This document shows, piece by piece, positions 1 through 64,000 of a stretch of 64,000 nt of DNA. Made by a program: the position numbers and the translations under genes. The stretch spans positions 54,643 through 118,642 of IMG/VR virus record IMGVR_UViG_3300023172_000011. One strand, written 5' to 3'. Positions within the stretch are counted from its first letter, which is position 1. Each line of letters starts with the position of its first letter. The notes beneath the pieces are model-generated. The model had not been told where the DNA came from, did not search any database, and saw nothing but the letters and a program-made list of their open reading frames with translations. This DNA is from a virus.

Positions 1-2
1 AT

Positions 3-272
3 ATGATAAAGTTTATTAGAAAAAATAAGATTGGCCGTGAACTAATTTATAATGAATTAAAGAGCCTTAGTTATGATGAAACAGAAGAAATTCTCAAATC
101 TGATGTATTGGATTATTATAATTTAAAAAATACAATTGAAGAAAAGATTGTGACACTAAAGAGAAATGGCGAATCCAATAGAGCTATTGGCAAAAAACTA
201 AATCTAAACTCGAATAAAGTGTCTTCAATACTTTCAGAAATCAAAGAAAGGCTAGCAACAAATAATGGCTAG
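3..272 (+). CDS. Small protein with C-terminal HTH-like segment
   Basis: An 89-residue charged protein of unknown function. The last 40 residues (NRAIGKKLNLNSNKVSSIL) read like the helix-turn-helix of resolvase or sigma-type regulators, so DNA binding is plausible. It overlaps the start of the following glycosyltransferase gene by 8 bases and is co-transcribed with it. The start lies two bases from the window edge; a longer N-terminus outside the window cannot be excluded. Confidence 0.6.
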   Translation: MIKFIRKNKIGRELIYNELKSLSYDETEEILKSDVLDYYNLKNTIEEKIVTLKRNGESNRAIGKKLNLNSNKVSSILSEIKERLATNNG

Positions 273-1905
273 AAAAAAAAGAGTACTCTTCATTAGCGAG
301 GCCGCATATCTAAATACGGGATATGCAAAATACAGTAAGGAAGTAATATCGCGTCTATATAGAAGCGGTAAATACGATGTAGCGGAAATGTCTGTATATG
401 GAGCCGCTAATGATCCAAGACGCTCCAGTATTCCTTGGAAAAATTATCCAGTTCTTCCAGATGAGCATAACGAAGAACAAATGAAATCGTATAATTCTAG
501 TCCGGGCAATCAATTTGGAAGCTGGAGATTTGAAAGAGTTTGTTTAGATTTCGAGCCAGATATTGTTTTAACAATTCGTGATTATTGGATGGATGCCTTT
601 GTATATCATTCTCCATATAGAAGAATTTTCAAATGGGCATGGATGCCAACTGTAGATGCATCGCCACAGAATCCAGAATGGATTGATTTATTCTGTGATG
701 CAAATTATGTACTAACCTATTCTGATTGGGCTAAGAATGTCCTAGAAGAACAGGCTGGAAAGAACATAAATACAGTTGGCTCTGCCCCTCCATCAGCATC
801 CGATGCTTTCATTCCTATGAATCAAAAATCTGTTAGAGATGAATTTGGCGTCCGCGATGATATAAATATTATTGGTAGTGTAATGAGGAATCAACGTCGG
901 AAGTTATTTCCCGCGTTGATTTCTGCATTTAGTAAGTATCTAAAAGAAACTGGCGACACCAAAACATATTTGTATATGCATACCAGCTATCCAGACGCTG
1001 GATGGAATTTAGCAAACTTAATCCACTCTAATGATATCTCTTCTAGAGTTTTAATGACATACGTATGCGGAAACACAGATTGCAAAAATGTTGAAGTCTG
1101 TTTTTTTTCAGATGCCAGAAAAGTCTGCCTTAAATGTAATAAATTTAGTTCAATGCCGTCTAGTGTATCTAATGGCGTTTCAGATGAAATACTGGCAAAG
1201 ATATATAACATTTTTGATCTTTACCTTCAGCCAGCAAATTCAGAAGGGTTCGGTCTTCCTCAAGTTGAGGCTGCTGCATGTGGAATACCAATTGCCTGCA
1301 CTAACTATTCCGCTATGGAAGACATTGTTAATAAACTAGATGCATATCCAATATCTTATACAAAGTATAAAGAATTAGAAACTGGATGTGATCGTGCTGT
1401 TGTTGATGAGAATAGCATAGTAGAGATCATAAAAACTTTTCTATCAGACAAAACTCAAAAGAGTAATATTCGTCAGCTATTTGAAGATCATTATAGCTGG
1501 GACAAGACTGCCGCAAAGTGGATGGAAGTCATTGACGACTGTGAATATGCTGACTGGAAACAGCCTGCAAATATCATTAGACCTTCAAAAATAAATATGG
1601 AAGAAAAGTCTAATGAAAGATTTGTGCGGGAGTTAACCGAACTATTTTGCTACTACGAGGGGCACAAAAACTCGTACTTTACGAGGAACTTAATGTCTGA
1701 TCTAACAAAAGGATCTAGCAAGATTGCGTGGGATGATCATTTCTCTAATGAATTTACTCCATCAAATCCAAATAAACAAAGACCAGTTGATAGGCAGTCA
1801 ATTATTAATGTATTTGGTCGGAGACTAGAGAATTATAATATCTGGGAAGATGTGAGAATAAATAGATCTAAATTAAAAGACGGGAACGAATTATGGCTAA
1901 ACTAG
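265..1905 (+). CDS. Glycosyltransferase, GT-B fold (GT4-like)
   Basis: A 546-residue glycosyltransferase that would move a sugar from a nucleotide-sugar donor. The N-terminus (RVLFISEAAYLNTGYAKYS) has the acceptor-side Rossmann start of GT-B enzymes. Near residue 325 the segment ANSEGFGLPQVEAAACG is the classical donor-binding EGFGLPxxEAxACG motif of GT4. A Cys cluster just before it (about residues 272-292, CxxxxC and CLKC) looks like an inserted zinc ribbon, which is unusual for the family. It heads a run of overlapping genes, several of them glycosyltransferase-like, so it probably acts in glycan or virion modification. Acceptor and sugar cannot be told from sequence. Confidence 0.85.
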   Translation: MARKKRVLFISEAAYLNTGYAKYSKEVISRLYRSGKYDVAEMSVYGAANDPRRSSIPWKNYPVLPDEHNEEQMKSYNSSPGNQFGSWRFERVCLDFEPDIVLTIRDYWMDAFVYHSPYRRIFKWAWMPTVDASPQNPEWIDLFCDANYVLTYSDWAKNVLEEQAGKNINTVGSAPPSASDAFIPMNQKSVRDEFGVRDDINIIGSVMRNQRRKLFPALISAFSKYLKETGDTKTYLYMHTSYPDAGWNLANLIHSNDISSRVLMTYVCGNTDCKNVEVCFFSDARKVCLKCNKFSSMPSSVSNGVSDEILAKIYNIFDLYLQPANSEGFGLPQVEAAACGIPIACTNYSAMEDIVNKLDAYPISYTKYKELETGCDRAVVDENSIVEIIKTFLSDKTQKSNIRQLFEDHYSWDKTAAKWMEVIDDCEYADWKQPANIIRPSKINMEEKSNERFVRELTELFCYYEGHKNSYFTRNLMSDLTKGSSKIAWDDHFSNEFTPSNPNKQRPVDRQSIINVFGRRLENYNIWEDVRINRSKLKDGNELWLN

Positions 1906-2636
1906 GAACATTTTGTAATGAATGCTGTTTCTATAATCCAGATAAAAAAGAATGCAGTCATGGCCTTATAGATATGTTTACGCAGCGGGGAGCGACTATA
2001 GAATGGAATGATGACGGCCCATCAATAGATAGAGTTTGTAGATATAGAAGAACTCATGACTGGAATGAAGACTTATCATTAGAAGAAAAAATAAAACTTT
2101 GTGAAGAAGAGGTATTTCTTTCCGGCTCAATAATTCTATTAGTTCAAGAGATTGATAACGTCAAAGATATCCTCTCCAAATTAAAAGATGTAACAAATAA
2201 TCGTTTTAAATTTATTATATCACATGAATGTAAGTTGAGTCCATTATTAGAAATCTCTAAAGAATTAGATATTCATGCTTCATTTGTTAGAAGCGTTGAT
2301 GAAGATGTGTCTGACGAAAAACGAGTTTTTGATTGCTTAAAGCATCTGAAAAACGGGTATGTCTTTCTTTTTAATTGTGATAAAGAAATTGACTATACTA
2401 TTTTTGAAAAGGTCCATAAATTTACTACCAAGTTGATGCACCGTGTATTACATATCGAACCGATTGATGAAAAGCTACATCAGTCCGTCAGTATGGTACA
2501 TATTTATAAATGGCTTAATGGAGATATGATGGAATCGTTTTCTAATAAGCTAAAAAACATAGCCAGTGAAGAATCTAGCGACCCCCAAGTATTCAATTGG
2601 AAAGAAATCAATGAAGCATGTGCTAATAATCTATAA
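1893..2636 (+). CDS. Cys-rich N-terminus, glycosyltransferase-operon protein
   Basis: A 247-residue protein that I do not recognise. Its first 60 residues carry a Cys cluster (CNECCFYNPDKKEC, then VCRYRRTHDW) that looks metal-binding. The rest alternates beta strands and helices (SGSIILLVQEIDN, YVFLFNCDKEID) in the way of a small GT-A or Rossmann domain, but no DxD motif is certain. It overlaps the preceding gene by 13 bases and the next by 26 bases, so it is translationally coupled inside the sugar operon. A role in glycan transfer is inferred from context only. Confidence 0.6.
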   Translation: MAKLGTFCNECCFYNPDKKECSHGLIDMFTQRGATIEWNDDGPSIDRVCRYRRTHDWNEDLSLEEKIKLCEEEVFLSGSIILLVQEIDNVKDILSKLKDVTNNRFKFIISHECKLSPLLEISKELDIHASFVRSVDEDVSDEKRVFDCLKHLKNGYVFLFNCDKEIDYTIFEKVHKFTTKLMHRVLHIEPIDEKLHQSVSMVHIYKWLNGDMMESFSNKLKNIASEESSDPQVFNWKEINEACANNL

Positions 2637-3186
2637 GATATTCTCAGATCTTAATCAAGATTACTTACAAAAAATAATAAATGGGTGTAAGTCAAAGAAG
2701 CATAATGTAACAATTAACTTCCATGATTTTACGCTGTCCAAAAAAATTAGATCTCAAATTGAACATGTTGAGTTCTCTGACTTAGAAGCGATTAACATCT
2801 CTGATGAAAACTATGAAGATATTGAAAAATCAGATCAAATTATTGTTCAAAAACTAATAAGTTATAGCCACTTTGATGTAGTCTCAATATTAGTGCATGA
2901 TATATTACTAGATAATGCAATAGACCAAATTGATTTTTCGGTTTTAGAGAACAGCAATGTCGCGTCAATTTATCCAGATAATAATACTCGGACACCATTT
3001 AGCACAAGGGTTTATGGCAGGTCGCATCCGTTAATGAATGCAGGAGTTAGGTGTTTATTTGTAGACATGTCAAAGTTGTTCTCAGTCTTAGGTAATGAGC
3101 ATCCTGTAGGAGAAATCTACAATAATTATCCGTCTTGTCATTTTCCAGAAGTACTATTCACTGCTAACGCATTAAAGAATGAATAG
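2611..3186 (+). CDS. Unknown protein of the sugar operon
   Basis: About 191 residues starting at MKHVLIIYKIFSD. An in-frame ATG 45 bases upstream exists, but it lies deeper in the previous gene, and the hydrophobic strand right after the chosen start looks like a true N-terminus. No motif is recognisable. A segment RSHPLMNAGVRCLFVDMSK near the C-terminus may form a binding site. It overlaps both neighbours, which are sugar-related, so a role in the same pathway is inferred. Confidence 0.55.
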   Translation: MKHVLIIYKIFSDLNQDYLQKIINGCKSKKHNVTINFHDFTLSKKIRSQIEHVEFSDLEAINISDENYEDIEKSDQIIVQKLISYSHFDVVSILVHDILLDNAIDQIDFSVLENSNVASIYPDNNTRTPFSTRVYGRSHPLMNAGVRCLFVDMSKLFSVLGNEHPVGEIYNNYPSCHFPEVLFTANALKNE

Positions 3187-3874
3187 ACAAGAATGCATCC
3201 ATACTATCAAGCAAACTCATCTTGATAAAGTAACATTTATTATATTATGCGGAGGCAAGTCTGGAGTTAAGGGTACTCAAAATATACCATTAACATGTAT
3301 TGACTATAATAATACGGTAGTAGACCATCAAATACAAACAATAAATAAGAATTATGAACATGCAGATATCATGTTAATGACCAGCTTTGAGTCAAAAAAA
3401 ATAATCCAGCATATAGATGAAAAACAATATAGCAATGTACGCATATTTGAAAATAAAAATTATATAGAGGAAAGCATAATAGATACTTGGAAACTTGCTG
3501 TAAATTGCTGTTCAGAAGGAAGTTTTTTTTTAATACATGGTGACAGAATCTTTAATAGCGATGCGATAACGCCATATGATGAAAATAGAATCTCTATTAG
3601 TGTTTATAACAATATTAAGAAAAACTATAATCTTGGCATAACATATGAAAACAATAAGCTAATAAATATGTCATATGGCCTACCAACCATCTGGTCAGAA
3701 ATTCTTTTTGTGCCAAAATTATACTATAGAACTATCAAGTCAAAATTAAACGAGGCAAAAACCAAAAAAATTTATACGGTTGAAAAATTCTTAAATACTG
3801 TAAATCAAGAAATAGACATTTATGTTGATCGCAAAAATAAAATCAGCATTAAGTCATTAAAGGAAATGATATGA
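3179..3874 (+). CDS. Nucleotidyltransferase-like (sugar-phosphate) protein
   Basis: A 231-residue protein that resembles the GT-A fold of sugar-1-phosphate nucleotidyltransferases. After a 17-residue lead it has FIILCGGKSGVKGTQNIPL, comparable to the glycine-rich nucleotide loop, and LIHGDRIFN around residue 118, comparable to the G-D motif that holds the metal. The loop lacks the usual GxGTRL arginine pattern, so activity or substrate may differ. It overlaps the previous gene by 8 bases and the next by 4, inside the glycosyltransferase operon, which fits a role in making an activated sugar. Confidence 0.55.
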   Translation: MNRQECIHTIKQTHLDKVTFIILCGGKSGVKGTQNIPLTCIDYNNTVVDHQIQTINKNYEHADIMLMTSFESKKIIQHIDEKQYSNVRIFENKNYIEESIIDTWKLAVNCCSEGSFFLIHGDRIFNSDAITPYDENRISISVYNNIKKNYNLGITYENNKLINMSYGLPTIWSEILFVPKLYYRTIKSKLNEAKTKKIYTVEKFLNTVNQEIDIYVDRKNKISIKSLKEMI

Positions 3875-4650
3875 AAATCTTGTACTATATTGATAGTCAC
3901 GACTCTAGAGTAAAAGCAATTGTAGATACAGTAAAGGCGGCTGGATATACAGTTGGATATATAACAGAATTAGATCAGAAATCAATCTATGAATTTAGTC
4001 CAGATATCATCATTCATAATATCCCAAATGCTGCACGATTCCCAATAGACGGAAAATTTGTATCAATTAACTTTAATGAGTCACAGTCGGAAAATTCTTT
4101 TACTTTTACAAATGAATTATCAGATAGATATATTTCCCCATTTGTATCTCTAAGAGAAATTGATGTAGATGAAAAAGATCTCAATAAATATAAATCTGAT
4201 GTTGTATACTTCGGGTCTCCACAGTCTTTTAATGAGTGCCTCAATATTGTATATGATAAAAAATTAAAGTTTAGATTCTTTCATCAGCACCCGCATAATA
4301 TTTATGGTTATTGTGGAATGTGCAATGTTGATGAATATTTTAAACATTATAGACATGCCAAGGCTTCAATCGCAAATGGATTAAATGATACGGCAAGATT
4401 GCAAGATATTATTGTAGCTGGTGGGAATCCAATTGTATTTCTTGGTGACAAAGATGATTTTACAAACAGATTAGAAAAGGCCGTGTACGAAGGCAAAAAA
4501 TACACGATTGATGGAATGTCTAAACAGGATGTTCTTGATAAGAATACGGTATTTGATGCATCTGCCAAAATATTTAAGAAAATTGGATTGAATAAAATTT
4601 CCAAAGATATTGCACAAGTAAAACAAAAGATGATTGGAAAATATAGATGA
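3871..4650 (+). CDS. Glycosyltransferase-like protein (GT-B)
   Basis: A 259-residue protein beginning MKILYYIDSHDSRVKAIVDT, which looks like the first Rossmann strand-helix of a GT-B enzyme. The second half (HAKASIANGLNDTARLQDIIVAGG) resembles the donor-binding half of short glycosyl transferases that recognise a nucleotide sugar. It lacks a clear EX7E motif. The ATGA overlap with the preceding gene and the 4-base overlap with the following one show tight coupling. The assignment rests on fold-like sequence patterns and context. Confidence 0.5.
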   Translation: MKILYYIDSHDSRVKAIVDTVKAAGYTVGYITELDQKSIYEFSPDIIIHNIPNAARFPIDGKFVSINFNESQSENSFTFTNELSDRYISPFVSLREIDVDEKDLNKYKSDVVYFGSPQSFNECLNIVYDKKLKFRFFHQHPHNIYGYCGMCNVDEYFKHYRHAKASIANGLNDTARLQDIIVAGGNPIVFLGDKDDFTNRLEKAVYEGKKYTIDGMSKQDVLDKNTVFDASAKIFKKIGLNKISKDIAQVKQKMIGKYR

Positions 4651-5102
4651 AAACAATGATATGCTTGGATCACTTAGCTTATTCTTATCAAAACTACGAA
4701 CTGTTCCATTCTATTAATGAGGTCGTAGAAAATTCACTAGAGGAAGTATGTATTGTTCCATTCAATGCTAGTAGACCATTTATGAATATCAATACATCCA
4801 TCTATAATGTTGGAGAAATGAGTTCGTTTAATAATGGGTTGCTTATCTCCAATAGCATCAAGCATGTAGATAAGTTGCTATCGTGTCCATCAAATACAAT
4901 CAAGGCGTTGTATCTATATGATTTAGAATGGATGTTTGAGCCAACCTTCTTTGAAGAACTATATAGTATTTTCACTAATAAAAACCTAAAACTTATTGTA
5001 AGATCCAAAGAGTTCATCGAGCCAATACAATGTATTGCTGATAGAACGCCAGATGCAATTGTACCCTATTTCAAATTGGAGAAGATATGGAATTCGCTTT
5101 AA
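4647..5102 (+). CDS. Hypothetical protein, last of the sugar operon
   Basis: A 151-residue protein without a recognisable motif. It has alternating hydrophobic strands (MICLDHLAYS, KALYLYDLEWMF, LKLIVRSKEF) typical of a single Rossmann half, similar to the N-terminal half of a GT-B enzyme that lost its partner half. It overlaps the gene before by 4 bases and the endonuclease gene after by 16 bases. Confidence 0.5.
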   Translation: MKTMICLDHLAYSYQNYELFHSINEVVENSLEEVCIVPFNASRPFMNINTSIYNVGEMSSFNNGLLISNSIKHVDKLLSCPSNTIKALYLYDLEWMFEPTFFEELYSIFTNKNLKLIVRSKEFIEPIQCIADRTPDAIVPYFKLEKIWNSL

Positions 5103-5914
5103 AAAACAAAGATAAATTACTACATATGTATGAAAAGGGCTATAGTAGCTATGAAATGGCTAACGAACTGAATACATATTCCACCAGAGTCCTACGTGCT
5201 TTAGCCTTTCTGGGTGAAAAATTTCACGGAGATAGCAAGTATTATAAACGAAGCTATTCTGAGGCACAAAAACTTGCTTTAAAAAATGGAAGATCGCAAC
5301 ATCCAACTAAAGGAAAAAAGCTAGATATTTCTCATAAGGAAAATATTGGCAAGTCTAGATCGCAAGCGTATCACTCCCTTAGTGAGCAGGAAAAAGAACG
5401 ACTATCTCAAATGAGTAAGGATAACTGGAAGGCTCTAGGAAAGGCTAAGCAGGAAGAAATTAGAGCACTTGCTTTAGAGGGTGTAAGACAAGCTAGTAAG
5501 ACCGGCTCGAAAACTGAAAGACATCTTCGTAATGGCTTGTCTCAGGCTGGTTATTCTATTGAATTCCACAAGACGGGACTTGTTCCGGGAAGTAATCTTG
5601 AAGTTGACTTGTTTGTTTCAGAATTGAAAACCGCTATCGAGATTGATGGACCCGGACATTTTTTGCCAATTTGGGGAGAAGAGAAGCTACAAAAACAGCA
5701 GTCAGCGGATACAATAAAGCAGGGCATTATTCTCAGTAACGGATATGTCATTTTGAGAATTCGTCAAATTGACAAGAATATTTCATTGACAAGAATGAAT
5801 TATTTGCTAGAATTAATCCTAAATGAACTTGAGAGGATTCGGGAAAAGTTTCCCGAAAACAATAAACGGTTGATAGAAATTGAGGTAAAAGATGGCGAAG
5901 CAAGAAGAATCTGA
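5087..5914 (+). CDS. Vsr-like (EDxHD) homing-type endonuclease
   Basis: A 275-residue modular endonuclease. Residues 1-45 form a helix-turn-helix (YEKGYSSYEMANELNTYSTR). Residues 70-95 (GKKLDISHKENIGKS) resemble a NUMOD-type DNA-binding motif of homing enzymes. The C-terminal half is a Vsr/DUF559-like nuclease: SKTERHLRNGL, LEVDLFVSELKTAIEIDGPG and HFLPIWGEEKL give the spaced acidic and His residues of the EDxHD family typified by phage enzyme I-Bth0305I. It is a free-standing mobile nuclease by family. It overlaps the operon genes on both sides, so it has settled without breaking either. Confidence 0.75.
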   Translation: MEFALKNKDKLLHMYEKGYSSYEMANELNTYSTRVLRALAFLGEKFHGDSKYYKRSYSEAQKLALKNGRSQHPTKGKKLDISHKENIGKSRSQAYHSLSEQEKERLSQMSKDNWKALGKAKQEEIRALALEGVRQASKTGSKTERHLRNGLSQAGYSIEFHKTGLVPGSNLEVDLFVSELKTAIEIDGPGHFLPIWGEEKLQKQQSADTIKQGIILSNGYVILRIRQIDKNISLTRMNYLLELILNELERIREKFPENNKRLIEIEVKDGEARRI

Positions 5915-6593
5915 AGAAGCAGTAGTACCAAGCATTAATGATCCAGAATGGAGCGACTACGCGATGTCGTTCTTTACTGCTAAGGAATTAATTGATGGCA
6001 ATCCATTAGTTGCTGGACTAAGGCGTGTAGCAGAAATGTTGATTGGAGAAATTATCTCAAGCAAGCCAACTATGGTTGTTCATGCAGAGAACAATAGTCC
6101 TATTGGTAGAGCCACTGTTGTTTACGAAGTTCAGTTTCTATGTAGACGATGCAGTGGTGAAGAGTATATTAAAACGTATGCTGATGCAGCAGAAGTATGG
6201 GAAGGCAATACAGATGACCTGTTTGCTGTTCATGCTGCTGCTACAGCTAGTACTAGAGCGGAAGGTAGAGCACTACGCAAGGCATTGAAACTTCGAGTAG
6301 TTGCGGCTGAAGAACTATGCAAGAAAGATGTATCTAAGTTCTTAGGCGAACAGTCGGGACAAAACGAAGACAGAATCAACAATGATCAGGTTAATTTCAT
6401 TGACAATCGTTGTAGAAAGCTAGACATCAATGTGCTTGCCTTTGTTAATTCTGGAGAAAAGGAGTACAGAAGCATTTATGAGGTAAAGAAAGAAACTGCT
6501 GCAAAGATGATTAAAGAACTTAATAAATTATCAAATGACAAAAAACTAATCTCAGACAGTATTAAAGGTTATGATGAGGATTGGAACACATGA
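5892..6593 (+). CDS. Possible single-strand annealing or DNA-metabolism protein
   Basis: A 233-residue protein with a conserved-looking core (NPLVAGLRRVAEMLIGEI, then ATASTRAEGRALRKALKL at about residues 116-133). The second segment resembles the A-E-T-R-A-x-x-R-A-L helix seen in phage annealing proteins of the ERF/RecT/Rad52 group. A CxxC pair (CRRC) lies near residue 86. The C-terminal third is charged and helical. Position next to an endonuclease supports a DNA role, but the family is not certain. Confidence 0.45.
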   Translation: MAKQEESEEAVVPSINDPEWSDYAMSFFTAKELIDGNPLVAGLRRVAEMLIGEIISSKPTMVVHAENNSPIGRATVVYEVQFLCRRCSGEEYIKTYADAAEVWEGNTDDLFAVHAAATASTRAEGRALRKALKLRVVAAEELCKKDVSKFLGEQSGQNEDRINNDQVNFIDNRCRKLDINVLAFVNSGEKEYRSIYEVKKETAAKMIKELNKLSNDKKLISDSIKGYDEDWNT

Positions 6594-6949
6594 AAGTAGA
6601 ATATCTTGTAAAGATTGGTGGTAAAGAAGTTGTCGTGTCACAAGAATGCGATACAGATTGCGATATGTTTAAATTTCTATATCACATGGGAGAGTTGTTT
6701 GACAACTGCACTTGTGAGAGAAATGGACAAACTTCCGATAGAGTGAAGATTAATGTTCGCTCTGATAATGATGACAATGAATACTATGAAATGGTATGCT
6801 TTGATCCATCACAACCTGAATGTCATTATGCTAAGCGTAAGTTCGGGGTAAATAAGAAAGGTGGCGGATTGTTTCCAAAGAATAAGGACGAGGAAGGAAA
6901 CTGGAAGCCTTGGACTAAATATAATAAAGAAACGGGTAAGGAAGAGTAA
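6590..6949 (+). CDS. Hypothetical protein coupled to the putative annealing protein
   Basis: A 119-residue protein. I place the start at the ATG in the ATGA overlap with the preceding stop, rather than at a TTG three codons upstream. The N-terminal half is a compact beta-type domain (EYLVKIGGKEVVVSQECD) and holds several Cys residues (ECDTDCD, NCTCER). The tail is basic and glycine-rich (KKGGGLFPKNKDEEG). A DNA-related role alongside its coupled neighbour is inferred only from context. It is the last gene before a strong terminator. Confidence 0.6.
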   Translation: MKVEYLVKIGGKEVVVSQECDTDCDMFKFLYHMGELFDNCTCERNGQTSDRVKINVRSDNDDNEYYEMVCFDPSQPECHYAKRKFGVNKKGGGLFPKNKDEEGNWKPWTKYNKETGKEE

Positions 6950-6978
6950 TCACTTGCCGCTGGTTTAAAACCATGCCC

Positions 6979-7010
6979 GCCCCGCTGAGAATTCTTGGCG
7001 GGGCTTTTTT
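6979..7010 (+). terminator. Intrinsic terminator
   Basis: A 7-bp perfect GC stem (GCCCCGC / GCGGGGC) with a 12-base loop is followed at once by six T residues. It closes the plus-strand operon that starts at the left edge. A short inverted repeat TGGTTTAAAACCA lies just before it. Confidence 0.9.
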
Positions 7011-7030
7011 AAGATTTATAGGAGACTATA

Positions 7031-7264
7031 ATGAGGTACTATAGGTTAATATTTAAAACAGAAAATGAAAAGGTAATGTTTAGTGAGATAGTTGAACAGT
7101 CAATATCTTCTTCTGAATTTGAAGGAATGAATTGGGAAGCACCAATCATTAGGCAAGAGATGGCTGGTCACGTTCACTTTATTGCATTAGATAGAGATTA
7201 TCTTGATGCTATGTTATTAGGTGTTGGAACATATCAAAACTTGCTAGGAATAACTAATGAGTGA
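7031..7264 (+). CDS. Small hypothetical protein
   Basis: A 77-residue protein with a good ribosome-binding site (AGGAG) upstream of its ATG. It begins MRYYRLIFKTENEKVMF and ends in a helix (LDAMLLGVGTYQNLLG). No family is recognised. It lies just after the terminator and overlaps the start of the Cys-rich gene that follows by 8 bases. No promoter is obvious between terminator and start, so read-through may supply it. Confidence 0.6.
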   Translation: MRYYRLIFKTENEKVMFSEIVEQSISSSEFEGMNWEAPIIRQEMAGHVHFIALDRDYLDAMLLGVGTYQNLLGITNE

Positions 7265-7712
7265 CAAAGCCAAAACTCAATGCGAATGTCCACTTGCTGG
7301 ATTTTGTGAGAGACATGGAATTCAAAAAAGCTCTCATTATCATAAACTATGTCAGAATCATTCTGGTTATTTTGCTCAATGGGAGGCATGTCGCGGTCCC
7401 GGACAAAACCCTAATAATTGTAAAGAAAATAATGATAACAAGTTTATACAGCAAGAAGAACCAGTACAAGAAGAATCAGTACAAGAAATGCCTAGTGCCA
7501 TACAAATGGCTAAAAACTTTGCAAAATCCGCAGTAAATCATATATCCAACGGGATGAAAAATGTAGACGTTAATGTACAAACGCAGCGGTTAGAAATTTG
7601 TGCAGCATGTCCATTTATTAGTAAGGACAAATCTAGATGCACTAAATGCGGATGCTTTCTTCAAGCTAAAACAAAATGGGAATCTTCTTCATGCCCAATA
7701 AACAAATGGTAG
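7257..7712 (+). CDS. Cys-rich two-zinc-site protein
   Basis: A 151-residue protein with two Cys modules joined by an acidic Gln/Glu linker. The N-terminal module (CECPLAGFCERH ... KLCQ, residues 9-33) resembles a mini-domain seen in other phage proteins. The C-terminal module (ICAACPFISKDKSRCTKCGC ... SSCPINKW) is a typical phage zinc ribbon with four Cys pairs. The function is unknown; DNA or RNA binding is the usual guess for such ribbons. It is the last plus-strand gene before the converging late operon. Confidence 0.65.
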   Translation: MSDKAKTQCECPLAGFCERHGIQKSSHYHKLCQNHSGYFAQWEACRGPGQNPNNCKENNDNKFIQQEEPVQEESVQEMPSAIQMAKNFAKSAVNHISNGMKNVDVNVQTQRLEICAACPFISKDKSRCTKCGCFLQAKTKWESSSCPINKW

Positions 7713-7731
7713 ATTGACTTAACTTTCATTC

Positions 7732-10700
7732 TCAGTCATAACCAGCTTCTGTAATTTCAAATTGAACTCTTGAATTAGTGCATGGAGATTCGGTTTTTGC
7801 CGTTCCTTCACAGTGACAGTCTTCAGTCCACCAGCCGCTATTGAAGGTTAATGCTGGAGGGGATGGCATGTCATTAATAAACCCATTTCCACAATCACAA
7901 GAGTGGAAGTCTACACACCGTTTGTCAGCACTACATAATCCATTTATCCAATCAACTTCACAGCTACATTTATCTGGATACATTATAGATCCAGCAGCAA
8001 ATGACATATATTGATACTGATCACACTGCCAAACTGGAGCATATCCGGTGTCATCAATTCTATAATATTTTCCATCGCAGGTATTTTTCATCCATCCGGC
8101 TTCTACACCAGTTGTTGCATAGGAATAAGAGACGGAGATTGTACCAGAGGGAGGAACATAACAGGTGCCTATATTAGTTCCACCGTAGGTTCCTGAAAAT
8201 TCTGGCATATCAACTAGATTGTCTGCACTAATCCATGCTCCAGTAGTTCCAATTATCTTTAGAACAGGGAATGGACCACTTTCACAGGTTGGATATGGAC
8301 AACTTCCCGGAGAGGGAATGCCTGACGCACATAAGTAGTCAGCATTTGCAGATTCTCCAACATATGTAGCTAGTCTGAATTGCTGACACTGTCCTTTTCG
8401 GGGGTCAACATTATAGTTGCATTGACTATCACCACAAGAACATGGAGGATTTGCTATATTGCCAAGACATGCTGTTGCGGGCCATTCTTGCACCCCTCTT
8501 AGCAATGTAGGAGGATCTCTCTCGACCCCTTTTCTAGCAATACGATTAAGTGAGCATTCCACATCTATCATTATTTTAAATGGGTTAAATAAACACTGAT
8601 GATTTCCAGAAACAGGAGTTCCGCTAGCTCTAATTAGTCCCGTTTGTGACTCGTCTAAAGAAACTCCAAACCTATCAAGATAGTAGCCCATAGACTCAAA
8701 ACCATTAGAAGTAAATGTTTTTGGCTGATGTATGCCCGCTAAGATAGTATGTTCACTATGTAATGGTAATTGTGACACACATCCAGTTCCAACAACAGTA
8801 CAGCTTTTAACATCTGAAGCAAATCTCCATCCGGGATGGACGACTCCAATTAAAGGTAGATAGTCATCTACTATGATTGTTACATCGTCAATATGAACTC
8901 CACTCTGAATCGTTGCTAATACTTCATCATCACACCAGTCTCTAAATCTCAATACCTGCTCTCGGTTTAAATCATCACCTTCTCCCGCACTTGTATACCC
9001 ATCAAAACCATAGCCGGTTTTAAACTGACTTGTCGTAGTGCAAACACTAGGTGCGGCAAAAGCAGCTACCTTAGTTCCACTAGCATAGTGATGTCTTGGA
9101 AACAACATCTTATTGCACCATAGTTCACCACCACACTCAGATGAATCTTGAACGCAACTGTGTTTTTTATTTGTTTCAAATATTCCATAAAAGTTAAGTG
9201 GATCATAATATTTTCCAGTTTCAAAAATTGTTGTAGAAACTGGCGGATCTGGTCCAAGGCCGCTACAATTGAATTGACCATCGCCATCTCTATTTATTGA
9301 AGGAATTAAATTTCCGGTAGTTACTGTCGGCAGATGACCACTTGAATAAAATAAATTAAAATAATTCCATACATGACTATATGAAGAACCCGGAGATGAA
9401 AATTGATAATCTTGATTTACATAAACACCCGATGACGGATGAATACTGCATGGAGCCTCATATGCTGGAGTAACAGTGTCTGCTTCTAAGGCATAAGGAA
9501 TGATATGGCAAAGACCCTCTCCACTGTAGGCACCAGCAGCAACTGCTACACAAACTTGTTCTCCCTCCCCATCGACAATTTGCTCATACCAAGTTCTGTC
9601 GTGCTCATGGTATTCTCTAGAAAGGTCTAATCTATATTGTGTGTCTCCAGTAGGACCAATAAAGCAGTCGATCTTATTTACAATTGCAACTTCGGGAGCA
9701 CATCTTTTCTTGCGAACTTCAACGCCAGAAAATGGCAGTTCATCACCAACTAATCCGTGATATATTGGATTGCCACAACTTTTGCTTCCAACGTTAGAAT
9801 CCTGACTGCAATCTACTGCTGAACATTCAACTACTGATCCGGGATAGTCTCCTTTGGACATTTGTCCACACTCACCACCAATGTATGGTTCATTCAACTC
9901 ATATTTAATCCCGCTGACTAATCCATTCACCCCATGATTCCAGTCCCACCAATCTGTTGAAGAAAAGGTGCCTAGATTAATACCCATGTATGGACATGGA
10001 GGGCCACAAGATAAATCTGTTGGTCCTATTACAGTTCCATTGGCTCCACTAGCTCCAATCCAATAAATTGTCGCACAGCTACTTCCAGATGTTAAAACAG
10101 GCTGATGATTAGAATCAATTTCATATATAGCAGCTAATGTTGGATCTTGACAATCACAAAAACACGAATTAAATTGATAGTTTGACGGTGCCCTAGCGGG
10201 TTCTACACCTTCAAATCCAATTTGTTCATCACACAAACAAGAGATACCGCCACCACCGGGACGAAATGTTTCTATTCCCGTGGGGCATGTATTACATAAT
10301 GTATTTCCACTACAAGGATTTTCAGATGGGCTTACTGGATTTGGACATCCATAAAAATATCTGCTTCCATTAGATGCCGTTAACTCACATCCATAAGCAT
10401 AAATAGTATCTCCCGGACAAAATCCAAATAAATTGTTTACTTCATAAAAATCTCCAGAAGTAAGGCATCGTGCTAGGGTATCAATATGTCTTAAACCATA
10501 GGCAGTCATATTTCTAAACAAGTCTACATATTGAGGTACTACAGCATATAATGTAGTTTTTAATTCTAGATCTCCAGCAGAACCAACCCTAGCAGGATAA
10601 TGGTGTTGACAAGAAGCTCCACCATCCCATAATGCAGCCACTGGATTACTTTCATATTTCGCCTCTGGATATCTAGGATCTATTAAATAATCGTGAAATC

Positions 10701-13700
10701 CGGGACATGCAAGCTCTACCTTTGCAAAAATTCTATAGCCGCATCCGGCTGTTTCTAAATAATCCTGATCTAAGTACCTACTTTTATATGAAGCACAACT
10801 AACAACTTCTCCCAAGTCTCCACCACCGTCCCGACTGCTTCTCCATCCAATTACAATCTCGCTGCTGGGAATTACAACAGGCTCTAATGTTGCAGAAAAT
10901 CCGTCTTCGGAGCTAAGGCATCCACAGGTTTCACCAGTATATGCATGTCCATATTCTTTACGTAATCCATCTCCGCTGGCACAATAATCATTTCCATATC
11001 CATCCGCACAGGTAAATAATCCCGGCTCTAGTTTCGGATTTAGAAATCCGGGATCACCATATTTACAGTAGTTATGTCCGTATCTATCAGCCTCGTCCCA
11101 AATATATTCAGTCCCTAATCCACTAAATTTTATATGGAGCGGCTCGGCCTTCATGTTTGCACTAACACATCCAAGACATCTATCATCAACTTCCCATTCA
11201 ATAAAGAACGGAACTCCATCAGTAGGCCATCCATTATGAGTGCCAAGAACATTTGTGTAAGTTCCACTAGCATCATAATCTATATGATTGCATTCTGGTG
11301 TCCCGCAGCAGCTAAATTCGCCACATTTTGTTGTAAAGTAAGGAGCAATTACGGCTTTGTTTGTGTCAGCTAATCCCCACCATCCATATCCACTTCCTCC
11401 ATATTGGAAAAAGTCACCACCCTCATCGTCCCTGCTGGATGTTCCACTACTCCATAATCCACTAGAGGGGTTGAATGGTGCTGGAATTGGGGCTGTGACA
11501 CTCCAGTACATAGGCTCATCAATGTCTATTAACGGAGTTTGATTAGTGTAGGTTTTTTCATGATTTAACTTAGCAAACGCCTTAGTAATAACATCCTTTC
11601 TATTACGGTCTTCTTTACCGCATAAATTCATAATGTAACCATATGTAGTATATGGCTGTCGTATATTACAGGCACAGCAAGATGTATGTAGTGGATCACA
11701 AAATTCTGTGTTAGGATCAGTATAATTCGGACCTTCATATAGATTATACTGCTGAAGCTGATACCTTGCGTCCAAGCATCCATATCCAGTCGGATCAATA
11801 TCGAAGTTTGGCAGTGTCGGGAAGGTCATTACTGAAGGAATAGATACATGTACTGGAGGTCGTTGTCCATCAGGCGGGTCTTCACCACAATCGCATACAC
11901 AGGGAGATCCCGGTTTCCTACCGGCCCAAGCACGGGCAAGATTAATAAACATATGAATTTCTTGACCGGCCAACTGCCTTTTTAGATCATTCATATCTGC
12001 CGGTTCAGAATTTTCCCATCCTCCCAGCGGAAGACCAGAGCTGTCAAATGAACACTTGTCATTAAAGTCGCATCCACGATAAACAAAAGCTAATCTAGGT
12101 AGTCGATTTTGTTTATATTTTTCCGTCTCGGTTTCACATTCATTATACTTATCAAATTGGGTTACACAGTCTGGAAATATTTCAAGGGTCGCTCTTTTGC
12201 TGTAACATGTAGCGTTTTTATTTTTCAGCCGCGTTTGTTTTTGTTCTAGTCTTTTTGCATCATCACAAGCATCTACATTGAAGAAGGGGCCGTAATACGA
12301 CATCTCTCTCTGTAAATATGGAATTCCGCTCATATACGATCCAGAAAAGGTGATTAATTCTTCACCACTCTGAATAATTGCGTACCCACCACTCACTGAT
12401 ACATAATTTTGATCAAATCTTGGACTGTCGGCATCAACATTTGAAGTAATTGTATTAAACAGTCCGTAATTGTATCTCCATTCTCTATCTCTATTAGACT
12501 GGCGAATATTTTTCGGATTATTTAAGACTCTCCTGAAGTCTACATGAAAGTCAGTATTACAGGTAGATTTCCATCTATCATCAACTCCATATGCAGCCAG
12601 TCCGCAGCATGTGTCAGTATCATACGTATTAAATGCTATCCAATGATCACCACTTTCCGTGGCTAATCCAGATAAAGAGAAGATCTCTTCACCTTGAGTA
12701 CCTACAAATTTTGCTGAAGTATAATTAGATTCATGGGTAACATCAAATAATGTATAAGACCCATTAAATTGTCCACTAACGGTGTTATATAATCCTAAAG
12801 TCATTCCATTTTTTAAACCGCTGGCTGCACCATCGCCATAAGTGAAACGTGCTTGTATAAAATCATCTTGGGCGGAACGATAAATTCCACTAGCATTTGT
12901 AAAACCACCGGCGTATTCTCCTGCTACTGCACCGTCAGGTCTACAACCGGATTCATAATTATAGTAATTTGAAATACCAGTTAGCTTGGCTCGGTTTTGA
13001 TTATGCTCGTACTTCTCAAAGCGGTGACTTTCTCTAGCAATATTTTGCTTAGGCTCCCCACTACAATCTAATAGGTATCCGGGAGGAGCGTATAGATCTT
13101 CAGTCTCATAACAGTTTTCTATACTAGATAGTCTCCATGCACCACTAAGGTTTTTAAATATCTTTGTGCTGAAGTTTATCTTATTTCCCCAGCCAAAATT
13201 CTCTGGAGTTTTCTTAAAAACCTTGTTTGGGCTTGTAGTGTCGCAAGAATTTTCATCAGATGTTACATATTCTATAAGCCCTTTTGGTCTATCTACTAGG
13301 TAAGTCTCGGCACCTCCCCTGTCTTTTGGTGGAGTGCTGGTATCTAAATCTCCAGCCTGATCATAATGTTTTTTATATGTAGGGGCTAATGACGAGTCGT
13401 AAGGATCATAAACGGTCCTATAAAATACATCAGGACGTTGTTCATTCATAAATGGCCCATAAGTCACACTGCCACATGTTTTTGTGGCTGAATGATCTTC
13501 GTCATGACCGTCAAAGAAATCGTAGTAGCTTGTACCCCATGTGGCCCAGCCAGATATTAAAACATTATCCTCTATAGTTCCAAAGCCCCAAAAGTCGGGG
13601 TTGGCTATGATCTTAACTTTTATATTCTTAGAAAGAGATATACCGTTTGATTCACTTAGGTCGTATGTGGCACCTTCACTACAAAATTCTACATTTATAC

Positions 13701-13755
13701 ATTGTTTGCCACATGAATAACAGGGAGTGTCCCCGCTCTGAGTTATAAAAGCCAT
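7732..13755 (-). CDS. Giant Cys-rich virion protein (tail tip or adhesin candidate)
   Basis: A 2007-residue protein, the last gene of the late operon. I count about 95 Cys by eye, near 5 %, spread along the whole chain and often in CxC or CxCxC patterns (CVCDCGE, SCFCDCQD, PCSCGD, DCHCEG). The rest is rich in Gly, Ser, Tyr and Asp, with many SG-containing turns, typical of beta-rich phage surface proteins. No enzyme motif and no signal peptide is seen. Position after the tape measure and tail-tip genes suggests an exposed tail-tip or receptor-binding component. So many Cys in a protein made in a reducing cytoplasm point either to metal binding or to disulfide locking after release. Confidence 0.7.
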   Translation of the reverse strand: MAFITQSGDTPCYSCGKQCINVEFCSEGATYDLSESNGISLSKNIKVKIIANPDFWGFGTIEDNVLISGWATWGTSYYDFFDGHDEDHSATKTCGSVTYGPFMNEQRPDVFYRTVYDPYDSSLAPTYKKHYDQAGDLDTSTPPKDRGGAETYLVDRPKGLIEYVTSDENSCDTTSPNKVFKKTPENFGWGNKINFSTKIFKNLSGAWRLSSIENCYETEDLYAPPGYLLDCSGEPKQNIARESHRFEKYEHNQNRAKLTGISNYYNYESGCRPDGAVAGEYAGGFTNASGIYRSAQDDFIQARFTYGDGAASGLKNGMTLGLYNTVSGQFNGSYTLFDVTHESNYTSAKFVGTQGEEIFSLSGLATESGDHWIAFNTYDTDTCCGLAAYGVDDRWKSTCNTDFHVDFRRVLNNPKNIRQSNRDREWRYNYGLFNTITSNVDADSPRFDQNYVSVSGGYAIIQSGEELITFSGSYMSGIPYLQREMSYYGPFFNVDACDDAKRLEQKQTRLKNKNATCYSKRATLEIFPDCVTQFDKYNECETETEKYKQNRLPRLAFVYRGCDFNDKCSFDSSGLPLGGWENSEPADMNDLKRQLAGQEIHMFINLARAWAGRKPGSPCVCDCGEDPPDGQRPPVHVSIPSVMTFPTLPNFDIDPTGYGCLDARYQLQQYNLYEGPNYTDPNTEFCDPLHTSCCACNIRQPYTTYGYIMNLCGKEDRNRKDVITKAFAKLNHEKTYTNQTPLIDIDEPMYWSVTAPIPAPFNPSSGLWSSGTSSRDDEGGDFFQYGGSGYGWWGLADTNKAVIAPYFTTKCGEFSCCGTPECNHIDYDASGTYTNVLGTHNGWPTDGVPFFIEWEVDDRCLGCVSANMKAEPLHIKFSGLGTEYIWDEADRYGHNYCKYGDPGFLNPKLEPGLFTCADGYGNDYCASGDGLRKEYGHAYTGETCGCLSSEDGFSATLEPVVIPSSEIVIGWRSSRDGGGDLGEVVSCASYKSRYLDQDYLETAGCGYRIFAKVELACPGFHDYLIDPRYPEAKYESNPVAALWDGGASCQHHYPARVGSAGDLELKTTLYAVVPQYVDLFRNMTAYGLRHIDTLARCLTSGDFYEVNNLFGFCPGDTIYAYGCELTASNGSRYFYGCPNPVSPSENPCSGNTLCNTCPTGIETFRPGGGGISCLCDEQIGFEGVEPARAPSNYQFNSCFCDCQDPTLAAIYEIDSNHQPVLTSGSSCATIYWIGASGANGTVIGPTDLSCGPPCPYMGINLGTFSSTDWWDWNHGVNGLVSGIKYELNEPYIGGECGQMSKGDYPGSVVECSAVDCSQDSNVGSKSCGNPIYHGLVGDELPFSGVEVRKKRCAPEVAIVNKIDCFIGPTGDTQYRLDLSREYHEHDRTWYEQIVDGEGEQVCVAVAAGAYSGEGLCHIIPYALEADTVTPAYEAPCSIHPSSGVYVNQDYQFSSPGSSYSHVWNYFNLFYSSGHLPTVTTGNLIPSINRDGDGQFNCSGLGPDPPVSTTIFETGKYYDPLNFYGIFETNKKHSCVQDSSECGGELWCNKMLFPRHHYASGTKVAAFAAPSVCTTTSQFKTGYGFDGYTSAGEGDDLNREQVLRFRDWCDDEVLATIQSGVHIDDVTIIVDDYLPLIGVVHPGWRFASDVKSCTVVGTGCVSQLPLHSEHTILAGIHQPKTFTSNGFESMGYYLDRFGVSLDESQTGLIRASGTPVSGNHQCLFNPFKIMIDVECSLNRIARKGVERDPPTLLRGVQEWPATACLGNIANPPCSCGDSQCNYNVDPRKGQCQQFRLATYVGESANADYLCASGIPSPGSCPYPTCESGPFPVLKIIGTTGAWISADNLVDMPEFSGTYGGTNIGTCYVPPSGTISVSYSYATTGVEAGWMKNTCDGKYYRIDDTGYAPVWQCDQYQYMSFAAGSIMYPDKCSCEVDWINGLCSADKRCVDFHSCDCGNGFINDMPSPPALTFNSGWWTEDCHCEGTAKTESPCTNSRVQFEITEAGYD

Positions 13756-13765
13756 TTTTAAATTC

Positions 13766-15526
13766 CTAATTATTTATAAGTGCCGTGTCTTCTCCACACC
13801 ACTCACAGGTCTTATATCCTTGTGTTTGTAATTTTAATGTACAGGATTGTAAAGTGCCATTATCACATTCTACATGCGTAACAACTTGCTGAGATTTAAA
13901 CTCTGCCTGAGTCACCCAATGTATTGGTAGACTCTCTGTTTCAGCAGTTGCATTATTTGCATAGATTTGAACGGGACATGTTAATCCATAATTTGTTAAA
14001 CCAGTGTTTGGATCTAACGTTCCGCTTGTTAGTTTACCATCAGAAAATACTAAACTTAGACTAGCACAAATATCGCAACCAGAATATAGTGCAAATCCTC
14101 CATAAGTATAACCAGATCCAGACGAGGTGACTTGAAAAGAGCCATTACCGCTTGTATCAATCACGATTTGACCACGAGCATTTTCTCCAGATCCGCCAAT
14201 AAAAGACCCTGTATTTACATTTTTTCTACGTCCAGTATCTACAGTGAATGCTAAATCTCCAACATCAAATGATTGACGTAAAGGATTTTCTATCAACACT
14301 CTTTTACCAGTAGAATCGCTACCATGTTGTGTGCCGCATCCACTATTTGTAATATGTCCACAGTCTTGACAGTCATTGGTCCATATATTATAATAATTTT
14401 GACCTACCGAATCTTTAGTTTCGCGAATAATAAATGCTTCATAAAATGGAAACTCTAAACTTGTATAATCCAGTTGTTCATAATAATTTTTGTTATCTTC
14501 ATTTGCAGTATATGCTAGATATTCAGGATCATATATAGCCTCGGTAGAATCAAAAGCCCTCATATTTTGTGGGGCATTTCTACTATATTGATCTCTGCTA
14601 TTACTTCTATCAACCTCAAACGAAAAACTTGGGGGAGTGTAAACGTTGGTTAATTTTACTAAATATATCTTAGTAGTATTTCCTCCGGTCCAAACGCCTC
14701 TCGCATCATCCCATCTTAAATCAACAGGTCCAGACTTCCACAAATGCGGATTGTACATTGCTTGTGGATGAAAAGTACTGCCACTTGATGGAACGGGATT
14801 ACCTCCAGTATCGTATCCCCATCCAGTTAAAACCATTGGTGCTTTAAAGCCAACGCCTCTAATGCCTTCAGTTTCTACTATATGTCTGCCCCAATGATCC
14901 TTTTCAAAATAAAAGTCAATAGGAGACCCAGATCCGCTAGGGTAAATCCCAGTGTCTCCAACAAATCCGCCACTTCCATTTATACCAGAATCTTTTGGAT
15001 TATAATTTAAAGCCATTGCAATATTATGACCGCTAGACATCCACGGATCATTAGCAACAGAATATCCGCCCTTTGGATTTATTCCATCTAAAACATTGAA
15101 TGGATTGAATGGATTTAGCTCTCTTGCAGTTGGATCGCCGCCTTCCGCTTCTGTAGGCTTTGTCCAATATGGTAGCCATTTTCCCGCTCTGTATTCATCC
15201 GTTTGAGTTGTATACGGATAAAATACCGCATCTAGACTTGTAGCACCAATAAGATTCCAAGGATGTCTTCCAGAATATGCAGTTTCCGTAGATGGTATTT
15301 CATTAAATTTTCTAGCACTGTTCGCAAATTCACTATACTGCATGAATCCAACTTGTGCCTGTGGAATTTCATGATAAGTTGCACTTTTAACTGGCGAATC
15401 AGCGGTCGCATTTATTCTAGTTCCAGTGGCAGAAACATTGCCCTGTGCCCGCAATGCTTCAGTAATCTCGCCTACAAGAATTAAAGACGCTGGATTATAT
15501 GACCAACCTAACTGTTCCTTAGTCAT
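13766..15526 (-). CDS. Tail-tip structural protein
   Basis: A 586-residue protein in the tail module, 10 bases upstream of the Cys-rich giant and 4 bases downstream of the preceding tail gene. It is rich in Tyr, Gly, Ser and Asn and lacks catalytic motifs. The C-terminal 250 residues contain Cys pairs (NDCQDCG, SGCDICAS, ECDNG, CEWCGED) like those of its giant neighbour, suggesting that the two contact each other or share a metal-binding design. The tail role is inferred from position. Confidence 0.6.
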   Translation of the reverse strand: MTKEQLGWSYNPASLILVGEITEALRAQGNVSATGTRINATADSPVKSATYHEIPQAQVGFMQYSEFANSARKFNEIPSTETAYSGRHPWNLIGATSLDAVFYPYTTQTDEYRAGKWLPYWTKPTEAEGGDPTARELNPFNPFNVLDGINPKGGYSVANDPWMSSGHNIAMALNYNPKDSGINGSGGFVGDTGIYPSGSGSPIDFYFEKDHWGRHIVETEGIRGVGFKAPMVLTGWGYDTGGNPVPSSGSTFHPQAMYNPHLWKSGPVDLRWDDARGVWTGGNTTKIYLVKLTNVYTPPSFSFEVDRSNSRDQYSRNAPQNMRAFDSTEAIYDPEYLAYTANEDNKNYYEQLDYTSLEFPFYEAFIIRETKDSVGQNYYNIWTNDCQDCGHITNSGCGTQHGSDSTGKRVLIENPLRQSFDVGDLAFTVDTGRRKNVNTGSFIGGSGENARGQIVIDTSGNGSFQVTSSGSGYTYGGFALYSGCDICASLSLVFSDGKLTSGTLDPNTGLTNYGLTCPVQIYANNATAETESLPIHWVTQAEFKSQQVVTHVECDNGTLQSCTLKLQTQGYKTCEWCGEDTALINN

Positions 15527-15530
15527 TGTA

Positions 15531-18500
15531 TTACCTTAATTTAAGTTTCTTTAACTTATTAGATATTTTAGTTATATTCTTCTCAATATCTCTATTATTT
15601 TTGCCAAATCTTGGAGAAATTGTCTTAAAAGTATAAGTAGTGTCAATCTGGTCTGAACTTACATTGATTTTAATGTCTGTAACTTGTTGCAGTCCGTAAA
15701 GACCGTCTCCAATTCTAGTAATTGCTGGAGCACCCGGAATGGAAAAGCTGCCTTCTTCAACTGCAAACAAAGCAAAGTCATCAATAGCATTTGCTCTACC
15801 CTGTGCGGCAAGATTCATTCCGGTCAATCCGCTAGTTTGAGACAAGTCATAAGATCCAAATGTTCCAAATCCCACTGGAATTAGAAAGTTCTCTGGAACC
15901 AATGATTCGTCTTGCTCATATTCTATTTTACCTCTGAATGGAACATATGGTAGACTTGTCATCCAAGGACCATAAACATATCTCGTAGAAATTTGAGCAT
16001 AATTTATAGATTTAGGAGAAACGCATACTTTAAATGGCTGAAGGTTTTCTACAACATCGTCGGATGTTATTTTATATTGTCTTGCTTTACCGCTTGCTGC
16101 AAGATAAGATGTCTCCCATGTTGAACAGCCATCTAAGTCTCCAGCGTTAACATCCGTAGCACCAATAAATCTCTTGAATGCATCTGCACTTGGCACATTG
16201 GTTAAACCCTTTCCTTGTGCAAGCCCCGGCTTAGGCTGTGGCAAGAAAACTCTGTCAGTAGTAAACTTTACGAACGGGAAACAGAATCTTCCATTGTCAC
16301 TATATTCTAAGCTAGTTAATGCTGGAACAATGGCATTCAACCATTCCGGCTGTGTTTCTCTTGGTATTCCAATTACTCCACTATAAGCAAAATATCCAGA
16401 TGGTGTAGGATCGCCGTCAGCTATAGACCTACAAACTGAAGGAGTGCATTGTCCATTATTGAGAGTATAGTTTGATAAATTGTTTGAGGTGTTAGTACTT
16501 CCAGCCTTCGTGACACTCTCTGGGCCAAGTCCAGATGAGCTATATTCCTGAAAATACCGTCTATGTCCAGTTACAATAGAACTGAAGGGAAGTGATGCTC
16601 TAGTATAAATAGCATCATAGCCATATGGTAAAAAGCTGTATTGATTTTCAATATTAGACGGAGATGCGTGTAAAATAGAGTAACTGCCATATTTTGTAAT
16701 ACATAGAGAGTCTAGATTATATTCTGAAAAGTTAAATACCTTTACATTTGCACCGTTGAACAAATTTTTCAAGTCAGCGGCATAATTCTCGTCCCATCCA
16801 GCACCATCTCCAATAAAACTATGATCATAGTTAATAAATGGAGATACCTTGCCGTCATTGATAAACATATTGCTCTGTGGAATTTGCCTAGCATAATACT
16901 GAGAAGGTTCTACATATGCTGAGTCAGTTAATTCCCAAGAACGTTTAAAGTTTCCAACTAGATTATCGCCATTTAAATCTTCTATAGTTTTTAAATAAGG
17001 TACTGGTGCATACCATGATTTGCCGTAATGGGTATCCCCAATAGTTTTTACACGCTCATAAATTAATGGCAAAATATAGTCTCTTATCTGTGCATTAGCA
17101 AAAGCACATGTTAATACTGGTGGACATTGACCAGTAACTTCTACATCGCTATATACCGGATTTCCATCGTCATCGCATCCAGTCAATTGTTTTTCAATAT
17201 ACGTAGCTGCCGGAACTTCTGTTCCATCTTCAGTTAAGCATGGTTGTGGCTGACCATCAGGATCATAGGTTTCTGTAACTATACTTTGAGTTGTGAGACT
17301 CTGAGTAAATAAATTTCCAATACCTAATATATCACAAGCCCCAGCATAACCGATGCCTCCAGCGGCATTTTGTTTTTTAGTAGACTCTTCTTTATCTTCT
17401 TGCGAACTTTCATCTTCACCCGTTGGAGGCACAACACAATTAGGATAAAAATGCTCTCGTAAATTAATAAACTTCTTGCTTTTATAATCATTAAAGAATG
17501 CATCCCAGCTACCCTTGCCGGTCATAGCACATCTAATTTCTAACATAGATGCCGCATAGATACCATTTTTAAACACTCCCGGAACTGTTAATCCTGCAAA
17601 GTCACTACGCATATCAATTAAAATAAAATCATCAACATCTCTAGGATCTAACATGTTTGTAATTACTGGAATTTTTCTAGTAGACGTTTCATTTAGTCCT
17701 AACGAATCAGTAGCAGTATCAGCAGTTTCTCTAGGATCTGAAGCATTTGGTATAATAATATCGCCCCAGTATTGACGAAGATATTTTCTAGGAACGCTAA
17801 CTAATCTTGTTTGATAACCTCCCGTAACAACTTTCATTGTTGTTAAATCGTTTAGTTTGATAGAAACGTCAGAATTCTTTATCTTTAGATCAGATAGTTT
17901 GCTAGAATCCCAATATCCTGTAGCAACAGGAAAAGTTCCACCGTTAGCAATTGATTGTGTACCTACTCCAGTAAAGCCTTCATCGGCAGAATCTATACCG
18001 CTAGAATCTAATGGATCAGAATATGTTGTATCATTTAGATCCGCCAATCCATAATCTGTATTATTGACTGGTCTCTTTCCGGGGTGTATCCCATCTTGAG
18101 TAGTCCAATATGAATCTTTAATATCTGGAACTTCTAAACCAATAATGTTATAAGCAATATTACTAAAAGGTCTAGATCCATTAAAAAATGAATTCTTATT
18201 TAGAACTTTGATTCTTATCGTCCCGCCGTATTTGCCGCCTTCTTCTGTAAACTTGCTATTATTTAAAGGCCAGTTACATATAGCGTTCTGAGTCCAGTTG
18301 GGATCATCCTCCTGTAATGTAGGATCGCCAATAGGATTACCATCAATATCAGTATTTTTATTCAAGTCAATATAGCAGAAGTATTCTAGATTTGCTTCTT
18401 GACAAATTTCAGACACTATCTCTGCTATGCTTTTACTAGATCCGCCCACTCTAAATTGAGGGCCAATATTTGGTGAGGCATCAATAACTTGATTGTAAAA

Positions 18501-19280
18501 ACCAATAGCGTCAAAGTGATAGTAATAAGGTATACCTTCATCATCTCTAATGACATTATAATTATGTCTACCAAACAGTAGATTTCCGCCATGCGTTCTT
18601 TGTCTCTGTTCTTCTGACAATGTTGGTAGATGATTAACGCCCATATGTAAAGCCCATATCAGCTTTATTAAGGGGATACCGTCTGCACTTTTTCCGCTGT
18701 AACCAAAATCGCCGTATGAGTCTGTAGCGAATGGGACACGATAATTTGGATGATCATTTTCCAGAATACCCAAAACATTGATAAGATTAGAGACATTATG
18801 CCAATGATATTGTCCGGGACTGTTATCTACAGTAATTAGACTATTATTGTGTCCGAAGTCATAATAACTGGTTCCGCTAAAATCAGAATTTGCTTCTAAA
18901 GATCCGCCAAGTCCGGCAAATCCATCCATAATAACTTGGGTGGCATTTAAAATAGTTAGTGGACTTGTTAAGCTGACAGAGTATGTTTTGCTATTATTTG
19001 ATGATCTACTAAAAGAATCAACTAAGCCAATATACTCAAATAGAACATTCCCGCTGGTATCTTTAAGTTCAAATATATGAGGGCTTCCAAGAACTGGAAT
19101 AACCAGTCTATCGCCATCGCCTTCATCTTCAATTAATCTAAAACTTAAACTACCAGCTTGAGATGACCAATCTGCTGAAACATTAAAGTCAACGACGGTA
19201 CATCCAAATGCTTTGATAACGGCTAAGTCTGGAGCAGCTTGTGAAGATGTTGTTCCAAAAGGCTGAATGTCTGTCGGCAT
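15531..19280 (-). CDS. Large tail hub or baseplate-like protein
   Basis: A 1249-residue protein in the place where siphoviruses code the tail hub or tail-associated protein. The N-terminus (SADWSSQAGSLSFRLIEDE, then FEYIGLVDSFSRS) resembles the beta-barrel opening of hub proteins that cap the tail tube. A Lys/Glu-rich insert with QEDKEESTKKQNAAG near residue 630 may be a flexible linker. The C-terminal segment (QVTDIKINVSSDQIDTTYTF) looks like a beta sheet followed by a short basic helix. No lysozyme or peptidase motif is evident. Hub identity is inferred from order and size. Confidence 0.55.
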   Translation of the reverse strand: MPTDIQPFGTTSSQAAPDLAVIKAFGCTVVDFNVSADWSSQAGSLSFRLIEDEGDGDRLVIPVLGSPHIFELKDTSGNVLFEYIGLVDSFSRSSNNSKTYSVSLTSPLTILNATQVIMDGFAGLGGSLEANSDFSGTSYYDFGHNNSLITVDNSPGQYHWHNVSNLINVLGILENDHPNYRVPFATDSYGDFGYSGKSADGIPLIKLIWALHMGVNHLPTLSEEQRQRTHGGNLLFGRHNYNVIRDDEGIPYYYHFDAIGFYNQVIDASPNIGPQFRVGGSSKSIAEIVSEICQEANLEYFCYIDLNKNTDIDGNPIGDPTLQEDDPNWTQNAICNWPLNNSKFTEEGGKYGGTIRIKVLNKNSFFNGSRPFSNIAYNIIGLEVPDIKDSYWTTQDGIHPGKRPVNNTDYGLADLNDTTYSDPLDSSGIDSADEGFTGVGTQSIANGGTFPVATGYWDSSKLSDLKIKNSDVSIKLNDLTTMKVVTGGYQTRLVSVPRKYLRQYWGDIIIPNASDPRETADTATDSLGLNETSTRKIPVITNMLDPRDVDDFILIDMRSDFAGLTVPGVFKNGIYAASMLEIRCAMTGKGSWDAFFNDYKSKKFINLREHFYPNCVVPPTGEDESSQEDKEESTKKQNAAGGIGYAGACDILGIGNLFTQSLTTQSIVTETYDPDGQPQPCLTEDGTEVPAATYIEKQLTGCDDDGNPVYSDVEVTGQCPPVLTCAFANAQIRDYILPLIYERVKTIGDTHYGKSWYAPVPYLKTIEDLNGDNLVGNFKRSWELTDSAYVEPSQYYARQIPQSNMFINDGKVSPFINYDHSFIGDGAGWDENYAADLKNLFNGANVKVFNFSEYNLDSLCITKYGSYSILHASPSNIENQYSFLPYGYDAIYTRASLPFSSIVTGHRRYFQEYSSSGLGPESVTKAGSTNTSNNLSNYTLNNGQCTPSVCRSIADGDPTPSGYFAYSGVIGIPRETQPEWLNAIVPALTSLEYSDNGRFCFPFVKFTTDRVFLPQPKPGLAQGKGLTNVPSADAFKRFIGATDVNAGDLDGCSTWETSYLAASGKARQYKITSDDVVENLQPFKVCVSPKSINYAQISTRYVYGPWMTSLPYVPFRGKIEYEQDESLVPENFLIPVGFGTFGSYDLSQTSGLTGMNLAAQGRANAIDDFALFAVEEGSFSIPGAPAITRIGDGLYGLQQVTDIKINVSSDQIDTTYTFKTISPRFGKNNRDIEKNITKISNKLKKLKLR

Positions 19281-21025
19281 TAAGAACTCCTCTCATAAGT
19301 CCATTCAATACTATAAGTATAACTTCTTGTTCTTGCGTCCCAGCTTTCATTTGGTGCTGAATGGAAGCATTTGCCAGCAGTCACATTAAGGTCATTTGCT
19401 GGATTCGCAGCTTGATAAATTTCATTAAGTTCGCCAGTATTAGTAATACTTGGTTTTTTATTAATTAACAAGTCTTTAAGGATATCTCTTCTTGTTAAAG
19501 CTCCACCCGTACCATCAGATAACGTTCCGCTTCCATTGACTTGATCCAGACTCCACGATGGAGCCTGAGTACCCATTACAATATTAATAGATAAATTTCT
19601 TTTATATTCACTTCTTGAGTTAAGATATTGTAAAACTGGCTGGCTACGACCTATGACTGGAGTAACAGAGAAAATTTCTCCCGGATACGTATCGCTAATT
19701 TGAATACTTTCTGATACACTTCCCGGAACAAGATTTGGCGGTCTATCATCAAAATTATATGAATAAGAAATTGTTCCAGCGGCAAAATCTCTACCAACTG
19801 ATCTACTTAATGCTTTTGGATGCAACCAGCTACCTGCTGGTAAAGCACCAAGTGCATGATAATAAGCGACAGCGGGAACACCTGTTGAAATTGTTTCCCA
19901 ATATCCAGATGCGTTTGTGTAAGCATTAGTTGAGATAGAGAAGCCATCAGCAGTATTTAACCCCTGAATATTTCCTTGTATACTAAATGTATTAGATTCA
20001 TTTTCGCCAACATCTTGATTAATACTAATGGTTTCAATTACTGGATAGTTGCCGCTATATGCAGTATAGGTTTCAGTGAGACTATATGTTCCACCCTCTT
20101 TATCAACTGTTTCTTGATATACGGTGTTTCCAACAGAATAGCTATTGCCTAAATATTGTCTTAATTCAGATCTTATCTCTGGAATATATCCACTGCCAAG
20201 GCCAAGGTGTTCATAAATAAAACCGCTGGCCTGTTGCCACGGAGCTAATCCACTGACATAAGCTCCGTCTTCATCATATACCGGAGATCCTACCGCAGAG
20301 ATAGAACGGTTAATTGTATAAACTTTATTTGCACTTTGGAAAATTTTATGTCCATAACTAGCGTCGGTGCCAAACTGCAATGTCTTCTGACCATCTTCTT
20401 GGATATCGAAGTTTTCAGTTAAACTAGAAATTTGATACTTCGGGGCATTTTCATTTGTATAATCAGAAAACTCATTGAGATTTGCACTTGTTAGAAAGTT
20501 GCTCATCCTCATGTTTACTGTATAGCCGCCGGGATTAACGCCTCTCCCATCAGGATCAAAAGAAACATCATCCACAAAAGCATTAAAAGATAGGCCACTT
20601 CCTCCATAATCAGCGTCGTCCCATCCACGAATGGCAATTTTGATTGGGCGGGCAACTCCACTAACTAATGGATTACTAAATAACCATCGAACCTTTTCTT
20701 GTTTTCTAATTGTTGTATCTAAAAGATTAGCTTCAGTTAATGGGTGATTTTCAATACTATCGCTATCAACTCCGCGATTACGGAATATCCCGTCAGCATC
20801 ATCATCATTTTTTAACCATTCTACTGGAGATGCATCTCCGCTATAATATGGATTTCCAAGCATTGGAACTAACGTGCCCTGTAAAGAAACAGAGTAGTCA
20901 GCCCCAAACCCCGGACGACCTATATTATTATATGTTTGTTTATTGAAAGATACTAATGGAGCCGGAACCAGATAATAATCATATTCTGTTCCATTAGAAT
21001 CTGCTTTTGTTATTATAACTGGCAT
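19280..21025 (-). CDS. Tail protein downstream of tape measure (distal-tail candidate)
   Basis: A 581-residue beta-rich protein that directly follows the tape measure. Its ATG shares bases with the tape-measure stop and its own stop shares bases with the next start, so translation is tightly coupled. It contains repeated beta segments (YSVSLQGTLVPMLGNPYYSG; TFSIQGNIQGLNTADGFSI) and a C-terminal strand ending YTYSIEWTYERSS. In most siphoviruses this position codes the distal tail protein, but no diagnostic motif proves it. Confidence 0.55.
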   Translation of the reverse strand: MPVIITKADSNGTEYDYYLVPAPLVSFNKQTYNNIGRPGFGADYSVSLQGTLVPMLGNPYYSGDASPVEWLKNDDDADGIFRNRGVDSDSIENHPLTEANLLDTTIRKQEKVRWLFSNPLVSGVARPIKIAIRGWDDADYGGSGLSFNAFVDDVSFDPDGRGVNPGGYTVNMRMSNFLTSANLNEFSDYTNENAPKYQISSLTENFDIQEDGQKTLQFGTDASYGHKIFQSANKVYTINRSISAVGSPVYDEDGAYVSGLAPWQQASGFIYEHLGLGSGYIPEIRSELRQYLGNSYSVGNTVYQETVDKEGGTYSLTETYTAYSGNYPVIETISINQDVGENESNTFSIQGNIQGLNTADGFSISTNAYTNASGYWETISTGVPAVAYYHALGALPAGSWLHPKALSRSVGRDFAAGTISYSYNFDDRPPNLVPGSVSESIQISDTYPGEIFSVTPVIGRSQPVLQYLNSRSEYKRNLSINIVMGTQAPSWSLDQVNGSGTLSDGTGGALTRRDILKDLLINKKPSITNTGELNEIYQAANPANDLNVTAGKCFHSAPNESWDARTRSYTYSIEWTYERSS

Positions 21026-24000
21026 TATGGACTTACTCCTACTGTTTGAGTATTATTTGCCGCATCTTGCAATGCCAACGCAACACCTTCTGGAGATGTA
21101 GAACCGTCTATCTTGTCAGCAGCCGTCTTAAACACTGATGCAACTGCGGAATAAACCATTCCCGTAATTTCTTTGCTGAAAGCAGCTTGAACGTCTGGCA
21201 TAGCAATAGTAATTTGTTGTGATCCTGTTATTTCAAATTTAGGAATTTGTTCAACGGAAGATCCTCCCGCCGGTGTGGTAACTGAAGGAGTTAATCCCGC
21301 CACGGACTGAGGAGGAGAAGCAATAGCAGGCATGACACTTGGCCCCGGTGACACTGACGGGGTGGTATTATTCACTCCCTGATCAATCGCCGTCGTCGTT
21401 TGCGGTGACACTGGCAAAGCGGAGGCTTGTGCTGCTTTTGCTTCCAAAGCCTCCAACTCTGCCTGTTTTGTGTGCATTGCATCAGATGCTGCCTGTCGGA
21501 CTCTAGCTGCTTCTTTCTGTTGTCTAACTAGAGTCGCTCTCGTGTTACTTCCCTTACCGGAACGGGAACGCCGGACAGGCATTGAATTTAATTTCTTAGT
21601 TATGTTATGTTCATCTTGTGCTGCTTTTCCAGCCGCTGCCTTCGCTAATTGTACCTCTCTTCGTTTATCTGCTATTTTTTTCGTTAATTCAGGATCTTCT
21701 CCTTTTTCGGCTAGACCTTGTGCCTTCTTAGTAGCGTTAATCTGATTCTGTCTAGCAGCATTCATTCCATTAGCAATCGCGTCAGTCAGATCCTGACCTA
21801 ACTTCTTCTCTAGATCAGCTACAGCGGTAGCAAATTGACTTACAATCCCAGCCATGTCTTTAGTATTTTGCAATTCCTGATTCAACTGTGCCTCTTTTAA
21901 TGCTCTTTCTGACTCAAATAGTCTTTTAATAACCTCTTCTTGATTTTTAATACCTTCCGCTAATTTTTGATCAATCGGCACAGCTTTCTTAGCGGCTTTG
22001 GCGGCAAAGTCTGCTTTTTGAGATCTGCTGATCAGACCGGCACGTACAGCTTCCTCGGCGGCAATATCTCCCTTAACCTGAGCACCTGTTCTACCGCCAA
22101 ATTGTGCTAGACGAACATCTGAAAATTGATCTAAGAACGAAGATACTTGACCACGCATTTCTCCACTAAGACCAGCAAGACTTCCTTGTGAAGCCGCCAT
22201 TTGTGCAGCGTTTGCACTTCTTAATAGATCCCCACGCTGTTCATCCGTGCCAAATGCAAACTGATTAACTAGATCGCCCTGTGCATCGCGTAGAGCCTGT
22301 GTTGCGTCACGTTGAGCAATAGCCTGTTCACGTAAAGCATCGAGCTTAGTCTTTTCTGCATCAATCTGATCGTTAATTATCTTTAAATATTCTGGACCAA
22401 CTTGTTTAAGTTTCTTTGCGTCAGCAACAATTACTGCAACATCTGCTGCTATCTCGTTCTCAGCCGAGGCTCCAAAACCAAACATTGCTGCGATAGTCCC
22501 AGCAGCTTGCTGCCCCGGACGGACATCCGCACGAAAGCCAAATGATCGCCTAGCCTGTGCAACTCTACCTGCTTGTTCTTCAGCAAATTTAATATTTCTA
22601 GCAGCAGATGCTTTTCTACCTCTTGTTGTTTGATCTACATCAAAAAAGTCTTGACTTTCTTTAATAAGAGACGCTATCTTCATGCTAGATTCTTTTTGAA
22701 TATCATATAGCTGCTTTGCATCTGCAACACGCTTGGCAGCTACTTCAAGCTCTTTGTCCTGAAGCTCCTGTCGTTTTTCCTGTAGCTTTTCAATGTTTTC
22801 CTTTTGTTCCTCAAAAAATCTAGCAGCGGTTTCTCCAAGCTGTTTCTTTACCTCATCAGCAGCAACGGTGGCATCTAAACTACTGGCAAGTTTTCTAGCG
22901 TATTCAAGCAGTCCAGCTTCCAATTCTGTACTTACATTGCCGCCCAACTGTTTGATCAATTCGTCTTTTAGGGCTGTGATTTCAGTGTCTGCCAGCCCCT
23001 CGGCAACTTTGCCCTTATCATCTGCTGTAGTGCTAACTCTTGCTGCTTTTTGTGCAGCAAGGACTTTTTCGGTAACAGATTGATTTGTTGTCAATATGTT
23101 TTCTAACTTATCAATAGCTGCAAATTCATTTTGTGTTCTTCTTAGAAAATCTTGCCTACCAGTGCCTAAATTATTTGCTGCGGCAGTTCTGTTAATAGAC
23201 TGAAGCATTTCTTCAAAAGCGGTACTGTCGCGAAGTATCTGTTCACCACTCATACCCATTGTACGAGTAGAAATACCAGTTCCGGCCAATGCGTCTTCAT
23301 TAGTTAATTGTCCAGTACCTATTTTACTAAACTTATCAGAAAGATTTGAAAATTCTGAAATAGTGTTATTAATACTATCTTGACTTTCCTGCCATGATCT
23401 ATTAAGTTCAATAATAGTACGTATTCTTTCGGCCTCGATCTGCCTCTCTTTATTTAGAGCTGCCTGCTGAGCGATTTGTTGCTGAAGTTGTGCTATTAAC
23501 TGTTTATTTTGTTCTGCGGATTTCTTCTTTTCTTCCAGTTCTTTCTTCTCCATTTCCAATCTAGCCTTAGCCTGTTTAGAAGCATTCTTAGTCCAAGGAA
23601 ACCATCTAGTTTCTATATCAGCGGCCTGATCAGATATGGCTTGATTTTGCATTTCTATTGCTGCCGCCGCCTCCTCTGCTGCGACTTTTTGTTTTTGATA
23701 TATTGCTTCTACATCTGCTGCACTTGAAACATCTACATCGCCAAACATATCAGCAAATGCTTCATCTCCAAACTGATCTTTTAATTGTGCAAAAGCGTCT
23801 TCGTATGTTCCACCAGCAGCAATCACCTTAACAGCCGCTGAAGTCATTTCATTAGCCACCTGTAGCTGTATATCTCTTTGTGCTTGCCCCGCCGCTTGAA
23901 TGGCTTTTCCGGCTTCTTCATAACCTTCTATAATCGCCTTATGGCTTTTGCCCAGAGATGATTTTAAGGCCATTGCACCGCCAATTAGACCACCAGCCAC

Positions 24001-27000
24001 GGCTCCAATACCTGTTCCAATAATGGGAACAAAGCTTCCTATTGCTGCTCCAGCTATAGCACCACCAGCAGCTCCAGCAAGAGCATCTGCCCCTGCTTGT
24101 TTTCCAGCACTAGCTTCAGCTAATTTTGTTTTTGTTGTATCTATTTTAGATCGAGTGTTAGAAATAGCTCCTTTAGCTTCACTATAAGCCGCTTTAAATT
24201 CTCCCCTATCTCCACGAATGAAAGCATCATTGATGCTTTTACTAGATGACACCATCTTTTTATCTAGGGCAACCACAGACGCTTGCATTTCAGCAGTTGC
24301 TTTAACAACTCCGCCAATGCTAGTTTCCCAAACTGGTAAAAGCGACTGCACTGCGGAAAGAAATCCTCCAATAACTGGAATGCCTCTCAACATGGACTGA
24401 TTATATTCGTTAAGTGCTGCAACGCCAGCAGCTTGAGCATCTCCTAGTTCAATTGCTTGTTCTTTTTGCTTTCCATAGTCTTGACTAAATAATGAATCTG
24501 CAAAGCCTCCTACTAATTCAGCCCACATAGCTACATTAAGACCTTTAGCCAGTCCTGCCGCACCTTTGACAATCGCAGTAGAATTTTTACTTATTCCAAC
24601 TGCTAAGCCCTGCAAAGGCTTACCAACTTTGTTTGGCAGTTTTTTCCCAACATCAAACAAGGTTCTACTAAATGCTTTCACGTTATTTTTGTCAACCCTG
24701 CCTAATATATCAGCCGTTCCTCCAAATTTACCCGCTTTAACTTGAGCAGTATCCAATGCTGCTTGATTGAGATTAAGGCCAGCAAAGTTTTTCAAACCTG
24801 AAGTAAGTGCGGCAAATCCAAAGATAACTTGAGCACTATTTAGGCTTAGCTTTTTAGCCGCCTCGGCGGCTTTGTCCTGAGCGTCTGCCGCTTTCTTTCC
24901 AGATTGCTCAACTTTAATCAAGGCATAACCAGATTTGCTTGCCGCATCAACTAAACCCTCTACTTTCGTGGTGGCTAATTCAGTAGCCTCAGCCTCTGCT
25001 TTCTTAGCAACAATAAGTCCTCCACCGACCCCGCCGCCTCCAGCACCACCGCCGCCTCCAGCACCACCGCCGCCTCCAGCACCACCGCCAATACCAGCAG
25101 AAATTCTTTCTAAAGCCGCGTTCATTTTTTCAAGACGCTTATTTGCTATGTCTCTTACTCTTATATCATCTTTGAAGGTTTTATCATCTCCACCCGCTCT
25201 ATCTGGATGTGATCTAATATAGGCAACTTTATTTAATTTAACAAGTTCTTGCAATAATTTAATTTGCTGCTTAATAGCATCAGCGTCGGATGTATCTATT
25301 TGAGTCCTCTTGTCTCCCTGATTTGTCAGTTTAAGAAGTTCACTTATTCTTCCTCTATCAACTTCGCCACCTCCCGCAAATCTTTGTACAATGCCTCCTT
25401 TAGCATACTTATTAATGTTTTTGAGATTGTTATAACCATAAGCCTGAGCAGACTTTTTATTGACAACAAATTCACCGGGAGTTAAGAGTGCGGGAACAGT
25501 ATCGGTTCCTGCACCAGAAATTGAACCTCCAACATTTTTTTCTTGTATATATTGACCAAGGTCTTCCAAGTCCCATGTAAATCTTTCATCCGATCCTTTT
25601 TCCATAATAGCAACACCAAAATTTTTCTTTCCGGGCGTCCGCTTTCGTCCATCCCCTGATAAAAATCTTGCAATTTTACTTAATATGTTTGCTCGCTCGG
25701 GTCTAGTTTTTTTGGCATCAGTTGGCATAGCACCTCTACCAACTAAATTAAAATAGCTATTTTTAAGGCCGGTAGGAAAATCAAATGGTTTTAATGGATC
25801 ATCATTGTCGGTAAAATTACCACCAGAAGCTCTTGATAAAGCCGCTTCAAATAATACCCCAACAACTGATTCATATTGAGGTATATTTTTAATAGTTCCT
25901 CTAACTTTTTTTGAATCCTTATTCATAGACTTTGCTAAATCATTTACTGCTTTAGCCATACCAGCGTTTAATGTGTCTTCTGCAATACCGTCCCTCTGTG
26001 GTCTATCATAGATAATCTCTCCACCATCCGCATAACGATTTATCTTGCCCAAATTAGCAGCACCAAATGCCTGCACAGCACTTTTTCTAACTACAAACTC
26101 TCCCGGCGTCAGCATAGCTGGGACCGTATCACCATTGCCACTTCCCGGAACAATACCCCCTCTAGCAAATCCTTTAGGAGCTACAGCAGCCTCTTTCAAT
26201 CCCTTTAAACTAAACCCTCCTGAAATAAGAGTTCCTAAACCTTTGCCAATCTTAAATGCCGTCAGAGTGGCTAAAATAGGAAGTAATGGCTTAAACGCAG
26301 CCGTTAAGCGAATCACAGTTCTAGCAATTGATATAAAGGTTTCAGCAAGAAACTTGAACGAGCTAGAGTCAACAAATTCGGCAATTAATGCACCAAATTC
26401 TTGACGCAACACTCCTAATTGGAAGCCAAGACCCTGTTGTGCCTTTTCTATGTCTTTGGTGCTTTCAGCACTAGCTTGGTTTTGTAGATCTAATGCTCTT
26501 TGTGATTTATTAAATTGTTCGAGCAATGGCACCACTTTAGATAGCTGTCGAATACCACCAATTTGTTCTACGACCTGTGCAAACTGAACAGAGCCTGCAC
26601 GAATGCCAAGTTCGTCTAACCCCTCGCTAATTCGTTTGATGGCCTCATATGGCCCAATGAATTGACCTTCGGCAGTTTGTAACTGAATACCTAATTCCTT
26701 AAAGTATTCAATAGTTTTAGGTCTCTGTAAACGACCAAAAATAGTACGGAAACCAGTAGCAATAGTTTCAGCACTTTCACGAGAAGTAGATCTAACAGAT
26801 GTGAACAATGCAATCAGTTCTTCAACATTACCACCCGCCGCACTAAATGCACCACCAGTTCTTCTAATTGCTTCAACAATGTCTCCAGATTCAACAGCAA
26901 ACCTTTTTGAAACAATGTTAATTTCTTCAAGTACTTTTGAACTAGAAGATACCGTAAGGTTAAACGTCTGCATAACAGCAATCAAACCTTCAGTAGTAGA

Positions 27001-27543
27001 TGTTAAGTTATCAAAAGATGCTAACAAGCTAGTTCTAGCAAGTAATTCAGCACCCTTAGCGGCTTCTCTAAAAGAAAGGCCGGTCTGAGTTAAAGTTCTA
27101 GTTAACTGTGCAATCTTAGTAATATTAACATTATAGGTCTTTGAGATATTGAGTAGTTCTTTACCATATTCTTTAGTTTGAGAGATAGTATCTCCGGTAA
27201 CTTGAGATATTTTAATTAACTCGGTCTCATATTTAACGGCTTCTCTAGTAGCTTGTGCCACAGCACCAGTTAATTTGAGAACTGCTGTGCTGATTGCCGT
27301 AAAAGTGGCATAATTAGCGGCTCTGCCAGTGAGAGCTTGAAAAAAAGATTCACTGGCTTTCTCGCCTTTTTTTAAATTGTTCCTAGTTTTTTCGATTTCA
27401 CTATTGGCTTTGGCAAACCCTTTAGTGTCTAAACCACCAATATTTATGCCGCCAAGACCAGCCTCTATCTGCTTCTTAACGCGACTTATGTTAGCACCAG
27501 ATGGTGCTTGCATATTCATCTGCATATTGAAATCGTAAGCCAT
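21025..27543 (-). CDS. Tape measure protein
   Basis: A 2172-residue protein that sets tail length and lies inside the tube. Residues about 50-270 match the TMP core pattern (ETELIKISQVTGDTISQTKE, then RRTGGAFSAAGGNVEELIAL). Two copies of a PGEFVV element (GDTVPAMLTPGEFVVRKSA near 475, TDTVPALLTPGEFVVNKKSA near 690) are common in tape measures. At 779-781 there is an HPD triplet (SHPDRAGGDDKTF) that looks like a J-domain. A run of Gly-Ala repeats follows (about 815-840). Residues about 1145-1185 are a glycine-zipper hydrophobic stretch, a likely membrane-inserting segment. The C-terminal half is long coiled coil. Confidence 0.9.
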   Translation of the reverse strand: MAYDFNMQMNMQAPSGANISRVKKQIEAGLGGINIGGLDTKGFAKANSEIEKTRNNLKKGEKASESFFQALTGRAANYATFTAISTAVLKLTGAVAQATREAVKYETELIKISQVTGDTISQTKEYGKELLNISKTYNVNITKIAQLTRTLTQTGLSFREAAKGAELLARTSLLASFDNLTSTTEGLIAVMQTFNLTVSSSSKVLEEINIVSKRFAVESGDIVEAIRRTGGAFSAAGGNVEELIALFTSVRSTSRESAETIATGFRTIFGRLQRPKTIEYFKELGIQLQTAEGQFIGPYEAIKRISEGLDELGIRAGSVQFAQVVEQIGGIRQLSKVVPLLEQFNKSQRALDLQNQASAESTKDIEKAQQGLGFQLGVLRQEFGALIAEFVDSSSFKFLAETFISIARTVIRLTAAFKPLLPILATLTAFKIGKGLGTLISGGFSLKGLKEAAVAPKGFARGGIVPGSGNGDTVPAMLTPGEFVVRKSAVQAFGAANLGKINRYADGGEIIYDRPQRDGIAEDTLNAGMAKAVNDLAKSMNKDSKKVRGTIKNIPQYESVVGVLFEAALSRASGGNFTDNDDPLKPFDFPTGLKNSYFNLVGRGAMPTDAKKTRPERANILSKIARFLSGDGRKRTPGKKNFGVAIMEKGSDERFTWDLEDLGQYIQEKNVGGSISGAGTDTVPALLTPGEFVVNKKSAQAYGYNNLKNINKYAKGGIVQRFAGGGEVDRGRISELLKLTNQGDKRTQIDTSDADAIKQQIKLLQELVKLNKVAYIRSHPDRAGGDDKTFKDDIRVRDIANKRLEKMNAALERISAGIGGGAGGGGGAGGGGGAGGGGVGGGLIVAKKAEAEATELATTKVEGLVDAASKSGYALIKVEQSGKKAADAQDKAAEAAKKLSLNSAQVIFGFAALTSGLKNFAGLNLNQAALDTAQVKAGKFGGTADILGRVDKNNVKAFSRTLFDVGKKLPNKVGKPLQGLAVGISKNSTAIVKGAAGLAKGLNVAMWAELVGGFADSLFSQDYGKQKEQAIELGDAQAAGVAALNEYNQSMLRGIPVIGGFLSAVQSLLPVWETSIGGVVKATAEMQASVVALDKKMVSSSKSINDAFIRGDRGEFKAAYSEAKGAISNTRSKIDTTKTKLAEASAGKQAGADALAGAAGGAIAGAAIGSFVPIIGTGIGAVAGGLIGGAMALKSSLGKSHKAIIEGYEEAGKAIQAAGQAQRDIQLQVANEMTSAAVKVIAAGGTYEDAFAQLKDQFGDEAFADMFGDVDVSSAADVEAIYQKQKVAAEEAAAAIEMQNQAISDQAADIETRWFPWTKNASKQAKARLEMEKKELEEKKKSAEQNKQLIAQLQQQIAQQAALNKERQIEAERIRTIIELNRSWQESQDSINNTISEFSNLSDKFSKIGTGQLTNEDALAGTGISTRTMGMSGEQILRDSTAFEEMLQSINRTAAANNLGTGRQDFLRRTQNEFAAIDKLENILTTNQSVTEKVLAAQKAARVSTTADDKGKVAEGLADTEITALKDELIKQLGGNVSTELEAGLLEYARKLASSLDATVAADEVKKQLGETAARFFEEQKENIEKLQEKRQELQDKELEVAAKRVADAKQLYDIQKESSMKIASLIKESQDFFDVDQTTRGRKASAARNIKFAEEQAGRVAQARRSFGFRADVRPGQQAAGTIAAMFGFGASAENEIAADVAVIVADAKKLKQVGPEYLKIINDQIDAEKTKLDALREQAIAQRDATQALRDAQGDLVNQFAFGTDEQRGDLLRSANAAQMAASQGSLAGLSGEMRGQVSSFLDQFSDVRLAQFGGRTGAQVKGDIAAEEAVRAGLISRSQKADFAAKAAKKAVPIDQKLAEGIKNQEEVIKRLFESERALKEAQLNQELQNTKDMAGIVSQFATAVADLEKKLGQDLTDAIANGMNAARQNQINATKKAQGLAEKGEDPELTKKIADKRREVQLAKAAAGKAAQDEHNITKKLNSMPVRRSRSGKGSNTRATLVRQQKEAARVRQAASDAMHTKQAELEALEAKAAQASALPVSPQTTTAIDQGVNNTTPSVSPGPSVMPAIASPPQSVAGLTPSVTTPAGGSSVEQIPKFEITGSQQITIAMPDVQAAFSKEITGMVYSAVASVFKTAADKIDGSTSPEGVALALQDAANNTQTVGVSP

Positions 27544-27554
27544 TTATCTGCCTA

Positions 27555-28430
27555 TCATGCTGTTGCTTCTTCAGCCGCTGCTACTTCTTCTTTTTTTTTA
27601 GCACGCTTAGCTGAAGATGCTCGGGATTTGCTAGCTGGTTTGACATCCTCTACGGCATTGTCCAAATCATCTTCAAATTCTAGACTATCAATAACATCAT
27701 CTTCTAAAACTGGATTATTATTAATGTCAATGCGGTTGCCTTCTTTGTCAATTCTGGCACCGTCTTTGTCAAGCAAGTTACCCTCTATATCTACTCTATG
27801 GCCTTGCTTATTTATTAGCTGGCCTTTATCATTAAGTAAACCTAGCTTATCAAGTACTCTATTTTCTAATAGCTTATCTTCGTAGTTATCGTCTAGACCA
27901 TAAGCAAAGTTGGCATATTCTTCAGCACATTTGATGGCTAATTCAGAATCCGCCTGCTCTATATATTCCTCTAAAGAAGAGAAGACTCGCTTTTGTGTTT
28001 CATAGTCAATAACAGATGCGGTGATTAGATAGAAGAATCTTTGATTATCTGCAATACCATCAGCGGTTGCAGAGTCCATTGAATTTCTTACCATAAGCAA
28101 AGACGCAAGCTCAGAGCGAATTCTTTTAAGTTCAAAGCTCTTATCTTTAAGCTGAGAAGCTAGCTTATATTGCCCGCTTTTAATTTTATATTCGATCTCC
28201 GCACTTTTCTTAATAAGGCGGTCGTATTCTTCTTGCTTGTCATCATCCCATAAGCCCTGACGACGCATATGATCCTCAAGACTTTTCTTGAGAATAGCAC
28301 CTTCTTCTATTGCTTTCTTGAAGGCTTTATTGTACACTTTCTGTGCCTCAACAACATCGGCGGCACTTGCTGGCCTAACAATGTAGTCCTTGTCTTTAAA
28401 TGTAAAACGTTTTTCATCTTTCTTAGCCAT
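27555..28430 (-). CDS. Tail assembly chaperone-like protein
   Basis: A 291-residue protein just upstream of the tape measure. I start it at MAKKDEKRFTF, since AGGAGGG lies 5 bases upstream; a more distal ATG would put that ribosome site inside the coding sequence. The middle is helical. Residues about 205-245 carry short repeats of the type D-x-x-G-x-x-I-D (GARIDKEGNRIDINNN). The tail is Ala/Lys/Glu rich and basic. Position between tube and tape measure is that of tail-assembly chaperones, but I see no confirmed slippery frameshift. Confidence 0.55.
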   Translation of the reverse strand: MAKKDEKRFTFKDKDYIVRPASAADVVEAQKVYNKAFKKAIEEGAILKKSLEDHMRRQGLWDDDKQEEYDRLIKKSAEIEYKIKSGQYKLASQLKDKSFELKRIRSELASLLMVRNSMDSATADGIADNQRFFYLITASVIDYETQKRVFSSLEEYIEQADSELAIKCAEEYANFAYGLDDNYEDKLLENRVLDKLGLLNDKGQLINKQGHRVDIEGNLLDKDGARIDKEGNRIDINNNPVLEDDVIDSLEFEDDLDNAVEDVKPASKSRASSAKRAKKKEEVAAAEEATA

Positions 28431-28440
28431 TGTTTCCCTC

Positions 28441-28764
28441 CTAATTTTCATTCATTCTTTTTAAAGGTAAGTTTATATGATACTTATTCCACACAATATC
28501 ATAATTTTCTATTTCGGCTTCTGAGTTACGAATTTGAGCATTGCCTTTATCTAATATCTCAGTTCTTAACTCTTCAAACACTTCTCGAATTTGTAATTGC
28601 TCCTTTGTTAGTTCTGATTCAGAACCCTCTCCCCAAAGAAAGCCAAAAAACTTTTCAACACTTGATAAAGATCCAATCATTGTTGTTTGTATTCGTTTTC
28701 TTATTTCTTTTTTTAATCTTGTCTTGGATCTTTCATTCAAGATTTGATCTTTCCTATTTTCCAC
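28441..28764 (-). CDS. Small tail-region protein
   Basis: A 107-residue protein with a basic N-terminal helix (RSKTRLKKEIRKRIQTT) and a motif IGSLSSVEKFFGFLWGEG followed by an acidic helical tail (ELRTEILDKGNAQIRNSE). It lies two bases downstream of the gene before it and ends 10 bases before the chaperone-like start. Function unknown; by location it belongs to tail assembly. Confidence 0.6.
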   Translation of the reverse strand: MENRKDQILNERSKTRLKKEIRKRIQTTMIGSLSSVEKFFGFLWGEGSESELTKEQLQIREVFEELRTEILDKGNAQIRNSEAEIENYDIVWNKYHINLPLKRMNEN

Positions 28765-28766
28765 AA

Positions 28767-29792
28767 TTATCTCCTTCTATTACTATGTTTGGACATTTCC
28801 GCAGCTTGCATTTGTATACTTTGTCTTGTACTTGTTAAGTCTGCTTCGGATAATGAACCCCGTGTTTCTAAGTCTTTTTTTAGTGATTTCAATTTGGCTT
28901 TTCCAGCCCCATCGTTTAGTGACATAACATCTTGAGCTTCGCGTTGATTTTTAACTGGTATGAATATTTCTCCAGCATCTGACATATTTTTAGGCAACAT
29001 CTTTTCGGCATTGCGTTGTTTTTCTTCTTCTTTTCGTTTTCTTCGTTGAGAAATAGACCATCCATCTATTGCTATATCATCTTCTATTATTTCATCGAAT
29101 GGCTTATCCATTGATTGATAAACGCCTTCGTAATAACTTGACCATCCAACTACCGACAATTGAAATCCAGTTAAAGTAGAATGTTTATTATCGAAAACCT
29201 CATGCTTTAGAGAAAACCAGTAGTTTTTCCAAGCATCAGATTTTGCTACCTCTCTAGCCCTTGAACCAATTAAGTATGTTTGATCTTTAAATTTAGAAAC
29301 TAATTTATGTATGGAAAACTTATCAGAAGCTAATTGTCCGTTTGATAAAAATGCATTCTTTGATAAAACATGGGATTCAAATGCATAGGATTTTATATAT
29401 TCACATGTCTTATCATAAAATGTATGCTTGGTAGTATATAAGTTATTTACTTTATCTTCTATTCCGCTAATAGCCCGCTTGATATACTCTTTGGTTTGAC
29501 TGTTATAAAACTGATTAAAGTAGTCAAGTTTCATATTGTCAATATTATCTCTTAACTCTTTTAATTTATCATCGTCCTCTTTATTCCAATAACCTAGTTC
29601 AATCAAATGATTTTCAGCATCTTCTTGAGTCCATATTCCATCAATTAAAGCATCGTCATATTGCTCTTGTGAAAAAAAATCCGCAAAAGTTTTATCTTCT
29701 GCGGAAGGAGGCTTGCAATAAATATATTCCTTCCCGATGCGAAGAATAACAATGCCTGAAATCACTGCATTAACTAAGTCCAGTTTTTCCAT
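28767..29792 (-). CDS. Tail-region protein, chaperone candidate
   Basis: A 341-residue helical, highly charged protein immediately downstream of the tail-tube terminator. It starts MEKLDLVNAVISGIVILRIG, with a short beta lead, and continues with long Lys/Glu helices (QRRKRKEEEKQRNAEKMLP). The C-terminus is Ser/Arg rich. It lies where tail-tube partners and assembly chaperones are coded. No family is recognised. Confidence 0.5.
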   Translation of the reverse strand: MEKLDLVNAVISGIVILRIGKEYIYCKPPSAEDKTFADFFSQEQYDDALIDGIWTQEDAENHLIELGYWNKEDDDKLKELRDNIDNMKLDYFNQFYNSQTKEYIKRAISGIEDKVNNLYTTKHTFYDKTCEYIKSYAFESHVLSKNAFLSNGQLASDKFSIHKLVSKFKDQTYLIGSRAREVAKSDAWKNYWFSLKHEVFDNKHSTLTGFQLSVVGWSSYYEGVYQSMDKPFDEIIEDDIAIDGWSISQRRKRKEEEKQRNAEKMLPKNMSDAGEIFIPVKNQREAQDVMSLNDGAGKAKLKSLKKDLETRGSLSEADLTSTRQSIQMQAAEMSKHSNRRR

Positions 29793-29801
29793 CCTAAAAT
29801 C

Positions 29802-29832
29802 CTAAAAATCCCGGAGGGGTTTCCCCCTCCGG
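29802..29832 (-). terminator. Intrinsic terminator after the tail-tube gene
   Basis: A perfect 9-bp stem CCGGAGGGG / CCCCTCCGG closed by a GAAA tetraloop (minus-strand reading) is followed by GATTTTTAGG. It would end most transcripts from the tail-tube gene and lower expression of the tail genes behind it. Confidence 0.85.
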
Positions 29833-29852
29833 AACTGTTTAACTAATTTATA

Positions 29853-31118
29853 TTAACCAAAGTAGTCTTTCCAATAATCAGCGGAGTTGATAGGAGCCGG
29901 ATCTCCAGAATGAAGAACAACAAAGTCGTTAGAATTAGTGAAGCTATAGCTTACCGTGGCATTTCCTCCACCGGCATCTCCTCCACCATATGAAACGCTT
30001 GTTAGCTTATTCTTATTACCTAATTGAATAACTGTACTATCATCAAGAACAAATTGAATTGAGTGATTAGCAAGGTTTTTACCAACTGGAACACCAATGT
30101 TTTTGCCTGTACCAGCACTTGGATAGCCTTCTTCATAAGCATCAATATTATCTCCACCCACGGCAATGACTTCAATATCACAAGTCACATCTACAGGGAA
30201 GGAAACATAGCGATAGTAAGGTGCTTTCTTACCAAGCTGCGAAATGTTTTCACGACCAAGATCAACACTTACACTAGCAGATTGTAGATAAGGTCCAGTA
30301 GCACTATCAATATAAGTTACATTAGTATACAGACCAGTATATGCTCCTCCTTCAACGCCAGTAGCACCGGGAGTACCTCCTTCGATAAAGGCTGGCACAA
30401 CTGTTCTAAAATTGACTGAACCACTGCCAAATGATTTGCCAGTACTTCCTGTAACAACATTTTGACGACGCAAAACGCTATTAGCTTCACCAACTGGTGC
30501 ATCATTACCAAAGACGCTAGAGCTAAATGCCGAGGCAATAGTTCCAGTTCCAGTTACCAGTAATCCACCTGAATCAGTATCTGTCAACCATTGCTTATCA
30601 TTACCAACAAAAGTGGTTGATTCAGTAAAGTTGCCATCTGTGCTCAAGCTATAAGATACAGAACTGATATAAGTACCAGAGCAATAAAGTTCTGCTACAC
30701 CGCTATTGGTTCCGCCCTCTTGAATTTCATCAGATGTGTCGTAGCCAATAACCATTCTGATATCTGATCGAGGTGCTGCACGACCAGTTAGTGTTGCGTT
30801 TGCCGCAGTAGGGGTTCCAGCATGATATGCTAAAGTATAACCATCAAGAATCTTCTCAAAGCTAACTTCGATTTCTGGAATTTCTTCGTAGTTTTCATAC
30901 AAAGAAAGCTGTCCAAGTTCAAAGATTTGCTCTAAATTAAAGTTGGTTGATACTCCGATGGACTGCAAGCCATGCATAATCATGACCTTTCCAGTACCAT
31001 CTAAATCACCGTCTCCGGGTTGCCAACTATCGACAATGCTTGTTGCCGCTCTGTCTCCTAATGCTACACCTTGTGTAGCATAGAAGACTCTATTGTTTGT
31101 ATTTGTTACGTATGCCAT
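29853..31118 (-). CDS. Major tail tube protein
   Basis: A 421-residue beta-rich protein. The segment GLQSIGVSTNFNLEQIFELG, then SLYENYEEIPEIEVSFEKIL, is the typical start of siphovirus-type tube proteins, in which the N-terminal beta sandwich stacks into the tube. Short polar residues dominate the rest, as in abundant virion proteins. It has its own late-type promoter motif upstream and a strong terminator downstream, in line with high expression. Length is above that of minimal tube proteins, so an extra surface domain is likely (around residues 190-290). Confidence 0.75.
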   Translation of the reverse strand: MAYVTNTNNRVFYATQGVALGDRAATSIVDSWQPGDGDLDGTGKVMIMHGLQSIGVSTNFNLEQIFELGQLSLYENYEEIPEIEVSFEKILDGYTLAYHAGTPTAANATLTGRAAPRSDIRMVIGYDTSDEIQEGGTNSGVAELYCSGTYISSVSYSLSTDGNFTESTTFVGNDKQWLTDTDSGGLLVTGTGTIASAFSSSVFGNDAPVGEANSVLRRQNVVTGSTGKSFGSGSVNFRTVVPAFIEGGTPGATGVEGGAYTGLYTNVTYIDSATGPYLQSASVSVDLGRENISQLGKKAPYYRYVSFPVDVTCDIEVIAVGGDNIDAYEEGYPSAGTGKNIGVPVGKNLANHSIQFVLDDSTVIQLGNKNKLTSVSYGGGDAGGGNATVSYSFTNSNDFVVLHSGDPAPINSADYWKDYFG

Positions 31119-31160
31119 AATTTAAACTCCCATTATGGAAAAAATGTTACTTTTCTAGAT

Positions 31161-31172
31161 ACTATACGCCAT
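31161..31172 (-). promoter_or_regulatory. Late-type promoter motif
   Basis: The minus strand reads ATGGCGTATAGT, identical over 12 bases to the site before the portal gene. It overlaps the stop codon of the preceding gene and lies 43 bases from the tail-tube start. There is no good -35 box, which suggests a promoter read by a phage-modified or phage-sigma polymerase. Confidence 0.6.
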
Positions 31173-32115
31173 GAACTATTAGTTCAGTCTTTAATTTAAC
31201 TGTACCAACATGTACATTTGGCGTAAGCGAATAAACAGAATCAATACTCGCCTCAATTAATCTTATATGCCTGCCTTCATAAGTAGACAAAAGATCTGGA
31301 TACTGCAAAGCACCCGATACGGGAACACCTCTGTAATCTAAAGGAAAAGCATTGTTTGTCGCAATTTGGTCCAAATCATATGCTTTTAAAACCTTTTGAT
31401 TCTGCATAGTCACAATGTCAATTAGGTGATCTCGCGTATAGACATCTTCCGCAACGCAATGAAACAGAAAATCAGTGAATATTGTCTGTCCACCGCCAAG
31501 TGCATAAGGTGTCATTTTTCTTGAATTAACTAATTCCACACCAATAGCAGGTAATTGTAAACGATTGTCGCCTAGTATCGCCCATTCACCACTATTGTTG
31601 ATAAAATTTGAATTGTCAGCACGTTCAGAATTTTTCTGCACTTGCTTAAACCATTCCAGTCCATCCGCTTGTGCCACATTAACATATTTGTAACTATACT
31701 CACATGTTACAGTAGCATCTGTATCAATCGCCGTATCAAAGATAACCCTTCCTAAAGGATGATTAATATAATGAGCGTATGCTCCCGCAGTAGATGTTGG
31801 ATAAAAGTCGCCACCAACATAAACTCCAGAAACTCCGGGGTAAGCACTATCAGTACTGGTCAATGCACCAAGCCCACTTTCCCATACCCAATTTGATCGA
31901 AACCCCTCCCAAACTTGACCATATGTATATCTAGGATCGTCAACGACCCTAAGTTGATGTTCTGATCCACCGTAATATCCAACGGTTGGTATTTCAACAT
32001 TAATATATCCAGACTTTTCTATTAAGCCATAGTCTAGCCATGATATTAAATTCTCTCTAATATCTGCCGTAATCGTTGCATCGCCAAATAAAGTAAAGCC
32101 TTTTAAGTATGTCAT
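31162..32115 (-). CDS. Tail completion or structural protein
   Basis: A 317-residue protein upstream of the tube gene. It is beta-rich and polar (YNVEIPTVGYYGG-type stretches, HPLGRVIFDTAIDTDATVTC) and ends ALQYPDLLSTYEGRHIRLIE plus a closing strand. Its stop lies in the tail-tube promoter motif. A neck or tail terminator function fits the position, but no family motif is visible. Confidence 0.5.
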   Translation of the reverse strand: MTYLKGFTLFGDATITADIRENLISWLDYGLIEKSGYINVEIPTVGYYGGSEHQLRVVDDPRYTYGQVWEGFRSNWVWESGLGALTSTDSAYPGVSGVYVGGDFYPTSTAGAYAHYINHPLGRVIFDTAIDTDATVTCEYSYKYVNVAQADGLEWFKQVQKNSERADNSNFINNSGEWAILGDNRLQLPAIGVELVNSRKMTPYALGGGQTIFTDFLFHCVAEDVYTRDHLIDIVTMQNQKVLKAYDLDQIATNNAFPLDYRGVPVSGALQYPDLLSTYEGRHIRLIEASIDSVYSLTPNVHVGTVKLKTELIVHGV

Positions 32116-32783
32116 TCAAGCACCTTTTTAATTTCTTTTGCAACCATTTCAACAATTTGAGGAAATGCTGGTTCTAACGCTCTTGTTACAAAGTTGCTAG
32201 CTTCTGTTCCGGCATGTGATGGATCGACGCGAAAAGGCTCGCTGGAAGATAAGTTTTTTAATGGAACCATTACTGTTCTACCTCCGGAACGTGTGCGGCC
32301 ACGAGCATGTTCAAATAGCGAATAATCACCAATAATAATTTCTGTGCCACGAGTTAATAACCATTCGAGCCAATCTACATTTCCTCCAGTTGATTGATAT
32401 GACCCGCCAGCAGAAAGTGATGATAAAGAAAAATCAGCAGGTAAAATCTCAGCAGATAATCTTGCTACATACTGATTAGACCCAGCTAATACTTTTATTT
32501 GAAAGTTTTCTGCCAAAGCATCAATAATTCCCCCAATAGCACTTGTTACTTCTGCTGGCTTTAAACCAAAGTCATCTCTTAATTGCCCGCCAAGTAATTC
32601 TGTAACTGTTTGAGAAGACATCAACTGAACACTAACAACTGAAGATATGCTTGGACGTAAATTGTTAGTGATTGTATTAATCTTTCCAAAAAGAGCCTTA
32701 ATAAGTTCTTTTCTTATAGCGTCTTGAAATACATTATCTCCACTAACTATTTTTAAGTTGGCTTTGGTTCGGAATCCAGCCAT
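32112..32783 (-). CDS. Neck or tail-terminator region protein
   Basis: A 223-residue protein. I start it at MAGFRTKANLKIVSGDNVF, where the ATG overlaps the stop of the preceding gene (TAATG); an in-frame start 81 bases upstream would encode an unlikely segment inside that gene. The body is helical with Ser/Gly-rich loops (ADFSLSSLSAGGSYQSTGG) and the C-terminus is a basic amphipathic helix. By position it belongs to the head-tail joining set. Confidence 0.5.
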   Translation of the reverse strand: MAGFRTKANLKIVSGDNVFQDAIRKELIKALFGKINTITNNLRPSISSVVSVQLMSSQTVTELLGGQLRDDFGLKPAEVTSAIGGIIDALAENFQIKVLAGSNQYVARLSAEILPADFSLSSLSAGGSYQSTGGNVDWLEWLLTRGTEIIIGDYSLFEHARGRTRSGGRTVMVPLKNLSSSEPFRVDPSHAGTEASNFVTRALEPAFPQIVEMVAKEIKKVLE

Positions 32784-33262
32784 TATGCACGACCCCAAAA
32801 ACACATAAAATATTTTTGATCTAATCCATGAAGTACTGGCTCGCCATTCTTTGTGAATCGCCATTCTGCATGACCAGTTCTATCTGTATTTATAAGCAAA
32901 GCCTTTGCTCTATTTATTTTTTGTAGATCAGCATAAGCTCCGATAGTCATTATTCCGCCATCTGGAACTTCAATATTTCCAAACTTCTTGAAGTCTTTTT
33001 TATCCCAGTAAACGCGGAGTGTAATATCTTCTGTTGTTTCTACAGTCTTGAAACTTGTTGACCCCCTCTTAAAGCCGGAATCTGGAGAAGTATTCTGCAA
33101 GTTCATTAACTTACGCTGTTTGATATCCGGAACGACATCTACAATTGTTTCTATCTTTTCTGTATATACCAACTTACAGGACATGCCAAATCCACTTGAT
33201 GCTAACATAGCATCAGCAAATTCCGCATATTTTGTAAACACGCCAGATGGAATTGTAACCAT
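32783..33262 (-). CDS. Head-tail joining region protein
   Basis: A 159-residue mixed alpha/beta protein (MVTIPSGVFTKYAEFADAML at the start; beta strands KTVETTEDITLRVYWDKKDF in the middle). It ends one base into the start of the next gene and begins at the stop of the gene before. No motif is recognised. Position among connector genes supports a neck or tail-completion role. Confidence 0.5.
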   Translation of the reverse strand: MVTIPSGVFTKYAEFADAMLASSGFGMSCKLVYTEKIETIVDVVPDIKQRKLMNLQNTSPDSGFKRGSTSFKTVETTEDITLRVYWDKKDFKKFGNIEVPDGGIMTIGAYADLQKINRAKALLINTDRTGHAEWRFTKNGEPVLHGLDQKYFMCFWGRA

Positions 33263-33465
33263 TATAGAATATCATCTCCAGTGTAGTATCTAACATGCTC
33301 AAATCTAGAATCTAAAACGCCGCTTTGAGTTGGTATTTGTGATGTCTGATTGTTTACTGTATCTAATGTATGATTCGTAACAACTCCAAGAACGTTAACG
33401 GATACAACAGCCGTTCCATTCTTATAATCATTACCTCCAATAATCTTTTGAAGAACATCTGCCAT
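33262..33465 (-). CDS. Small structural protein of the connector cluster
   Basis: A 67-residue protein (MADVLQKIIGGNDYKNGTAV at the N-terminus) with a beta-type core and no Cys. It is coupled to its downstream neighbour by a one-base overlap of stop and start. Function unknown; probably a minor virion or assembly component. Confidence 0.5.
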   Translation of the reverse strand: MADVLQKIIGGNDYKNGTAVVSVNVLGVVTNHTLDTVNNQTSQIPTQSGVLDSRFEHVRYYTGDDIL

Positions 33466-33476
33466 GATTTTTACCT

Positions 33477-34004
33477 CTATCTAATGTATTGTCTAAAATT
33501 ACCATTGTATCTATATACAACGTCACTGCCGGGAGCGTAAGGACTAAGAATTGCTTTGCCAACTGCATTATTGCCAGCGGCGTAATTAAACTTGTATTCT
33601 TCGTATGTTTTACAGGAATATTCGTATAGGTATTTAATATTTGCTGCTACTGCGGTATAATCAATGCTGCTTGGACCATCGCTGACTCTAACAGCATTAA
33701 GTGCCTGTGTTTTCATTTCACTGCCCATAATCAAGCAGGCAGTTTTAAGAGAAACTAAATTAATAAAAGCATCGTCCTTATTTACAGTCGATAAGCCAGT
33801 TGTAGGATCTGTAGGATCTGGACTAAGATAGCATTGTTCTACATCAATCGTGTAGGTGTTTTCAAAATCTACTTCGACAAGCACAATTTGTGCAGCGACT
33901 AAAATACTGGTCTCTAAACGCTCATTAGAATAGCTATAGTTTGTAGGATCGACATCACTTATTAAATATCTAACTATTGTAGTCATTTCACCTTGCCAAG
34001 ACAT
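33477..34004 (-). CDS. Head-tail connector-type protein
   Basis: A 175-residue mostly helical protein. MSWQGEMTTIVRYLISDVDP, then FINLVSLKTACLIMGSEM, fits the architecture of small gp6-like connector or head-completion proteins, which form a ring below the portal. It ends with a beta hairpin (DVVYRYNGNFRQYIR). The assignment is by pattern and position. Confidence 0.55.
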   Translation of the reverse strand: MSWQGEMTTIVRYLISDVDPTNYSYSNERLETSILVAAQIVLVEVDFENTYTIDVEQCYLSPDPTDPTTGLSTVNKDDAFINLVSLKTACLIMGSEMKTQALNAVRVSDGPSSIDYTAVAANIKYLYEYSCKTYEEYKFNYAAGNNAVGKAILSPYAPGSDVVYRYNGNFRQYIR

Positions 34005-34015
34005 AATTTTACCCC

Positions 34016-34321
34016 TTAAAGGTTACAGTAAACTTTGAAATCTTCTATACTGGTATAATAAGTCCCGCTAGGCATAAATACTCTACCCTGAAGTTTATAA
34101 TTTCCAGCAGCATTGAAATCGCCACTGACGGATGTATAATACATTTTACCGTCTGTGCCATCAGTATACAAAAGGCCGGATTTTTCATATGAAATGCCAT
34201 CTGGTTTTTTTATAAATACATCTAAATCGCTAGCAGTAGATATGTCTACAACTACCCCATCGTCCTTAACGGTCATAATGAGTTTAGTGCCAATATCTCC
34301 AACATGTATTTGACTAGCCAT
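34016..34321 (-). CDS. Small Ig-like or baseplate-type protein
   Basis: A 101-residue beta-sandwich-like protein: IHVGDIGTKLIMTVKDDGVV, then DLDVFIKKPDGISYEKSG and NYKLQGRVFMPSGTYY. This layout is common in small phage proteins that resemble the N-terminal domain of BppU/DUF2479 baseplate proteins. It lies between the repeat protein and the connector gene. A decoration or tail-surface role is inferred. Confidence 0.55.
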   Translation of the reverse strand: MASQIHVGDIGTKLIMTVKDDGVVVDISTASDLDVFIKKPDGISYEKSGLLYTDGTDGKMYYTSVSGDFNAAGNYKLQGRVFMPSGTYYTSIEDFKVYCNL

Positions 34322-34333
34322 TTAGCTCTCCCG

Positions 34334-34588
34334 TCATCTAATAATTATAAAATCTTCGGATATAGATTGTTGAATATCCAGATTAAATACATCCTGTTGC
34401 TGAACATCAATGGAGAAACTTTCATCTTGTTGAATGTCTATGGAAAAACTCTCATCTTCCTGAATTTCAATGGAAAAGCTCTCATCTTCCTGAATGTCGA
34501 TATTAAAGTAAAATATTTCCCCGTTTGACACAACATATGTGTCGATATCAGAAAAAGTGCTGCCACAAATAGGACTATCGCAAAACAT
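34334..34588 (-). CDS. 10-residue repeat protein
   Basis: An 84-residue protein made largely of tandem decapeptides of the form F-[SN]-[IL]-[DE]-[IV]-Q-x-x-[DES]-x (FSIEIQEDES, FSIDIQQDES, FSIDVQQQDV). Alternating hydrophobic and acidic residues predict one beta strand per repeat, as in a small beta-solenoid. The N-terminus has two Cys (MFCDSPICG). A late-type promoter motif lies just upstream. Function unknown; perhaps a virion surface protein. Confidence 0.6.
   Translation of the reverse strand: MFCDSPICGSTFSDIDTYVVSNGEIFYFNIDIQEDESFSIEIQEDESFSIDIQQDESFSIDVQQQDVFNLDIQQSISEDFIIIR
34392..34505 (-). repeat. Tandem 30-bp repeats
   Basis: About four 30-bp units, each with a core close to TCATCTTCCTGAATTTCAAT on the plus strand, code the decapeptide repeats of the overlapping gene. 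Units differ by a few bases, so copy number may vary between relatives by slippage. Confidence 0.8.
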
Positions 34589-34610
34589 TATTATCTCCTA
34601 ATCTATCCTT

Positions 34611-34622
34611 AGTATACTCCAT
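34611..34622 (-). promoter_or_regulatory. Late-type promoter motif
   Basis: The minus strand reads ATGGAGTATACT, differing from the strict motif at two positions. It lies in the 49-base gap between the cytidylyltransferase stop and the repeat-protein start, followed by a good AGGAG ribosome site. A TTGACT box is present, but its 19-base spacing is long. Confidence 0.5.
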
Positions 34623-34637
34623 GAATTTTAAATAAAG

Positions 34638-35057
34638 TCAAATTATAGATATTCTTGCCTTTAAACTTGAAGTTGAGATATCTCTGGTATACGGAATATA
34701 AATTAATAGTATATTATTAATGTCCAACCACTCTTGAGTAAACTGCATTTGCTCGTAATAGTCTTTCTTGCACCAGTCATCGCCAATTGCTATAATGTCT
34801 GGCTGAACTGTTAATATTGCTGGTTTGCTATCGTGACCACCAATATTTTCAACAACTTTTATATTTGAGTCAAAACACTCAATACTTTGTTTTCTTTCAT
34901 GATAAGATAAAATTGGGGCTTGATTTTTATAAGAAAATACGAACTCGTCAGTATTTAGAGAAACAAAAACTTGACTGGAAATCTTTTGACAGGCTCTTAA
35001 AAATTTCATATGCCCGTAATGGAAAAGATCAAATGTTCCTCCAGTGTATAGCTTCAT
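34638..35057 (-). CDS. Cytidylyltransferase-like protein (TagD/GCT family)
   Basis: A 139-residue nucleotidyltransferase. The N-terminus MKLYTGGTFDLFHYGHMKFL contains the HxGH CTP-binding signature of glycerol-3-phosphate cytidylyltransferase and related enzymes, and the C-terminal ISTSSLKARI is the second family signature. Length equals that of TagD. It would activate a polyol phosphate or similar with CTP (CDP-glycerol type), or ADP-activate a heptose analogue. It overlaps the glycosyltransferase gene upstream by 4 bases and forms a cassette with sulfotransferase and PRTase-HAD genes. The substrate is not resolvable. Confidence 0.85.
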   Translation of the reverse strand: MKLYTGGTFDLFHYGHMKFLRACQKISSQVFVSLNTDEFVFSYKNQAPILSYHERKQSIECFDSNIKVVENIGGHDSKPAILTVQPDIIAIGDDWCKKDYYEQMQFTQEWLDINNILLIYIPYTRDISTSSLKARISII

Positions 35058-35911
35058 TTTTTAAATGCTTCCACATAAAATGGCACTAACTTGTGAGACA
35101 TTCTCCATCCCAATAAATGATGGAATATACAATCATGTAGGCATAGCTTCTGCATAGACCAAGTTATCATATCCTTAAATTCTATTTCTTGTGGATATAG
35201 CGGATCGCCTATATTATAAGTTGATGAACATATTTTGTTATTTGGATATTGACCAGCAAAATTACACGGAGGCTCTATTGTGTAGCTTTTATAATTATCA
35301 TTCTCTTGTAGAAAAAAGGATATTAAATGTTCATCATTAATTATTTGTTTTTCATCCTTAATTCGTAACTGGTTGTTAATGCTCATACAATGAAGTAACC
35401 CTATTTCTGACACAATATCTAATTCTCTACTTATTAAGTAATCAACTAAATTTTGACAAAACTCTCTTGTGTATATTGCAAAGCCAGTATCAGTATTAAG
35501 CACTTTATTATAATTATCGGAAAAAAATAATCTTGTGATATCTGTTTTTGTTTTCAACCACGGCCTGTCGGGATTATCGCCAAAATCTACAAATCTCCAG
35601 TGCATAAAATTTTTGTCTTGCGGTATTAATCCGTTAATGTCTTCTTCTAGTTTTAGTACTACAGTGTCTAAATCAATAAAAATACCAATATCAGCCTGAG
35701 ATTCTAAAAAACTATAAATTCGCGTTAGCTTTCTAATGAACGGATGATGATCAATGTTAGTATCAAGCATCTTTCTAACAAAGTAATTATTTTTGTCAAT
35801 AACACGTAGCGTTACTCCATGTTTAGTAAAATACCTATTGAGGCTAGTAATTGAAGTTCTATGCCAATCTTTAAATTCATCATAGGTATTTAGGACATAC
35901 GCTTCTATCAT
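35054..35911 (-). CDS. Glycosyltransferase, GT-A fold
   Basis: A 285-residue glycosyltransferase. GIFIDLDTVVLKLEEDI (about residue 75) carries the DxD metal and donor site; LNTDTGFAIYTREF downstream resembles the GT8/GT34 pattern; the C-terminal HDCIFHHLLGWRMSHK supplies the late His residues. It would transfer a sugar from a nucleotide donor. Neighbours supply an activated polyol and a sulfotransferase, so virion or host surface glycans are the probable acceptors. Confidence 0.75.
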   Translation of the reverse strand: MIEAYVLNTYDEFKDWHRTSITSLNRYFTKHGVTLRVIDKNNYFVRKMLDTNIDHHPFIRKLTRIYSFLESQADIGIFIDLDTVVLKLEEDINGLIPQDKNFMHWRFVDFGDNPDRPWLKTKTDITRLFFSDNYNKVLNTDTGFAIYTREFCQNLVDYLISRELDIVSEIGLLHCMSINNQLRIKDEKQIINDEHLISFFLQENDNYKSYTIEPPCNFAGQYPNNKICSSTYNIGDPLYPQEIEFKDMITWSMQKLCLHDCIFHHLLGWRMSHKLVPFYVEAFKK

Positions 35912-35913
35912 TA

Positions 35914-36441
35914 TTAAGCCTTATTAAGATGTGGCAAACTACATTGTGGAATATCACATTTTACACAAATTTCCCACCATTGTTCGTTTAGTTTGTAGTA
36001 GTCAAATATCTCAACACCAAGATCTTCTCCATCATAACCTTTAGTAAACCAAGCTAAATCTTGTTTTCTTTGAATATCCCAATACCATTCTTTATCTTCA
36101 GATGATAATACTTTTTTCCATCCATCAGCACAAAGTGGAGACTCATGAACGCCTAAAGCAATATCTTTATCTACTAATGCTTTAATGCTATTAAGTCTTT
36201 CTTCTTCTGGTCTATAAATAGCAAACTTAAATATATCATCCCACTCTGTTATGTATTTTTTTAAAACACAGGCTCTTGTATGTCTTGCAAAATGCCACCA
36301 ATGCGGTATAGAATGTGCCCCTGTTCCTATGAAAATATCAAAATTATTTCCGGCACAAGCGGAAGCTATAGCGTTAGTTATTGAATTTCCAGCGGCTCTT
36401 GGCACATGTATAAAAACCGCCCTTCCCGGAAGGTAGATCAT
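35914..36441 (-). CDS. Sulfotransferase-like protein
   Basis: A 175-residue protein resembling the Sulfotransfer_2 family. GRAVFIHVPRAAGNSIT at the N-terminus corresponds to the PAPS 5'-phosphosulfate loop (FIHxPKxxGxS in cellular enzymes, here with Arg in place of Lys). FKFAIYRPEEERLNSI near residue 90 matches the 3'-phosphate motif (FAxxRxPxxRxxS). It would transfer sulfate from PAPS to a carbohydrate hydroxyl. It is shorter than cellular members, though both substrate motifs are present. It lies within the sugar cassette of the late operon, so glycans on virion proteins are a likely target. Confidence 0.7.
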   Translation of the reverse strand: MIYLPGRAVFIHVPRAAGNSITNAIASACAGNNFDIFIGTGAHSIPHWWHFARHTRACVLKKYITEWDDIFKFAIYRPEEERLNSIKALVDKDIALGVHESPLCADGWKKVLSSEDKEWYWDIQRKQDLAWFTKGYDGEDLGVEIFDYYKLNEQWWEICVKCDIPQCSLPHLNKA

Positions 36442-37463
36442 TAAAAGTAAACCCCATCATTTGGACAAATAACACAAGTATTTGGAAATGTTTCTTTAAT
36501 TATTTTTGCCTCTGGCATTTCACTCTCAACAAAAAATTTAGCAAACATTTTTTTGGCAATTTCTCCTTTATATTGACCAACAACAAAATGATGCCTTAAA
36601 TTACGTTCTTCTTCTCTCTCTGTTGGAAACATAATTAGCTTATTATAATTAAATCCATGTCTTTTAAGCCAAGCCTCCGTCACATCTCGATATCTTTCTA
36701 GTCTTCCAGTTACTAATGCCTTAGCTTTAAATAATTTGGGTATTCTCTCAAGATATGGCTCAACTGTTTCAAGCCATGCAATATGCTTTTCTTCATCGTT
36801 TAATATTTCAATTGGAACGTTCTTGCAAAATATACCGTCGATATCAAATAATGCGTGTTGGACATGCAGGCTGTTAAAAAAGTTCCATTCTAATATATGT
36901 GGATTCTCTAATATTTCCCCGTAATGATCTACATGATTAGTGCCAACAGATGTTGAGTAAGTAACGGCAAATATTGATTCCGGAAATAACTCCTTTATAT
37001 TTTTAGCGGCAAAACCAGAACTACTTGTATCGTCAATAAATATCAGGCAATCCCCAGATTGATTGAAATGCTCCATACGACATCCACCATATTCAGAAAA
37101 TGAAGAGAGTAAAACCAACTCTTTTCCATTAAAAGAATAAAGCGGAAGATTTAACTCAACCGCTATAATTGATGCTGTAATTAATCCTGACCTTGGCACA
37201 CCAACAATTCCGGATATATTATATTTCTTCAATTGTGGAATTAGCTTGGTTTTTGTTGTATTTATCAACGCATCAAGCGTTATTATCTTTCCAGATGGAG
37301 ATCTTTTTCTTTTTGTTTGTATTCCAAGATCAGATCTTTGTTTATATGCCTCTCTTTCTTCAGATGTAGCAGATTGACACCATTGCCAACTTGGTGGGTC
37401 TGCCGTCATTTCTTTATTGAAAAACTGGCAAAATCCGGGTCCGTCACAACAACATTCTTCCAT
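36441..37463 (-). CDS. Phosphoribosyltransferase-HAD phosphatase fusion
   Basis: A 340-residue two-domain enzyme. Residues 1-30 hold a Cys cluster (EECCCDGPGFCQFF ... WCQ). Residues about 60-205 form a type I PRTase, with GIVGVPRSGLITASIIAVEL and the PRPP loop CLIFIDDTSSSGFAAKNI. Residues about 206-340 form a HAD domain (ALFDIDGIFC, the DxDG motif; ALVTGRLERYRDVTEAWL, motif II). The pair would make and then dephosphorylate, or salvage, a nucleotide or sugar-phosphate intermediate. It lies between fibre genes and the sulfotransferase. The exact substrates are unknown. Confidence 0.75.
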   Translation of the reverse strand: MEECCCDGPGFCQFFNKEMTADPPSWQWCQSATSEEREAYKQRSDLGIQTKRKRSPSGKIITLDALINTTKTKLIPQLKKYNISGIVGVPRSGLITASIIAVELNLPLYSFNGKELVLLSSFSEYGGCRMEHFNQSGDCLIFIDDTSSSGFAAKNIKELFPESIFAVTYSTSVGTNHVDHYGEILENPHILEWNFFNSLHVQHALFDIDGIFCKNVPIEILNDEEKHIAWLETVEPYLERIPKLFKAKALVTGRLERYRDVTEAWLKRHGFNYNKLIMFPTEREEERNLRHHFVVGQYKGEIAKKMFAKFFVESEMPEAKIIKETFPNTCVICPNDGVYF

Positions 37464-37466
37464 ATA

Positions 37467-37958
37467 TTATCCTAGCATAAATTGTGAATTTAATTCCCTT
37501 GCAATAATATTTACATCTACTGAGGCACCATAAGCGTCATACTCATAATGGAGTGTATCTGGATCAACGTCGCCGCCAGATGCCGTATCAATGATATATT
37601 TTACCGTTACGGTGGCAGAACTTGCAGAAGATGAAGATATTGCTGTAATATCATATCTATACCATTGCTTAGCACCTCCAGTAGAGTTGTCAATATCATC
37701 ACCAATAATTAATTTATCGCCAATTTGAATTTTTGTAAGACCATCGGATGTGGCATTATCATAGACTAAAGTAACTGTATAAGTTGGACCAAATCCAGTA
37801 GAACTGCTAATATCCAAATTATATTCCGGCATAGCATCTGGATCGCCACTACCTCGCAATACATCAAATATTTGATAGTTATGAAAACCTAATGCTCTTA
37901 CTTCAGCATCCGTCATATACGACAATGGAGGTCTATGTGTATATGTTTGTTCCGGCAT
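37467..37958 (-). CDS. Small virion protein next to fibre genes
   Basis: A 163-residue polar beta-rich protein (TGFGPTYTVTLVYDNATSDG; SSSSASSATVTVKYIIDTAS). It lacks enzyme motifs and lies between the repeat fibre and the sugar cassette. A structural role is inferred from composition and position. Confidence 0.5.
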   Translation of the reverse strand: MPEQTYTHRPPLSYMTDAEVRALGFHNYQIFDVLRGSGDPDAMPEYNLDISSSTGFGPTYTVTLVYDNATSDGLTKIQIGDKLIIGDDIDNSTGGAKQWYRYDITAISSSSASSATVTVKYIIDTASGGDVDPDTLHYEYDAYGASVDVNIIARELNSQFMLG

Positions 37959-37967
37959 AATTTAATC

Positions 37968-38267
37968 CTAAACTTGTGGATCTGTAATATTTACACTTGT
38001 ATCAAGAGAATTAGCAGCCTGCTCTTTAGCAAGTCTCACCTCATAAGCGGAAACATTATCTGATAAAAACTTTCTAACCATTCGATTAGCAAATACTGAT
38101 TTAGATTCAGGATTTTCAATTAGTTCTGGATTTGATACTGGATCAGTAGGTAGAGATGAATTGAAATCCGGATTCTCTACTTGATCTGGTCTGCCATAAT
38201 TAGCTGCCACTGCATCCAAAACTCTTGTAATATCTTGATCTGCTATTTCTATTGAAAACTGTGCCAT
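37968..38267 (-). CDS. Small helical protein, fibre-associated
   Basis: A 99-residue protein starting MAQFSIEIADQDITRVLDAV, with a Pro/Asn-rich linker (NPDFNSSLPTDPVSNPEL) and a C-terminal helix (ANRMVRKFLSDNVSAYEVRL). It has a good ribosome site (AAGGG) and follows the long fibre gene by 17 bases. It may be a fibre assembly or attachment factor; this is inference. Confidence 0.5.
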   Translation of the reverse strand: MAQFSIEIADQDITRVLDAVAANYGRPDQVENPDFNSSLPTDPVSNPELIENPESKSVFANRMVRKFLSDNVSAYEVRLAKEQAANSLDTSVNITDPQV

Positions 38268-38284
38268 AATATAACCCTTTTAAA

Positions 38285-41200
38285 TTATAGATTGTATCCT
38301 ATTACAAAACCGTCATAATTTCCGGCTGAAGTACAAATAAATCCAAATACATCTGTTTTACCGCCAGTTGTAGTTAATGTTGGTACTAAGCCTCCCGGCC
38401 ACTTAATCGTACTGAACCAAGTTACTGTACGAGTGCCAGTCCCATCTTGAACTAACCTAATTACAAATCTTTGACCAACATCAGCATTAGATAGTGCTAA
38501 AGTCCTATTACCTCCAAGTGTAACTGTATGAGTATCAGCTTCATCAAGATCAAATGTAACTGTTGCTCCATCTGATTCGGTATTTAAAGCACCTTTAGCC
38601 GCCTTATTAAAATGCCAAGTTCTATCAGTTGTTACATCCGTTCCATTATCCGGGGCATAAAGAACATGATTGCCAGCCGCATAATCGTAAATAGCAAATC
38701 TTGACTGGTTCGCTTGAAGCCCAACCCTCCATTTTGTCACACTTGCTGTTCTTAAAGCTAAATCCGCCCAATCGGTTGTTCCGCCGCGATCAAGTTCCAC
38801 ATAGGCTTGACCATCACTATCAATTTCTACGCCAGCCCAGCCGTTTGTACCGGGAGTGACTGTTTTAGCTGTTATTTTTACGTTATCGCCAGCACCCTTT
38901 TGTAGTAGAAAATTACTCGTATCTGTAGTTGGATAGACTTTAGCTACAACCGTATCAGAACTATCAGTAGCTTCAAAAAAGCTCGCAGATTGTGAAGCTG
39001 CACCTTTAGCGGTTAAAGCTACATTTGTAGATAGACTTGCTTCACATTGAGCGTCTAAAATCTGATTTCCATTTAGATCTAAGTCACCTCCAAGCTGAGG
39101 GGTTGTGTCTTCAACTATATTAGAAAGATACCCAGCGGTAGAATGATCGCCCCATCCATAAGCAGTGTTCCAGTTTGTAGAATTGTCAGTAAGAATGCTA
39201 TATGTTCCAGCACTAGCACCTCTTAACATAATACCCTGAGAGCCAAAGTCTCCATCTACAACAACGTCAGCATGGGATGTCTCCGAAGTTAAGTATCCAG
39301 CACTAGCATGATCGCCCCAGCCATAAGCAGTATCCCACTGACCAACCTTTGCATCGGTTATGGTATAGGTTCCCATATCAATAATATTGCCATTTGCATC
39401 AAGTGTTCCACCAAGCTGCGGAGTTGTATCTTCCACAACATTAGAAATGCCGCCCCCTCCAGCACCGCTTTCCCACGGAACATTAACTACCAATTGATCA
39501 CTAGCATTTCTTTGTATGGAATAGGTTCTATTTGCTGTAGTCGTAACACTTTCTGCCGCAGTTGTTTGAGTTGTGCCATCTACAAGATTAATATCAAAAG
39601 TTGTGCCATTTAAAGTTATGCCGGTTCCAGCGGTATAGGTAGTATCAGTTACAGTCTCTGTCGCTGTCGCAATTCCAGTAACGTGACCATTACTATCAAG
39701 CAAAATGTCTTGAATATAGGTTCTACCACTATTGTCTGAAGAAGAGGCGGCAGAAATGGTTGGGTGTGCTGTAAGGTATCCAGCGTCGTTAACTGCCTTT
39801 GGCGTTAAGGCTTTATCTTGATCACTATTAATTGTATTAGTGAGAATTGTGATTCCACTGCCAGATGTAGTGGCGGTTAAAGCCTCAAAAACTGTACCAT
39901 TTAACTGTAAACCACTACCGGCAGTATAGGTAGTATCAGTATCTGTTACAGTTTCCGTCGCTGTTGCAATTCCAGTAACGTGACCATTACTATCAAGCAA
40001 GATATCTTGAATATAGGTTCTTCCAGAATTATCGCTACTGCTTGCAGCAGAGATAGATGGATGTGCAATTAAATATCCAGCATCATTATTCAATAAAGAG
40101 ACATTATCGCCAGATTGTATTACCGTATTGTCAATATTGAATTCTGTACCAACAAGAGTTAATCCCGTACCAGCGGTGTAGGTAGTATCTGTATCAACGA
40201 CAGTTTCTGTCGCGGTTGCGATTCCTGTTACGTGACCATTAGAATCTAAAAGAATATCCTGAATATAAGTTCTTCCAGAGTTGTCGCTGCTTGAAGCTGC
40301 GGAAATGCTTGGATGTGCTGTAAGATATCCAGCATCATTAACTGCTTTAGGCGTTAGAGCTTTATCTTCATCACCATTTATAGTATTAGTTAATGTAGTT
40401 ATACCAGAACTGGAAGTAGTTGCCGTTAAAGCATTAAGTGTGACATCTCCAGTAGTTCCACCACCAGATAAACCACTTCCAGCATATACAGCAGTAATAT
40501 CTCCACCACCACCACCACCACCACCACCTCCAGTACCACTTTCCCAAGGAACATTGACAACTAGGTTATCACTACCATCTACTTGAATAGCATAAGTTCT
40601 ATTGGCAGTAGATGTAACACTTTCAGCAGCAGTTGTTTGCACTGTTGCATTAACGTTGGCGTCAAATGTTGTACCATTTAATGTCAAGCCAGTTCCAGCC
40701 GTATATGTGGTATCAGTATCTGTTACAGTTTCTGTAGCCGTTGTTATTCCAGTAACGTGACCATTACTGTCAAGCAAGATGTCTTGGATGTAAGTACGTC
40801 CAGAATTATCGCTACTGCTTGCGGCAGAGATAGATGGATGTGCTGTTAAATAGCTTTGCAAGTCTACAATCTGTGATTCAGTAATTCTTATTGCACCAGA
40901 ATGTTGAACAACTGATGATTCAGTAATGTTAGCGTCTGGTACATCTGCCCATGTTACATTTGCCGTTAAATCGTTAAGCTCTGTATTAATATATCCAGAA
41001 TCATTAACTAATAAACTAATATTATCGCCTGATTGCACCACAGTATCGTCAATGTTAAATTCTGTACCAACAAGAGTTAGTCCAGTTCCTGCGGTATATG
41101 TTGTATCTGTATCAACAACTGTTTCTGTAGCAGTAGAAATGCCGGTAATATGACCATTGCTGTCAAGTAAAATGTCTTGGATATAGGTTCTACCACTATT

Positions 41201-43165
41201 GTCTGAAGAAGAAGCGGCAGAAATGGCTGGGTGTGCTGTAAGGTATCCAGCGTCGTTAACTGCCTTTGGTGTTAGTGCTTTAGTTTCTGTAGAATCAATA
41301 GTATTAGTTAGTGTTGTTATGCCGGAACTCGAAGTAGTTGCTGTCAGGGCGTTGAAAGTCCTGTTAGAAGAAATATCTCCACCGCCAGATAATCCAGAGC
41401 CAGCAGTAAATGTAACAGATGTATGATCAATATGTTCGTTTGCCACAAAATTGTTCAAAGAATCATGATCTACGGCACCATAATCAACATCTATACTAAC
41501 ACTGCCGCCAAGAGTAACACTTCCACCATTTGACAATCCTGTGCCAGCAGTTATTGTTACTGACGAGTTTGCCAGTTGGTCATTGGCAACAGTACCTTGT
41601 AACAAACTTGTATCTACACCGCTAATATTAAACTCAGTACCAGATAGTAGTAATCCAGTTCCAGCCGAATATGTTGTATCTGTTACTGTTTCTGCGGCTG
41701 TCGCAATTCCAGTAACATGTCCATTACTATCCAACAAAATATCTTGGATATAAGTACGTCCAGAATTATCAGAAGAACTTGCTGCGGAAATACTTGGATG
41801 TGCAATTAGATATCCAGCGTCGTTAGTAAACATACTAACATTATCGCCAGATGTAGCTACTTGCTTGTTATCTACATATAGAATAGAATTACCGCTATCA
41901 TATACAAAATCTGAAACAGTTGTTACACCACCAGCATTAGTATCTGCGATATATGTAACAAAAGGGACGCCGCTTTGATTTAATGCTGTAACAGATTTTA
42001 AGTCGCCGCCAGATAATTTTCTTTTACCAATATTGACAAAAATACTGCCATTGCTTTCATGCGATACAACAACTCGTCCTAATGAAACACTATAGTAAGG
42101 AATGCCGGGATCAGCATTTACATATTCACCAGATGTAACCGATAAGAATAATTCATCACCGTCATTCATTCCGCCATTAGTATCAACGCCTCTCACCAAA
42201 CCAAAAGTAGAAATATATCCAAAAGAATTTGACTCAATTGTATGGGTTGCAAAACCGGCGACCTGTGAATTTTCTTCAGAATCTGCTGAAGCTAAGACAA
42301 TTGTTGGAGCGGCATTGCCATGTGATCCGTCAAGTCTAACTACAGAACCATTTGGTATATCATCTGGCGTTTCGTTTCTAACTCTTATGTATAATTCTTG
42401 CCCAATCTGCAAAGATACATCCGGCTCATCATTAAACATTGTGATAGTGTGGTTTTCACTATCGTAAAATAGTCTACCTTCTAAATGTGGAGGTTGTGAC
42501 CCATCTCCTAATAATGTCATGTCAAAAGTGTCAAAATAACCACTTGTAGCTGTTACATTTCCGCTGGTAAAAATAGAGTTAGTTGTATTTGACCCGCGAT
42601 CTGTTACTGTTTGTAAAGTATCACTTTCTGCCGTTAAATATCCAGCGTCATTATTCAATAAGCTAATATTATCTCCAGACTGTAATACAGTATTATCAAT
42701 ATTGAATTCTGTTCCAGATAATTCTAAGCCTGTGCCAGCAGTATATGTGCCTCCTCCTCCCCCTCCTCCAACTCCTGAGCCATTAAAGTATAAAGCTCCA
42801 CCTACATTATATAACCTATTTGTTGTAGATGATGGAGCACCCTGTGTTAAAGTTAGACCTCTATCAGAGTAGATTGTAACGCCACTGCCATACTTATTTA
42901 TTGAGATAAATCCACTAGCGTCGGCATCTATTAGTGGTAGTCCACTAATGTTAGAAACACTAAATATAGTGCCACTAGAGAGATTATCCGTAATTGAAAG
43001 TAATCTTCCTTGCGTGCCATCAAAAACTAAAGCAGTGCCAGAACCTGTTGCACTTTCATAGGAACTCAAAACATTCAATTCAATTGGCGTGTCGTCTGTT
43101 CCGCTGCCACGAAATAGTATTTGTGGCTCTCCACTGCCCGGAGTTATTCTAATGTCTTGGGTCAT
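38285..43165 (-). CDS. Long repeat-containing tail fibre
   Basis: A 1626-residue fibre. Near the N-terminus is the short motif LYNVGGALYFNGSG, also present in the fibre gene upstream. Residues about 450-1170 hold six copies of a 40-residue unit (ISAASSSDNSGRTYIQDILL ...) separated by variable linkers of the type TYTAGTGL. A polyglycine run sits near residue 883. The C-terminus is a compact beta domain (HTVTLGGNRTLALSNADVGQ) like those that trimerise phage fibres. No chaperone peptidase is visible. It would form the host-recognition fibre, probably a beta-helical trimer. Confidence 0.8.
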   Translation of the reverse strand: MTQDIRITPGSGEPQILFRGSGTDDTPIELNVLSSYESATGSGTALVFDGTQGRLLSITDNLSSGTIFSVSNISGLPLIDADASGFISINKYGSGVTIYSDRGLTLTQGAPSSTTNRLYNVGGALYFNGSGVGGGGGGGTYTAGTGLELSGTEFNIDNTVLQSGDNISLLNNDAGYLTAESDTLQTVTDRGSNTTNSIFTSGNVTATSGYFDTFDMTLLGDGSQPPHLEGRLFYDSENHTITMFNDEPDVSLQIGQELYIRVRNETPDDIPNGSVVRLDGSHGNAAPTIVLASADSEENSQVAGFATHTIESNSFGYISTFGLVRGVDTNGGMNDGDELFLSVTSGEYVNADPGIPYYSVSLGRVVVSHESNGSIFVNIGKRKLSGGDLKSVTALNQSGVPFVTYIADTNAGGVTTVSDFVYDSGNSILYVDNKQVATSGDNVSMFTNDAGYLIAHPSISAASSSDNSGRTYIQDILLDSNGHVTGIATAAETVTDTTYSAGTGLLLSGTEFNISGVDTSLLQGTVANDQLANSSVTITAGTGLSNGGSVTLGGSVSIDVDYGAVDHDSLNNFVANEHIDHTSVTFTAGSGLSGGGDISSNRTFNALTATTSSSGITTLTNTIDSTETKALTPKAVNDAGYLTAHPAISAASSSDNSGRTYIQDILLDSNGHITGISTATETVVDTDTTYTAGTGLTLVGTEFNIDDTVVQSGDNISLLVNDSGYINTELNDLTANVTWADVPDANITESSVVQHSGAIRITESQIVDLQSYLTAHPSISAASSSDNSGRTYIQDILLDSNGHVTGITTATETVTDTDTTYTAGTGLTLNGTTFDANVNATVQTTAAESVTSTANRTYAIQVDGSDNLVVNVPWESGTGGGGGGGGGGDITAVYAGSGLSGGGTTGDVTLNALTATTSSSGITTLTNTINGDEDKALTPKAVNDAGYLTAHPSISAASSSDNSGRTYIQDILLDSNGHVTGIATATETVVDTDTTYTAGTGLTLVGTEFNIDNTVIQSGDNVSLLNNDAGYLIAHPSISAASSSDNSGRTYIQDILLDSNGHVTGIATATETVTDTDTTYTAGSGLQLNGTVFEALTATTSGSGITILTNTINSDQDKALTPKAVNDAGYLTAHPTISAASSSDNSGRTYIQDILLDSNGHVTGIATATETVTDTTYTAGTGITLNGTTFDINLVDGTTQTTAAESVTTTANRTYSIQRNASDQLVVNVPWESGAGGGGISNVVEDTTPQLGGTLDANGNIIDMGTYTITDAKVGQWDTAYGWGDHASAGYLTSETSHADVVVDGDFGSQGIMLRGASAGTYSILTDNSTNWNTAYGWGDHSTAGYLSNIVEDTTPQLGGDLDLNGNQILDAQCEASLSTNVALTAKGAASQSASFFEATDSSDTVVAKVYPTTDTSNFLLQKGAGDNVKITAKTVTPGTNGWAGVEIDSDGQAYVELDRGGTTDWADLALRTASVTKWRVGLQANQSRFAIYDYAAGNHVLYAPDNGTDVTTDRTWHFNKAAKGALNTESDGATVTFDLDEADTHTVTLGGNRTLALSNADVGQRFVIRLVQDGTGTRTVTWFSTIKWPGGLVPTLTTTGGKTDVFGFICTSAGNYDGFVIGYNL
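39648..41805 (-). repeat. Six dispersed fibre repeats
   Basis: Six copies of a near-identical 120-bp unit inside the fibre gene, at about 39648, 39946, 40198, 40723, 41117 and 41683 on the plus strand. Each codes the same 40-residue segment ending in SNGHVTGI plus an ETV linker. The units are nearly the same at the protein level but differ at many third positions, which indicates old duplication under protein-level constraint. Confidence 0.8.
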
Positions 43166-43176
43166 AATTCAAATCC

Positions 43177-43920
43177 CTATGTATATCTAGATTTTAATTC
43201 TGAATAACTTTTTAATATTTCACTATAAGTAAGCACTCTATCGTACAGTGAACATTGTGCAATTTTTCCATTAAATGGACATGCCGGATAAGTACTGCCA
43301 AATGTATATAACGATGTACCCAAAGACACCGCTGATGCACTGGACGAAAAGGCACCAAAGCTAGTCGAGGTTATAGTAGTTAATGATTCTTGAACACCGT
43401 TAATAAATATTTTAAAGTCACTATTTTGTCTTGTAGCAACTAAATGCGTCCATTCTGTATTCCAACTGTTCTGTATGGTATACACCCTATTTCTAACACT
43501 TCCCGCAATTAACAACGACCCTATTCTGCCAACATAACCAGAATCGTTAGAAAAATAAATTAACCCGCGAATATTATTATTGAGATAAATGTCAAATAGA
43601 GCTTGACATGTTGATGATGAACTGTTAAAAGTAGAGTTTAGCTTAAACCAAACAACAAGGCTTGCTGTATCAGACAATGTAGCGGCTAGCGATGTTGGTA
43701 AAGTAATATAGTCATTTGTGCCATCTAACGCAATCGCCCCTAACTTGTCATTACTAAAGGTTGCACCATTTACGAGAGTATTGGACTGATTGTTAATCAT
43801 GTCATTCCAGTTTGTGCCTGCTCCGGGATAACTGGTAATATTTCCCGCATCCAATGAGAATGCTAAACCATTCAATGGTATTTGGGGATGATATAACGTA
43901 TTACCAATAGTAAGTCCCAT
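43177..43920 (-). CDS. LamG-type lectin domain protein
   Basis: A 247-residue protein with a concanavalin/laminin-G-like fold. GLAFSLDAGNITSYPGAG, the strand ALDGTNDYITLPTSLAATLS, the central SLVVWFKLNS and the distal HLVATRQNSDFKIFINGVQE follow the standard strand order of Laminin_G_3 domains. Such domains bind glycans and are common on fibres or capsids. It is followed 11 bases later by the long fibre gene, so it could help binding to surface sugars. Confidence 0.75.
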   Translation of the reverse strand: MGLTIGNTLYHPQIPLNGLAFSLDAGNITSYPGAGTNWNDMINNQSNTLVNGATFSNDKLGAIALDGTNDYITLPTSLAATLSDTASLVVWFKLNSTFNSSSSTCQALFDIYLNNNIRGLIYFSNDSGYVGRIGSLLIAGSVRNRVYTIQNSWNTEWTHLVATRQNSDFKIFINGVQESLTTITSTSFGAFSSSASAVSLGTSLYTFGSTYPACPFNGKIAQCSLYDRVLTYSEILKSYSELKSRYT

Positions 43921-44202
43921 TTAAGCTCCAAACATGTCCCGCGTCCATTCTGGTGTAGCCAGAATAGCATGAATTTCAGATAAAATAAGTAAGCCAGTAT
44001 GGCTTGGACAGTCTGTAATACAATTCGGGCAGCATTCACAATCTGCCGGATCATGATCACAAGTACAATCATACTTGACAAACGTTTTTGTTCCATCTAC
44101 ACTGTATCGTAATGTGTCGATAGATGTTTCACGCACTTTGCTAAAGTCTATCAAACTGGCATCATCGGATGATATAATTGAGAATCTTCTTTTTTCAAAC
44201 AT
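43921..44202 (-). CDS. Small Cys-rich protein
   Basis: A 93-residue protein with eight Cys in a 30-residue stretch (YDCTCDHDPADCECCPNC ... DCP), suggesting metal binding, flanked by short helices. It is coupled by overlap to the gene upstream and abuts the LamG gene. The Cys pattern resembles the CxC design in the giant Cys-rich tail protein of the same phage. Confidence 0.6.
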   Translation of the reverse strand: MFEKRRFSIISSDDASLIDFSKVRETSIDTLRYSVDGTKTFVKYDCTCDHDPADCECCPNCITDCPSHTGLLILSEIHAILATPEWTRDMFGA

Positions 44203-45065
44203 TAATACTCAACCTCCAATTTTGGTACATCTTTTCTTTCAGCATAAACAATGTAAGAGCCGCAAAACTTCTTACTAAGCTCGACATACTTATTATTAGC
44301 TTTAATAACATATGGCTGTATAAAGTAAAATTTACTAGGGGTTAAGTGAACAGTAATACTATCTTCATTTACAAGATTGCACCAATATTCCGGAAGATCT
44401 ATTCTATTACAGTCTAACTTACCTCTGTAGTAAACTCCATTCTCTGGACCTTCAAGACAGGCGTATTGAAGTTTGCTACCTTCTTTTAATGGATGGTTAA
44501 TAAGAAAAGATTTTGTTGTGGCTGCAATATGACCACCAACGGTTAATGTGGTAGATCCACTATTCCAAGTAAATCCAGAATCAGAAGCTGGCTTATTATC
44601 TGATCCATAATATAAAATTTGATTGCTAGGACCAGATAAGGCAATTGGTGTTCCGTCAAAGTACAGTCCACCATTTAAATTATATAAAGCATTGGCTGTG
44701 GTTGGAGGTGTGCCAGATTCAATAATTATACCAGATGAGCCAACAATCACTTGATCATTAGCGTCTTGATAAACACTTCTTTCTGCCGGATATACTATAA
44801 AAACAAAACTCTGTCCGCTAAGATTTAGTTTAGCATTAGAGTTTGAGCTAGATAAAATTGTATCTCTAGTTAAGGTATCAGAAGAGTACGTTCCAATACC
44901 AACTTCCCATGCATCTTGATTGACAATGGTATAATATGTAGTATCACTATTAGATAGTGCTGAACTAAAAGATTGATAACCAGCTATAGCACCACGTAGC
45001 GTTATTGTACCAGTGCCAGTTGTCAATGACGATTCTTTGACACGATTGGCAAGTGTTAATGGCAT
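44202..45065 (-). CDS. Fibre protein with C-terminal EGPENGVYYRG domain
   Basis: A 287-residue fibre-like protein. The N-terminal half is beta-rich. The middle has LYNLNGGLYFDGTPIAL, shared with the long fibre. The C-terminal 100 residues begin KSFLINHPLKEGSKLQYACL, then EGPENGVYYRGKLDCNRIDL, a domain I recognise from phage fibre ends. It may act in trimerisation or receptor contact. It follows the capsid terminator, so it is probably transcribed at a lower level or from read-through. Confidence 0.6.
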   Translation of the reverse strand: MPLTLANRVKESSLTTGTGTITLRGAIAGYQSFSSALSNSDTTYYTIVNQDAWEVGIGTYSSDTLTRDTILSSSNSNAKLNLSGQSFVFIVYPAERSVYQDANDQVIVGSSGIIIESGTPPTTANALYNLNGGLYFDGTPIALSGPSNQILYYGSDNKPASDSGFTWNSGSTTLTVGGHIAATTKSFLINHPLKEGSKLQYACLEGPENGVYYRGKLDCNRIDLPEYWCNLVNEDSITVHLTPSKFYFIQPYVIKANNKYVELSKKFCGSYIVYAERKDVPKLEVEY

Positions 45066-45096
45066 TGGCTTGTATCCTATGGTGAATTCTTACAAC

Positions 45097-45133
45097 AAAA
45101 AAGGGGAGGAGGAGTAAAATACCCCCACTCCCC
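45097..45133 (-). terminator. Intrinsic terminator after the major capsid gene
   Basis: On the minus strand a hairpin with arms GGGGAG / CTCCCC, extended by imperfect pairs and a loop near ATTTT, runs into TTTTTTGTTG. It lies 22 bases past the capsid stop and would limit transcription into the fibre genes. Confidence 0.8.
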
Positions 45134-45155
45134 TGAAACTCACAGAGTTAATTTC

Positions 45156-46166
45156 TCAGAAACTTCCAAGAACAACTCTACGATTGTCAAGAACACCAAA
45201 GCCAACCTCTGCGAATCCGTATAGACCGGAACGCTGCTGACGATGAAGTGCAGGATCTTCAAAGATTGTAACTTCCTGCTTGACAGGCATAACGAATGAA
45301 TCGTTAGCGGCTAGGTCAAGACCAACAACAAGTTCAACGTCTGAAGATGGGCCTAGAGTACCACTTAGGCTGTTTGAGTAGTAAGTTTGATACTCTTGAC
45401 CTTCGCCAAGTTCATCAATCGCGTGGAGGTTAACACCAAATACGCGAGAAACAGAACCGGCGGCGTCATTAGCGACATAAATCTCTCTACGAGATGTTTC
45501 GTCAAGCTGATCAATACCCCAGTTACGCATATCTTCAACACCTTCTGGTGAAAGATATAGGTCTGTAAGTTGACCACGCTTGATAGAAGCACTGTTACCG
45601 CCAGCATTACGACGCATAACAACCTTCAATAGAGAAACAAGACGCTTGGTGAATTGACCAGCAGCAGCATCAGCATCGTAAACAAGAATGTTACGGTCAA
45701 CGCCAGCGGCTAGAATGGTGTGCCATGCATCGTCATTCATCTTCTTGACGAAACCAGCTTCGAGGACTTGGGTTGCACGAGCAACAACGTCCCAACGAGC
45801 TTCACGAGCATAACGAAGAAGCCAATCAATAGAGTTGGCAATTGTGTAAGTCGGAACCATGACGTAATCGCCTTCGACGGTACGTTCAGGCACGCGACCA
45901 TGAGCAGGTGCAACGTAAGCCACAAAATCGGCTTCTTCACCCGGAGAAATTAGATCAAGTGGGAACTCTGTAGAGCTACCAGCAGGCATCGCAATTCTCT
46001 CATAAATATTGCTGGCAATATCGCCAACCATAATTCCTTCACGAAGAGGTAGCTCAATAGCCTTGGCTAATTCAGCCATAGCATTGCCAGCCTCTACGCG
46101 GTCAGTACTAGCTGTACGCTGAAGCAATTCAATGAATTCAGCATCTGGTTTGGTTAAAAATGACAT
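45156..46166 (-). CDS. Major capsid protein (HK97-fold candidate)
   Basis: A 336-residue protein at the expected position, behind protease-scaffold and decoration genes. Length, Ala/Asp/Val-rich composition and codon choice (more GC-rich and regular than its neighbours) fit a highly expressed capsid. The segment YARYAREARWDVVARATQVL-like (about residues 112-140) would be the spine helix, and the C-terminal beta strands (EVGFGVLDNRRVVLGSF) fit the P and A domains. It has a strong ribosome site (AGGAG) and its own terminator. The identification rests on synteny and composition. Confidence 0.8.
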   Translation of the reverse strand: MSFLTKPDAEFIELLQRTASTDRVEAGNAMAELAKAIELPLREGIMVGDIASNIYERIAMPAGSSTEFPLDLISPGEEADFVAYVAPAHGRVPERTVEGDYVMVPTYTIANSIDWLLRYAREARWDVVARATQVLEAGFVKKMNDDAWHTILAAGVDRNILVYDADAAAGQFTKRLVSLLKVVMRRNAGGNSASIKRGQLTDLYLSPEGVEDMRNWGIDQLDETSRREIYVANDAAGSVSRVFGVNLHAIDELGEGQEYQTYYSNSLSGTLGPSSDVELVVGLDLAANDSFVMPVKQEVTIFEDPALHRQQRSGLYGFAEVGFGVLDNRRVVLGSF

Positions 46167-46193
46167 ATGTTTTTCTCCTAACTTTTAATTCAT

Positions 46194-46646
46194 TCAGGGA
46201 AGATTGACAGAAACTTTGGCATAACCATCCGCATCCTTTGTCGAAAGGAAACGGCCAATAGCAACAGCGGTGCCATCCTGAGTACCAGCAATCTTGCCGC
46301 TATCTGCGACATATGCCGTCTGACCAGCAGTTGGAGTGCCAGAAATTTGGTCAGTAACAACAAAGCCTTTGGTTAGGATAGTAACCTTTCCACCCTGCTG
46401 AACTTCGTCTTGATGCCAGTTAAGATGCTGACGAGTTTGGTCAATATTAACAACATCATTAAGAAGAATACCTAGAGGGGTTGCTCCAGATGCTTCCGCA
46501 GCGACAGTTGCAACGGCAGAAGAACTGTCCATTGCAGAGCCAGAACCTTGAGTGCTGATAGAAACAACAGCACCACGACTGGCAGTTTCGTTCATGAAGT
46601 ATGTTACTTCGGTATCTAATTCGTGACGATCACCTTTAAGAGCCAT
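46194..46646 (-). CDS. Capsid decoration (cement) protein
   Basis: A 150-residue protein between scaffold and capsid. The series ATPLGILLNDVVNID, GGKVTILTKGFVVTD and SGTPTAGQTAYVADSGKI resembles DUF2190-like beta-barrel decoration proteins that fasten HK97-type capsids. No Cys. It has a clear ribosome site (AGGAG) and follows the protease-scaffold gene by 15 bases, in keeping with stoichiometric production with the capsid. Confidence 0.7.
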   Translation of the reverse strand: MALKGDRHELDTEVTYFMNETASRGAVVSISTQGSGSAMDSSSAVATVAAEASGATPLGILLNDVVNIDQTRQHLNWHQDEVQQGGKVTILTKGFVVTDQISGTPTAGQTAYVADSGKIAGTQDGTAVAIGRFLSTKDADGYAKVSVNLP

Positions 46647-46661
46647 ATTTATTACTCCTAG

Positions 46662-47372
46662 TCATTTAAGATTTTTAGTAGAATTTAAAACTGATCCGCG
46701 AATCCATGAAGCTGCGGCAGCGATTGCCACATGCTTATTTTCTTCAAAAGATTCTGGATTTGCCAAAGTTGCTTCCGCAACTTCAGATACATCTTCTAGA
46801 ATAGAAGCATCAGCTTCTTCTTCATCTTCTTCTTCTTCATCTTCGTCTGCGGCTTCAACAAGTGGCTCTGGAGCAGGCTCTGGAGCAGGCTCTGGAGCAG
46901 GCGTAGGGCTATTGTGAATTAAAGCAACAACCGACTGGAACATTTCATCTGTAGCTTCTGCAAAGTCTTCAAGAACTTTTGCAGCAGCTTCTTCAGTTGC
47001 ACCAGCTTCGACCAAAGACGCCATACGCTTCATGCCTTTCATTTCTTTCATCATGCCAGCGTATTTCTCTTTCATACCTTTTAATTCTTCTTCTTTCTTT
47101 TCCATGTCTTGCTTCAAGGCTTCAGCTTCTTTTTCCATCTTTTCCTTGTCGCCATGCATGGTCGCAACAGAATCTTGCAATTCTTTGACCTTGGCTTCAA
47201 GAGACGCGATTAGCTGATCCTTTTCAGCAATGATGGACTCATTAGCAGCAGTAATCTCTGCCAATGCATCTTCATGCGTTTTTTCGATCTCAGATTTTTG
47301 AGCATCAAATCCGGCTTTAACGGATTCTAATTCAGCCTGCAAATCTTCAATCTGCTTGGTATTATCACTCAT
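46662..47372 (-). CDS. Nested scaffold product (internal start candidate)
   Basis: The in-frame ATG at 47372 begins MSDNTKQIEDLQAEL and is preceded by GGAG with a 9-base spacing. The product would be 236 residues, the coiled-coil scaffold without the protease, as lambda Nu3 is nested in C. This is a sequence-based proposal; the overlap is complete with the longer gene. Confidence 0.35.
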   Translation of the reverse strand: MSDNTKQIEDLQAELESVKAGFDAQKSEIEKTHEDALAEITAANESIIAEKDQLIASLEAKVKELQDSVATMHGDKEKMEKEAEALKQDMEKKEEELKGMKEKYAGMMKEMKGMKRMASLVEAGATEEAAAKVLEDFAEATDEMFQSVVALIHNSPTPAPEPAPEPAPEPLVEAADEDEEEEDEEEADASILEDVSEVAEATLANPESFEENKHVAIAAAASWIRGSVLNSTKNLK

Positions 47373-48212
47373 ATTATGATTCTCCATAGCAGTTAAAAAA
47401 TTGTTAAAACTTATATTAGCCTTTGTATTAAAGGGATTAACTCCTTTACTAAAGATAACACTTCTCGGATTTGCAGGCTTGGCGACTAACCCTTTACCCG
47501 AAAAGTAGAAACCCTTCAAAAGCCTTCCCACTTTATAGCCTTGGTATTCTCCAGTTCCACCATAGGCTCTTAGATGCTTTGTCAAGAAAGAAGACTCTTC
47601 TGTTCTTGCCAAAACTCTATTTTCACTGTCCGGACCAACAATAGCATAATCAAAATCACTAAAGATACATTCCATTGAAACAGACCATTTTCCTTCGTCT
47701 ATTTCACTGGTCAATTCTTCAATTCTTTCTCTCATCTGCATGTCGGACCAAGTTTTATAAATAACAGCACTGGTTATAATATCAATTTTTTCCGGCAACT
47801 CACCAGTGTCTGATTGTTTTACGGGATTACCATCATGGTCTACAACCATAGATGCTGTAATATGTCCTATGATGTCCGTATCATCATGCATGTAGTTAAA
47901 TTGTTTGTTAACTGGAGTATCTCTAGCTTCCCACAATTCATCTACACCAAAAACATCATCGTTTTTATTCCATCCCGCCGATACCAAAACAGAATTTAGA
48001 TAATAAAGATCTTTCTGCTTGACTTCTTTATTTTCTTGAATAAAACTTTTTGCGGACTTTAGAGACTGTGCTACAATCTGGTCATAAATATTGATTGTAT
48101 ACAATGAAGTAGATTCTGGAGATAATATATCACACTCAAATGCGATGGAGTTACCTCCATCGATCATAGCTTGAGCTAAGTTATCATTCATTTCATGTAA
48201 GTATATTTTCAT
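46662..48212 (-). CDS. Prohead protease-scaffold fusion
   Basis: A 516-residue protein with two parts. Residues 1-250 resemble a prohead maturation protease: FNYMHDDTDIIGHITASMVV has the His region and SEIDEGKWSVSMECIFSDFD the Ser region, with the fold ending near VAKPANPRSVIFSKG. Residues 281-516 are an almost uninterrupted coiled coil with Met-rich and acidic segments, a Pro-Ala-Glu repeat (PEPAPEPAPEP) and a long acidic run, typical of scaffold. An internal ATG at residue 281 has its own ribosome site and could yield the scaffold alone. A late-type promoter motif lies in front. Confidence 0.8.
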   Translation of the reverse strand: MKIYLHEMNDNLAQAMIDGGNSIAFECDILSPESTSLYTINIYDQIVAQSLKSAKSFIQENKEVKQKDLYYLNSVLVSAGWNKNDDVFGVDELWEARDTPVNKQFNYMHDDTDIIGHITASMVVDHDGNPVKQSDTGELPEKIDIITSAVIYKTWSDMQMRERIEELTSEIDEGKWSVSMECIFSDFDYAIVGPDSENRVLARTEESSFLTKHLRAYGGTGEYQGYKVGRLLKGFYFSGKGLVAKPANPRSVIFSKGVNPFNTKANISFNNFLTAMENHNMSDNTKQIEDLQAELESVKAGFDAQKSEIEKTHEDALAEITAANESIIAEKDQLIASLEAKVKELQDSVATMHGDKEKMEKEAEALKQDMEKKEEELKGMKEKYAGMMKEMKGMKRMASLVEAGATEEAAAKVLEDFAEATDEMFQSVVALIHNSPTPAPEPAPEPAPEPLVEAADEDEEEEDEEEADASILEDVSEVAEATLANPESFEENKHVAIAAAASWIRGSVLNSTKNLK

Positions 48213-48231
48213 ATTCTACCTTTCTACAGAA

Positions 48232-48243
48232 AGAATACGCCAC
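48232..48243 (-). promoter_or_regulatory. Late-type promoter motif
   Basis: The minus strand reads GTGGCGTATTCT, three differences from the strict motif, 20 bases before the protease-scaffold start and just after the portal stop. A T-rich stretch lies upstream but no -35 box. Confidence 0.45.
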
Positions 48244-48253
48244 AAAAAATAAA

Positions 48254-50371
48254 TTAAGTTTGTTTTTCGTCAAAAAAATTCAACGAATAGCTTACATTAT
48301 TAATTTGACGTAGTTCATCAATAGATGGCGTTTTGTTAGTATTCTTTACCCATTCGGAATAAATTTCATTTTTGGCGTTCTCTTGGCTAGCAGTTAATTG
48401 AGGATTTTTCTCTAAAATAAATGCTATTTTCTCTGAATTAATTTCTTCATGTGGCTCAAGGCTGGATAAGATAGTAAACTTAATATCCTCTATTTCTAAT
48501 AGCTCAGCCTTGCTTAACTCTCTTAAATTTTTCTTTTTGTAATGAGCTAATAGAGCGGGATTGACAATATTAGCGATTTGCTTTTGTGCCTCATTAGCCC
48601 ATATCATAACAGTAGCCTGTCCCGGAGTTGTTTTTGGCAATACTCTTTTCTGCTTACGAGGCTCAGTATCTTTAGAGAATGGAGGCCGTCCGTTTTCTTT
48701 AACCTCTTTCTGCTGTTCCTGTGGAACCTGTGGTCCTTGAGGAGCAGGATTTTTAGGAGGCTCTACTTCTTTTGGCTTAGGAGTAAGATCAGTAACATCA
48801 TCAATTCCAATCTCGCCTTTTTGCAAAGCAATCTTTTTGTACTCAGAATCAAGATTGGCATTATGATAAGGACCGGCTTTTGGAGGCATAGCTTTTCTGT
48901 CTCGCTTCTTACGCTCGCCTTGAATACGTTTTTCTTCTATTGAGTTATCTTCGCCCAAACGCTCTCTAACAGTTTCGACAGAAATAATATCTTCCTCTAC
49001 TAACTTAATGAGTAAGTTCTTTTCAGCAACTTCATCAGATAAAAGCATTTGTTCAAAATGAATAGTGGCTGGCTGTGTGAAACCCATAGACTTCTGCACG
49101 TATTCTATTTCTTTTTGCCAAAACTGTGCAAGAAGATCTCTACCATATTCTAATCTCTCAATTAGTGTTTTAAGAGATATAAAGTTATTTGTAAATCCGC
49201 CACTCTGTCCAGCTAGTCCAGTTAGTGTTGGAGGAATACCAAGTCCAGCATAAATACTATTAAGAACTGGCTGATATTTCTCTGAGCCAAGAAACTTATA
49301 GATTTGAGTGTTACTTTCCTTGAAATCAATTTCTGGACCCCAAACAAGGTCCATAGTACCACCACCAACATTACTTGCTAAAATATTACGGAGCTTATCA
49401 ATAGCACTTCTATTTGGTAGAATCTTATGGTCAAGATTACCTAAACGCCATAAACGAATATTAGAAATAGCACCGTCAAGTGCGGACATATCTGCGAGCT
49501 TCATTTTCTCAAGCATGATAATGTCATCAATGATCGGATTAACCATTGGATTGGCCCATAGCTCCCAATCATCTTTCTTATAGTGAAAGATCTCTAAGTA
49601 TTCGCTATCTAGTTCAATATAAGGACTCTTATCTATTACTGCTTTCTTTAATGCTGGAGGTAATCCATCTATGTAAGTAGAGTTTTTTTCAAAAGACTTT
49701 CTTAACGAATTAGAAATCTTCATTTTATATTTTGGGGTTCCGCTAAAATTCGCAGCATAGCCACCTTCTATATCTATCTGCATAGGATTAAGGAAGTCAT
49801 ATCTAAACGGGATAGTCTTCTTAATCACGCGAGGTTTCTTATTTACAATAAGTTCATCTTGACCTTTAGACATTTCTCGCTGATTGCTACGGGTGACTTT
49901 TCCATATCTCTTGTAGATAATCACATTTCCACAACGATAAAGCATATTAAGAAATCGTTCAGATCTCTCAGTCCCCCCAATTTTATCCCACCATTTTCTA
50001 TAGAATCTTTCTATATTCTTATTTGGATGGTTAAGTTGAATTCCCTGTGATGCAAAATCTCCCATTAGATCAATTACATTTTTTACTATGCCAACTCTAT
50101 CATATGCCTTCATGCACATAGACATAGATTGTTTGAAATTATTTCCGGGTTCTTCAAATGGACGAAAGCGATAGTAATCATCTTTTAGAAAGTCAGGTCG
50201 AACAGAAATGTTTGGCTCGATATCAATATAAGAGCGACGACTAGCACTAGCACTCATAATGCCGTCATAACTGTTTACATTCCCGGCTGTATTTTCAAAA
50301 GCCTTTTGCTGATCTTCTGCTGATGTCCAGAAAATATAGGGAATTTGTTCTTCTGGTTTTTCTTTGGTCAT
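48254..50371 (-). CDS. Portal protein
   Basis: A 705-residue portal, the dodecameric channel at the capsid vertex. I start it at MTKEKPEEQIPYIFWTS, whose ATG follows AGGA by seven bases, rather than at an in-frame TTG five codons upstream. The core shows portal-like segments (RCGNVIIYKRYGKVTRSN; GLGIPPTLTGLAGQSGGF, followed by ISLKTLIERLEYGRDLLAQF). The C-terminal 150 residues are Pro/Lys-rich and low complexity, then a helical tail. Synteny with terminase and protease supports the call. Length is above average because of the C-terminal extension. Confidence 0.85.
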   Translation of the reverse strand: MTKEKPEEQIPYIFWTSAEDQQKAFENTAGNVNSYDGIMSASASRRSYIDIEPNISVRPDFLKDDYYRFRPFEEPGNNFKQSMSMCMKAYDRVGIVKNVIDLMGDFASQGIQLNHPNKNIERFYRKWWDKIGGTERSERFLNMLYRCGNVIIYKRYGKVTRSNQREMSKGQDELIVNKKPRVIKKTIPFRYDFLNPMQIDIEGGYAANFSGTPKYKMKISNSLRKSFEKNSTYIDGLPPALKKAVIDKSPYIELDSEYLEIFHYKKDDWELWANPMVNPIIDDIIMLEKMKLADMSALDGAISNIRLWRLGNLDHKILPNRSAIDKLRNILASNVGGGTMDLVWGPEIDFKESNTQIYKFLGSEKYQPVLNSIYAGLGIPPTLTGLAGQSGGFTNNFISLKTLIERLEYGRDLLAQFWQKEIEYVQKSMGFTQPATIHFEQMLLSDEVAEKNLLIKLVEEDIISVETVRERLGEDNSIEEKRIQGERKKRDRKAMPPKAGPYHNANLDSEYKKIALQKGEIGIDDVTDLTPKPKEVEPPKNPAPQGPQVPQEQQKEVKENGRPPFSKDTEPRKQKRVLPKTTPGQATVMIWANEAQKQIANIVNPALLAHYKKKNLRELSKAELLEIEDIKFTILSSLEPHEEINSEKIAFILEKNPQLTASQENAKNEIYSEWVKNTNKTPSIDELRQINNVSYSLNFFDEKQT

Positions 50372-50423
50372 ATCTGATTCCTGCAATCAAAATGTAATTC
50401 GAATGTAATTAGACTGTACGCTA

Positions 50424-50435
50424 ACTATACGCCAT
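50424..50435 (-). promoter_or_regulatory. Late-type promoter motif
   Basis: The minus strand reads ATGGCGTATAGT, a 12/12 match to the site before the tail-tube gene. It lies just beyond the terminase stop and 53 bases before the portal start. Confidence 0.6.
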
Positions 50436-50440
50436 AGATC

Positions 50441-52438
50441 TCAATATAAGTTGTTCATTTGAGATGTAAACCAGTTAGGGCCAGAAAAAGTTGCTTGATT
50501 GTCAGTCTTGTTATTAGAACTTGCTGCAAATCCACCATATCCAGTATATGTACTTTTCTTTTCTTCAAAGGAAATAGATCTAGCAGACATATTTGCCATT
50601 AATAGGGAAGAGTAACGGTCTTTTCTCATGCGTTTCTTTTTACCAACTCCGACTTTAACTTCGGGCGTGTCCCATCTCATTCTGCCATTCACGCTTTCCG
50701 TGACTTCAATCAGAGAAAGCTCATTCTTTAATTCCTCAATCTCCATAACACAATCTTCAAGCGTGTCATATAATCTATTGTTAACTTTATCTTCTTCTAT
50801 GGAAAGGCCGATAGTAATAGGATCAAAACGTGGGAACAAAAGAATCTTATCTTCTAGATCTTTTCTTAATCCATGATTGGCCTCAGAATACCAGTCATAT
50901 TTTGCAAACTGGCATAGCTCTAAAATATGTAGACCTTGTTGATCATCTGATGGCTGAGGTTTTTCTTCGTCGATGACAGGCCATATTGGGATATCTCCGG
51001 GCTGCAATTGATTATGGTCATGCAGAGCTTCAGCTACAGAATATCCGCCACCCTGAGCGTCCATAGCAATATGCACGATTGGAAATAAACCCATAAGATC
51101 TCGAATTTTTCGAGCACAATAGCTGTAGAAGTTGTTTTCTTTTGTTAGACCTTTCTTTACACGTTCAGTATGATCTTTTCTTGTAGTTGTCCAACAATAT
51201 ACAATTCTTCTATGGTCAGAGTGTAATTCAAGAACTACAATACTAAAGTTGTCTACTTCAGAAGCTGGGTCAATAGCCATCAAGTATTTGCAGTTCTTAT
51301 TTCCATGTAAAAGAGGATCGAAGTACACATTTTGACTAGGCAGCTTGACTGGCTTAGTATCTGTTCCTACGCAAGACTCTATAAGACTTCTTTTGAAGAA
51401 GCCCTGACTATCTTTAGTGAATACCGCCCCGAATTCCATGAGATATATACCATTATGGACGGTAGCTTTAGATCTAGCAATTTGCCCCTCGTCCATGAAG
51501 CCTTTAGGAACTAAGTTTACAGGAATCCTAATTATAGAATAGTCATCCCATTTAAAAGATGAAGGAACTGCCTCCCCGTTGAAGACGTTATTGGAGATAG
51601 CCTTTTCGTCACCTTTAGTCTCTATGATAGTCTTCCATCTTTTCCAATATTCAGAGAAATGATTAAAGTCATAATAGGCTGTGCCCGATAGAATAATCTG
51701 GTTAGTTTTAGAAGTATCTAAATCCTTTTTCTCATATAAAAATGAAGTATCAATCCCCTTAGATTTAGCCATTTCCTCCATAGCCATTCTTTTTACATTT
51801 TCAACAGGAGAGGCGGATACGGCAGCGAAACCCGCGATTACGTTTTCAAAAATTTCTCTAGACATGCTCGCAAATTCATCCGCAATAATGTCATTTGCTC
51901 GCTGTCCACGAATTTTTTGACCATCACCGATGGGCAGTGCTGATATTGTACTGCCATTGATAGTAAGTCTACACATGTCCACATCGCGTCTGGGACCGCT
52001 GCTACCGTCACACATATCCCTCAGAATTGGAGAGTTTTTCCAAATATTCTCCATATAATCATGCAGGTACTTTGACTGTCTAAACGCGGCACCAACGACG
52101 ACGATTTTCCTGTTAGGAATCAACATGGCTCTTAGCACACAGTATAATGATAAGATGAACGTCTTGCCAAGACCACGACTTCCAACTAGCATTGGAAACT
52201 TGCGGCCCCACATTTCTTTCAGAATTAGAGCCTGTAATGGCAACAGTTCAATATTTAATATGTGCTTGCAGACAAACGAAAAATAATCTGGATTCATGAA
52301 TAAGCATGTAAGTCTCTTATAGAACTCTTCAGGGTCATCCGTTCTCAGACGTTCTAGTGGATTAATTACCTCCGAATCTTTTAAAGTTAGGTTTAACCAA
52401 GCATTATTTAGCTCTTTGATAATTTCTTGTTGACTCAT
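50441..52438 (-). CDS. terL: Terminase large subunit
   Basis: A 665-residue packaging motor. Walker A is GSRGLGKT at residues 86-93 and Walker B is DIIADEF at 183-189, with the catalytic Glu 188. The C-terminal RNase-H-like nuclease starts near residue 385 with LMAIDPASEVDNFSIVV and continues with HIAMDAQGGGYSVAE, which carry the metal-binding Asp residues. It overlaps the ClpP-like gene by four bases. The start MSQQEIIKELNNAWL is the only sensible one. The C-terminal 40 residues are Asn/Ser-rich and probably flexible. Confidence 0.95.
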   Translation of the reverse strand: MSQQEIIKELNNAWLNLTLKDSEVINPLERLRTDDPEEFYKRLTCLFMNPDYFSFVCKHILNIELLPLQALILKEMWGRKFPMLVGSRGLGKTFILSLYCVLRAMLIPNRKIVVVGAAFRQSKYLHDYMENIWKNSPILRDMCDGSSGPRRDVDMCRLTINGSTISALPIGDGQKIRGQRANDIIADEFASMSREIFENVIAGFAAVSASPVENVKRMAMEEMAKSKGIDTSFLYEKKDLDTSKTNQIILSGTAYYDFNHFSEYWKRWKTIIETKGDEKAISNNVFNGEAVPSSFKWDDYSIIRIPVNLVPKGFMDEGQIARSKATVHNGIYLMEFGAVFTKDSQGFFKRSLIESCVGTDTKPVKLPSQNVYFDPLLHGNKNCKYLMAIDPASEVDNFSIVVLELHSDHRRIVYCWTTTRKDHTERVKKGLTKENNFYSYCARKIRDLMGLFPIVHIAMDAQGGGYSVAEALHDHNQLQPGDIPIWPVIDEEKPQPSDDQQGLHILELCQFAKYDWYSEANHGLRKDLEDKILLFPRFDPITIGLSIEEDKVNNRLYDTLEDCVMEIEELKNELSLIEVTESVNGRMRWDTPEVKVGVGKKKRMRKDRYSSLLMANMSARSISFEEKKSTYTGYGGFAASSNNKTDNQATFSGPNWFTSQMNNLY

Positions 52439-53109
52439 ATGATCTTATCCATGAACCCATAGTATACTGCTTCTTCTGATGTCATCCACCAGTCTGTTAG
52501 CTTTTCTATTTTGTTTTTAATGAATGTAAGCGTCTTCTTCTGATCCATGCCTTTTTCTCGGAAATATTTTCCTTTGACGCATCGCTTGGCATAGACTTCT
52601 AACATAACTTCATTTTGTTTTTCAGTAAACTTTAAACCGTTTGCAACTTGTCTAAAATCACCACTATCTTCATATGTTCCATAATGCACCATGAAGTCAC
52701 AATGTTTATTGATATATCTTTTCTGTGCGGCTTGCGGTATAATAGAACTCATCGAGCGTGCATGAGCATACGATATGAATGTGATTGGAGAGCTAGACGA
52801 AACAATAGCGTCATACATTGCCATGCCATAATTCCAGCATCCTCCATAGCTAAACATCTTCAATATGATAGGCTCTGTGGATATACTATTAAGATAATCA
52901 AGATTCTTAATAAATGATACAGCCATTCTAAAATCTACGCCAGCTTCTTCGGGATCGAAATCTGAATGTATGTAAATTATTCTATTCTTTATATCAATAG
53001 AGTTATCTTGAATACTACTAATTAAATCAGGTCTGTTCCGACGAGATCTTATGTTCCCAGAATTTGAGGATGTCATAAGTAAATGCCTCTGCTGCTGTTC
53101 TATTTTCAC
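52435..53109 (-). CDS. ClpP-like serine protease
   Basis: A 224-residue protein of the ClpP/crotonase fold (family S14-like). HARSMSSIIPQAAQKRY carries the probable nucleophile Ser 119, and KHCDFMVHYGTYED the His 142, 23 residues on, close to the ClpP spacing. The third member, an Asp, could lie after residue 165. It would form a barrel that degrades or processes proteins. Because a prohead protease already sits further on, this one may act on other targets. It starts inside the ERCC4 gene; an in-frame Met at 12 is an alternative start. Confidence 0.75.
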   Translation of the reverse strand: MKIEQQQRHLLMTSSNSGNIRSRRNRPDLISSIQDNSIDIKNRIIYIHSDFDPEEAGVDFRMAVSFIKNLDYLNSISTEPIILKMFSYGGCWNYGMAMYDAIVSSSSPITFISYAHARSMSSIIPQAAQKRYINKHCDFMVHYGTYEDSGDFRQVANGLKFTEKQNEVMLEVYAKRCVKGKYFREKGMDQKKTLTFIKNKIEKLTDWWMTSEEAVYYGFMDKII

Positions 53110-53512
53110 AAAAGACTACTTCAACGTTTGAATAATCTTCTTCTATTTTGTTGAGTAGCTTTCTTAAATATCTACCATTCATTCTTATTTTCGATATTTG
53201 TGCCTGTGAGAATCCGGAGTTATTCGGAAATTCATAAACTTTAGATTCCGGAAACTCACATACGATATAGGCTTTCCTTAAATTTTCCATTCTGTCAAAC
53301 TCTCGATAGAATCTAGCCTTTGCAGTTTTTCTGCCAAGGTTATTAGCAATCTCTGAAGTTGATGCTTTTCTTTCTATAACAACCTTGTTTTGTAACAATT
53401 CTGTTGTATAATCTCCAGAGTCGATCTTTTTAGATTCTACCTCAACATCATCATAGAATGGGAATTCCCAGCCTGTTTTTTCTCTAGTGTCTCTTATTAT
53501 TTTCATGAACAA
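53027..53512 (-). CDS. ERCC4-type nuclease
   Basis: A 161-residue nuclease of the XPF/Mus81 fold. IIRDTREKTGWEF, KKIDSGDYTTELL and NKVVIERKASTSEI give the three signature motifs (D-x-R-E, GDY, V-x-E-R-K) that bind the metal and cut branched or flapped DNA. The start at MFMKIIRD is kept; the internal Met at the third codon is possible. It overlaps the HNH gene by 29 bases and the ClpP-like gene by 83 bases. A role in resolving recombination or replication structures before packaging is likely. Confidence 0.8.
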   Translation of the reverse strand: MFMKIIRDTREKTGWEFPFYDDVEVESKKIDSGDYTTELLQNKVVIERKASTSEIANNLGRKTAKARFYREFDRMENLRKAYIVCEFPESKVYEFPNNSGFSQAQISKIRMNGRYLRKLLNKIEEDYSNVEVVFCENRTAAEAFTYDILKFWEHKISSEQT

Positions 53513-53756
53513 TACTCATAAATAAGCCAGCGTAAACATGCTCCATACCTTTTATTGAGTCATGACATTTACGACAGAGTGTAATTAAATTATTTTCATC
53601 AAATCTTAATGAAGACGCTTTGCTCCACGGCTGAATATGATGAACGTTTAACCTTTTGTTAGATCCACAACTTGGCATCTGACAACGGTGATCATCTCTT
53701 TTTAATACATTAGATCGAGCACGTTTATAAACGGGGTCGTCATAATTTCTTGACAT
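53484..53756 (-). CDS. HNH endonuclease
   Basis: A 90-residue HNH nuclease. CQMPSCGSNKRLNVHHIQPW and LITLCRKCHDSIKGME show the CxxxC/CxxC zinc ribbon and the HH, N and H catalytic residues. Small HNH proteins beside terminase are common in HK97-type phages and stimulate terminase cleavage; that role is inferred. It overlaps neighbours on both sides. Confidence 0.85.
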   Translation of the reverse strand: MSRNYDDPVYKRARSNVLKRDDHRCQMPSCGSNKRLNVHHIQPWSKASSLRFDENNLITLCRKCHDSIKGMEHVYAGLFMSIVHENNKRH

Positions 53757-53994
53757 GTAATTTACTAACCTTAAAGTCGTATTTTAAATCTTTTAGTAAT
53801 AACTTAGTTTCAGTAGAATCATCTTGTTCTAGAATAATATCACAAAACGCCTTAAAAACAGAATAACAAGCATCGTCTGGATCGCTTGCGTCGATTTCTA
53901 TCTTTGAAGTTTGTCTACCAAAGTTTACTAATCGAAACCTCACGAGTCTTTTTAGTAATAAAGTCATATCTACAGTAACAATATAATTTATCAT
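53740..53994 (-). CDS. Small protein before the HNH gene
   Basis: An 84-residue protein starting MINYIVTVDMTLLLKRLVRF with one Cys pair (CYSVFKAFC). The ATG overlaps the dehydratase stop and the gene overlaps the HNH start by 17 bases, so it is translated in the same run. No family recognised. Confidence 0.5.
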   Translation of the reverse strand: MINYIVTVDMTLLLKRLVRFRLVNFGRQTSKIEIDASDPDDACYSVFKAFCDIILEQDDSTETKLLLKDLKYDFKVSKLHVKKL

Positions 53995-55163
53995 TTAGTA
54001 TCTACATACATTTGTACCTCAGAAGGAAAATATGAAACATCATGTGATATCATAATATTAACTAATCCCTCGAAGGAAGTTTTAGGCGTCCATCCTAATT
54101 GCGTTCTAGCCTTACTAGAATCACCTCTTAGGTAATCAACTTCTGCCGGTCGATAAAATGCTGGGTCTTGAACTACAAAATGTTCCCAATTGTTAATACC
54201 AACCAGTTTAAATGCTACGTCTAAGAACTCGCGAATAGTATGAGTCTCGCCGGTGCAAATGACATAATCATCAGCAGCTTCCTGCTGAAGCATCATCCAC
54301 ATGGCTTCCACATAATCTCCTGCATACCCCCAATCTCTCGATGCTTCTAAGTTGCCTAGACGTAGCTTTGGAAATTTATATCCATTTATAATGATATTGT
54401 CATTATCATAACTAGCTTTACTTTGAGGCGATATTGGACTTACAGCCCTATTAGACCATCTAAGAAATTCACCAATCCATTTTGTAATTTTTCTAGTGAC
54501 GAATGTCTCTCCTCGTCGCTCTCCTTCATGATTAAATAAGATACCGGCACTGGCATGTAATCCACATGCTTCACGATATAACCTGACTGCTTCATGAGCT
54601 GCACACTTAGCAATAGCGTATGGACTTTGTGGTAGGAATTTTGTGTCTTCGTTTTGACATTTTAAATGTGTCAATACAGTATTTCCATTTTCATTTTCGT
54701 AACTATAATCTATATAGTCATAATTCTTGCCAAACATTTCACTAGAACTTGCCTGATAAAATTTAACCTTATACTTATCAAGATTTAAATCTATGATAGC
54801 CTGTAAAAGATTAAGGCATCCCTTGCCTGTTATATCCCAAGTTAATCCGGGCTGCTTGAATGATACGGCAACGTGTGATTGTGCGGCGAGATTATATATT
54901 TCAGTGCCATACGTAGCATTTTTAGCAAGAACACTAATGACGCTAGAATAGTCTGTAATATCGCCATCGACTATCTTAAAATTTGGATTATTAATATGAG
55001 AGATTCTCTGAGTGTTGTCAGTAGAAGATCTACGGCTAACACCAACTACTTTGTAGTTCTTTTCAAGTAAAAGATCAGCTAGATGTGATCCATCCTGACC
55101 AGTTACCCCAAAGATAATTGCAGTTTTTTCCTTCTTACAAACACAGTTTCCTTTACAAGTCAT
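53991..55163 (-). CDS. gmd: GDP-mannose 4,6-dehydratase
   Basis: A 390-residue short-chain dehydrogenase that converts GDP-mannose to GDP-4-keto-6-deoxymannose, the entry to fucose, rhamnose, perosamine and similar sugars. The NAD(P) loop is GVTGQDGSHLADLLLEK (about residues 19-35), the Thr/Ser-Glu site SSSEMFG, and YAIAKCAAHEAVRLYREACG holds the catalytic Tyr-x3-Lys. The residues ILFNHEGERRGETFVTRKIT are typical of GMD. A short Cys-containing lead (KGNCVCKKEK) precedes the enzyme. It is coded in the late operon just before the nuclease genes, and connects the glycosyltransferase sets on both strands. Confidence 0.9.
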   Translation of the reverse strand: MTCKGNCVCKKEKTAIIFGVTGQDGSHLADLLLEKNYKVVGVSRRSSTDNTQRISHINNPNFKIVDGDITDYSSVISVLAKNATYGTEIYNLAAQSHVAVSFKQPGLTWDITGKGCLNLLQAIIDLNLDKYKVKFYQASSSEMFGKNYDYIDYSYENENGNTVLTHLKCQNEDTKFLPQSPYAIAKCAAHEAVRLYREACGLHASAGILFNHEGERRGETFVTRKITKWIGEFLRWSNRAVSPISPQSKASYDNDNIIINGYKFPKLRLGNLEASRDWGYAGDYVEAMWMMLQQEAADDYVICTGETHTIREFLDVAFKLVGINNWEHFVVQDPAFYRPAEVDYLRGDSSKARTQLGWTPKTSFEGLVNIMISHDVSYFPSEVQMYVDTK

Positions 55164-55170
55164 ATTTTCC

Positions 55171-55962
55171 TCATTTTACAGTATCTGGAGTTAAAAATGG
55201 CATATCAATTGTCCCATCGTCATAAGTATGATAATCAGATAGGCGTTCCTTTTCCTTTTCCATAGCGAGACGCATCTTTTCTAATGCTTTACCTTCATTC
55301 TCGTAGAAGTCAGGATCACGTAGAATCTGATTCACTAAAGAAGCAAGTGTCTTCTTGTTATTCTCTAGCTTCTCGATACGTTGCTCACGGGTTGCTTTTA
55401 AGTCCTTATATAGCCCCGCTTTTTTAGTTTGTAAATCTTTGAACTCGCGTGATAGCGATTCCTTAGCCGCTCGCAAACTAGCAATATGTCTTTCTAAGTT
55501 AAAGATCATTTCCTTATCTTGCTGGTCACTATCCCGAGTTTTTTCTAGCTCAATTTCCCCCTCAAGTACACGAACACGTTCTGCGGATTCATTTTGTTCT
55601 CTTAGGGCACGATTCATGAGAACTTCCAGCTTGATTAAGTCAACAACCTGAAGTTCTTCTGTCGCCATGACATCTTTACGAAATTGGGCAATAATTTGTT
55701 TCCAGTGATATAAAAATAGCTCAAGTTCATCATCAGAGAACTGAGCCTTGAGTTCCCGCCAATATGGTCGGGATTTAATATCATATTCTGCTTGAACAGC
55801 AAAGGCTTCGTGCTTATTAAAAGACTTGCCTATCTTTTTTAAATGCTTCTCGACAGACTCAACAGATCTACCAAGGTTTTCCGCGATTTTTTCGGGACTT
55901 AGATTTTCAGCATTTGCTTCAATATAATCCCACTCATCTTTGCTTAATCTACCAATCTTCAC
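55171..55962 (-). CDS. Candidate terminase small subunit
   Basis: A 263-residue protein with an N-terminal helix-turn-helix (LSPEKIAENLGRSVESVEKHL) and a long coiled coil (residues 115-230, rich in E/K/Q/R). The C-terminus ends in a short acidic stretch (TYDDGTIDMPFLTPDTVK). DNA-binding head plus oligomerising coil is the small-terminase plan, and it lies upstream of terL in the same operon. It overlaps the sigma-like gene by 14 bases. A different DNA-binding coiled-coil protein remains possible. Confidence 0.5.
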   Translation of the reverse strand: MKIGRLSKDEWDYIEANAENLSPEKIAENLGRSVESVEKHLKKIGKSFNKHEAFAVQAEYDIKSRPYWRELKAQFSDDELELFLYHWKQIIAQFRKDVMATEELQVVDLIKLEVLMNRALREQNESAERVRVLEGEIELEKTRDSDQQDKEMIFNLERHIASLRAAKESLSREFKDLQTKKAGLYKDLKATREQRIEKLENNKKTLASLVNQILRDPDFYENEGKALEKMRLAMEKEKERLSDYHTYDDGTIDMPFLTPDTVK

Positions 55963-56446
55963 CTAATATCTCCTTAACGCGGTCAAATAGTGCTTGCTTC
56001 TTAGAGGATGAGATTGCCACGCCATTTGCTAAGCGGTGGAAGTTATTCCTCATAGATGGACTTAGCTCGTCCATAATCTGCTCTAAGGCTTCAGCGGTGG
56101 ATAACTTATCAAGGATATTATCTTCATAGTAAATATTAGGAGACCCATAGCTTTTTAAATCCATCAGGTTCTTTTTGCTGTCATTTAATTCCTGATGTTT
56201 TTCAGATTGTATCGAACTGCGGGAATATTTATCCCGAATTAGGGTCTTTAATCTGTTTGATAAGTGTTTTGAAATAAAATTCTCAAAAGGACGCGATTCG
56301 TCGTATTTTTCGAGTGCTTCGCAGCATATAATATATGACTCTTGTTTGATGTCTTCAAGCTCAAAGTAGCTAAAGACATATCTAGGAGCGATTCTGTTGA
56401 TTACCTTTAGAATCGTTTCCTTTTGCTGAGGGCTTGGTTGTAGCAT
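55949..56446 (-). CDS. Sigma-factor-like protein
   Basis: A 165-residue protein resembling sigma-70 region 2: ELEDIKQESYIICCEALEKY, then DESRPFENFISKHLSNRL, are the helices that bind the core polymerase and the -10 DNA. A shorter C-terminal segment (SPSMRNNFHRLANGVAISSS) takes the place of a region-4-like helix-turn-helix, without a convincing full HTH. It would direct polymerase to phage promoters; the -10-like late motifs of this window fit such a role. The gene stands second in the late operon. Confidence 0.65.
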   Translation of the reverse strand: MLQPSPQQKETILKVINRIAPRYVFSYFELEDIKQESYIICCEALEKYDESRPFENFISKHLSNRLKTLIRDKYSRSSIQSEKHQELNDSKKNLMDLKSYGSPNIYYEDNILDKLSTAEALEQIMDELSPSMRNNFHRLANGVAISSSKKQALFDRVKEILGEDW

Positions 56447-56537
56447 TTTTTAAAATTTCTAAAGCGTTAGATGGATCAGGTATAGCTAATTCTTTTTCCG
56501 CTGCTGTAGCGATGCCACTCTCTGCTATAATTTTCAT
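56382..56537 (-). CDS. 51-residue first ORF of the late operon
   Basis: The ORF starts MKIIAESGIATAAEKELAIP and ends TTKPSAKGNDSKGNQQNRS. A good ribosome site (GGAGAG) lies about eight bases before the ATG. It overlaps the sigma-like gene start by 65 bases in another frame. No family. The ribosome site and its place after the promoter-like box make it a likely real leader gene. Confidence 0.5.
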   Translation of the reverse strand: MKIIAESGIATAAEKELAIPDPSNALEILKNATTKPSAKGNDSKGNQQNRS

Positions 56538-56575
56538 TACTTATCTCTCCGTGTAAAAAAGAAGCTCATATCTAC

Positions 56576-56587
56576 ATTATACCCCGC
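56576..56587 (-). promoter_or_regulatory. Late-operon promoter candidate
   Basis: The minus strand reads GCGGGGTATAAT, matching the late motif in its GGxGTATA core and also a consensus -10. It lies 39 bases before the first late ORF; no TTGACA-type -35 is found at 16-18 bases. On the other strand the same DNA lies directly before the HNH gene at 56600, so this is the divergence point. Confidence 0.5.
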
Positions 56588-56599
56588 AGAAAGTTTAAA

Positions 56600-57022
56600 A
56601 TGTTAGAAATTAAGTTAAATGGCGTAAATGCCGCAGGAAAATTTGCAAAAGTTAGCACTTCTGACTATGAAATGGTTATGAGACATAGTTGGTACTATCG
56701 GGATGGATATGCCCTCGCAAAAATTAGAGGCCGCGAAATCAGAATGCACCGCTACATTATGGATGTCCGCGATCCGGATATGATTGTGGACCATATTGAT
56801 CACAATAGATTAAACAATACCCGCGAGAATCTAAGAATCGTCACTTATTTAGAGAATGCTAATAACCGCGAAGATAATGTCTTTCTGGAATGTTTTGGCG
56901 AAAAGAAAACAATTTCAGAATGGAGCCGCGATGACAGGTGCTTAGTAGGCTACGATGTACTAAGAGGCAGACTCAACAAAGGCGTTCCAACATGGGCTGC
57001 AATATTAGCTCCAATTGAGTGA
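56600..57022 (+). CDS. HNH endonuclease with C-terminal EWxRD domain
   Basis: A 140-residue homing-type nuclease. EIRMHRYIMDVRDPDMIVDH, then IDHNRLNNTRENLRIV, form the HNH_3 motif (H, N and H residues). The last 40 residues (CFGEKKTISEWSRDD, then YDVLRGRLNKGVPTWAAI) form an accessory DNA-binding module seen in phage HNH proteins. It is the only gene in this junction that faces right and lacks its own sigma-70 promoter. A free-standing mobile gene is likely. It starts with ATG after a weak purine-rich stretch. Confidence 0.8.
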   Translation: MLEIKLNGVNAAGKFAKVSTSDYEMVMRHSWYYRDGYALAKIRGREIRMHRYIMDVRDPDMIVDHIDHNRLNNTRENLRIVTYLENANNREDNVFLECFGEKKTISEWSRDDRCLVGYDVLRGRLNKGVPTWAAILAPIE

Positions 57023-57180
57023 CAGTGTACGGGCGATACACTTTAAGTTAATTGTGTGAATTGTGAATAAACCCCCCCGCCGCTGGAATCCCAGAAAACC
57101 CACTTTCGAATTCAACAAAAAACCCCCCCAACAATTCCGAAAAAATTTTTTTTTCTTGTGGGATTTTGTGTAGAGTTGCG
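57023..57180 (+). other. Non-coding stretch with C-tracts and inverted repeat
   Basis: Directly after the HNH stop there is a hairpin AGTGTA-CGGGCGA-TACACT (57024-57042) without a T run. Further on there are two runs of seven or more C (near 57066 and 57113) and a T9-type run (near 57145) that resembles a T-rich run at 59178. No coding sequence is convincing. Confidence 0.6.
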
Positions 57181-57210
57181 TTGACGAATGCCGATAATAT
57201 ATGATAGAAT
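57181..57210 (+). promoter_or_regulatory. Early promoter P1
   Basis: TTGACG and TAGAAT are 18 bases apart with CCGATA in the spacer. It serves the 57248 gene. Confidence 0.8.
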
Positions 57211-57247
57211 GCACACACACGAACAACACTTTTCAAGGGGTTTCAAA

Positions 57248-57454
57248 ATGGATGACGGTCTTCTGCTGGTGGTGATGGAGCAAGAACAGATTCAGGTTGA
57301 TCGGGAACGCGAATTCGCAATGCTGGCTGATATCGCTCGCTTTGATGAAGATCAAGCAGAAGCGGAGCGACGAAGATTCTTCCCGATCTCCCGGAAGGAA
57401 CGACGATTCCGGCCTGATGCTTTTCTGGAAATTTCTGAGAATCCGCCCTTCTGA
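57248..57454 (+). CDS. Small acidic-basic helical protein
   Basis: A 68-residue protein. The start is set at the ATG that follows AAGGGG, 38 bases after the -10; an upstream in-frame ATG lies inside the promoter. It begins MDDGLLLVVMEQEQIQVDRE and is helical, with a basic C-terminal third (RRRFFPISRKERRFRP). Function unknown. As with other early phage genes, it may act on a host process; that is inference. Confidence 0.6.
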   Translation: MDDGLLLVVMEQEQIQVDREREFAMLADIARFDEDQAEAERRRFFPISRKERRFRPDAFLEISENPPF

Positions 57455-57467
57455 GTAAAGATTGGCG

Positions 57468-57496
57468 TTGACTTTTGCCGATAAATATTGTAGAAT
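57468..57496 (+). promoter_or_regulatory. Early promoter P2
   Basis: TTGACT and TAGAAT are 17 bases apart, with TTTGCCGATA after the -35. It serves the 57534 gene. Confidence 0.85.
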
Positions 57497-57533
57497 ACAT
57501 GTGTCAAGTTTGTTTCTTTGTTGGAGAGTTTGA

Positions 57534-57776
57534 ATGAGTTCCTCAAGTTACCGTCGAATCCCGTTCGCTGAAGTACTCGAAGGCCGAAACGGTCTGAATA
57601 CTTTGGTGTCCCTGCCTGATGGCCGTTATGCTGTGACGCAGGGGCATAGCGTGACAAGTGTTGGAGTCTATGACTCAAACATTTTCGACACGCTGGAAGC
57701 TGCCCGTTCGCATTGGGATCGAAGAGAACTCGATATCCAGAGTTATTTCGCAAGATATGGAACGGCTCTTGACTGA
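57534..57776 (+). CDS. Small early protein
   Basis: An 80-residue protein starting MSSSSYRRIPFAEVLEGRNG with GGAG eight bases upstream of its ATG. It has a short beta hairpin (RYAVTQGHSVTSVGVYDSN) and a C-terminal helix with basic and acidic residues. No family recognised. Confidence 0.65.
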   Translation: MSSSSYRRIPFAEVLEGRNGLNTLVSLPDGRYAVTQGHSVTSVGVYDSNIFDTLEAARSHWDRRELDIQSYFARYGTALD

Positions 57777-57792
57777 GCCGCTCCTATTCTTA

Positions 57793-57820
57793 TTTACTTT
57801 TCTTCCGATCTATGTATAAT
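57793..57820 (+). promoter_or_regulatory. Early promoter P3
   Basis: TTTACT and TATAAT are 16 bases apart with a partial CCGAT spacer motif. Confidence 0.7.
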
Positions 57821-57853
57821 AGAAATATAACAAACACTCAACAAGGAAAAAAA

Positions 57854-58045
57854 ATGATTTTCAACGAACACTCATCAGCGACCATAAGAGTTAACCAGTT
57901 CACCGGAAACAGAACAATTTCCAATGGTCCACAGTATCCGGCACACGTAAACAAGTCGGAAGAGAATAACGACTTGAAAGAATGGTGCGACTCACTTCCG
58001 TGGTATATTAAAAAAGAAATCAAAAAATCTCGTGGAATTCAGTAG
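57854..58045 (+). CDS. Small early protein
   Basis: A 63-residue protein starting MIFNEHSSATIRVNQFTGNR after AAGGA. The upstream in-frame ATG lies in the -10 and is not used. The C-terminal half is helical and basic (EWCDSLPWYIKKEIKKSRGI). No family. Confidence 0.6.
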   Translation: MIFNEHSSATIRVNQFTGNRTISNGPQYPAHVNKSEENNDLKEWCDSLPWYIKKEIKKSRGIQ

Positions 58046-58069
58046 GGCAGCAGCAGCATAGGAACATAC

Positions 58070-58180
58070 ATGGCTACAGTAATGTACAGTACAGCAGATA
58101 TGATCGTTATCACTCTCATGTGTACAGCATGGTTCGGATGTACAACTTGGGTATTTACAAAATTATGGAAAGTGGAATAA
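58070..58180 (+). CDS. Tiny membrane protein 1
   Basis: A 36-residue protein with one predicted membrane helix (MIVITLMCTAWFGCTTWVF) and a short basic end. AGGA lies six bases before the ATG. It shares the motif GCT-x-WVF-K with the next ORF, so the two are probably a duplicated pair. Role unknown; such small phage membrane proteins often target host membrane processes. Confidence 0.55.
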   Translation: MATVMYSTADMIVITLMCTAWFGCTTWVFTKLWKVE

Positions 58181-58181
58181 A

Positions 58182-58295
58182 ATGCTAGAATTAAATGACT
58201 TAGGTATAGCGGTGTTCGCTTGTTCACTTGTTTCCAATGTGGTGTTGGGGTGTACAGTCACGATTTGGGTATTCGAGAAAAGCCTAAATAAATGA
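58182..58295 (+). CDS. Tiny membrane protein 2
   Basis: A 37-residue protein, one base after the previous stop, with a membrane helix (LGIAVFACSLVSNVVLG) and the GCTVTIWVFEK end that mirrors its neighbour. A GTGGA ribosome site precedes it. Confidence 0.55.
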   Translation: MLELNDLGIAVFACSLVSNVVLGCTVTIWVFEKSLNK

Positions 58296-58330
58296 TGTTT
58301 GAAATCTTGCGGATTCTCTCAAGAGTCCGC

Positions 58331-58359
58331 TTGATTTCTGCCGATAATGTATATAGAAT
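58331..58359 (+). promoter_or_regulatory. Early promoter P4
   Basis: TTGATT and TAGAAT are 17 bases apart with GCCGATA. A 9-bp hairpin GCGGA...TCCGC lies just upstream (about 58312-58331). Confidence 0.75.
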
Positions 58360-58398
58360 ACACGAAAGACACAAATGAACTTTTTTGGAGATGTAGAG

Positions 58399-58626
58399 AT
58401 GAACAACCTGCTGAACAAGATCAACGCTCAAACGAAGTTCTCAAACGGGTACACAGCTTCAGTTGTGTACTTTCCAGAAACTGACGAGCATGAAGTTGCA
58501 ATACTGTACAAGGGAAAGCTGGTGTATGATACGCCAGTAACCACCGACGTTGTTCGCTGTTCTTCGGCTCATGAGGCTTTTGAAATTGTTTCCAAAATTA
58601 TGATGCTTCCGAAAAGGAACGCTTGA
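58399..58626 (+). CDS. Small early protein
   Basis: A 75-residue protein starting MNNLLNKINAQTKFSNGYTA, placed at the ATG eight bases after GGAG; an upstream ATG would be only weakly served. It has a beta core (EHEVAILYKGKLVYDTPVTT) and a C-terminal helix. No family. The stop codon forms part of the next promoter's -35. Confidence 0.6.
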   Translation: MNNLLNKINAQTKFSNGYTASVVYFPETDEHEVAILYKGKLVYDTPVTTDVVRCSSAHEAFEIVSKIMMLPKRNA

Positions 58627-58650
58627 CATTGCGTTTCTGGATTGTATAAT
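58623..58650 (+). promoter_or_regulatory. Early promoter P5
   Basis: TTGACA and TATAAT are 16 bases apart; the -35 contains the TGA stop of the preceding gene. No CCGATA in this spacer. Confidence 0.8.
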
Positions 58651-58685
58651 ATAGAAAATCAATCACCTTGTTTTGTGGAGTTGAG

Positions 58686-58808
58686 ATGAGCAGCTTCGAC
58701 GTTCAGGTTCAGAGTGACGAATTCGCGACAGACCATGAGGAATTTCTGGCGTTGCTGGAAATGCTCGCTAATGAGGATCAGGAGGAGTCAGAGAATGCTG
58801 ATGAGTAA
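58686..58808 (+). CDS. Small acidic protein
   Basis: A 40-residue protein (MSSFDVQVQSDEFATDHEEF ...) with 14 acidic residues and only one basic residue (a His), preceded by GGAG. It overlaps the next ORF by 14 bases. A nucleic-acid mimic is conceivable from the charge alone. Confidence 0.55.
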   Translation: MSSFDVQVQSDEFATDHEEFLALLEMLANEDQEESENADE

Positions 58809-58989
58809 AATATATTGCAAAGTACTAAGGCCATCAACGGGATCTGAATTAAGTGTTGAGATCCCGGAAGATATAGTTCGTGAAGTTAATGCAATGCAGG
58901 ATGCTGCAACAGCCTGTGATTGGATTGGTGAAGAATTTAATTGGCAATTCGTTCCGCTTAAATTTTACAAGGAAAAAGATAATGAGTAA
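58795..58989 (+). CDS. Small early protein
   Basis: A 64-residue protein starting MLMSKIYCKVLRPSTGSELS; ATG at 58795 is favoured by the GGAGGAG just upstream, ATG at 58801 being an alternative. It has a beta lead and two helices (EDIVREVNAMQDAATACDWI). No family. It overlaps its neighbours on both sides. Confidence 0.6.
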   Translation: MLMSKIYCKVLRPSTGSELSVEIPEDIVREVNAMQDAATACDWIGEEFNWQFVPLKFYKEKDNE

Positions 58990-59065
58990 GTCAGAAGCTA
59001 AGTTAATTATAGGTGCTCACTTATTAGGGTGGGCCGTTGCTGCTGTATTATATTATTATATATAA
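58982..59065 (+). CDS. Tiny membrane protein 3
   Basis: A 27-residue protein with one membrane helix (AKLIIGAHLLGWAVAAVLYY) and an N-terminal MSKSE. It overlaps the previous gene's end by eight bases. It is the last gene before the hairpin repeat. Confidence 0.55.
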   Translation: MSKSEAKLIIGAHLLGWAVAAVLYYYI

Positions 59066-59076
59066 GTAGCCGCCAC

Positions 59077-59099
59077 GAGTCGCCCTTGGAGGGCGGCTC
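59077..59099 (+). repeat. Hairpin repeat copy 1
   Basis: GAGTCGCCC-TTGGA-GGGCGGCTC forms a 9-bp stem with one T-G pair, followed by AAAAAT. The flanking pattern (AGCCGCCAC before, CGCAAAACTCGGGAAATTCT about 20 bases after) recurs in the other copies. It lacks a T run on either strand, so it is not a standard terminator. Confidence 0.85.
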
Positions 59100-59210
59100 A
59101 AAAATACTGTCAACAGCAAAATACGCAAAACTCGGGAAATTCTCTAAAAAAAGAGGGAAATCATTTGGGGAAAATCTTTTTTTTCTTGCGGAATTTTATG
59201 CAGAAGCCTA

Positions 59211-59238
59211 TTGACTTTCGACGATAATAAAGTATAAT
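59211..59238 (+). promoter_or_regulatory. Early promoter P6
   Basis: TTGACT and TATAAT are 16 bases apart with GACGATA after the -35. Confidence 0.85.
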
Positions 59239-59280
59239 ACATCCATAACAAATCACAAACCACTTCAAAGGATTTTCAAA

Positions 59281-59439
59281 ATGAACAACTCATTCGACGA
59301 CATTCAATGTGAAGAAGTTTTCGCTGACGATTTCTATGATATCCGCGAGGATGACGGACAGCCTACCGAGTACGAGGAGTGGCAGGATGTATACGGTGGT
59401 GACGATTGGGATCACGGGCAATTCGACGATTGCTTCTAA
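59281..59439 (+). CDS. Very acidic small protein
   Basis: A 52-residue protein starting MNNSFDDIQCEEVFADDFYD with AAAGGA upstream. I count 19 Asp/Glu and a single Arg, an extreme charge that resembles DNA-mimic inhibitors. A strong own promoter suggests high early expression. No homology is claimed. Confidence 0.6.
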   Translation: MNNSFDDIQCEEVFADDFYDIREDDGQPTEYEEWQDVYGGDDWDHGQFDDCF

Positions 59440-59448
59440 TCAGTCCGC

Positions 59449-59477
59449 TTGACACTCTCCCGGCTTTCGGGTACAAT
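59449..59477 (+). promoter_or_regulatory. Early promoter P7
   Basis: TTGACA and TACAAT are 17 bases apart; the CCGATA motif is absent. The start CCGCTTGACA matches that of P10. Confidence 0.75.
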
Positions 59478-59513
59478 CCTCGAAACGGTTTTTTTCTTTC
59501 TTTGGAGTTTGCT

Positions 59514-59933
59514 ATGACTGACCCATCCCTGCCCTATCTCGGATTCGCCAACATTCAGGAATTGGCGGAAGATACTCAAATGCTTCTGTTGGATTCTTTC
59601 GTGGTTCCCAATTCGTGGGTTCCGGAACGATACCGGATTTACAAAGGTTCTGAAGTGAACGATTACTGCCCGGACGGTTCCGAGCATGATGACGATGACC
59701 ATGACGCATGGGCCACCCGTCAGATTCAAGGCCCATCGCTGGCACAGGTACTCCGGAAGTACAACGCGGAAGTAGCGGAATCCGTCGCCGCTTATGACCA
59801 TGCTGTAGAGCGTGATCGTCGCATTGAGTTATATCGTGCTCAGATGGAATCCGGTTCTGAGTCGATTGATTATGAACCTTATGTTGTGGATGCTAAATCC
59901 ACTGGTCGTCCTAACGCATTATTCGGGGAATGA
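59514..59933 (+). CDS. Early protein, acidic helical
   Basis: A 139-residue protein starting MTDPSLPYLGFANIQELAED with GGAG eight bases upstream of the ATG; an in-frame upstream extension lies in the promoter and is rejected. It has an acidic run (SEHDDDDHDAWATRQ) and a helix rich in Glu/Arg (AVERDRRIELYRAQMESGSE). No family recognised. Confidence 0.6.
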   Translation: MTDPSLPYLGFANIQELAEDTQMLLLDSFVVPNSWVPERYRIYKGSEVNDYCPDGSEHDDDDHDAWATRQIQGPSLAQVLRKYNAEVAESVAAYDHAVERDRRIELYRAQMESGSESIDYEPYVVDAKSTGRPNALFGE

Positions 59934-59939
59934 TTAGTT

Positions 59940-60143
59940 ATGTTTTTACGCGATCTCGCTCAGCGTAAGTTTGATAAGATGCCAAATGATATGGCATTAA
60001 GTGACCGCATATATAAATCGGGCTGGTGCTCTGCTGGTGAGTGGATTTGCTGTAGCTGCGGAAGGATGTATGGTAAGAACTTAAAAGGCGAATCGCCGTT
60101 CTTATTGGTCCGTCAGCATTCTAATATGTGCAAACCTAATTAG
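59940..60143 (+). CDS. Small zinc-finger-like protein
   Basis: A 67-residue basic protein with WICCSCGRMYGKNLKG ... LLVRQHSNMC, a CxxC plus H and C that resembles a zinc finger. It follows the previous stop by six bases. It may bind DNA, RNA or a host protein. Confidence 0.6.
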   Translation: MFLRDLAQRKFDKMPNDMALSDRIYKSGWCSAGEWICCSCGRMYGKNLKGESPFLLVRQHSNMCKPN

Positions 60144-60162
60144 CTTGATAAGGATTTTAAGA

Positions 60163-60348
60163 ATGTATGAAGTTGTTTTCAAAGGTTGTAAGGCTGGTGC
60201 GATTGGCACTCGTTATGAAATTAAGGCGTGGGTTAAGAACAACCCCGAAACTAATGAAATGGATGTACGTCGTGAGTTAGCTAATAAGTATGACCACGTT
60301 TCACAACTTAGATTAGCAAAACCTAAGTATAAGCATTTTATGGTTTAA
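60163..60348 (+). CDS. Small basic early protein
   Basis: A 61-residue protein starting MYEVVFKGCKAGAIGTRYEI; ATG chosen since AAGGA is eight bases upstream. It has a beta core and a C-terminal basic tail (LRLAKPKYKHFMV). No family. Confidence 0.6.
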   Translation: MYEVVFKGCKAGAIGTRYEIKAWVKNNPETNEMDVRRELANKYDHVSQLRLAKPKYKHFMV

Positions 60349-60364
60349 TTAATTAAGCCGCGAC

Positions 60365-60387
60365 GAGTCGCCCATTCAGGGCGGCTC
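60365..60387 (+). repeat. Hairpin repeat copy 2
   Basis: GAGTCGCCC-ATTCA-GGGCGGCTC, then AAAAAT; same loop as copy 4. TTAATTAATTAAG precedes the module and CGCAAAACTCGGGAGATTCT follows it. Confidence 0.85.
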
Positions 60388-60488
60388 AAAAATATTGTCA
60401 ATAGCAAAATTCGCAAAACTCGGGAGATTCTCTAAAATAAAAGGGGGAATACTTGGGAAAAAGTTTCAGGATTTTATTCACAAGGGTC

Positions 60489-60516
60489 TTGACTTTTGCC
60501 GATAATATAGTATAAT
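60489..60516 (+). promoter_or_regulatory. Early promoter P8
   Basis: TTGACT and TATAAT are 16 bases apart with TTTGCCGATA, the purest copy of the early motif. Confidence 0.9.
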
Positions 60517-60562
60517 ACATTCGTGAGGTTTGAGTTTCTTCTCTTTCTGGAGCTTGGTTGAA

Positions 60563-60793
60563 ATGAGTGTCGCACATTATGCGTTCCCCGGCGGTTATCC
60601 GCTTTTCTATTATATCGAGTCTGATGATGGCAGGTTTCATTCTTGCCCGTCTTGCGTGAATCAAAATCGTATTGGGAAGAATGTTGATTGCTGCAAGGCA
60701 TATATCAACTATGAAGATGACACGCTTTATTGTGAAGTGTGTGAGAAGCAAATCGAATCCGCTTATGGAGAAGATAATAGTGTGGAATCATGA
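60563..60793 (+). CDS. Small zinc-ribbon protein
   Basis: A 76-residue protein starting MSVAHYAFPGGYPLFYYIES; the ATG lies just after GGAGCTTGG. HSCPSCVNQNRIGKNVDCCK and TLYCEVCEKQ give two CxxC pairs plus a CC, like a zinc ribbon. It overlaps the next ORF by 14 bases. Confidence 0.65.
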   Translation: MSVAHYAFPGGYPLFYYIESDDGRFHSCPSCVNQNRIGKNVDCCKAYINYEDDTLYCEVCEKQIESAYGEDNSVES

Positions 60794-61016
60794 TGAGTGG
60801 TATTATAAAGGTCATCGCTGCCTGATCGAGCCGGATTATGAGGAAGACTGCGTTAAGGCGTGGCATATAGTTATCACGCCGGACGGTCGCAGGTTATGGG
60901 CCGACATTAGTCCTTATGAATGGGGGCGTCGGGTTGTTAACTTATGGATTGATAAGGGTTGTCCTAAGCGAACCGGCATAGGCCCGCTACATCTTGAAGA
61001 CTTAGAAGCGATGTAG
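60780..61016 (+). CDS. Small early protein (GTG start candidate)
   Basis: A 78-residue ORF (VWNHDEWYYKGHRCLIEPDY ...). GGAG lies nine bases before the GTG; an ATG 15 bases upstream has no ribosome site. It contains DGRRLWADISPYEWGRRVVN and a C-terminal basic part. No family. Confidence 0.5.
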   Translation: MWNHDEWYYKGHRCLIEPDYEEDCVKAWHIVITPDGRRLWADISPYEWGRRVVNLWIDKGCPKRTGIGPLHLEDLEAM

Positions 61017-61032
61017 TTAATTAAGCGGCGAC

Positions 61033-61055
61033 GAGTCGCCGCCATACGGCGGCTC
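61033..61055 (+). repeat. Hairpin repeat copy 3
   Basis: GAGTCGCCGCC-ATAC-GGCGGCTC can pair in two registers (inner GCCGCC/GGCGGC or outer GAGTCGCC/GGCGGCTC). CGTAAGACTCGGGAGG follows. Confidence 0.8.
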
Positions 61056-61115
61056 AAAATTTCTCACTATTCGTAAAACACGTAAGACTCGGGAGGATTT
61101 TTTCAAGAATACCTC

Positions 61116-61143
61116 TTGACAATGCCGATAATTATTGTATAAT
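61116..61143 (+). promoter_or_regulatory. Early promoter P9
   Basis: TTGACA and TATAAT are 16 bases apart with ATGCCGATA. Confidence 0.9.
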
Positions 61144-61181
61144 AGGAGTATAAGAAAACACAAACAACAGAAGGAAAAGAG

Positions 61182-61322
61182 ATGAAAACTTCAATCACAT
61201 CAGTTTATCAGCGTGGCGTTGGAATCGTTTGGGCTGTTCAAGCTCCCAACCGTGTGATTTTCACAAAAGAGGGAACTCTGGACGCTGCAAAAAAGTTGCA
61301 AAAAGATTTGAAATCCGCTTGA
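61182..61322 (+). CDS. Small early protein
   Basis: A 46-residue protein starting MKTSITSVYQRGVGIVWAVQ after AAGGA. It has a beta pair and a C-terminal basic helix (LDAAKKLQKDLKSA). Its TGA lies inside the -35 of the next promoter. Confidence 0.6.
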   Translation: MKTSITSVYQRGVGIVWAVQAPNRVIFTKEGTLDAAKKLQKDLKSA

Positions 61323-61346
61323 CATCTGGCCGACAAGCTGTATAAT
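61319..61346 (+). promoter_or_regulatory. Early promoter P10
   Basis: TTGACA and TATAAT are 16 bases apart, with GGCCGACA in place of the CCGATA motif. It points into the RNA leader described next. Confidence 0.85.
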
Positions 61347-61352
61347 GGGGGT

Positions 61353-61554
61353 ATGAGAAGCAGCGAGGTAAGCACCCAACGAACTGGGACGCTCGCGTAA
61401 GTCATCTCACTGATCTTTGACAATTTGGTAGTTCATTTTTGGAGTCGCCCTGATTCGAGGCGGTGCAGGCGAAAGCCGTAAGACTGACAATATCGGACGC
61501 GAACCGGATAGCCACAAGGTCACTGCCGGTAGCATTAAAATCCACTTTTTTTTT
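61353..61554 (+). ncRNA. Structured leader or small RNA with boxA-like site
   Basis: The stretch between P10 and a run of nine T (61546-61554) has no convincing ORF. It can form CCCA-ACGAAC-TGGG (61375-61388) inside AGCG/CGCT, a GGC-GAAA-GCC hairpin (61468-61477) and ACCGG...CCGGT (61503-61530). At 61411 it has TGATCTTTGACAATTTGG, close to rrn boxA (TGCTCTTTAACA), the NusB/S10 site. It may be an untranslated leader for the 61579 gene or a separate RNA. Confidence 0.5.
61411..61422 (+). promoter_or_regulatory. boxA-like antitermination element
   Basis: TGATCTTTGACA matches 9 of 12 bases of the E. coli rrn boxA TGCTCTTTAACA and also continues with AATTT as in that leader. It is preceded by a small hairpin, in the position of boxB. 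Confidence 0.45.
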
Positions 61555-61578
61555 ACACACCTTTAGAAAGGTTGATCC

Positions 61579-61779
61579 ATGAAGATCAAGCAAGTTGTGT
61601 CGATGAAGTATTCCAGCGGTCATACATCGTATTACGGTCTAGATTTTTACGATCCAGACGGAAATGAACTGTCCCTTAAAATGTCAGATGATGAACTGAT
61701 CGAATTCGCTAAGTGTGTCAATGACAAAGTACAGCGTATTCGGGAGGAGCGTGCTGCTGAAGAAGCTGCTCAACTTTAG
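61579..61779 (+). CDS. Small early protein
   Basis: A 66-residue protein starting MKIKQVVSMKYSSGHTSYYG after AAAGG. It has a beta lead and a C-terminal Glu/Arg-rich helix (VNDKVQRIREERAAEEAAQL). It follows the leader RNA and may be the coding part of that transcript. No family. Confidence 0.6.
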   Translation: MKIKQVVSMKYSSGHTSYYGLDFYDPDGNELSLKMSDDELIEFAKCVNDKVQRIREERAAEEAAQL

Positions 61780-61790
61780 GAGACGGAAGG

Positions 61791-61886
61791 GTGAATACTC
61801 TAATTGTATTATTGATCGTGGCAGTTCCGATTTTTCTTGTGGTCGGATCATTGATGTTCGATCCAGACAATAATGATGGAATGTGA
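61791..61886 (+). CDS. Tiny membrane protein 4 (GTG start)
   Basis: A 31-residue protein (NTLIVLLIVAVPIFLVVGSL, then an acidic end) with a single membrane helix. GTG lies behind AGGAG. In the same operon as the flanking small genes. Confidence 0.55.
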   Translation: MNTLIVLLIVAVPIFLVVGSLMFDPDNNDGM

Positions 61887-61887
61887 T

Positions 61888-61965
61888 ATGTGTTTATTCC
61901 CTTGGCTTGAGGATGATGAAGATGAAACCAGTTGTAAAGGTGGGAACGATCCTGCCAATCGGTAA
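61888..61965 (+). CDS. Very small acidic ORF (uncertain)
   Basis: A 25-residue ORF (MCLFPWLEDDEDETSCKGG ...), one base after the previous stop, with a weak ribosome site. It overlaps the 61922 gene in another frame. Reality uncertain. Confidence 0.25.
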   Translation: MCLFPWLEDDEDETSCKGGNDPANR

Positions 61966-62068
61966 AGTTGTGGAAATCCGGAATAAGTGTGTTATTCTGG
62001 AAACTAATGGTCGGCGAAGTGAAGTTAGCTTCGCAGATGTTGAAATATCTTTGAAAGGAGAAAAGTAG
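61922..62068 (+). CDS. Small beta-type protein
   Basis: A 48-residue protein starting MKPVVKVGTILPIGKVVEIR, ATG nine bases after GAGG; ATG at 61913 is an alternative. It ends with GRRSEVSFADVEISLKGEK and looks like an SH3-type barrel piece. It lies one base before the 62070 start. Confidence 0.55.
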   Translation: MKPVVKVGTILPIGKVVEIRNKCVILETNGRRSEVSFADVEISLKGEK

Positions 62069-62069
62069 A

Positions 62070-62267
62070 ATGATTAAGACTCACAAGCGTGTTGGAAGTC
62101 GCGTCAGTTTCTTGTACCCAGTCCACGGTACTATGAACGTTCTGCGGCGAGTAGCTGGAGAAGTTGTCGATAAGGGCGTCGGCCCCAACGGACCCTATCT
62201 AACTGTGCGAGAACTTAGCGGTCAGATCCGGAGCCTTAGCACTAAAAAGATCGTCAATGTTCGATGA
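62070..62267 (+). CDS. Small SH3-like basic protein
   Basis: A 65-residue protein starting MIKTHKRVGSRVSFLYPVHG after AAAGGAG. It has alternating short strands (RRVAGEVVDKGVGPNGPYLT) like a small KOW/SH3-type barrel. RNA or DNA contact is possible. It is followed by a strong terminator. Confidence 0.6.
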   Translation: MIKTHKRVGSRVSFLYPVHGTMNVLRRVAGEVVDKGVGPNGPYLTVRELSGQIRSLSTKKIVNVR

Positions 62268-62290
62268 TCTAATTTGAATCTCCTTTCGAG

Positions 62291-62326
62291 CGGGGGTCCG
62301 GCAGAGTGTTCGACCCCCGTTTTGTT
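62291..62326 (+). terminator. Intrinsic terminator
   Basis: CGGGGGTC / GACCCCCG forms an 8-bp perfect stem with a 13-base loop, followed by TTTTGTT. Confidence 0.9.
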
Positions 62327-62352
62327 AGGTTAATTAATTAAGTAGCCGCGAC

Positions 62353-62375
62353 GAGTCGCCCATTCAGGGCGGCTC
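62353..62375 (+). repeat. Hairpin repeat copy 4
   Basis: GAGTCGCCC-ATTCA-GGGCGGCTC followed by AAAAATTC, the same stem and loop as copy 2, with TTAATTAATTAAG before it. CGCAAAACACGGCGATTCT follows. Confidence 0.85.
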
Positions 62376-62474
62376 AAAAATTCTCGCAATTGGGAAAACC
62401 GCAAAACACGGCGATTCTCTAAAATAGGAAAGGCATTCCCACGAAAATAATCCGGAAAACATAAAGAACACTAC

Positions 62475-62502
62475 TTGACTTTGCCGATATAGATTGTATA
62501 AT
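62475..62502 (+). promoter_or_regulatory. Early promoter P11
   Basis: TTGACT and TATAAT are 16 bases apart with TTGCCGATATAGATTG. The expected start (+1 near 62509) is 3-5 bases before the tRNA-like RNA. Confidence 0.9.
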
Positions 62503-62512
62503 GAAAGAACAA

Positions 62513-62644
62513 GGGAACGCTTAATGGCAAGACTCCAGATTGCGACTCTCGGATTCAGATTAACTGCTACACGTTTCGCAGCGTGTGACCTTATGGCGAG
62601 TCTGATTGCTGGAGAGAATGTGAGTTCGATTCTCACCGTTCCCA
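62513..62644 (+). ncRNA. tRNA-like RNA with extended anticodon arm
   Basis: The ends pair as a 7-bp acceptor stem (GGGAACG 62513-62519; CGTTCCC 62637-62643) plus discriminator A. Directly before it, GTGAG-TTCGATT-CTCAC (62620-62636) is a textbook T arm. A short D-like arm CTT-AATGGC-AAG follows the 5' acceptor strand. CTCCAG (62533-62538) pairs with CTGGAG (62609-62614), but 70 bases lie between, with further helices GACTC/GAGTC and ACACG/CGTGT. No CCA is encoded. An overlapping ORF (62524-62697) would run into the next promoter, which makes it doubtful. Function unknown. Confidence 0.6.
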
Positions 62645-62679
62645 CTAAAATATTTCCAAAAAAAGTTCAAGTATACCCC

Positions 62680-62707
62680 TTGACAATGCCGATATAGATT
62701 GTATAAT
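62680..62707 (+). promoter_or_regulatory. Early promoter P12
   Basis: TTGACA and TATAAT are 16 bases apart with ATGCCGATATAGATTG; the last 14 spacer bases match P11. Confidence 0.9.
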
Positions 62708-62750
62708 GGGTGAAACAGTTCGAGTTTGTTTTCTTCATGGGAGTTTGATG

Positions 62751-63530
62751 ATGGTTGAGTTTTCCAAGGCTAACGCGAAGCTGGAAAGTCTGTACGATGT
62801 TCCTGAATTGCAGGAATGGTTCGGCAAGACAAGGCGGAAAATTTATTCCTTCGATTTATTGTCGGGATATTCTTGCCCGTTTGCTGAAAAGTGTTTCTCA
62901 AAAGTTAAGGAAACCGCTGGCAAACGTAGTATTCAGGACGGCCCCAAAACGGAATTCCGTTGTTTTTCCGCATCGCAGGAAGCGACGTTTCCAAGTACCT
63001 ATGATAAGCGGAAGCGTAATTTTGACGCCTTGCGTGGTTTGCATCTCAACGATATGATCCACGAACTTAACTCGTCATTGCCTAAGAATGCGGCTATCAT
63101 TCGCATCCATGTAGCAGGCGATTTCTTCTCGCCGGACTATATGTTCGCATGGATCAATGTCGCAATGATGCATCCGGATGTTCTGTTTTATGCCTATACT
63201 AAGTCGCTTTCTTATTGGCTGCGGTATAACAAGTATATCTCTCAACTCGATAACTTTGTTTTAACTGCATCGCGTGGTGGTCGTCAAGACGATATGATCG
63301 ACCAACACAATCTGCGAGAAGCTAAGGTTGTATTCTCAGAGGCAGAGGCAGACGCTCTAGGCTACGAGATCGACCACACTGACGAACACGCAGCAATTCC
63401 AGAGATTCGCGACGAATCGTTCGCACTATTGATTCACGGCGTGCAGCCTAAAGGCAGCGAAGCCGCCGCTGCGATTAAGGAACTTAAAAAACGTAAAGTT
63501 AAGTTTTCCTATAATCGAAAGGCGGTGTGA
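62751..63530 (+). CDS. Gp88-like phage protein
   Basis: A 259-residue protein of a phage family that I associate with Gp88 (function unknown). YSCPFAEKCFSKVKETAGK and KTEFRCFSASQEATF hold the three conserved Cys. IIRIHVAGDFFSPDYMFAWI and VLFYAYTKSLSYWLRY are the other family blocks. The start is the second of two adjacent ATGs, seven bases behind GGGAG. The Cys positions and the GD motif suggest a metal or cluster site and perhaps an enzyme; this is inference. P12 drives it directly. Confidence 0.7.
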   Translation: MVEFSKANAKLESLYDVPELQEWFGKTRRKIYSFDLLSGYSCPFAEKCFSKVKETAGKRSIQDGPKTEFRCFSASQEATFPSTYDKRKRNFDALRGLHLNDMIHELNSSLPKNAAIIRIHVAGDFFSPDYMFAWINVAMMHPDVLFYAYTKSLSYWLRYNKYISQLDNFVLTASRGGRQDDMIDQHNLREAKVVFSEAEADALGYEIDHTDEHAAIPEIRDESFALLIHGVQPKGSEAAAAIKELKKRKVKFSYNRKAV

Positions 63531-63533
63531 TTT

Positions 63534-63608
63534 ATGTTTGTTATAGTTTATTGGTTTGTTATTATTATCTTTACTGGTATGATCTTTGGCTCTATGACTA
63601 TTGATTAA
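63534..63608 (+). CDS. Tiny membrane protein 5
   Basis: A 24-residue protein that is almost all membrane helix (FVIVYWFVIIIFTGMIFGSM). AGGCGG precedes the ATG. It ends before a terminator. Confidence 0.5.
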   Translation: MFVIVYWFVIIIFTGMIFGSMTID

Positions 63609-63627
63609 ATAATACAAGCCGATCAAT

Positions 63628-63670
63628 AAGTGGGTCCGTTTAATATTAAGCGGGCCTGCTTATTTTATTA
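63628..63670 (+). terminator. Intrinsic terminator
   Basis: AAGTGGGTCCG / CGGGCCTGCTT is an 11-bp stem with three G-T pairs and a 12-base loop, followed by ATTTTATTA. Confidence 0.8.
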
Positions 63671-63697
63671 TATAATATTATAAGGGGCCGCAACGTC

Positions 63698-63715
63698 GCC
63701 GCTGCTCACAGCGGC
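63698..63715 (+). repeat. Hairpin repeat copy 5 (diverged)
   Basis: GCCGCT-GCTCAC-AGCGGC followed by TCAAAAATTC. CGCAAGACTCTGGGAAG follows 20 bases later. The 5' arm differs, but the 3' side and the tail match the other copies. Confidence 0.7.
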
Positions 63716-63794
63716 TCAAAAATTCTATAACTTGGGAAACCGCAAGACTCTGGGAAGTTTGGTTTTTCTGGAAGAAAAGTTGAAGATTTACGGC

Positions 63795-63822
63795 TTGACA
63801 AGTCGATACTATATGGTAGAAT
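63795..63822 (+). promoter_or_regulatory. Early promoter P13
   Basis: TTGACA and TAGAAT are 16 bases apart with GTCGATA in the spacer. Confidence 0.8.
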
Positions 63823-63873
63823 GGAGATGTAATGAGGAACGACACTAAAGCGGGATTTCTTTGGGAGATGATT

Positions 63874-64000
63874 AATGACTGAGTGGGATAAAGAAGTTGC
63901 CGATTTTATCAGCGAGTTTGGGACTTTTACCGCTGAGAACAAAGAGACTGCACAGACATTTCACATCGAAGAAGATGACAACTTCTATGATGAAGATGAC
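63874..64000 (+). CDS. Acidic early protein (partial)
   Basis: At least 42 residues, starting MTEWDKEVADFISEFGTFTA behind GGGAG and running out of the window. The visible end is very acidic (IEEDDNFYDEDD). Its character is like that of the acidic proteins at 58686 and 59281. Truncated by the window edge. Confidence 0.6.

Follow-up and report, generated by a model that had tools for sequence, protein, structure and literature searches.

To our knowledge, PRPP has only recently been recognized as a direct sugar donor for glycans, and the few enzymes that use it in this way are of one kind. Kelly et al. (2022) reportedly defined the dual-domain gPRT plus PRP arrangement in Klebsiella (O4 ORF5 and O7 ORF7), whose gPRT is said to diverge from other phosphoribosyltransferases (PRTs). 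In Cj1432 of Campylobacter jejuni, according to the accessible portion of the report, a PRT and a HAD phosphatase act in turn, so that ribose-5-phosphate is moved from PRPP to a sugar hydroxyl and is then dephosphorylated (PMC12096443). Transfer of ribose-5-phosphate from PRPP followed by dephosphorylation is likewise described in the available sections on Bcs3 CrpP-CriT of Haemophilus influenzae type b (PMC10299916), and those on the Klebsiella O4 and O7 ribofuranosyltransferases give the same transfer-then-dephosphorylate logic (PMC11231755; overview in PMC11127046).

A protein that pairs a PRT with a HAD phosphatase is encoded in the window, by which we mean the whole 64,000-nucleotide stretch analysed (it runs from base 54643 to base 118642 of a virus record of 118,642 bases, possibly an incomplete one, that carries terminase and head-type genes). 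The gene (36441..37463, minus strand) is an intact ORF of 340 aa in the ORF listing of the window, with 19 stops on the plus strand over the same bases. A type-I PRT domain occupies residues ~57-198 (36870..37295, minus strand) and is followed by the HAD phosphatase domain at residues 199-338 (36450..36869, minus strand); we refer to this protein and its relatives as PRT-HAD. An earlier note had read the protein as a PRPP-loop PRT joined to a DxDG HAD phosphatase, and the ORF, the profile matches and the AlphaFold2 folds uphold that reading.

A Pfam scan of the window protein gave no PRT match. The PRT half was matched by the NCBIfam xanthine PRT model PRK09177.1 (residues 59-182, E 5.9e-12, 45.4 bits, which is below the cut-off of 138), by phrog_8995, 'phosphoribosyl transferase' (E 1.2e-7), and by XGPRT in a PDB sequence search (9e-6). 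When the whole protein was modelled with AlphaFold2 using 49 relatives (pLDDT 90.2), the nearest fold of the PRT, which is compact at ~145 residues, was E. coli XGPRT (4jls_D, Z 13.3, rmsd 3.0, 127 residues aligned, 24% identity). For the HAD half, Pfam returned only a sub-threshold LNS2 match, and phrog_415, a polynucleotide kinase family, matched residues 250-281 (E 1.8e-5). Residues 199-337 of the whole-protein model matched the T4 Pnkp phosphatase 5uj0_A (Z 11.8), and the HAD domain modelled alone with AlphaFold2 (pLDDT 95.9) matched both Pnkp1 and T4 Pnkp phosphatase at Z 12.2 (T4 Pnkp: rmsd 3.0, 124 residues aligned). The AlphaFold check proposed in the earlier note for both domains thus returned an XGPRT-like PRT and a Pnkp-like HAD. 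The 3'-phosphatase domains of T4 Pnkp and Pnkp1 share the HAD fold and motifs with the window protein, which differs in having no kinase domain, another partner and another context.

Conservation was assessed in 49 aligned sequences, 19 from phages and 30 from bacteria or archaea. Residues R91, S92, G93, D145, G150, D179, W193, D207, D209, G210, R254, T262, W265, L276, R287, K299, E313 and S314 were invariant in all 49, a set that, on our assignment, covers both the pyrophosphate and the PRPP loops of a type-I PRT as well as HAD motifs I to IV. Because identity to the window protein is 42-46% among the phage relatives and 24-32% among the bacterial ones, conservation of these motifs exceeds chance. 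The PRPP loop (residues 144-152, DDTSSSGFA; 37008..37034, minus strand) holds the invariant D145 and G150, and position 144 is Asp or Glu in 49 of 49. HAD motif I (DxDG, residues 207-210, DIDG; 36834..36845, minus strand) holds three more of the invariant residues, and position 252 is Thr in 46 sequences and Ser in 3; we presume that the DxDG, T252, K299 and E313 represent motifs I, II, III and IV, respectively. Loss of catalytic residues was looked for, as the earlier note had advised, and the motif residues of both domains were kept in the 49 sequences.

The positions that would mark a purine enzyme behaved differently. We take the general base of XGPRT to be Asp92 and its purine-O6 lysine to be Lys115, which a phmmer alignment to PDB XGPRT places at window positions 148 and 171. 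No Asp was found at position 148 in any of the 49 sequences; the phage proteins have Tyr (15), Phe (3) or Ser (1), and in the 30 bacterial and archaeal rows Ala (18) and Ser (5) make up most of the letters. At position 171 the phage proteins have His (11), Arg (5), Lys (2) or Thr (1), and the bacterial rows have mostly Ile, Ala or Leu, with Lys outside the seven commonest letters. Handling of the PRPP donor thus appears to have been kept and purine recognition lost. The window PRT therefore shares its fold and its PRPP and pyrophosphate motifs with XGPRT, but differs from it in the purine base and O6 positions, in falling below the NCBIfam cut-off, in its fused HAD and in its polysaccharide context. 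We rejected purine salvage by the phage as the main reading given the lost purine positions and the glycan context seen in both phages and bacteria.

A related explanation is that the PRT couples PRPP to a nucleobase or a similar molecule, after which the HAD removes the 5'-phosphate to leave a nucleoside-like signal or precursor. The resemblance of the PRT to XGPRT, OPRT and APRT fits this idea, and the jumbo-phage Ter-type PRT was among the fold matches, at rank 15. The accessible text on Ter systems describes a PRT working with a HAD phosphoesterase, as in the window protein, and proposes that the pair makes nucleoside derivatives, also in a jumbo phage (PMC7824862). However, we set aside a Ter pathway because no TerD-family protein was found in the 118,642 bases of the possibly incomplete record, where the context is one of glycan genes instead. 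Nor was any Ter family among the 25 families listed in either of the two bacterial neighbour tallies given below. Together with the loss of purine recognition, the consistent polysaccharide context and the glycosyltransferase fusions, these results make nucleoside synthesis quite unlikely.

The comparison with the known PRPP-dependent glycan enzymes is closer in logic than in form. In the parts of the Klebsiella reports at hand, the gPRT-PRP enzymes resemble PRT-HAD in being soluble, in combining a PRT with a HAD phosphatase on a single chain and in belonging to polysaccharide loci, just as the family of the window protein is found in glycan-assembly loci (PMC11231755, PMC11127046). As described in the text available for Bcs3 and Cj1432, both use PRPP as donor and have PRT and HAD fused to glycan-making domains, as do three PRT-HAD relatives (L045, L104 and L020), but their domain order is GT/CroT, HAD, PRT, the opposite of the order in the window protein; CriT of Bcs3, moreover, spans residues 592-1036 with three helical bundles (PMC10299916), compared with the much shorter window PRT. 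Among the matches listed in our PDB sequence and fold searches there was no solved gPRT or PRP structure. Bcs3, Cj1432 and the Thermobacillus composti enzyme were also absent from the matches listed, which leaves room for distant kinship. The Klebsiella gPRT is reported to diverge from other PRTs, whereas the window PRT is compact and XGPRT-like and its HAD is nearest Pnkp. Given the reversed order and the compact, different PRT, PRT-HAD would work like the gPRT-PRP enzymes, and we do not class it as a member of that group.

Ahead of the PRT lies an N-terminal module (residues 1-45; 37329..37463, minus strand) with Cys at positions 4, 6, 12 and 29. The earlier note had pointed to a Cys cluster here, and its spacing, CxC-x5-C-x16-C, was found in 22 of 22 proteins, namely the 19 phage PRT-HADs and three proteins from other viral contigs (L026, L028 and L029) that carry the module without PRT-HAD and have GT1- or GT2-type glycosyltransferase domains instead. 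In the 30 bacterial and archaeal rows the Cys columns are gaps, or other letters in one or two rows. Because it heads both phage PRT-HADs and glycosyltransferases and is missing from nearly all the aligned bacterial members, the module appears to be a detachable head shared by glycan enzymes of phages. It probably binds zinc; such a small metal-binding head would probably serve to bring these enzymes to a partner or acceptor that they have in common. The module heads proteins with two glycosyltransferases at L026:8001-9980, L028:8001-9899 and L029:589-2886, and these viral contigs also carry two DUF1501 proteins (L026) and pieces of DNA polymerase III alpha.

No INPHARED record matched the window protein at E 1e-5, and at E up to 10 the 50,697 records gave partial matches only, none covering 80% of the protein. 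A first scan of IMG/VR gave 3 loci and an alignment-based scan gave 31: 24 with a match along almost the entire protein, 4 with a match to residues 1-94 only and 3 that are incomplete. The suggestion that such a fusion is unusual in phages thus holds for cultured phages. L001 and L002 encode proteins with 100% identity to that of the window, and several other proteins are near-copies of one another. A further copy, on L039 (VFHP01000007.1), a contig filed under a SAR202 MAG, accompanies a phage tail block and is identical to the L014 protein over the tree columns; in all probability this contig is phage DNA, and as a clue to the host it would be weak at best.

We compared 26 PRT-HAD loci, comprising the window, the 24 IMG/VR loci and L039. 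In 23 of the 26, PRT-HAD stands between tail-fibre-type genes upstream and a cassette of varying content downstream, beyond which the structural genes c4 and c3 resume. The small protein c2 (37467..37958, minus strand, in the window) lies within two genes upstream of PRT-HAD, also in 23 of 26 loci; in the three exceptions the contig begins too close by (L013, L024) or a further gene lies between (L020). The genes after PRT-HAD vary and resemble sulfo-, methyl-, pyruvyl-, glycosyl- or cytidylyltransferases: sulfotransferase-like c5 occurs in 17 loci, methyltransferase c6 in 13, radical-SAM c9 and unknown c8 in 9 each, pyruvyltransferase c13 in 7, cytidylyltransferase c15 in 5 and sulfotransferase c23 in 4. 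Pfam matches of cassette representatives were Methyltransf_24 (4.6e-11), Radical_SAM (2.4e-10), PS_pyruv_trans (1e-8) and Sulfotransfer_2 (2.2e-4), with no match for the c5 representative; the cassette of L017 has an epimerase match (7.6e-59). The radical-SAM protein at L013:2237-3262, of cluster c9, has a weak SPASM match and recurs behind the tail fibre in its nine cassettes.

In the window, PRT-HAD and the next three minus-strand genes are tightly packed, the successive junctions being a 1-base overlap, a 2-base gap and a 4-base overlap. The first, a sulfotransferase-like protein of 175 aa (35914..36441, minus strand; phrog_3347, E 1.3e-4; cluster c5), had no Pfam match and nothing convincing in PDB. 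It is followed by a 285-aa protein (35054..35911, minus strand) weakly assigned as glycosyltransferase-like from a DxD-like motif read by eye only; it had no Pfam or PHROG match and no convincing PDB match, and a search for homology to the GT8-like protein of L007 found none. Among the phage loci compared, no others than the window and its two copies have it. The third is a cytidylyltransferase-like protein of 139 aa (34638..35057, minus strand) of the glycerol-3-P / ethanolamine-P type (Pfam CTP_transf_like, 3.3e-15; PDB glycerol-3-phosphate cytidylyltransferase, 1.3e-13). At the cassette end, an 84-aa protein of ESFSIDIQ-like repeats (34334-34588, minus strand) is again confined to the window and its two copies. 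Upstream of PRT-HAD lie proteins of 163 and 99 aa and a tail-fibre-type protein of 1626 aa (38285..43165, minus strand; phrog_9017 tail fiber, 3.7e-10). A 287-aa protein (44202-45065, minus strand) adjoins the tail-fibre genes and shares its C-terminal ~120 residues with phrog_17490 and phrog_28536, both of unknown function. A second block on the plus strand holds a 546-aa glycosyltransferase (265-1905; phrog_2170, 8e-28), and the part of the record outside the window holds a GT2 (G000:C1:22848-23228). A 390-aa protein (53991-55163, minus strand) matches phrog_540 strongly (5.9e-67), a family whose label, 'nucleotide-sugar epimerase', fits poorly with its category, DNA/RNA metabolism.

Glycan-modifying genes are linked to virion genes at this locus, and the conserved position and neighbours support the putative virion-glycan cassette put forward in the earlier note. 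The sections available on mycobacteriophage virion glycosylation loci likewise describe glycosylation of virion proteins by enzymes of the phage, but those loci use glycosyltransferases, and a PRPP-dependent PRT-HAD is not named in those sections (PMC12363180). No glycosyltransferase was common to every cassette among the 26 loci. In phage L020, PRT-HAD runs on into a GT8-like domain (616 aa in all), and in L007, L017 and L023 the next gene encodes a protein similar to that domain (the L007 copy was the one scanned with Pfam); fusion in one phage and separate neighbours in three form a Rosetta-stone link between PRT-HAD and the GT8-like protein.

With no shared glycosyltransferase, ribose might be placed directly on a virion protein, the acceptor being a Ser, Thr or Tyr of the tail fibre or of a neighbour such as the ~130-aa c2, with no glycan between. 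Tight linkage to c1 and c2 and the lack of a flippase in the record agree with this arrangement, but the bacterial relatives sit in polysaccharide loci without tail genes, and we regard it as very unlikely. The same chemistry might also serve to alter the host surface polysaccharide, for superinfection exclusion or receptor masking. That the bacterial relatives belong to surface-polysaccharide loci is consistent with such a role, and phage glycan clusters are read as diversifying the outer polysaccharide in the text available to us (PMC7824862). The phage gene, however, lies in a structural block beside tail-fibre-type genes in most loci, and no Polysacc_synt flippase family was found in the window record, which may be incomplete; a host-surface role is thus unlikely, if less so than the direct route. 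These two features, the structural block and the lack of a flippase, speak for an acceptor that belongs to the virion and is made in the cytoplasm. We infer that the product is probably on the virion and not on the host surface, and the acceptor would be a sugar chain, most likely one on the virus particle.

Outside phages, a plasmid search gave 42 records matching PRT-HAD, and relatives were found in 478 of 525 candidate stretches of genome contigs. In the annotated plasmids of Rhodobacter CZR27 and Paracoccus marcusii, the adjoining genes are labelled 'lipopolysaccharide biosynthesis protein' and glycosyltransferase. In the Rhizobium plasmids L034 and L038 a glycosyltransferase and type VI secretion VgrG lie a few genes downstream, and a caspase-family gene precedes PRT-HAD; the unannotated loci of Novosphingobium and Allorhizobium have EPS-type genes, as read by eye from their translations. 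We tallied neighbours for the best 80 of the 478 loci, omitting 7 in which no gene was called where the match lies, L039 (phage), L059 (a second copy) and contig ends, which left 66 upstream and 66 downstream proteins. Wzy_C was found in 21 of 66 and Glyco_trans_1_4 in 13 of 66 upstream, and Glycos_transf_2 in 33 of 66 downstream; these counts are not independent, since the tallied loci are mostly from Bacteroidota. The control was a set of 28 ordinary PRT genes (28 of 30 loci) from 14 of the same genomes; the 25 commonest families among their 54 neighbours included no glycosyltransferase, and we therefore rejected a neighbour artefact. Fusions were also seen: one 1841-aa protein (L045) contains GT2, Capsule_synth, GT2 and PRT-HAD, L104 is a PRT-HAD-GT2 fusion, and PRT-HAD is joined to an FkbM methyltransferase in L051 and to a methyltransferase in L062. 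The L045 protein (L045:3243-8765) is a candidate all-in-one polymerase, and three Planctomycetaceae MAG contigs (L043, L047 and L074) encode PRT-HAD-PRT-HAD in tandem in one reading frame.

In a quick, unrooted tree of 91 rows (6 of 97 were dropped by the motif trim), the 20 phage rows grouped together across a branch with SH-aLRT 100, and the rows nearest to them were from Planctomycetota, where long branches meet. The window member has the longest branch among the phage members (1.66). Its PRPP loop (SSSGF) deviates from that of its relatives, which have Tyr or Phe and then Ala/Ser/Gly-Gly, so this copy could be weaker. Both features would fit a window copy that has drifted and is non-functional or moonlighting. 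Its open frame, the presence of all invariant residues, the identical protein on two further IMG/VR contigs and the confident model argue against this possibility, which we consider highly improbable.

The pairing of PRT and HAD, the polysaccharide loci, the loss of purine recognition and the fused glycosyltransferases are best explained by the published ribose-5-phosphate transfer reaction. We think it reasonably likely, on these comparisons, that PRT-HAD is a PRPP-dependent pentosyltransferase that transfers ribose-5-phosphate to a glycan or protein hydroxyl, with dephosphorylation to follow. The N-terminal PRT would bind PRPP and move ribofuranose-5-phosphate onto a hydroxyl of a glycan or virion protein, with release of pyrophosphate, and the fused HAD phosphatase would then take off the 5-phosphate. 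Its removal would let the next cassette enzyme extend or decorate the ribose with glycosyl, methyl, sulfo, pyruvyl or cytidylyl-activated groups. The channelling of a ribose-phosphate or nucleotide intermediate envisaged in the earlier note is thus retained in its ribose-phosphate form, as transfer followed by dephosphorylation, and disfavoured in its nucleotide form, in view of the glycan context, the glycosyltransferase fusions and the lost XGPRT purine residues. Against ribosyl transfer, the PRT is of a nucleobase type (XGPRT-like) by sequence and fold, the HAD is nearest Pnkp and not any listed ribose-phosphatase, the domain order is opposite to that of Bcs3 and Cj1432, and some cassettes lack a recognizable glycosyltransferase, that of the window being a weak assignment. 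In the literature we found no PRT-HAD family member with tested activity and, in searches mostly without subscription journals, no paper on a phage PRT-HAD of this kind and no description of the bacterial family.

More tentatively, and with somewhat less than an even chance in our judgement, a nucleobase-style type-I PRT may have been recruited, separately from gPRT and CriT, as a PRPP-using O-glycosyltransferase. Together with its Pnkp-like HAD it would make up a second class of ribofuranosyltransferases, widespread in the polysaccharide loci of bacteria, and also the core of a hypervariable cassette with which a marine-type phage lineage puts ribose-based glycans on its tail fibres. The transfer-then-dephosphorylate logic is already known; a compact PRT acting as a glycosyltransferase and a ribosylating phage would be the surprise. 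If this is correct, a protein that hundreds of polysaccharide loci encode, annotated merely as 'phosphoribosyltransferase family protein', would gain a function, and PRPP-dependent glycosylation would have arisen, or been re-tooled, more than once. Phages would then ribosylate glycans, and PRT-HAD would serve as a marker for hidden virion-glycan cassettes.

Follow-up and report, generated by a model that had tools for sequence, protein, structure and literature searches.

A tRNA-shaped RNA gene of an uncultured phage with a predicted pseudoknotted insert at the anticodon-loop position

The window analysed here, a stretch of 64,000 nucleotides from a viral record of 118,642 bases, harbors a 132-nt gene (positions 62513-62644, plus strand, on which its parts, the promoters, and the coding gene described below lie) whose predicted product has the shape of a tRNA. 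The 5′ strand of its acceptor stem, GGGAACG (62513..62519), pairs over 7 bp with 62637-62643, the 3′ strand CGUUCCC being followed by a discriminator A with no encoded CCA (62637..62644), as is also the case for the ordinary tRNAs of this phage. Between these strands lie a D-like arm (CTT-AATGGC-AAG, 62520..62531) with GG in its loop; a stem at the anticodon-stem position, P2, whose strands CTCCAG (62533..62538) and CUGGAG (62609..62614) enclose 70 nt; a 5-nt variable loop, AGAAT; and a T arm (GUGAG-UUCGAUU-CUCAC, 62620..62636) which carries a tRNA consensus T loop and abuts the 3′ acceptor strand. All of these parts are directly visible in the sequence, and an earlier note on this DNA had described the acceptor stem, the D-like and T arms, and the stem enclosing 70 nt.

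A sigma-70-type promoter, TTGACT-16-TATAAT (62475..62502; 11 of 12 consensus positions), ends 10 nt upstream of the gene, and a start 7 nt past its -10 box would fall 3 to 5 nt ahead of the acceptor stem, in agreement with the dedicated promoter predicted in the earlier note. The same promoter type recurs throughout the region, and a perfect example (TTGACA-16-TATAAT, 62680..62707; 12 of 12) sits between the RNA gene and the downstream coding gene, which it is predicted to serve. This coding gene (62751..63530) belongs to the GP88 family (PF17338, function unknown; Pfam 3.3e-39), and the ATG at 62751 is its likelier start, because the alternative at 62706 falls inside the -10 box. A terminator pattern was sought for the RNA gene and none was found. 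Based on its own promoter, the distinct GP88 promoter, and a CCA-less 3′ end like that of the phage's tRNAs, a separate tRNA-like transcript is considered likely. The region also contains an intergenic repeat of approximately 56 nt (GCCGCGACGAGTCGCC...GGCGGCTCAAAAATTCT), the five copies of which (59068-59123, 60356-60411, 61024-61079, 62344-62399, and 63686-63741) end ahead of promoters.

The Rfam tRNA model (RF00005) aligns exactly to 62513-62644, with 72 nt placed in the anticodon loop, at a score of 21.2 bits, which is below the gathering threshold of 29 bits. ARAGORN, run with default settings or with introns allowed, made no call at these positions, and an Rfam scan of the whole window at gathering scores gave no match. 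Folding of the single sequence returned a minimum free energy of -42.4 kcal/mol (z of -2.2, with 3 of 200 shuffles equally good), which is suggestive only, while in the shuffled window a perfect T arm with a 7-bp acceptor within 420 nt arose approximately 0.7 times per strand. Given such a z score and such a rate of chance pairs, the evidence of the window alone was not decisive, and relatives were therefore sought.

The downstream GP88 gene led to related viral contigs; the others were reached with a motif pattern and with a covariance model (R1). The resulting group, here termed family A, comprises the window element and five further distinct sequences from six more viral records, all of them metagenomic and from uncultured viruses: L112 (1597-1728, minus strand), L005 (4791-4921, this copy being named L005b), L064 (4678-4808), L097 (5514-5646, with an identical sequence in L098), and L119 (1501-1628, minus strand). 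Family A scores 86 to 139 bits with R1, the lowest value belonging to L119, the sixth sequence, which was found by the model and left out of its building. The sequence common to L097 and L098 extends over 38 bp upstream, the element itself, and 8 bp beyond it, the flanks being otherwise different. Of the 11 stretches retrieved with the pattern TTTCGC..TGACCT.., L112 was the only new family member and L003 was the window's own sequence; among the other nine, the eight inspected (all but L110) were not tRNA-like, and L100, retrieved with an earlier pattern, was a chance match.

Comparison of these relatives supports the central claim of the earlier note, namely, a tRNA-like RNA that has its own promoter and a giant anticodon arm. 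Neither outcome named in that note as refuting it was observed, since compensatory changes abound and the overlapping reading frame is not conserved, and the observation of a tRNA-shaped RNA at 62513-62644 is regarded as confirmed at the level of sequence comparison. In alignment A4, 85.9% of cells are paired and 17 pairs are altered on both sides; the covariation score of 0.61, which 0 of 500 shuffles reached, compares with a shuffled mean of 0.23 and falls to approximately 0.1 when partners are slid by one column. The fold with covariation that the earlier note had called for thus reveals helices kept through compensatory change. When helices were placed for each sequence separately (P3 being positioned by hand), 162 of 165 cells were paired and double changes occurred in 22 of 33 pairs, pseudoknot included, with the acceptor, D, P4, T, and pseudoknot core pairing in 5/5 and 37 of the 40 P3 cells being paired. 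Both sides are altered in four of seven acceptor pairs and three of five T-arm pairs, the D stem varies as CTT/AAG, CTC/GAG, TTC/GAA, and TCT/AGA, and P2 is represented by CCGG/CCGG in the other subgroup. The bases of the elbow contacts (D-loop GG and T-loop UUCRA) are kept in every family A copy except L119, the T loop of which is degenerate (AUCGUCA).

According to this comparison, the insert at the anticodon-loop position is composed of P3, P4, and a pseudoknot within P2. P3 pairs UCGGAUUC (62549..62556) with GAGUCUGA (62598..62605), is represented among relatives by variants including UUUGUUAC/GUAACAAA and UUUGCCAC/GUGACAAA, and is picked independently by thermodynamic folds of L112, L064, and L119. 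P4 is a hairpin, ACACG-UUUCGCAG-CGUGU (62569..62586), whose stem covaries (ATTCC/GGAAT, ATCCC/GGGAT, and AATCC/GGATT) around a conserved 8-nt loop, UUUMGCRG. The two stacked inner helices of the earlier note are thereby retained as P3 and P4, though as an incomplete description, since UUGCGA (62540..62545), located after the 5′ strand of P2, is also predicted to pair with UCGCAG in the P4 loop (62576-62581). This pseudoknot, the main structural addition to the earlier description, takes the form CGCUA/UAGCG in the other subgroup, with two pairs altered on both sides; its support is good but not overwhelming, because just two sequence states occur. P4 is followed by a single-stranded conserved segment, GACCU...GGC (62587..62597), in which GACCU is invariant across the family and GGC nearly so, and the unpaired conserved bases as a whole (UUA, CUA before P4, UGACCU, and UUG before the 3′ strand of P2) suggest a tertiary core. 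A GACTC/GAGTC inner stem was dropped, as it is broken by L112, whereas GATTC/GARTC holds.

Within close pairs, the insert is better kept than the tRNA body, with divergences of 9% versus 24% for the window and L112 (P = 0.02), 15% versus 41% for L005b and L119 (P = 0.001), and 2% versus 12% for L064 and L097 (P = 0.05), which fits a constrained payload held by a scaffold that drifts through compensatory change; between the two subgroups, insert and body diverge about equally. The element is missing from most GP88 relatives and was not found in close terminase relatives, and it would therefore appear to be dispensable. The family A pattern was absent from 84,980 species genomes, and blastn searches of 50,697 phage records returned zero matches for each of three queries (the window element, L064, and a family D element). 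In T4 and in cultured phages with GP88 relatives, model R1 yielded ordinary tRNA-size matches only.

With regard to RNA class, the 7-bp acceptor, the D arm, the 5-nt variable loop, the T arm with its UUCRA loop, and the discriminator are those of a canonical tRNA (RF00005), whereas the large insert and the score below gathering are not; no 7-nt anticodon loop and no anticodon are present, and the 5′ strand of P2 is not followed by U33. Because the anticodon loop is missing, the RNA would not decode. Because a tag open reading frame and a G3-U70 pair are likewise lacking and no Rfam family fits, identity as either a tmRNA or an ordinary tRNA was rejected. We regard the overall interpretation of the earlier note as partly supported, and we propose, at somewhat better than even odds, that the gene specifies an independently transcribed phage small RNA in which the tRNA elbow (acceptor, D arm, and T arm) would serve as a chassis for processing and stability and the pseudoknotted insert as the effector. 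Host RNase P, RNase Z, and CCA-adding enzyme would trim, cap, and stabilise such an RNA as they do tRNAs, and the RNA would act in trans, with the insert as its working part, employed as an RNA or protein ligand in the course of infection. In related viruses, similar tRNA bodies bear different inserts, which supports this proposal, while the equal divergence of insert and body between subgroups, the degenerate T loop of L119, and the dispensability of the element count against it.

The alternative that survives best, although we deem it unlikely, is a decoy that would tie up, through its tRNA-like ends, a host tRNA-handling enzyme or a tRNA-targeting defence (an anticodon nuclease, an RNase, the CCA enzyme, or EF-Tu), the changed anticodon arm making the RNA resistant or tighter binding. 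Maintenance of the tRNA elbow by compensatory change and an accessory, patchy distribution are consistent with such a function, and the tag-less tmRNA of phage DS6A, which inhibits host tmRNA when expressed (PMC11915505), provides a precedent for it and thus for tRNA-shaped phage effectors in general; yet a conserved pseudoknotted insert would be superfluous for a simple decoy, and no anticodon loop is left as bait.

A reduced relative of tmRNA, composed of a tRNA-like domain and one pseudoknot and acting in, or blocking, ribosome rescue, seems improbable. The topology is indeed shared with tmRNA (including its permuted form and the tag-less RNA of DS6A), in which the anticodon arm of a tRNA elbow is likewise replaced by P2 and one or more pseudoknots and which is similarly phage carried; moreover, the same phage encodes a full permuted tmRNA, and a relative, L008, has a tag-less tmRNA-like domain. 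Pair 3-70 is nevertheless G-C in every family A member, rendering alanylation unlikely, no tag frame is conserved among the six sequences, and the D arm is base-paired where tmRNA has a GGAUUCGAC loop. Of the searches suggested in the earlier note, ARAGORN was silent as described above, RF00023 gave no match, and the permuted model RF04321 gave 11.1 bits, all from the T arm, against 47. The tmRNA-like label of that note consequently holds as an analogy of layout and not as membership.

Still less probable is a precursor tRNA with a small anticodon-loop intron removed by an unknown mechanism. ARAGORN with introns allowed does interpret some other long elements in this manner (in L007, L034, L045, and L049), but not the window element, and joining at P2 restores neither a 7-nt loop with U33 nor an anticodon. 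To our knowledge, no bacterial splicing system acts on such a small anticodon-loop intron. The insert of approximately 70 nt is far too short for a group I intron, which is thereby excluded, as the earlier note had correctly stated, and no Rfam intron match occurs in the window.

It is very unlikely that the element acts in cis, as the leader of the GP88 gene, instead of being a free RNA. The GP88 gene lies directly downstream of the element in four viruses (the window, L005, L064/L099, and L112), but the consensus promoter at 62680-62707 intervenes, and in L097/L098 the GP88 gene was not found within the examined locus. An own promoter is present 10 to 28 nt upstream in four of six copies (window, L112, L005b, and L064), while no match was observed in L097 and L119 within the 120 nt searched. 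Chance resemblance, or a short protein gene at 62494-62697, where a frame overlapping the RNA gene is open in the window and in its nearest relative, L112, is already refuted by the relatives and is given almost no weight, as the frame carries stops in all others (L005b, L064, L097, and L119), indels of 2 and 1 nt in the D loop shift it, and the covariation was unmatched by shuffling.

Among known systems, the nearest analogues appear to be T4 rnaC and the DS6A RNA. Engineered tRNA scaffolds, in which a structured RNA is grafted into the anticodon stem of a tRNA for in vivo production and stability, share the architecture, with a tRNA as the chassis of a foreign RNA domain; these are man-made, whereas the window RNA would be a natural, covarying case, and if the chassis proposal is true, nature anticipated this trick of RNA engineering. 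The T4 RNA reportedly was sequenced in the 1970s. Its perfect tRNA T arm (CCGGG-TTCGAAT-CCCGG) lies at the 3′ end, and a long hairpin occupies the place of the anticodon arm. Two small stable RNAs encoded by T4, rnaC (species 1 RNA, 139 nt) and rnaD, still have no known function (PMC3014915 and PMC9697503), and rnaC belongs to the same length class as the predicted 132-nt RNA. In contrast to the window RNA with its own promoter, rnaC is transcribed within a tRNA cluster; besides a large extra arm, it has an acceptor that is imperfect by our own reading, and it is not matched by the family A model, the R1 matches in T4 being ordinary tRNAs alone. Family A, which Rfam lacks, combines a pseudoknot with support from compensatory changes and offers a comparative route to the long-standing question of the purpose of such tRNA-like stable phage RNAs. 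No description of such a family was found in the open-access PMC literature.

Further tRNA-shaped elements, with unrelated inserts, were recognised by shape in related viruses, all covariation counts referring to family A. They include elements in L005 (4465-4592) and L043, both with a TTTCGC-loop hairpin (GATTG/CAATC versus GACTG/CAGTC), in L006 (4349-4525) and L034 (3137-3313), both with TGATC loops, and in L007 (6414-6574), L045 (9847-10028), and L049 (4595-4729), as well as a tRNA-like element of 136 nt in L318 (115-250), a terminase relative of 82% identity. A blastn search of the 50,697 phage records with the L007 element returned a 26-nt T-arm match only. It is possible, though we would put it at short of even odds, that large environmental phages use the tRNA elbow as a modular scaffold for swapped RNA domains; with the same reserve, this tentative reading would cover at least the family A pseudoknot and several unrelated inserts, as a class comparable to, and distinct from, tmRNA. 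Such genes are probably under-annotated, since standard tRNA finders skip them.

Several additional RNA features were observed in these records. The L318 insert contains TTTTGCGAGGGATGACCT, which closely resembles the core of family A, TTTAGCGGGGGATGACCT. Another group of RNAs, of approximately 160 nt and found in L133, L137, L143, and L144, combines a CACTGA/TCAGTG-type stem with a T arm of the tRNA type and a D-like arm that contains GG, the acceptor pairing being unclear. In L049, a type-P5 twister ribozyme (4737-4795, 57.1 bits) begins within 8 nt of the tRNA-like element and could set its 3′ end. An unannotated RNA element follows class-II-like tRNA-shaped genes in L007 (6574-6660) and L318 (after position 250), with a compensatory closing stem (CTTATACT/AGTATAAG versus CTTACACT/AGTGTAAG) and a CCCCGCAAGGGG hairpin, and a similar core occurs after the L006 element. 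The approximately 110 bases directly after the L112 element (minus strand), whose beginning is common to L099, contain two hairpins with TGCAA-type T loops (CCGGTGCAAATCCG and GGGGTGCAATTCCCC).

The permuted tmRNA of the phage lies outside the window in the same record (L009, 8146-8448; RF04321, 87.6 bits), just after genes for tRNA-Gln, -Leu, and -Asn, and ARAGORN likewise calls it as permuted, with the tag AKPSFALAA. In L008 (985-1067), a tmRNA-like tRNA domain retains G3-U70, with 26 nt replacing the usual ~318 (RF00023, 38.9 bits, E value of 4.6e-12, below gathering), and is a candidate tag-less tmRNA comparable to the DS6A RNA. Partial one-piece tmRNA matches (RF00023, 49.5 to 63.9 bits) occur in four GP88-carrying viral records (L134, L135, L136, and L141). 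The phage genome also harbors tandem DUF1501 genes (L009, 9960-11213 and 11222-12493); the second has its nearest cellular relatives mostly among Planctomycetota (60 to 70% identity), its single best match being a SAR202 metagenome bin, and this preponderance suggests a planctomycete host.
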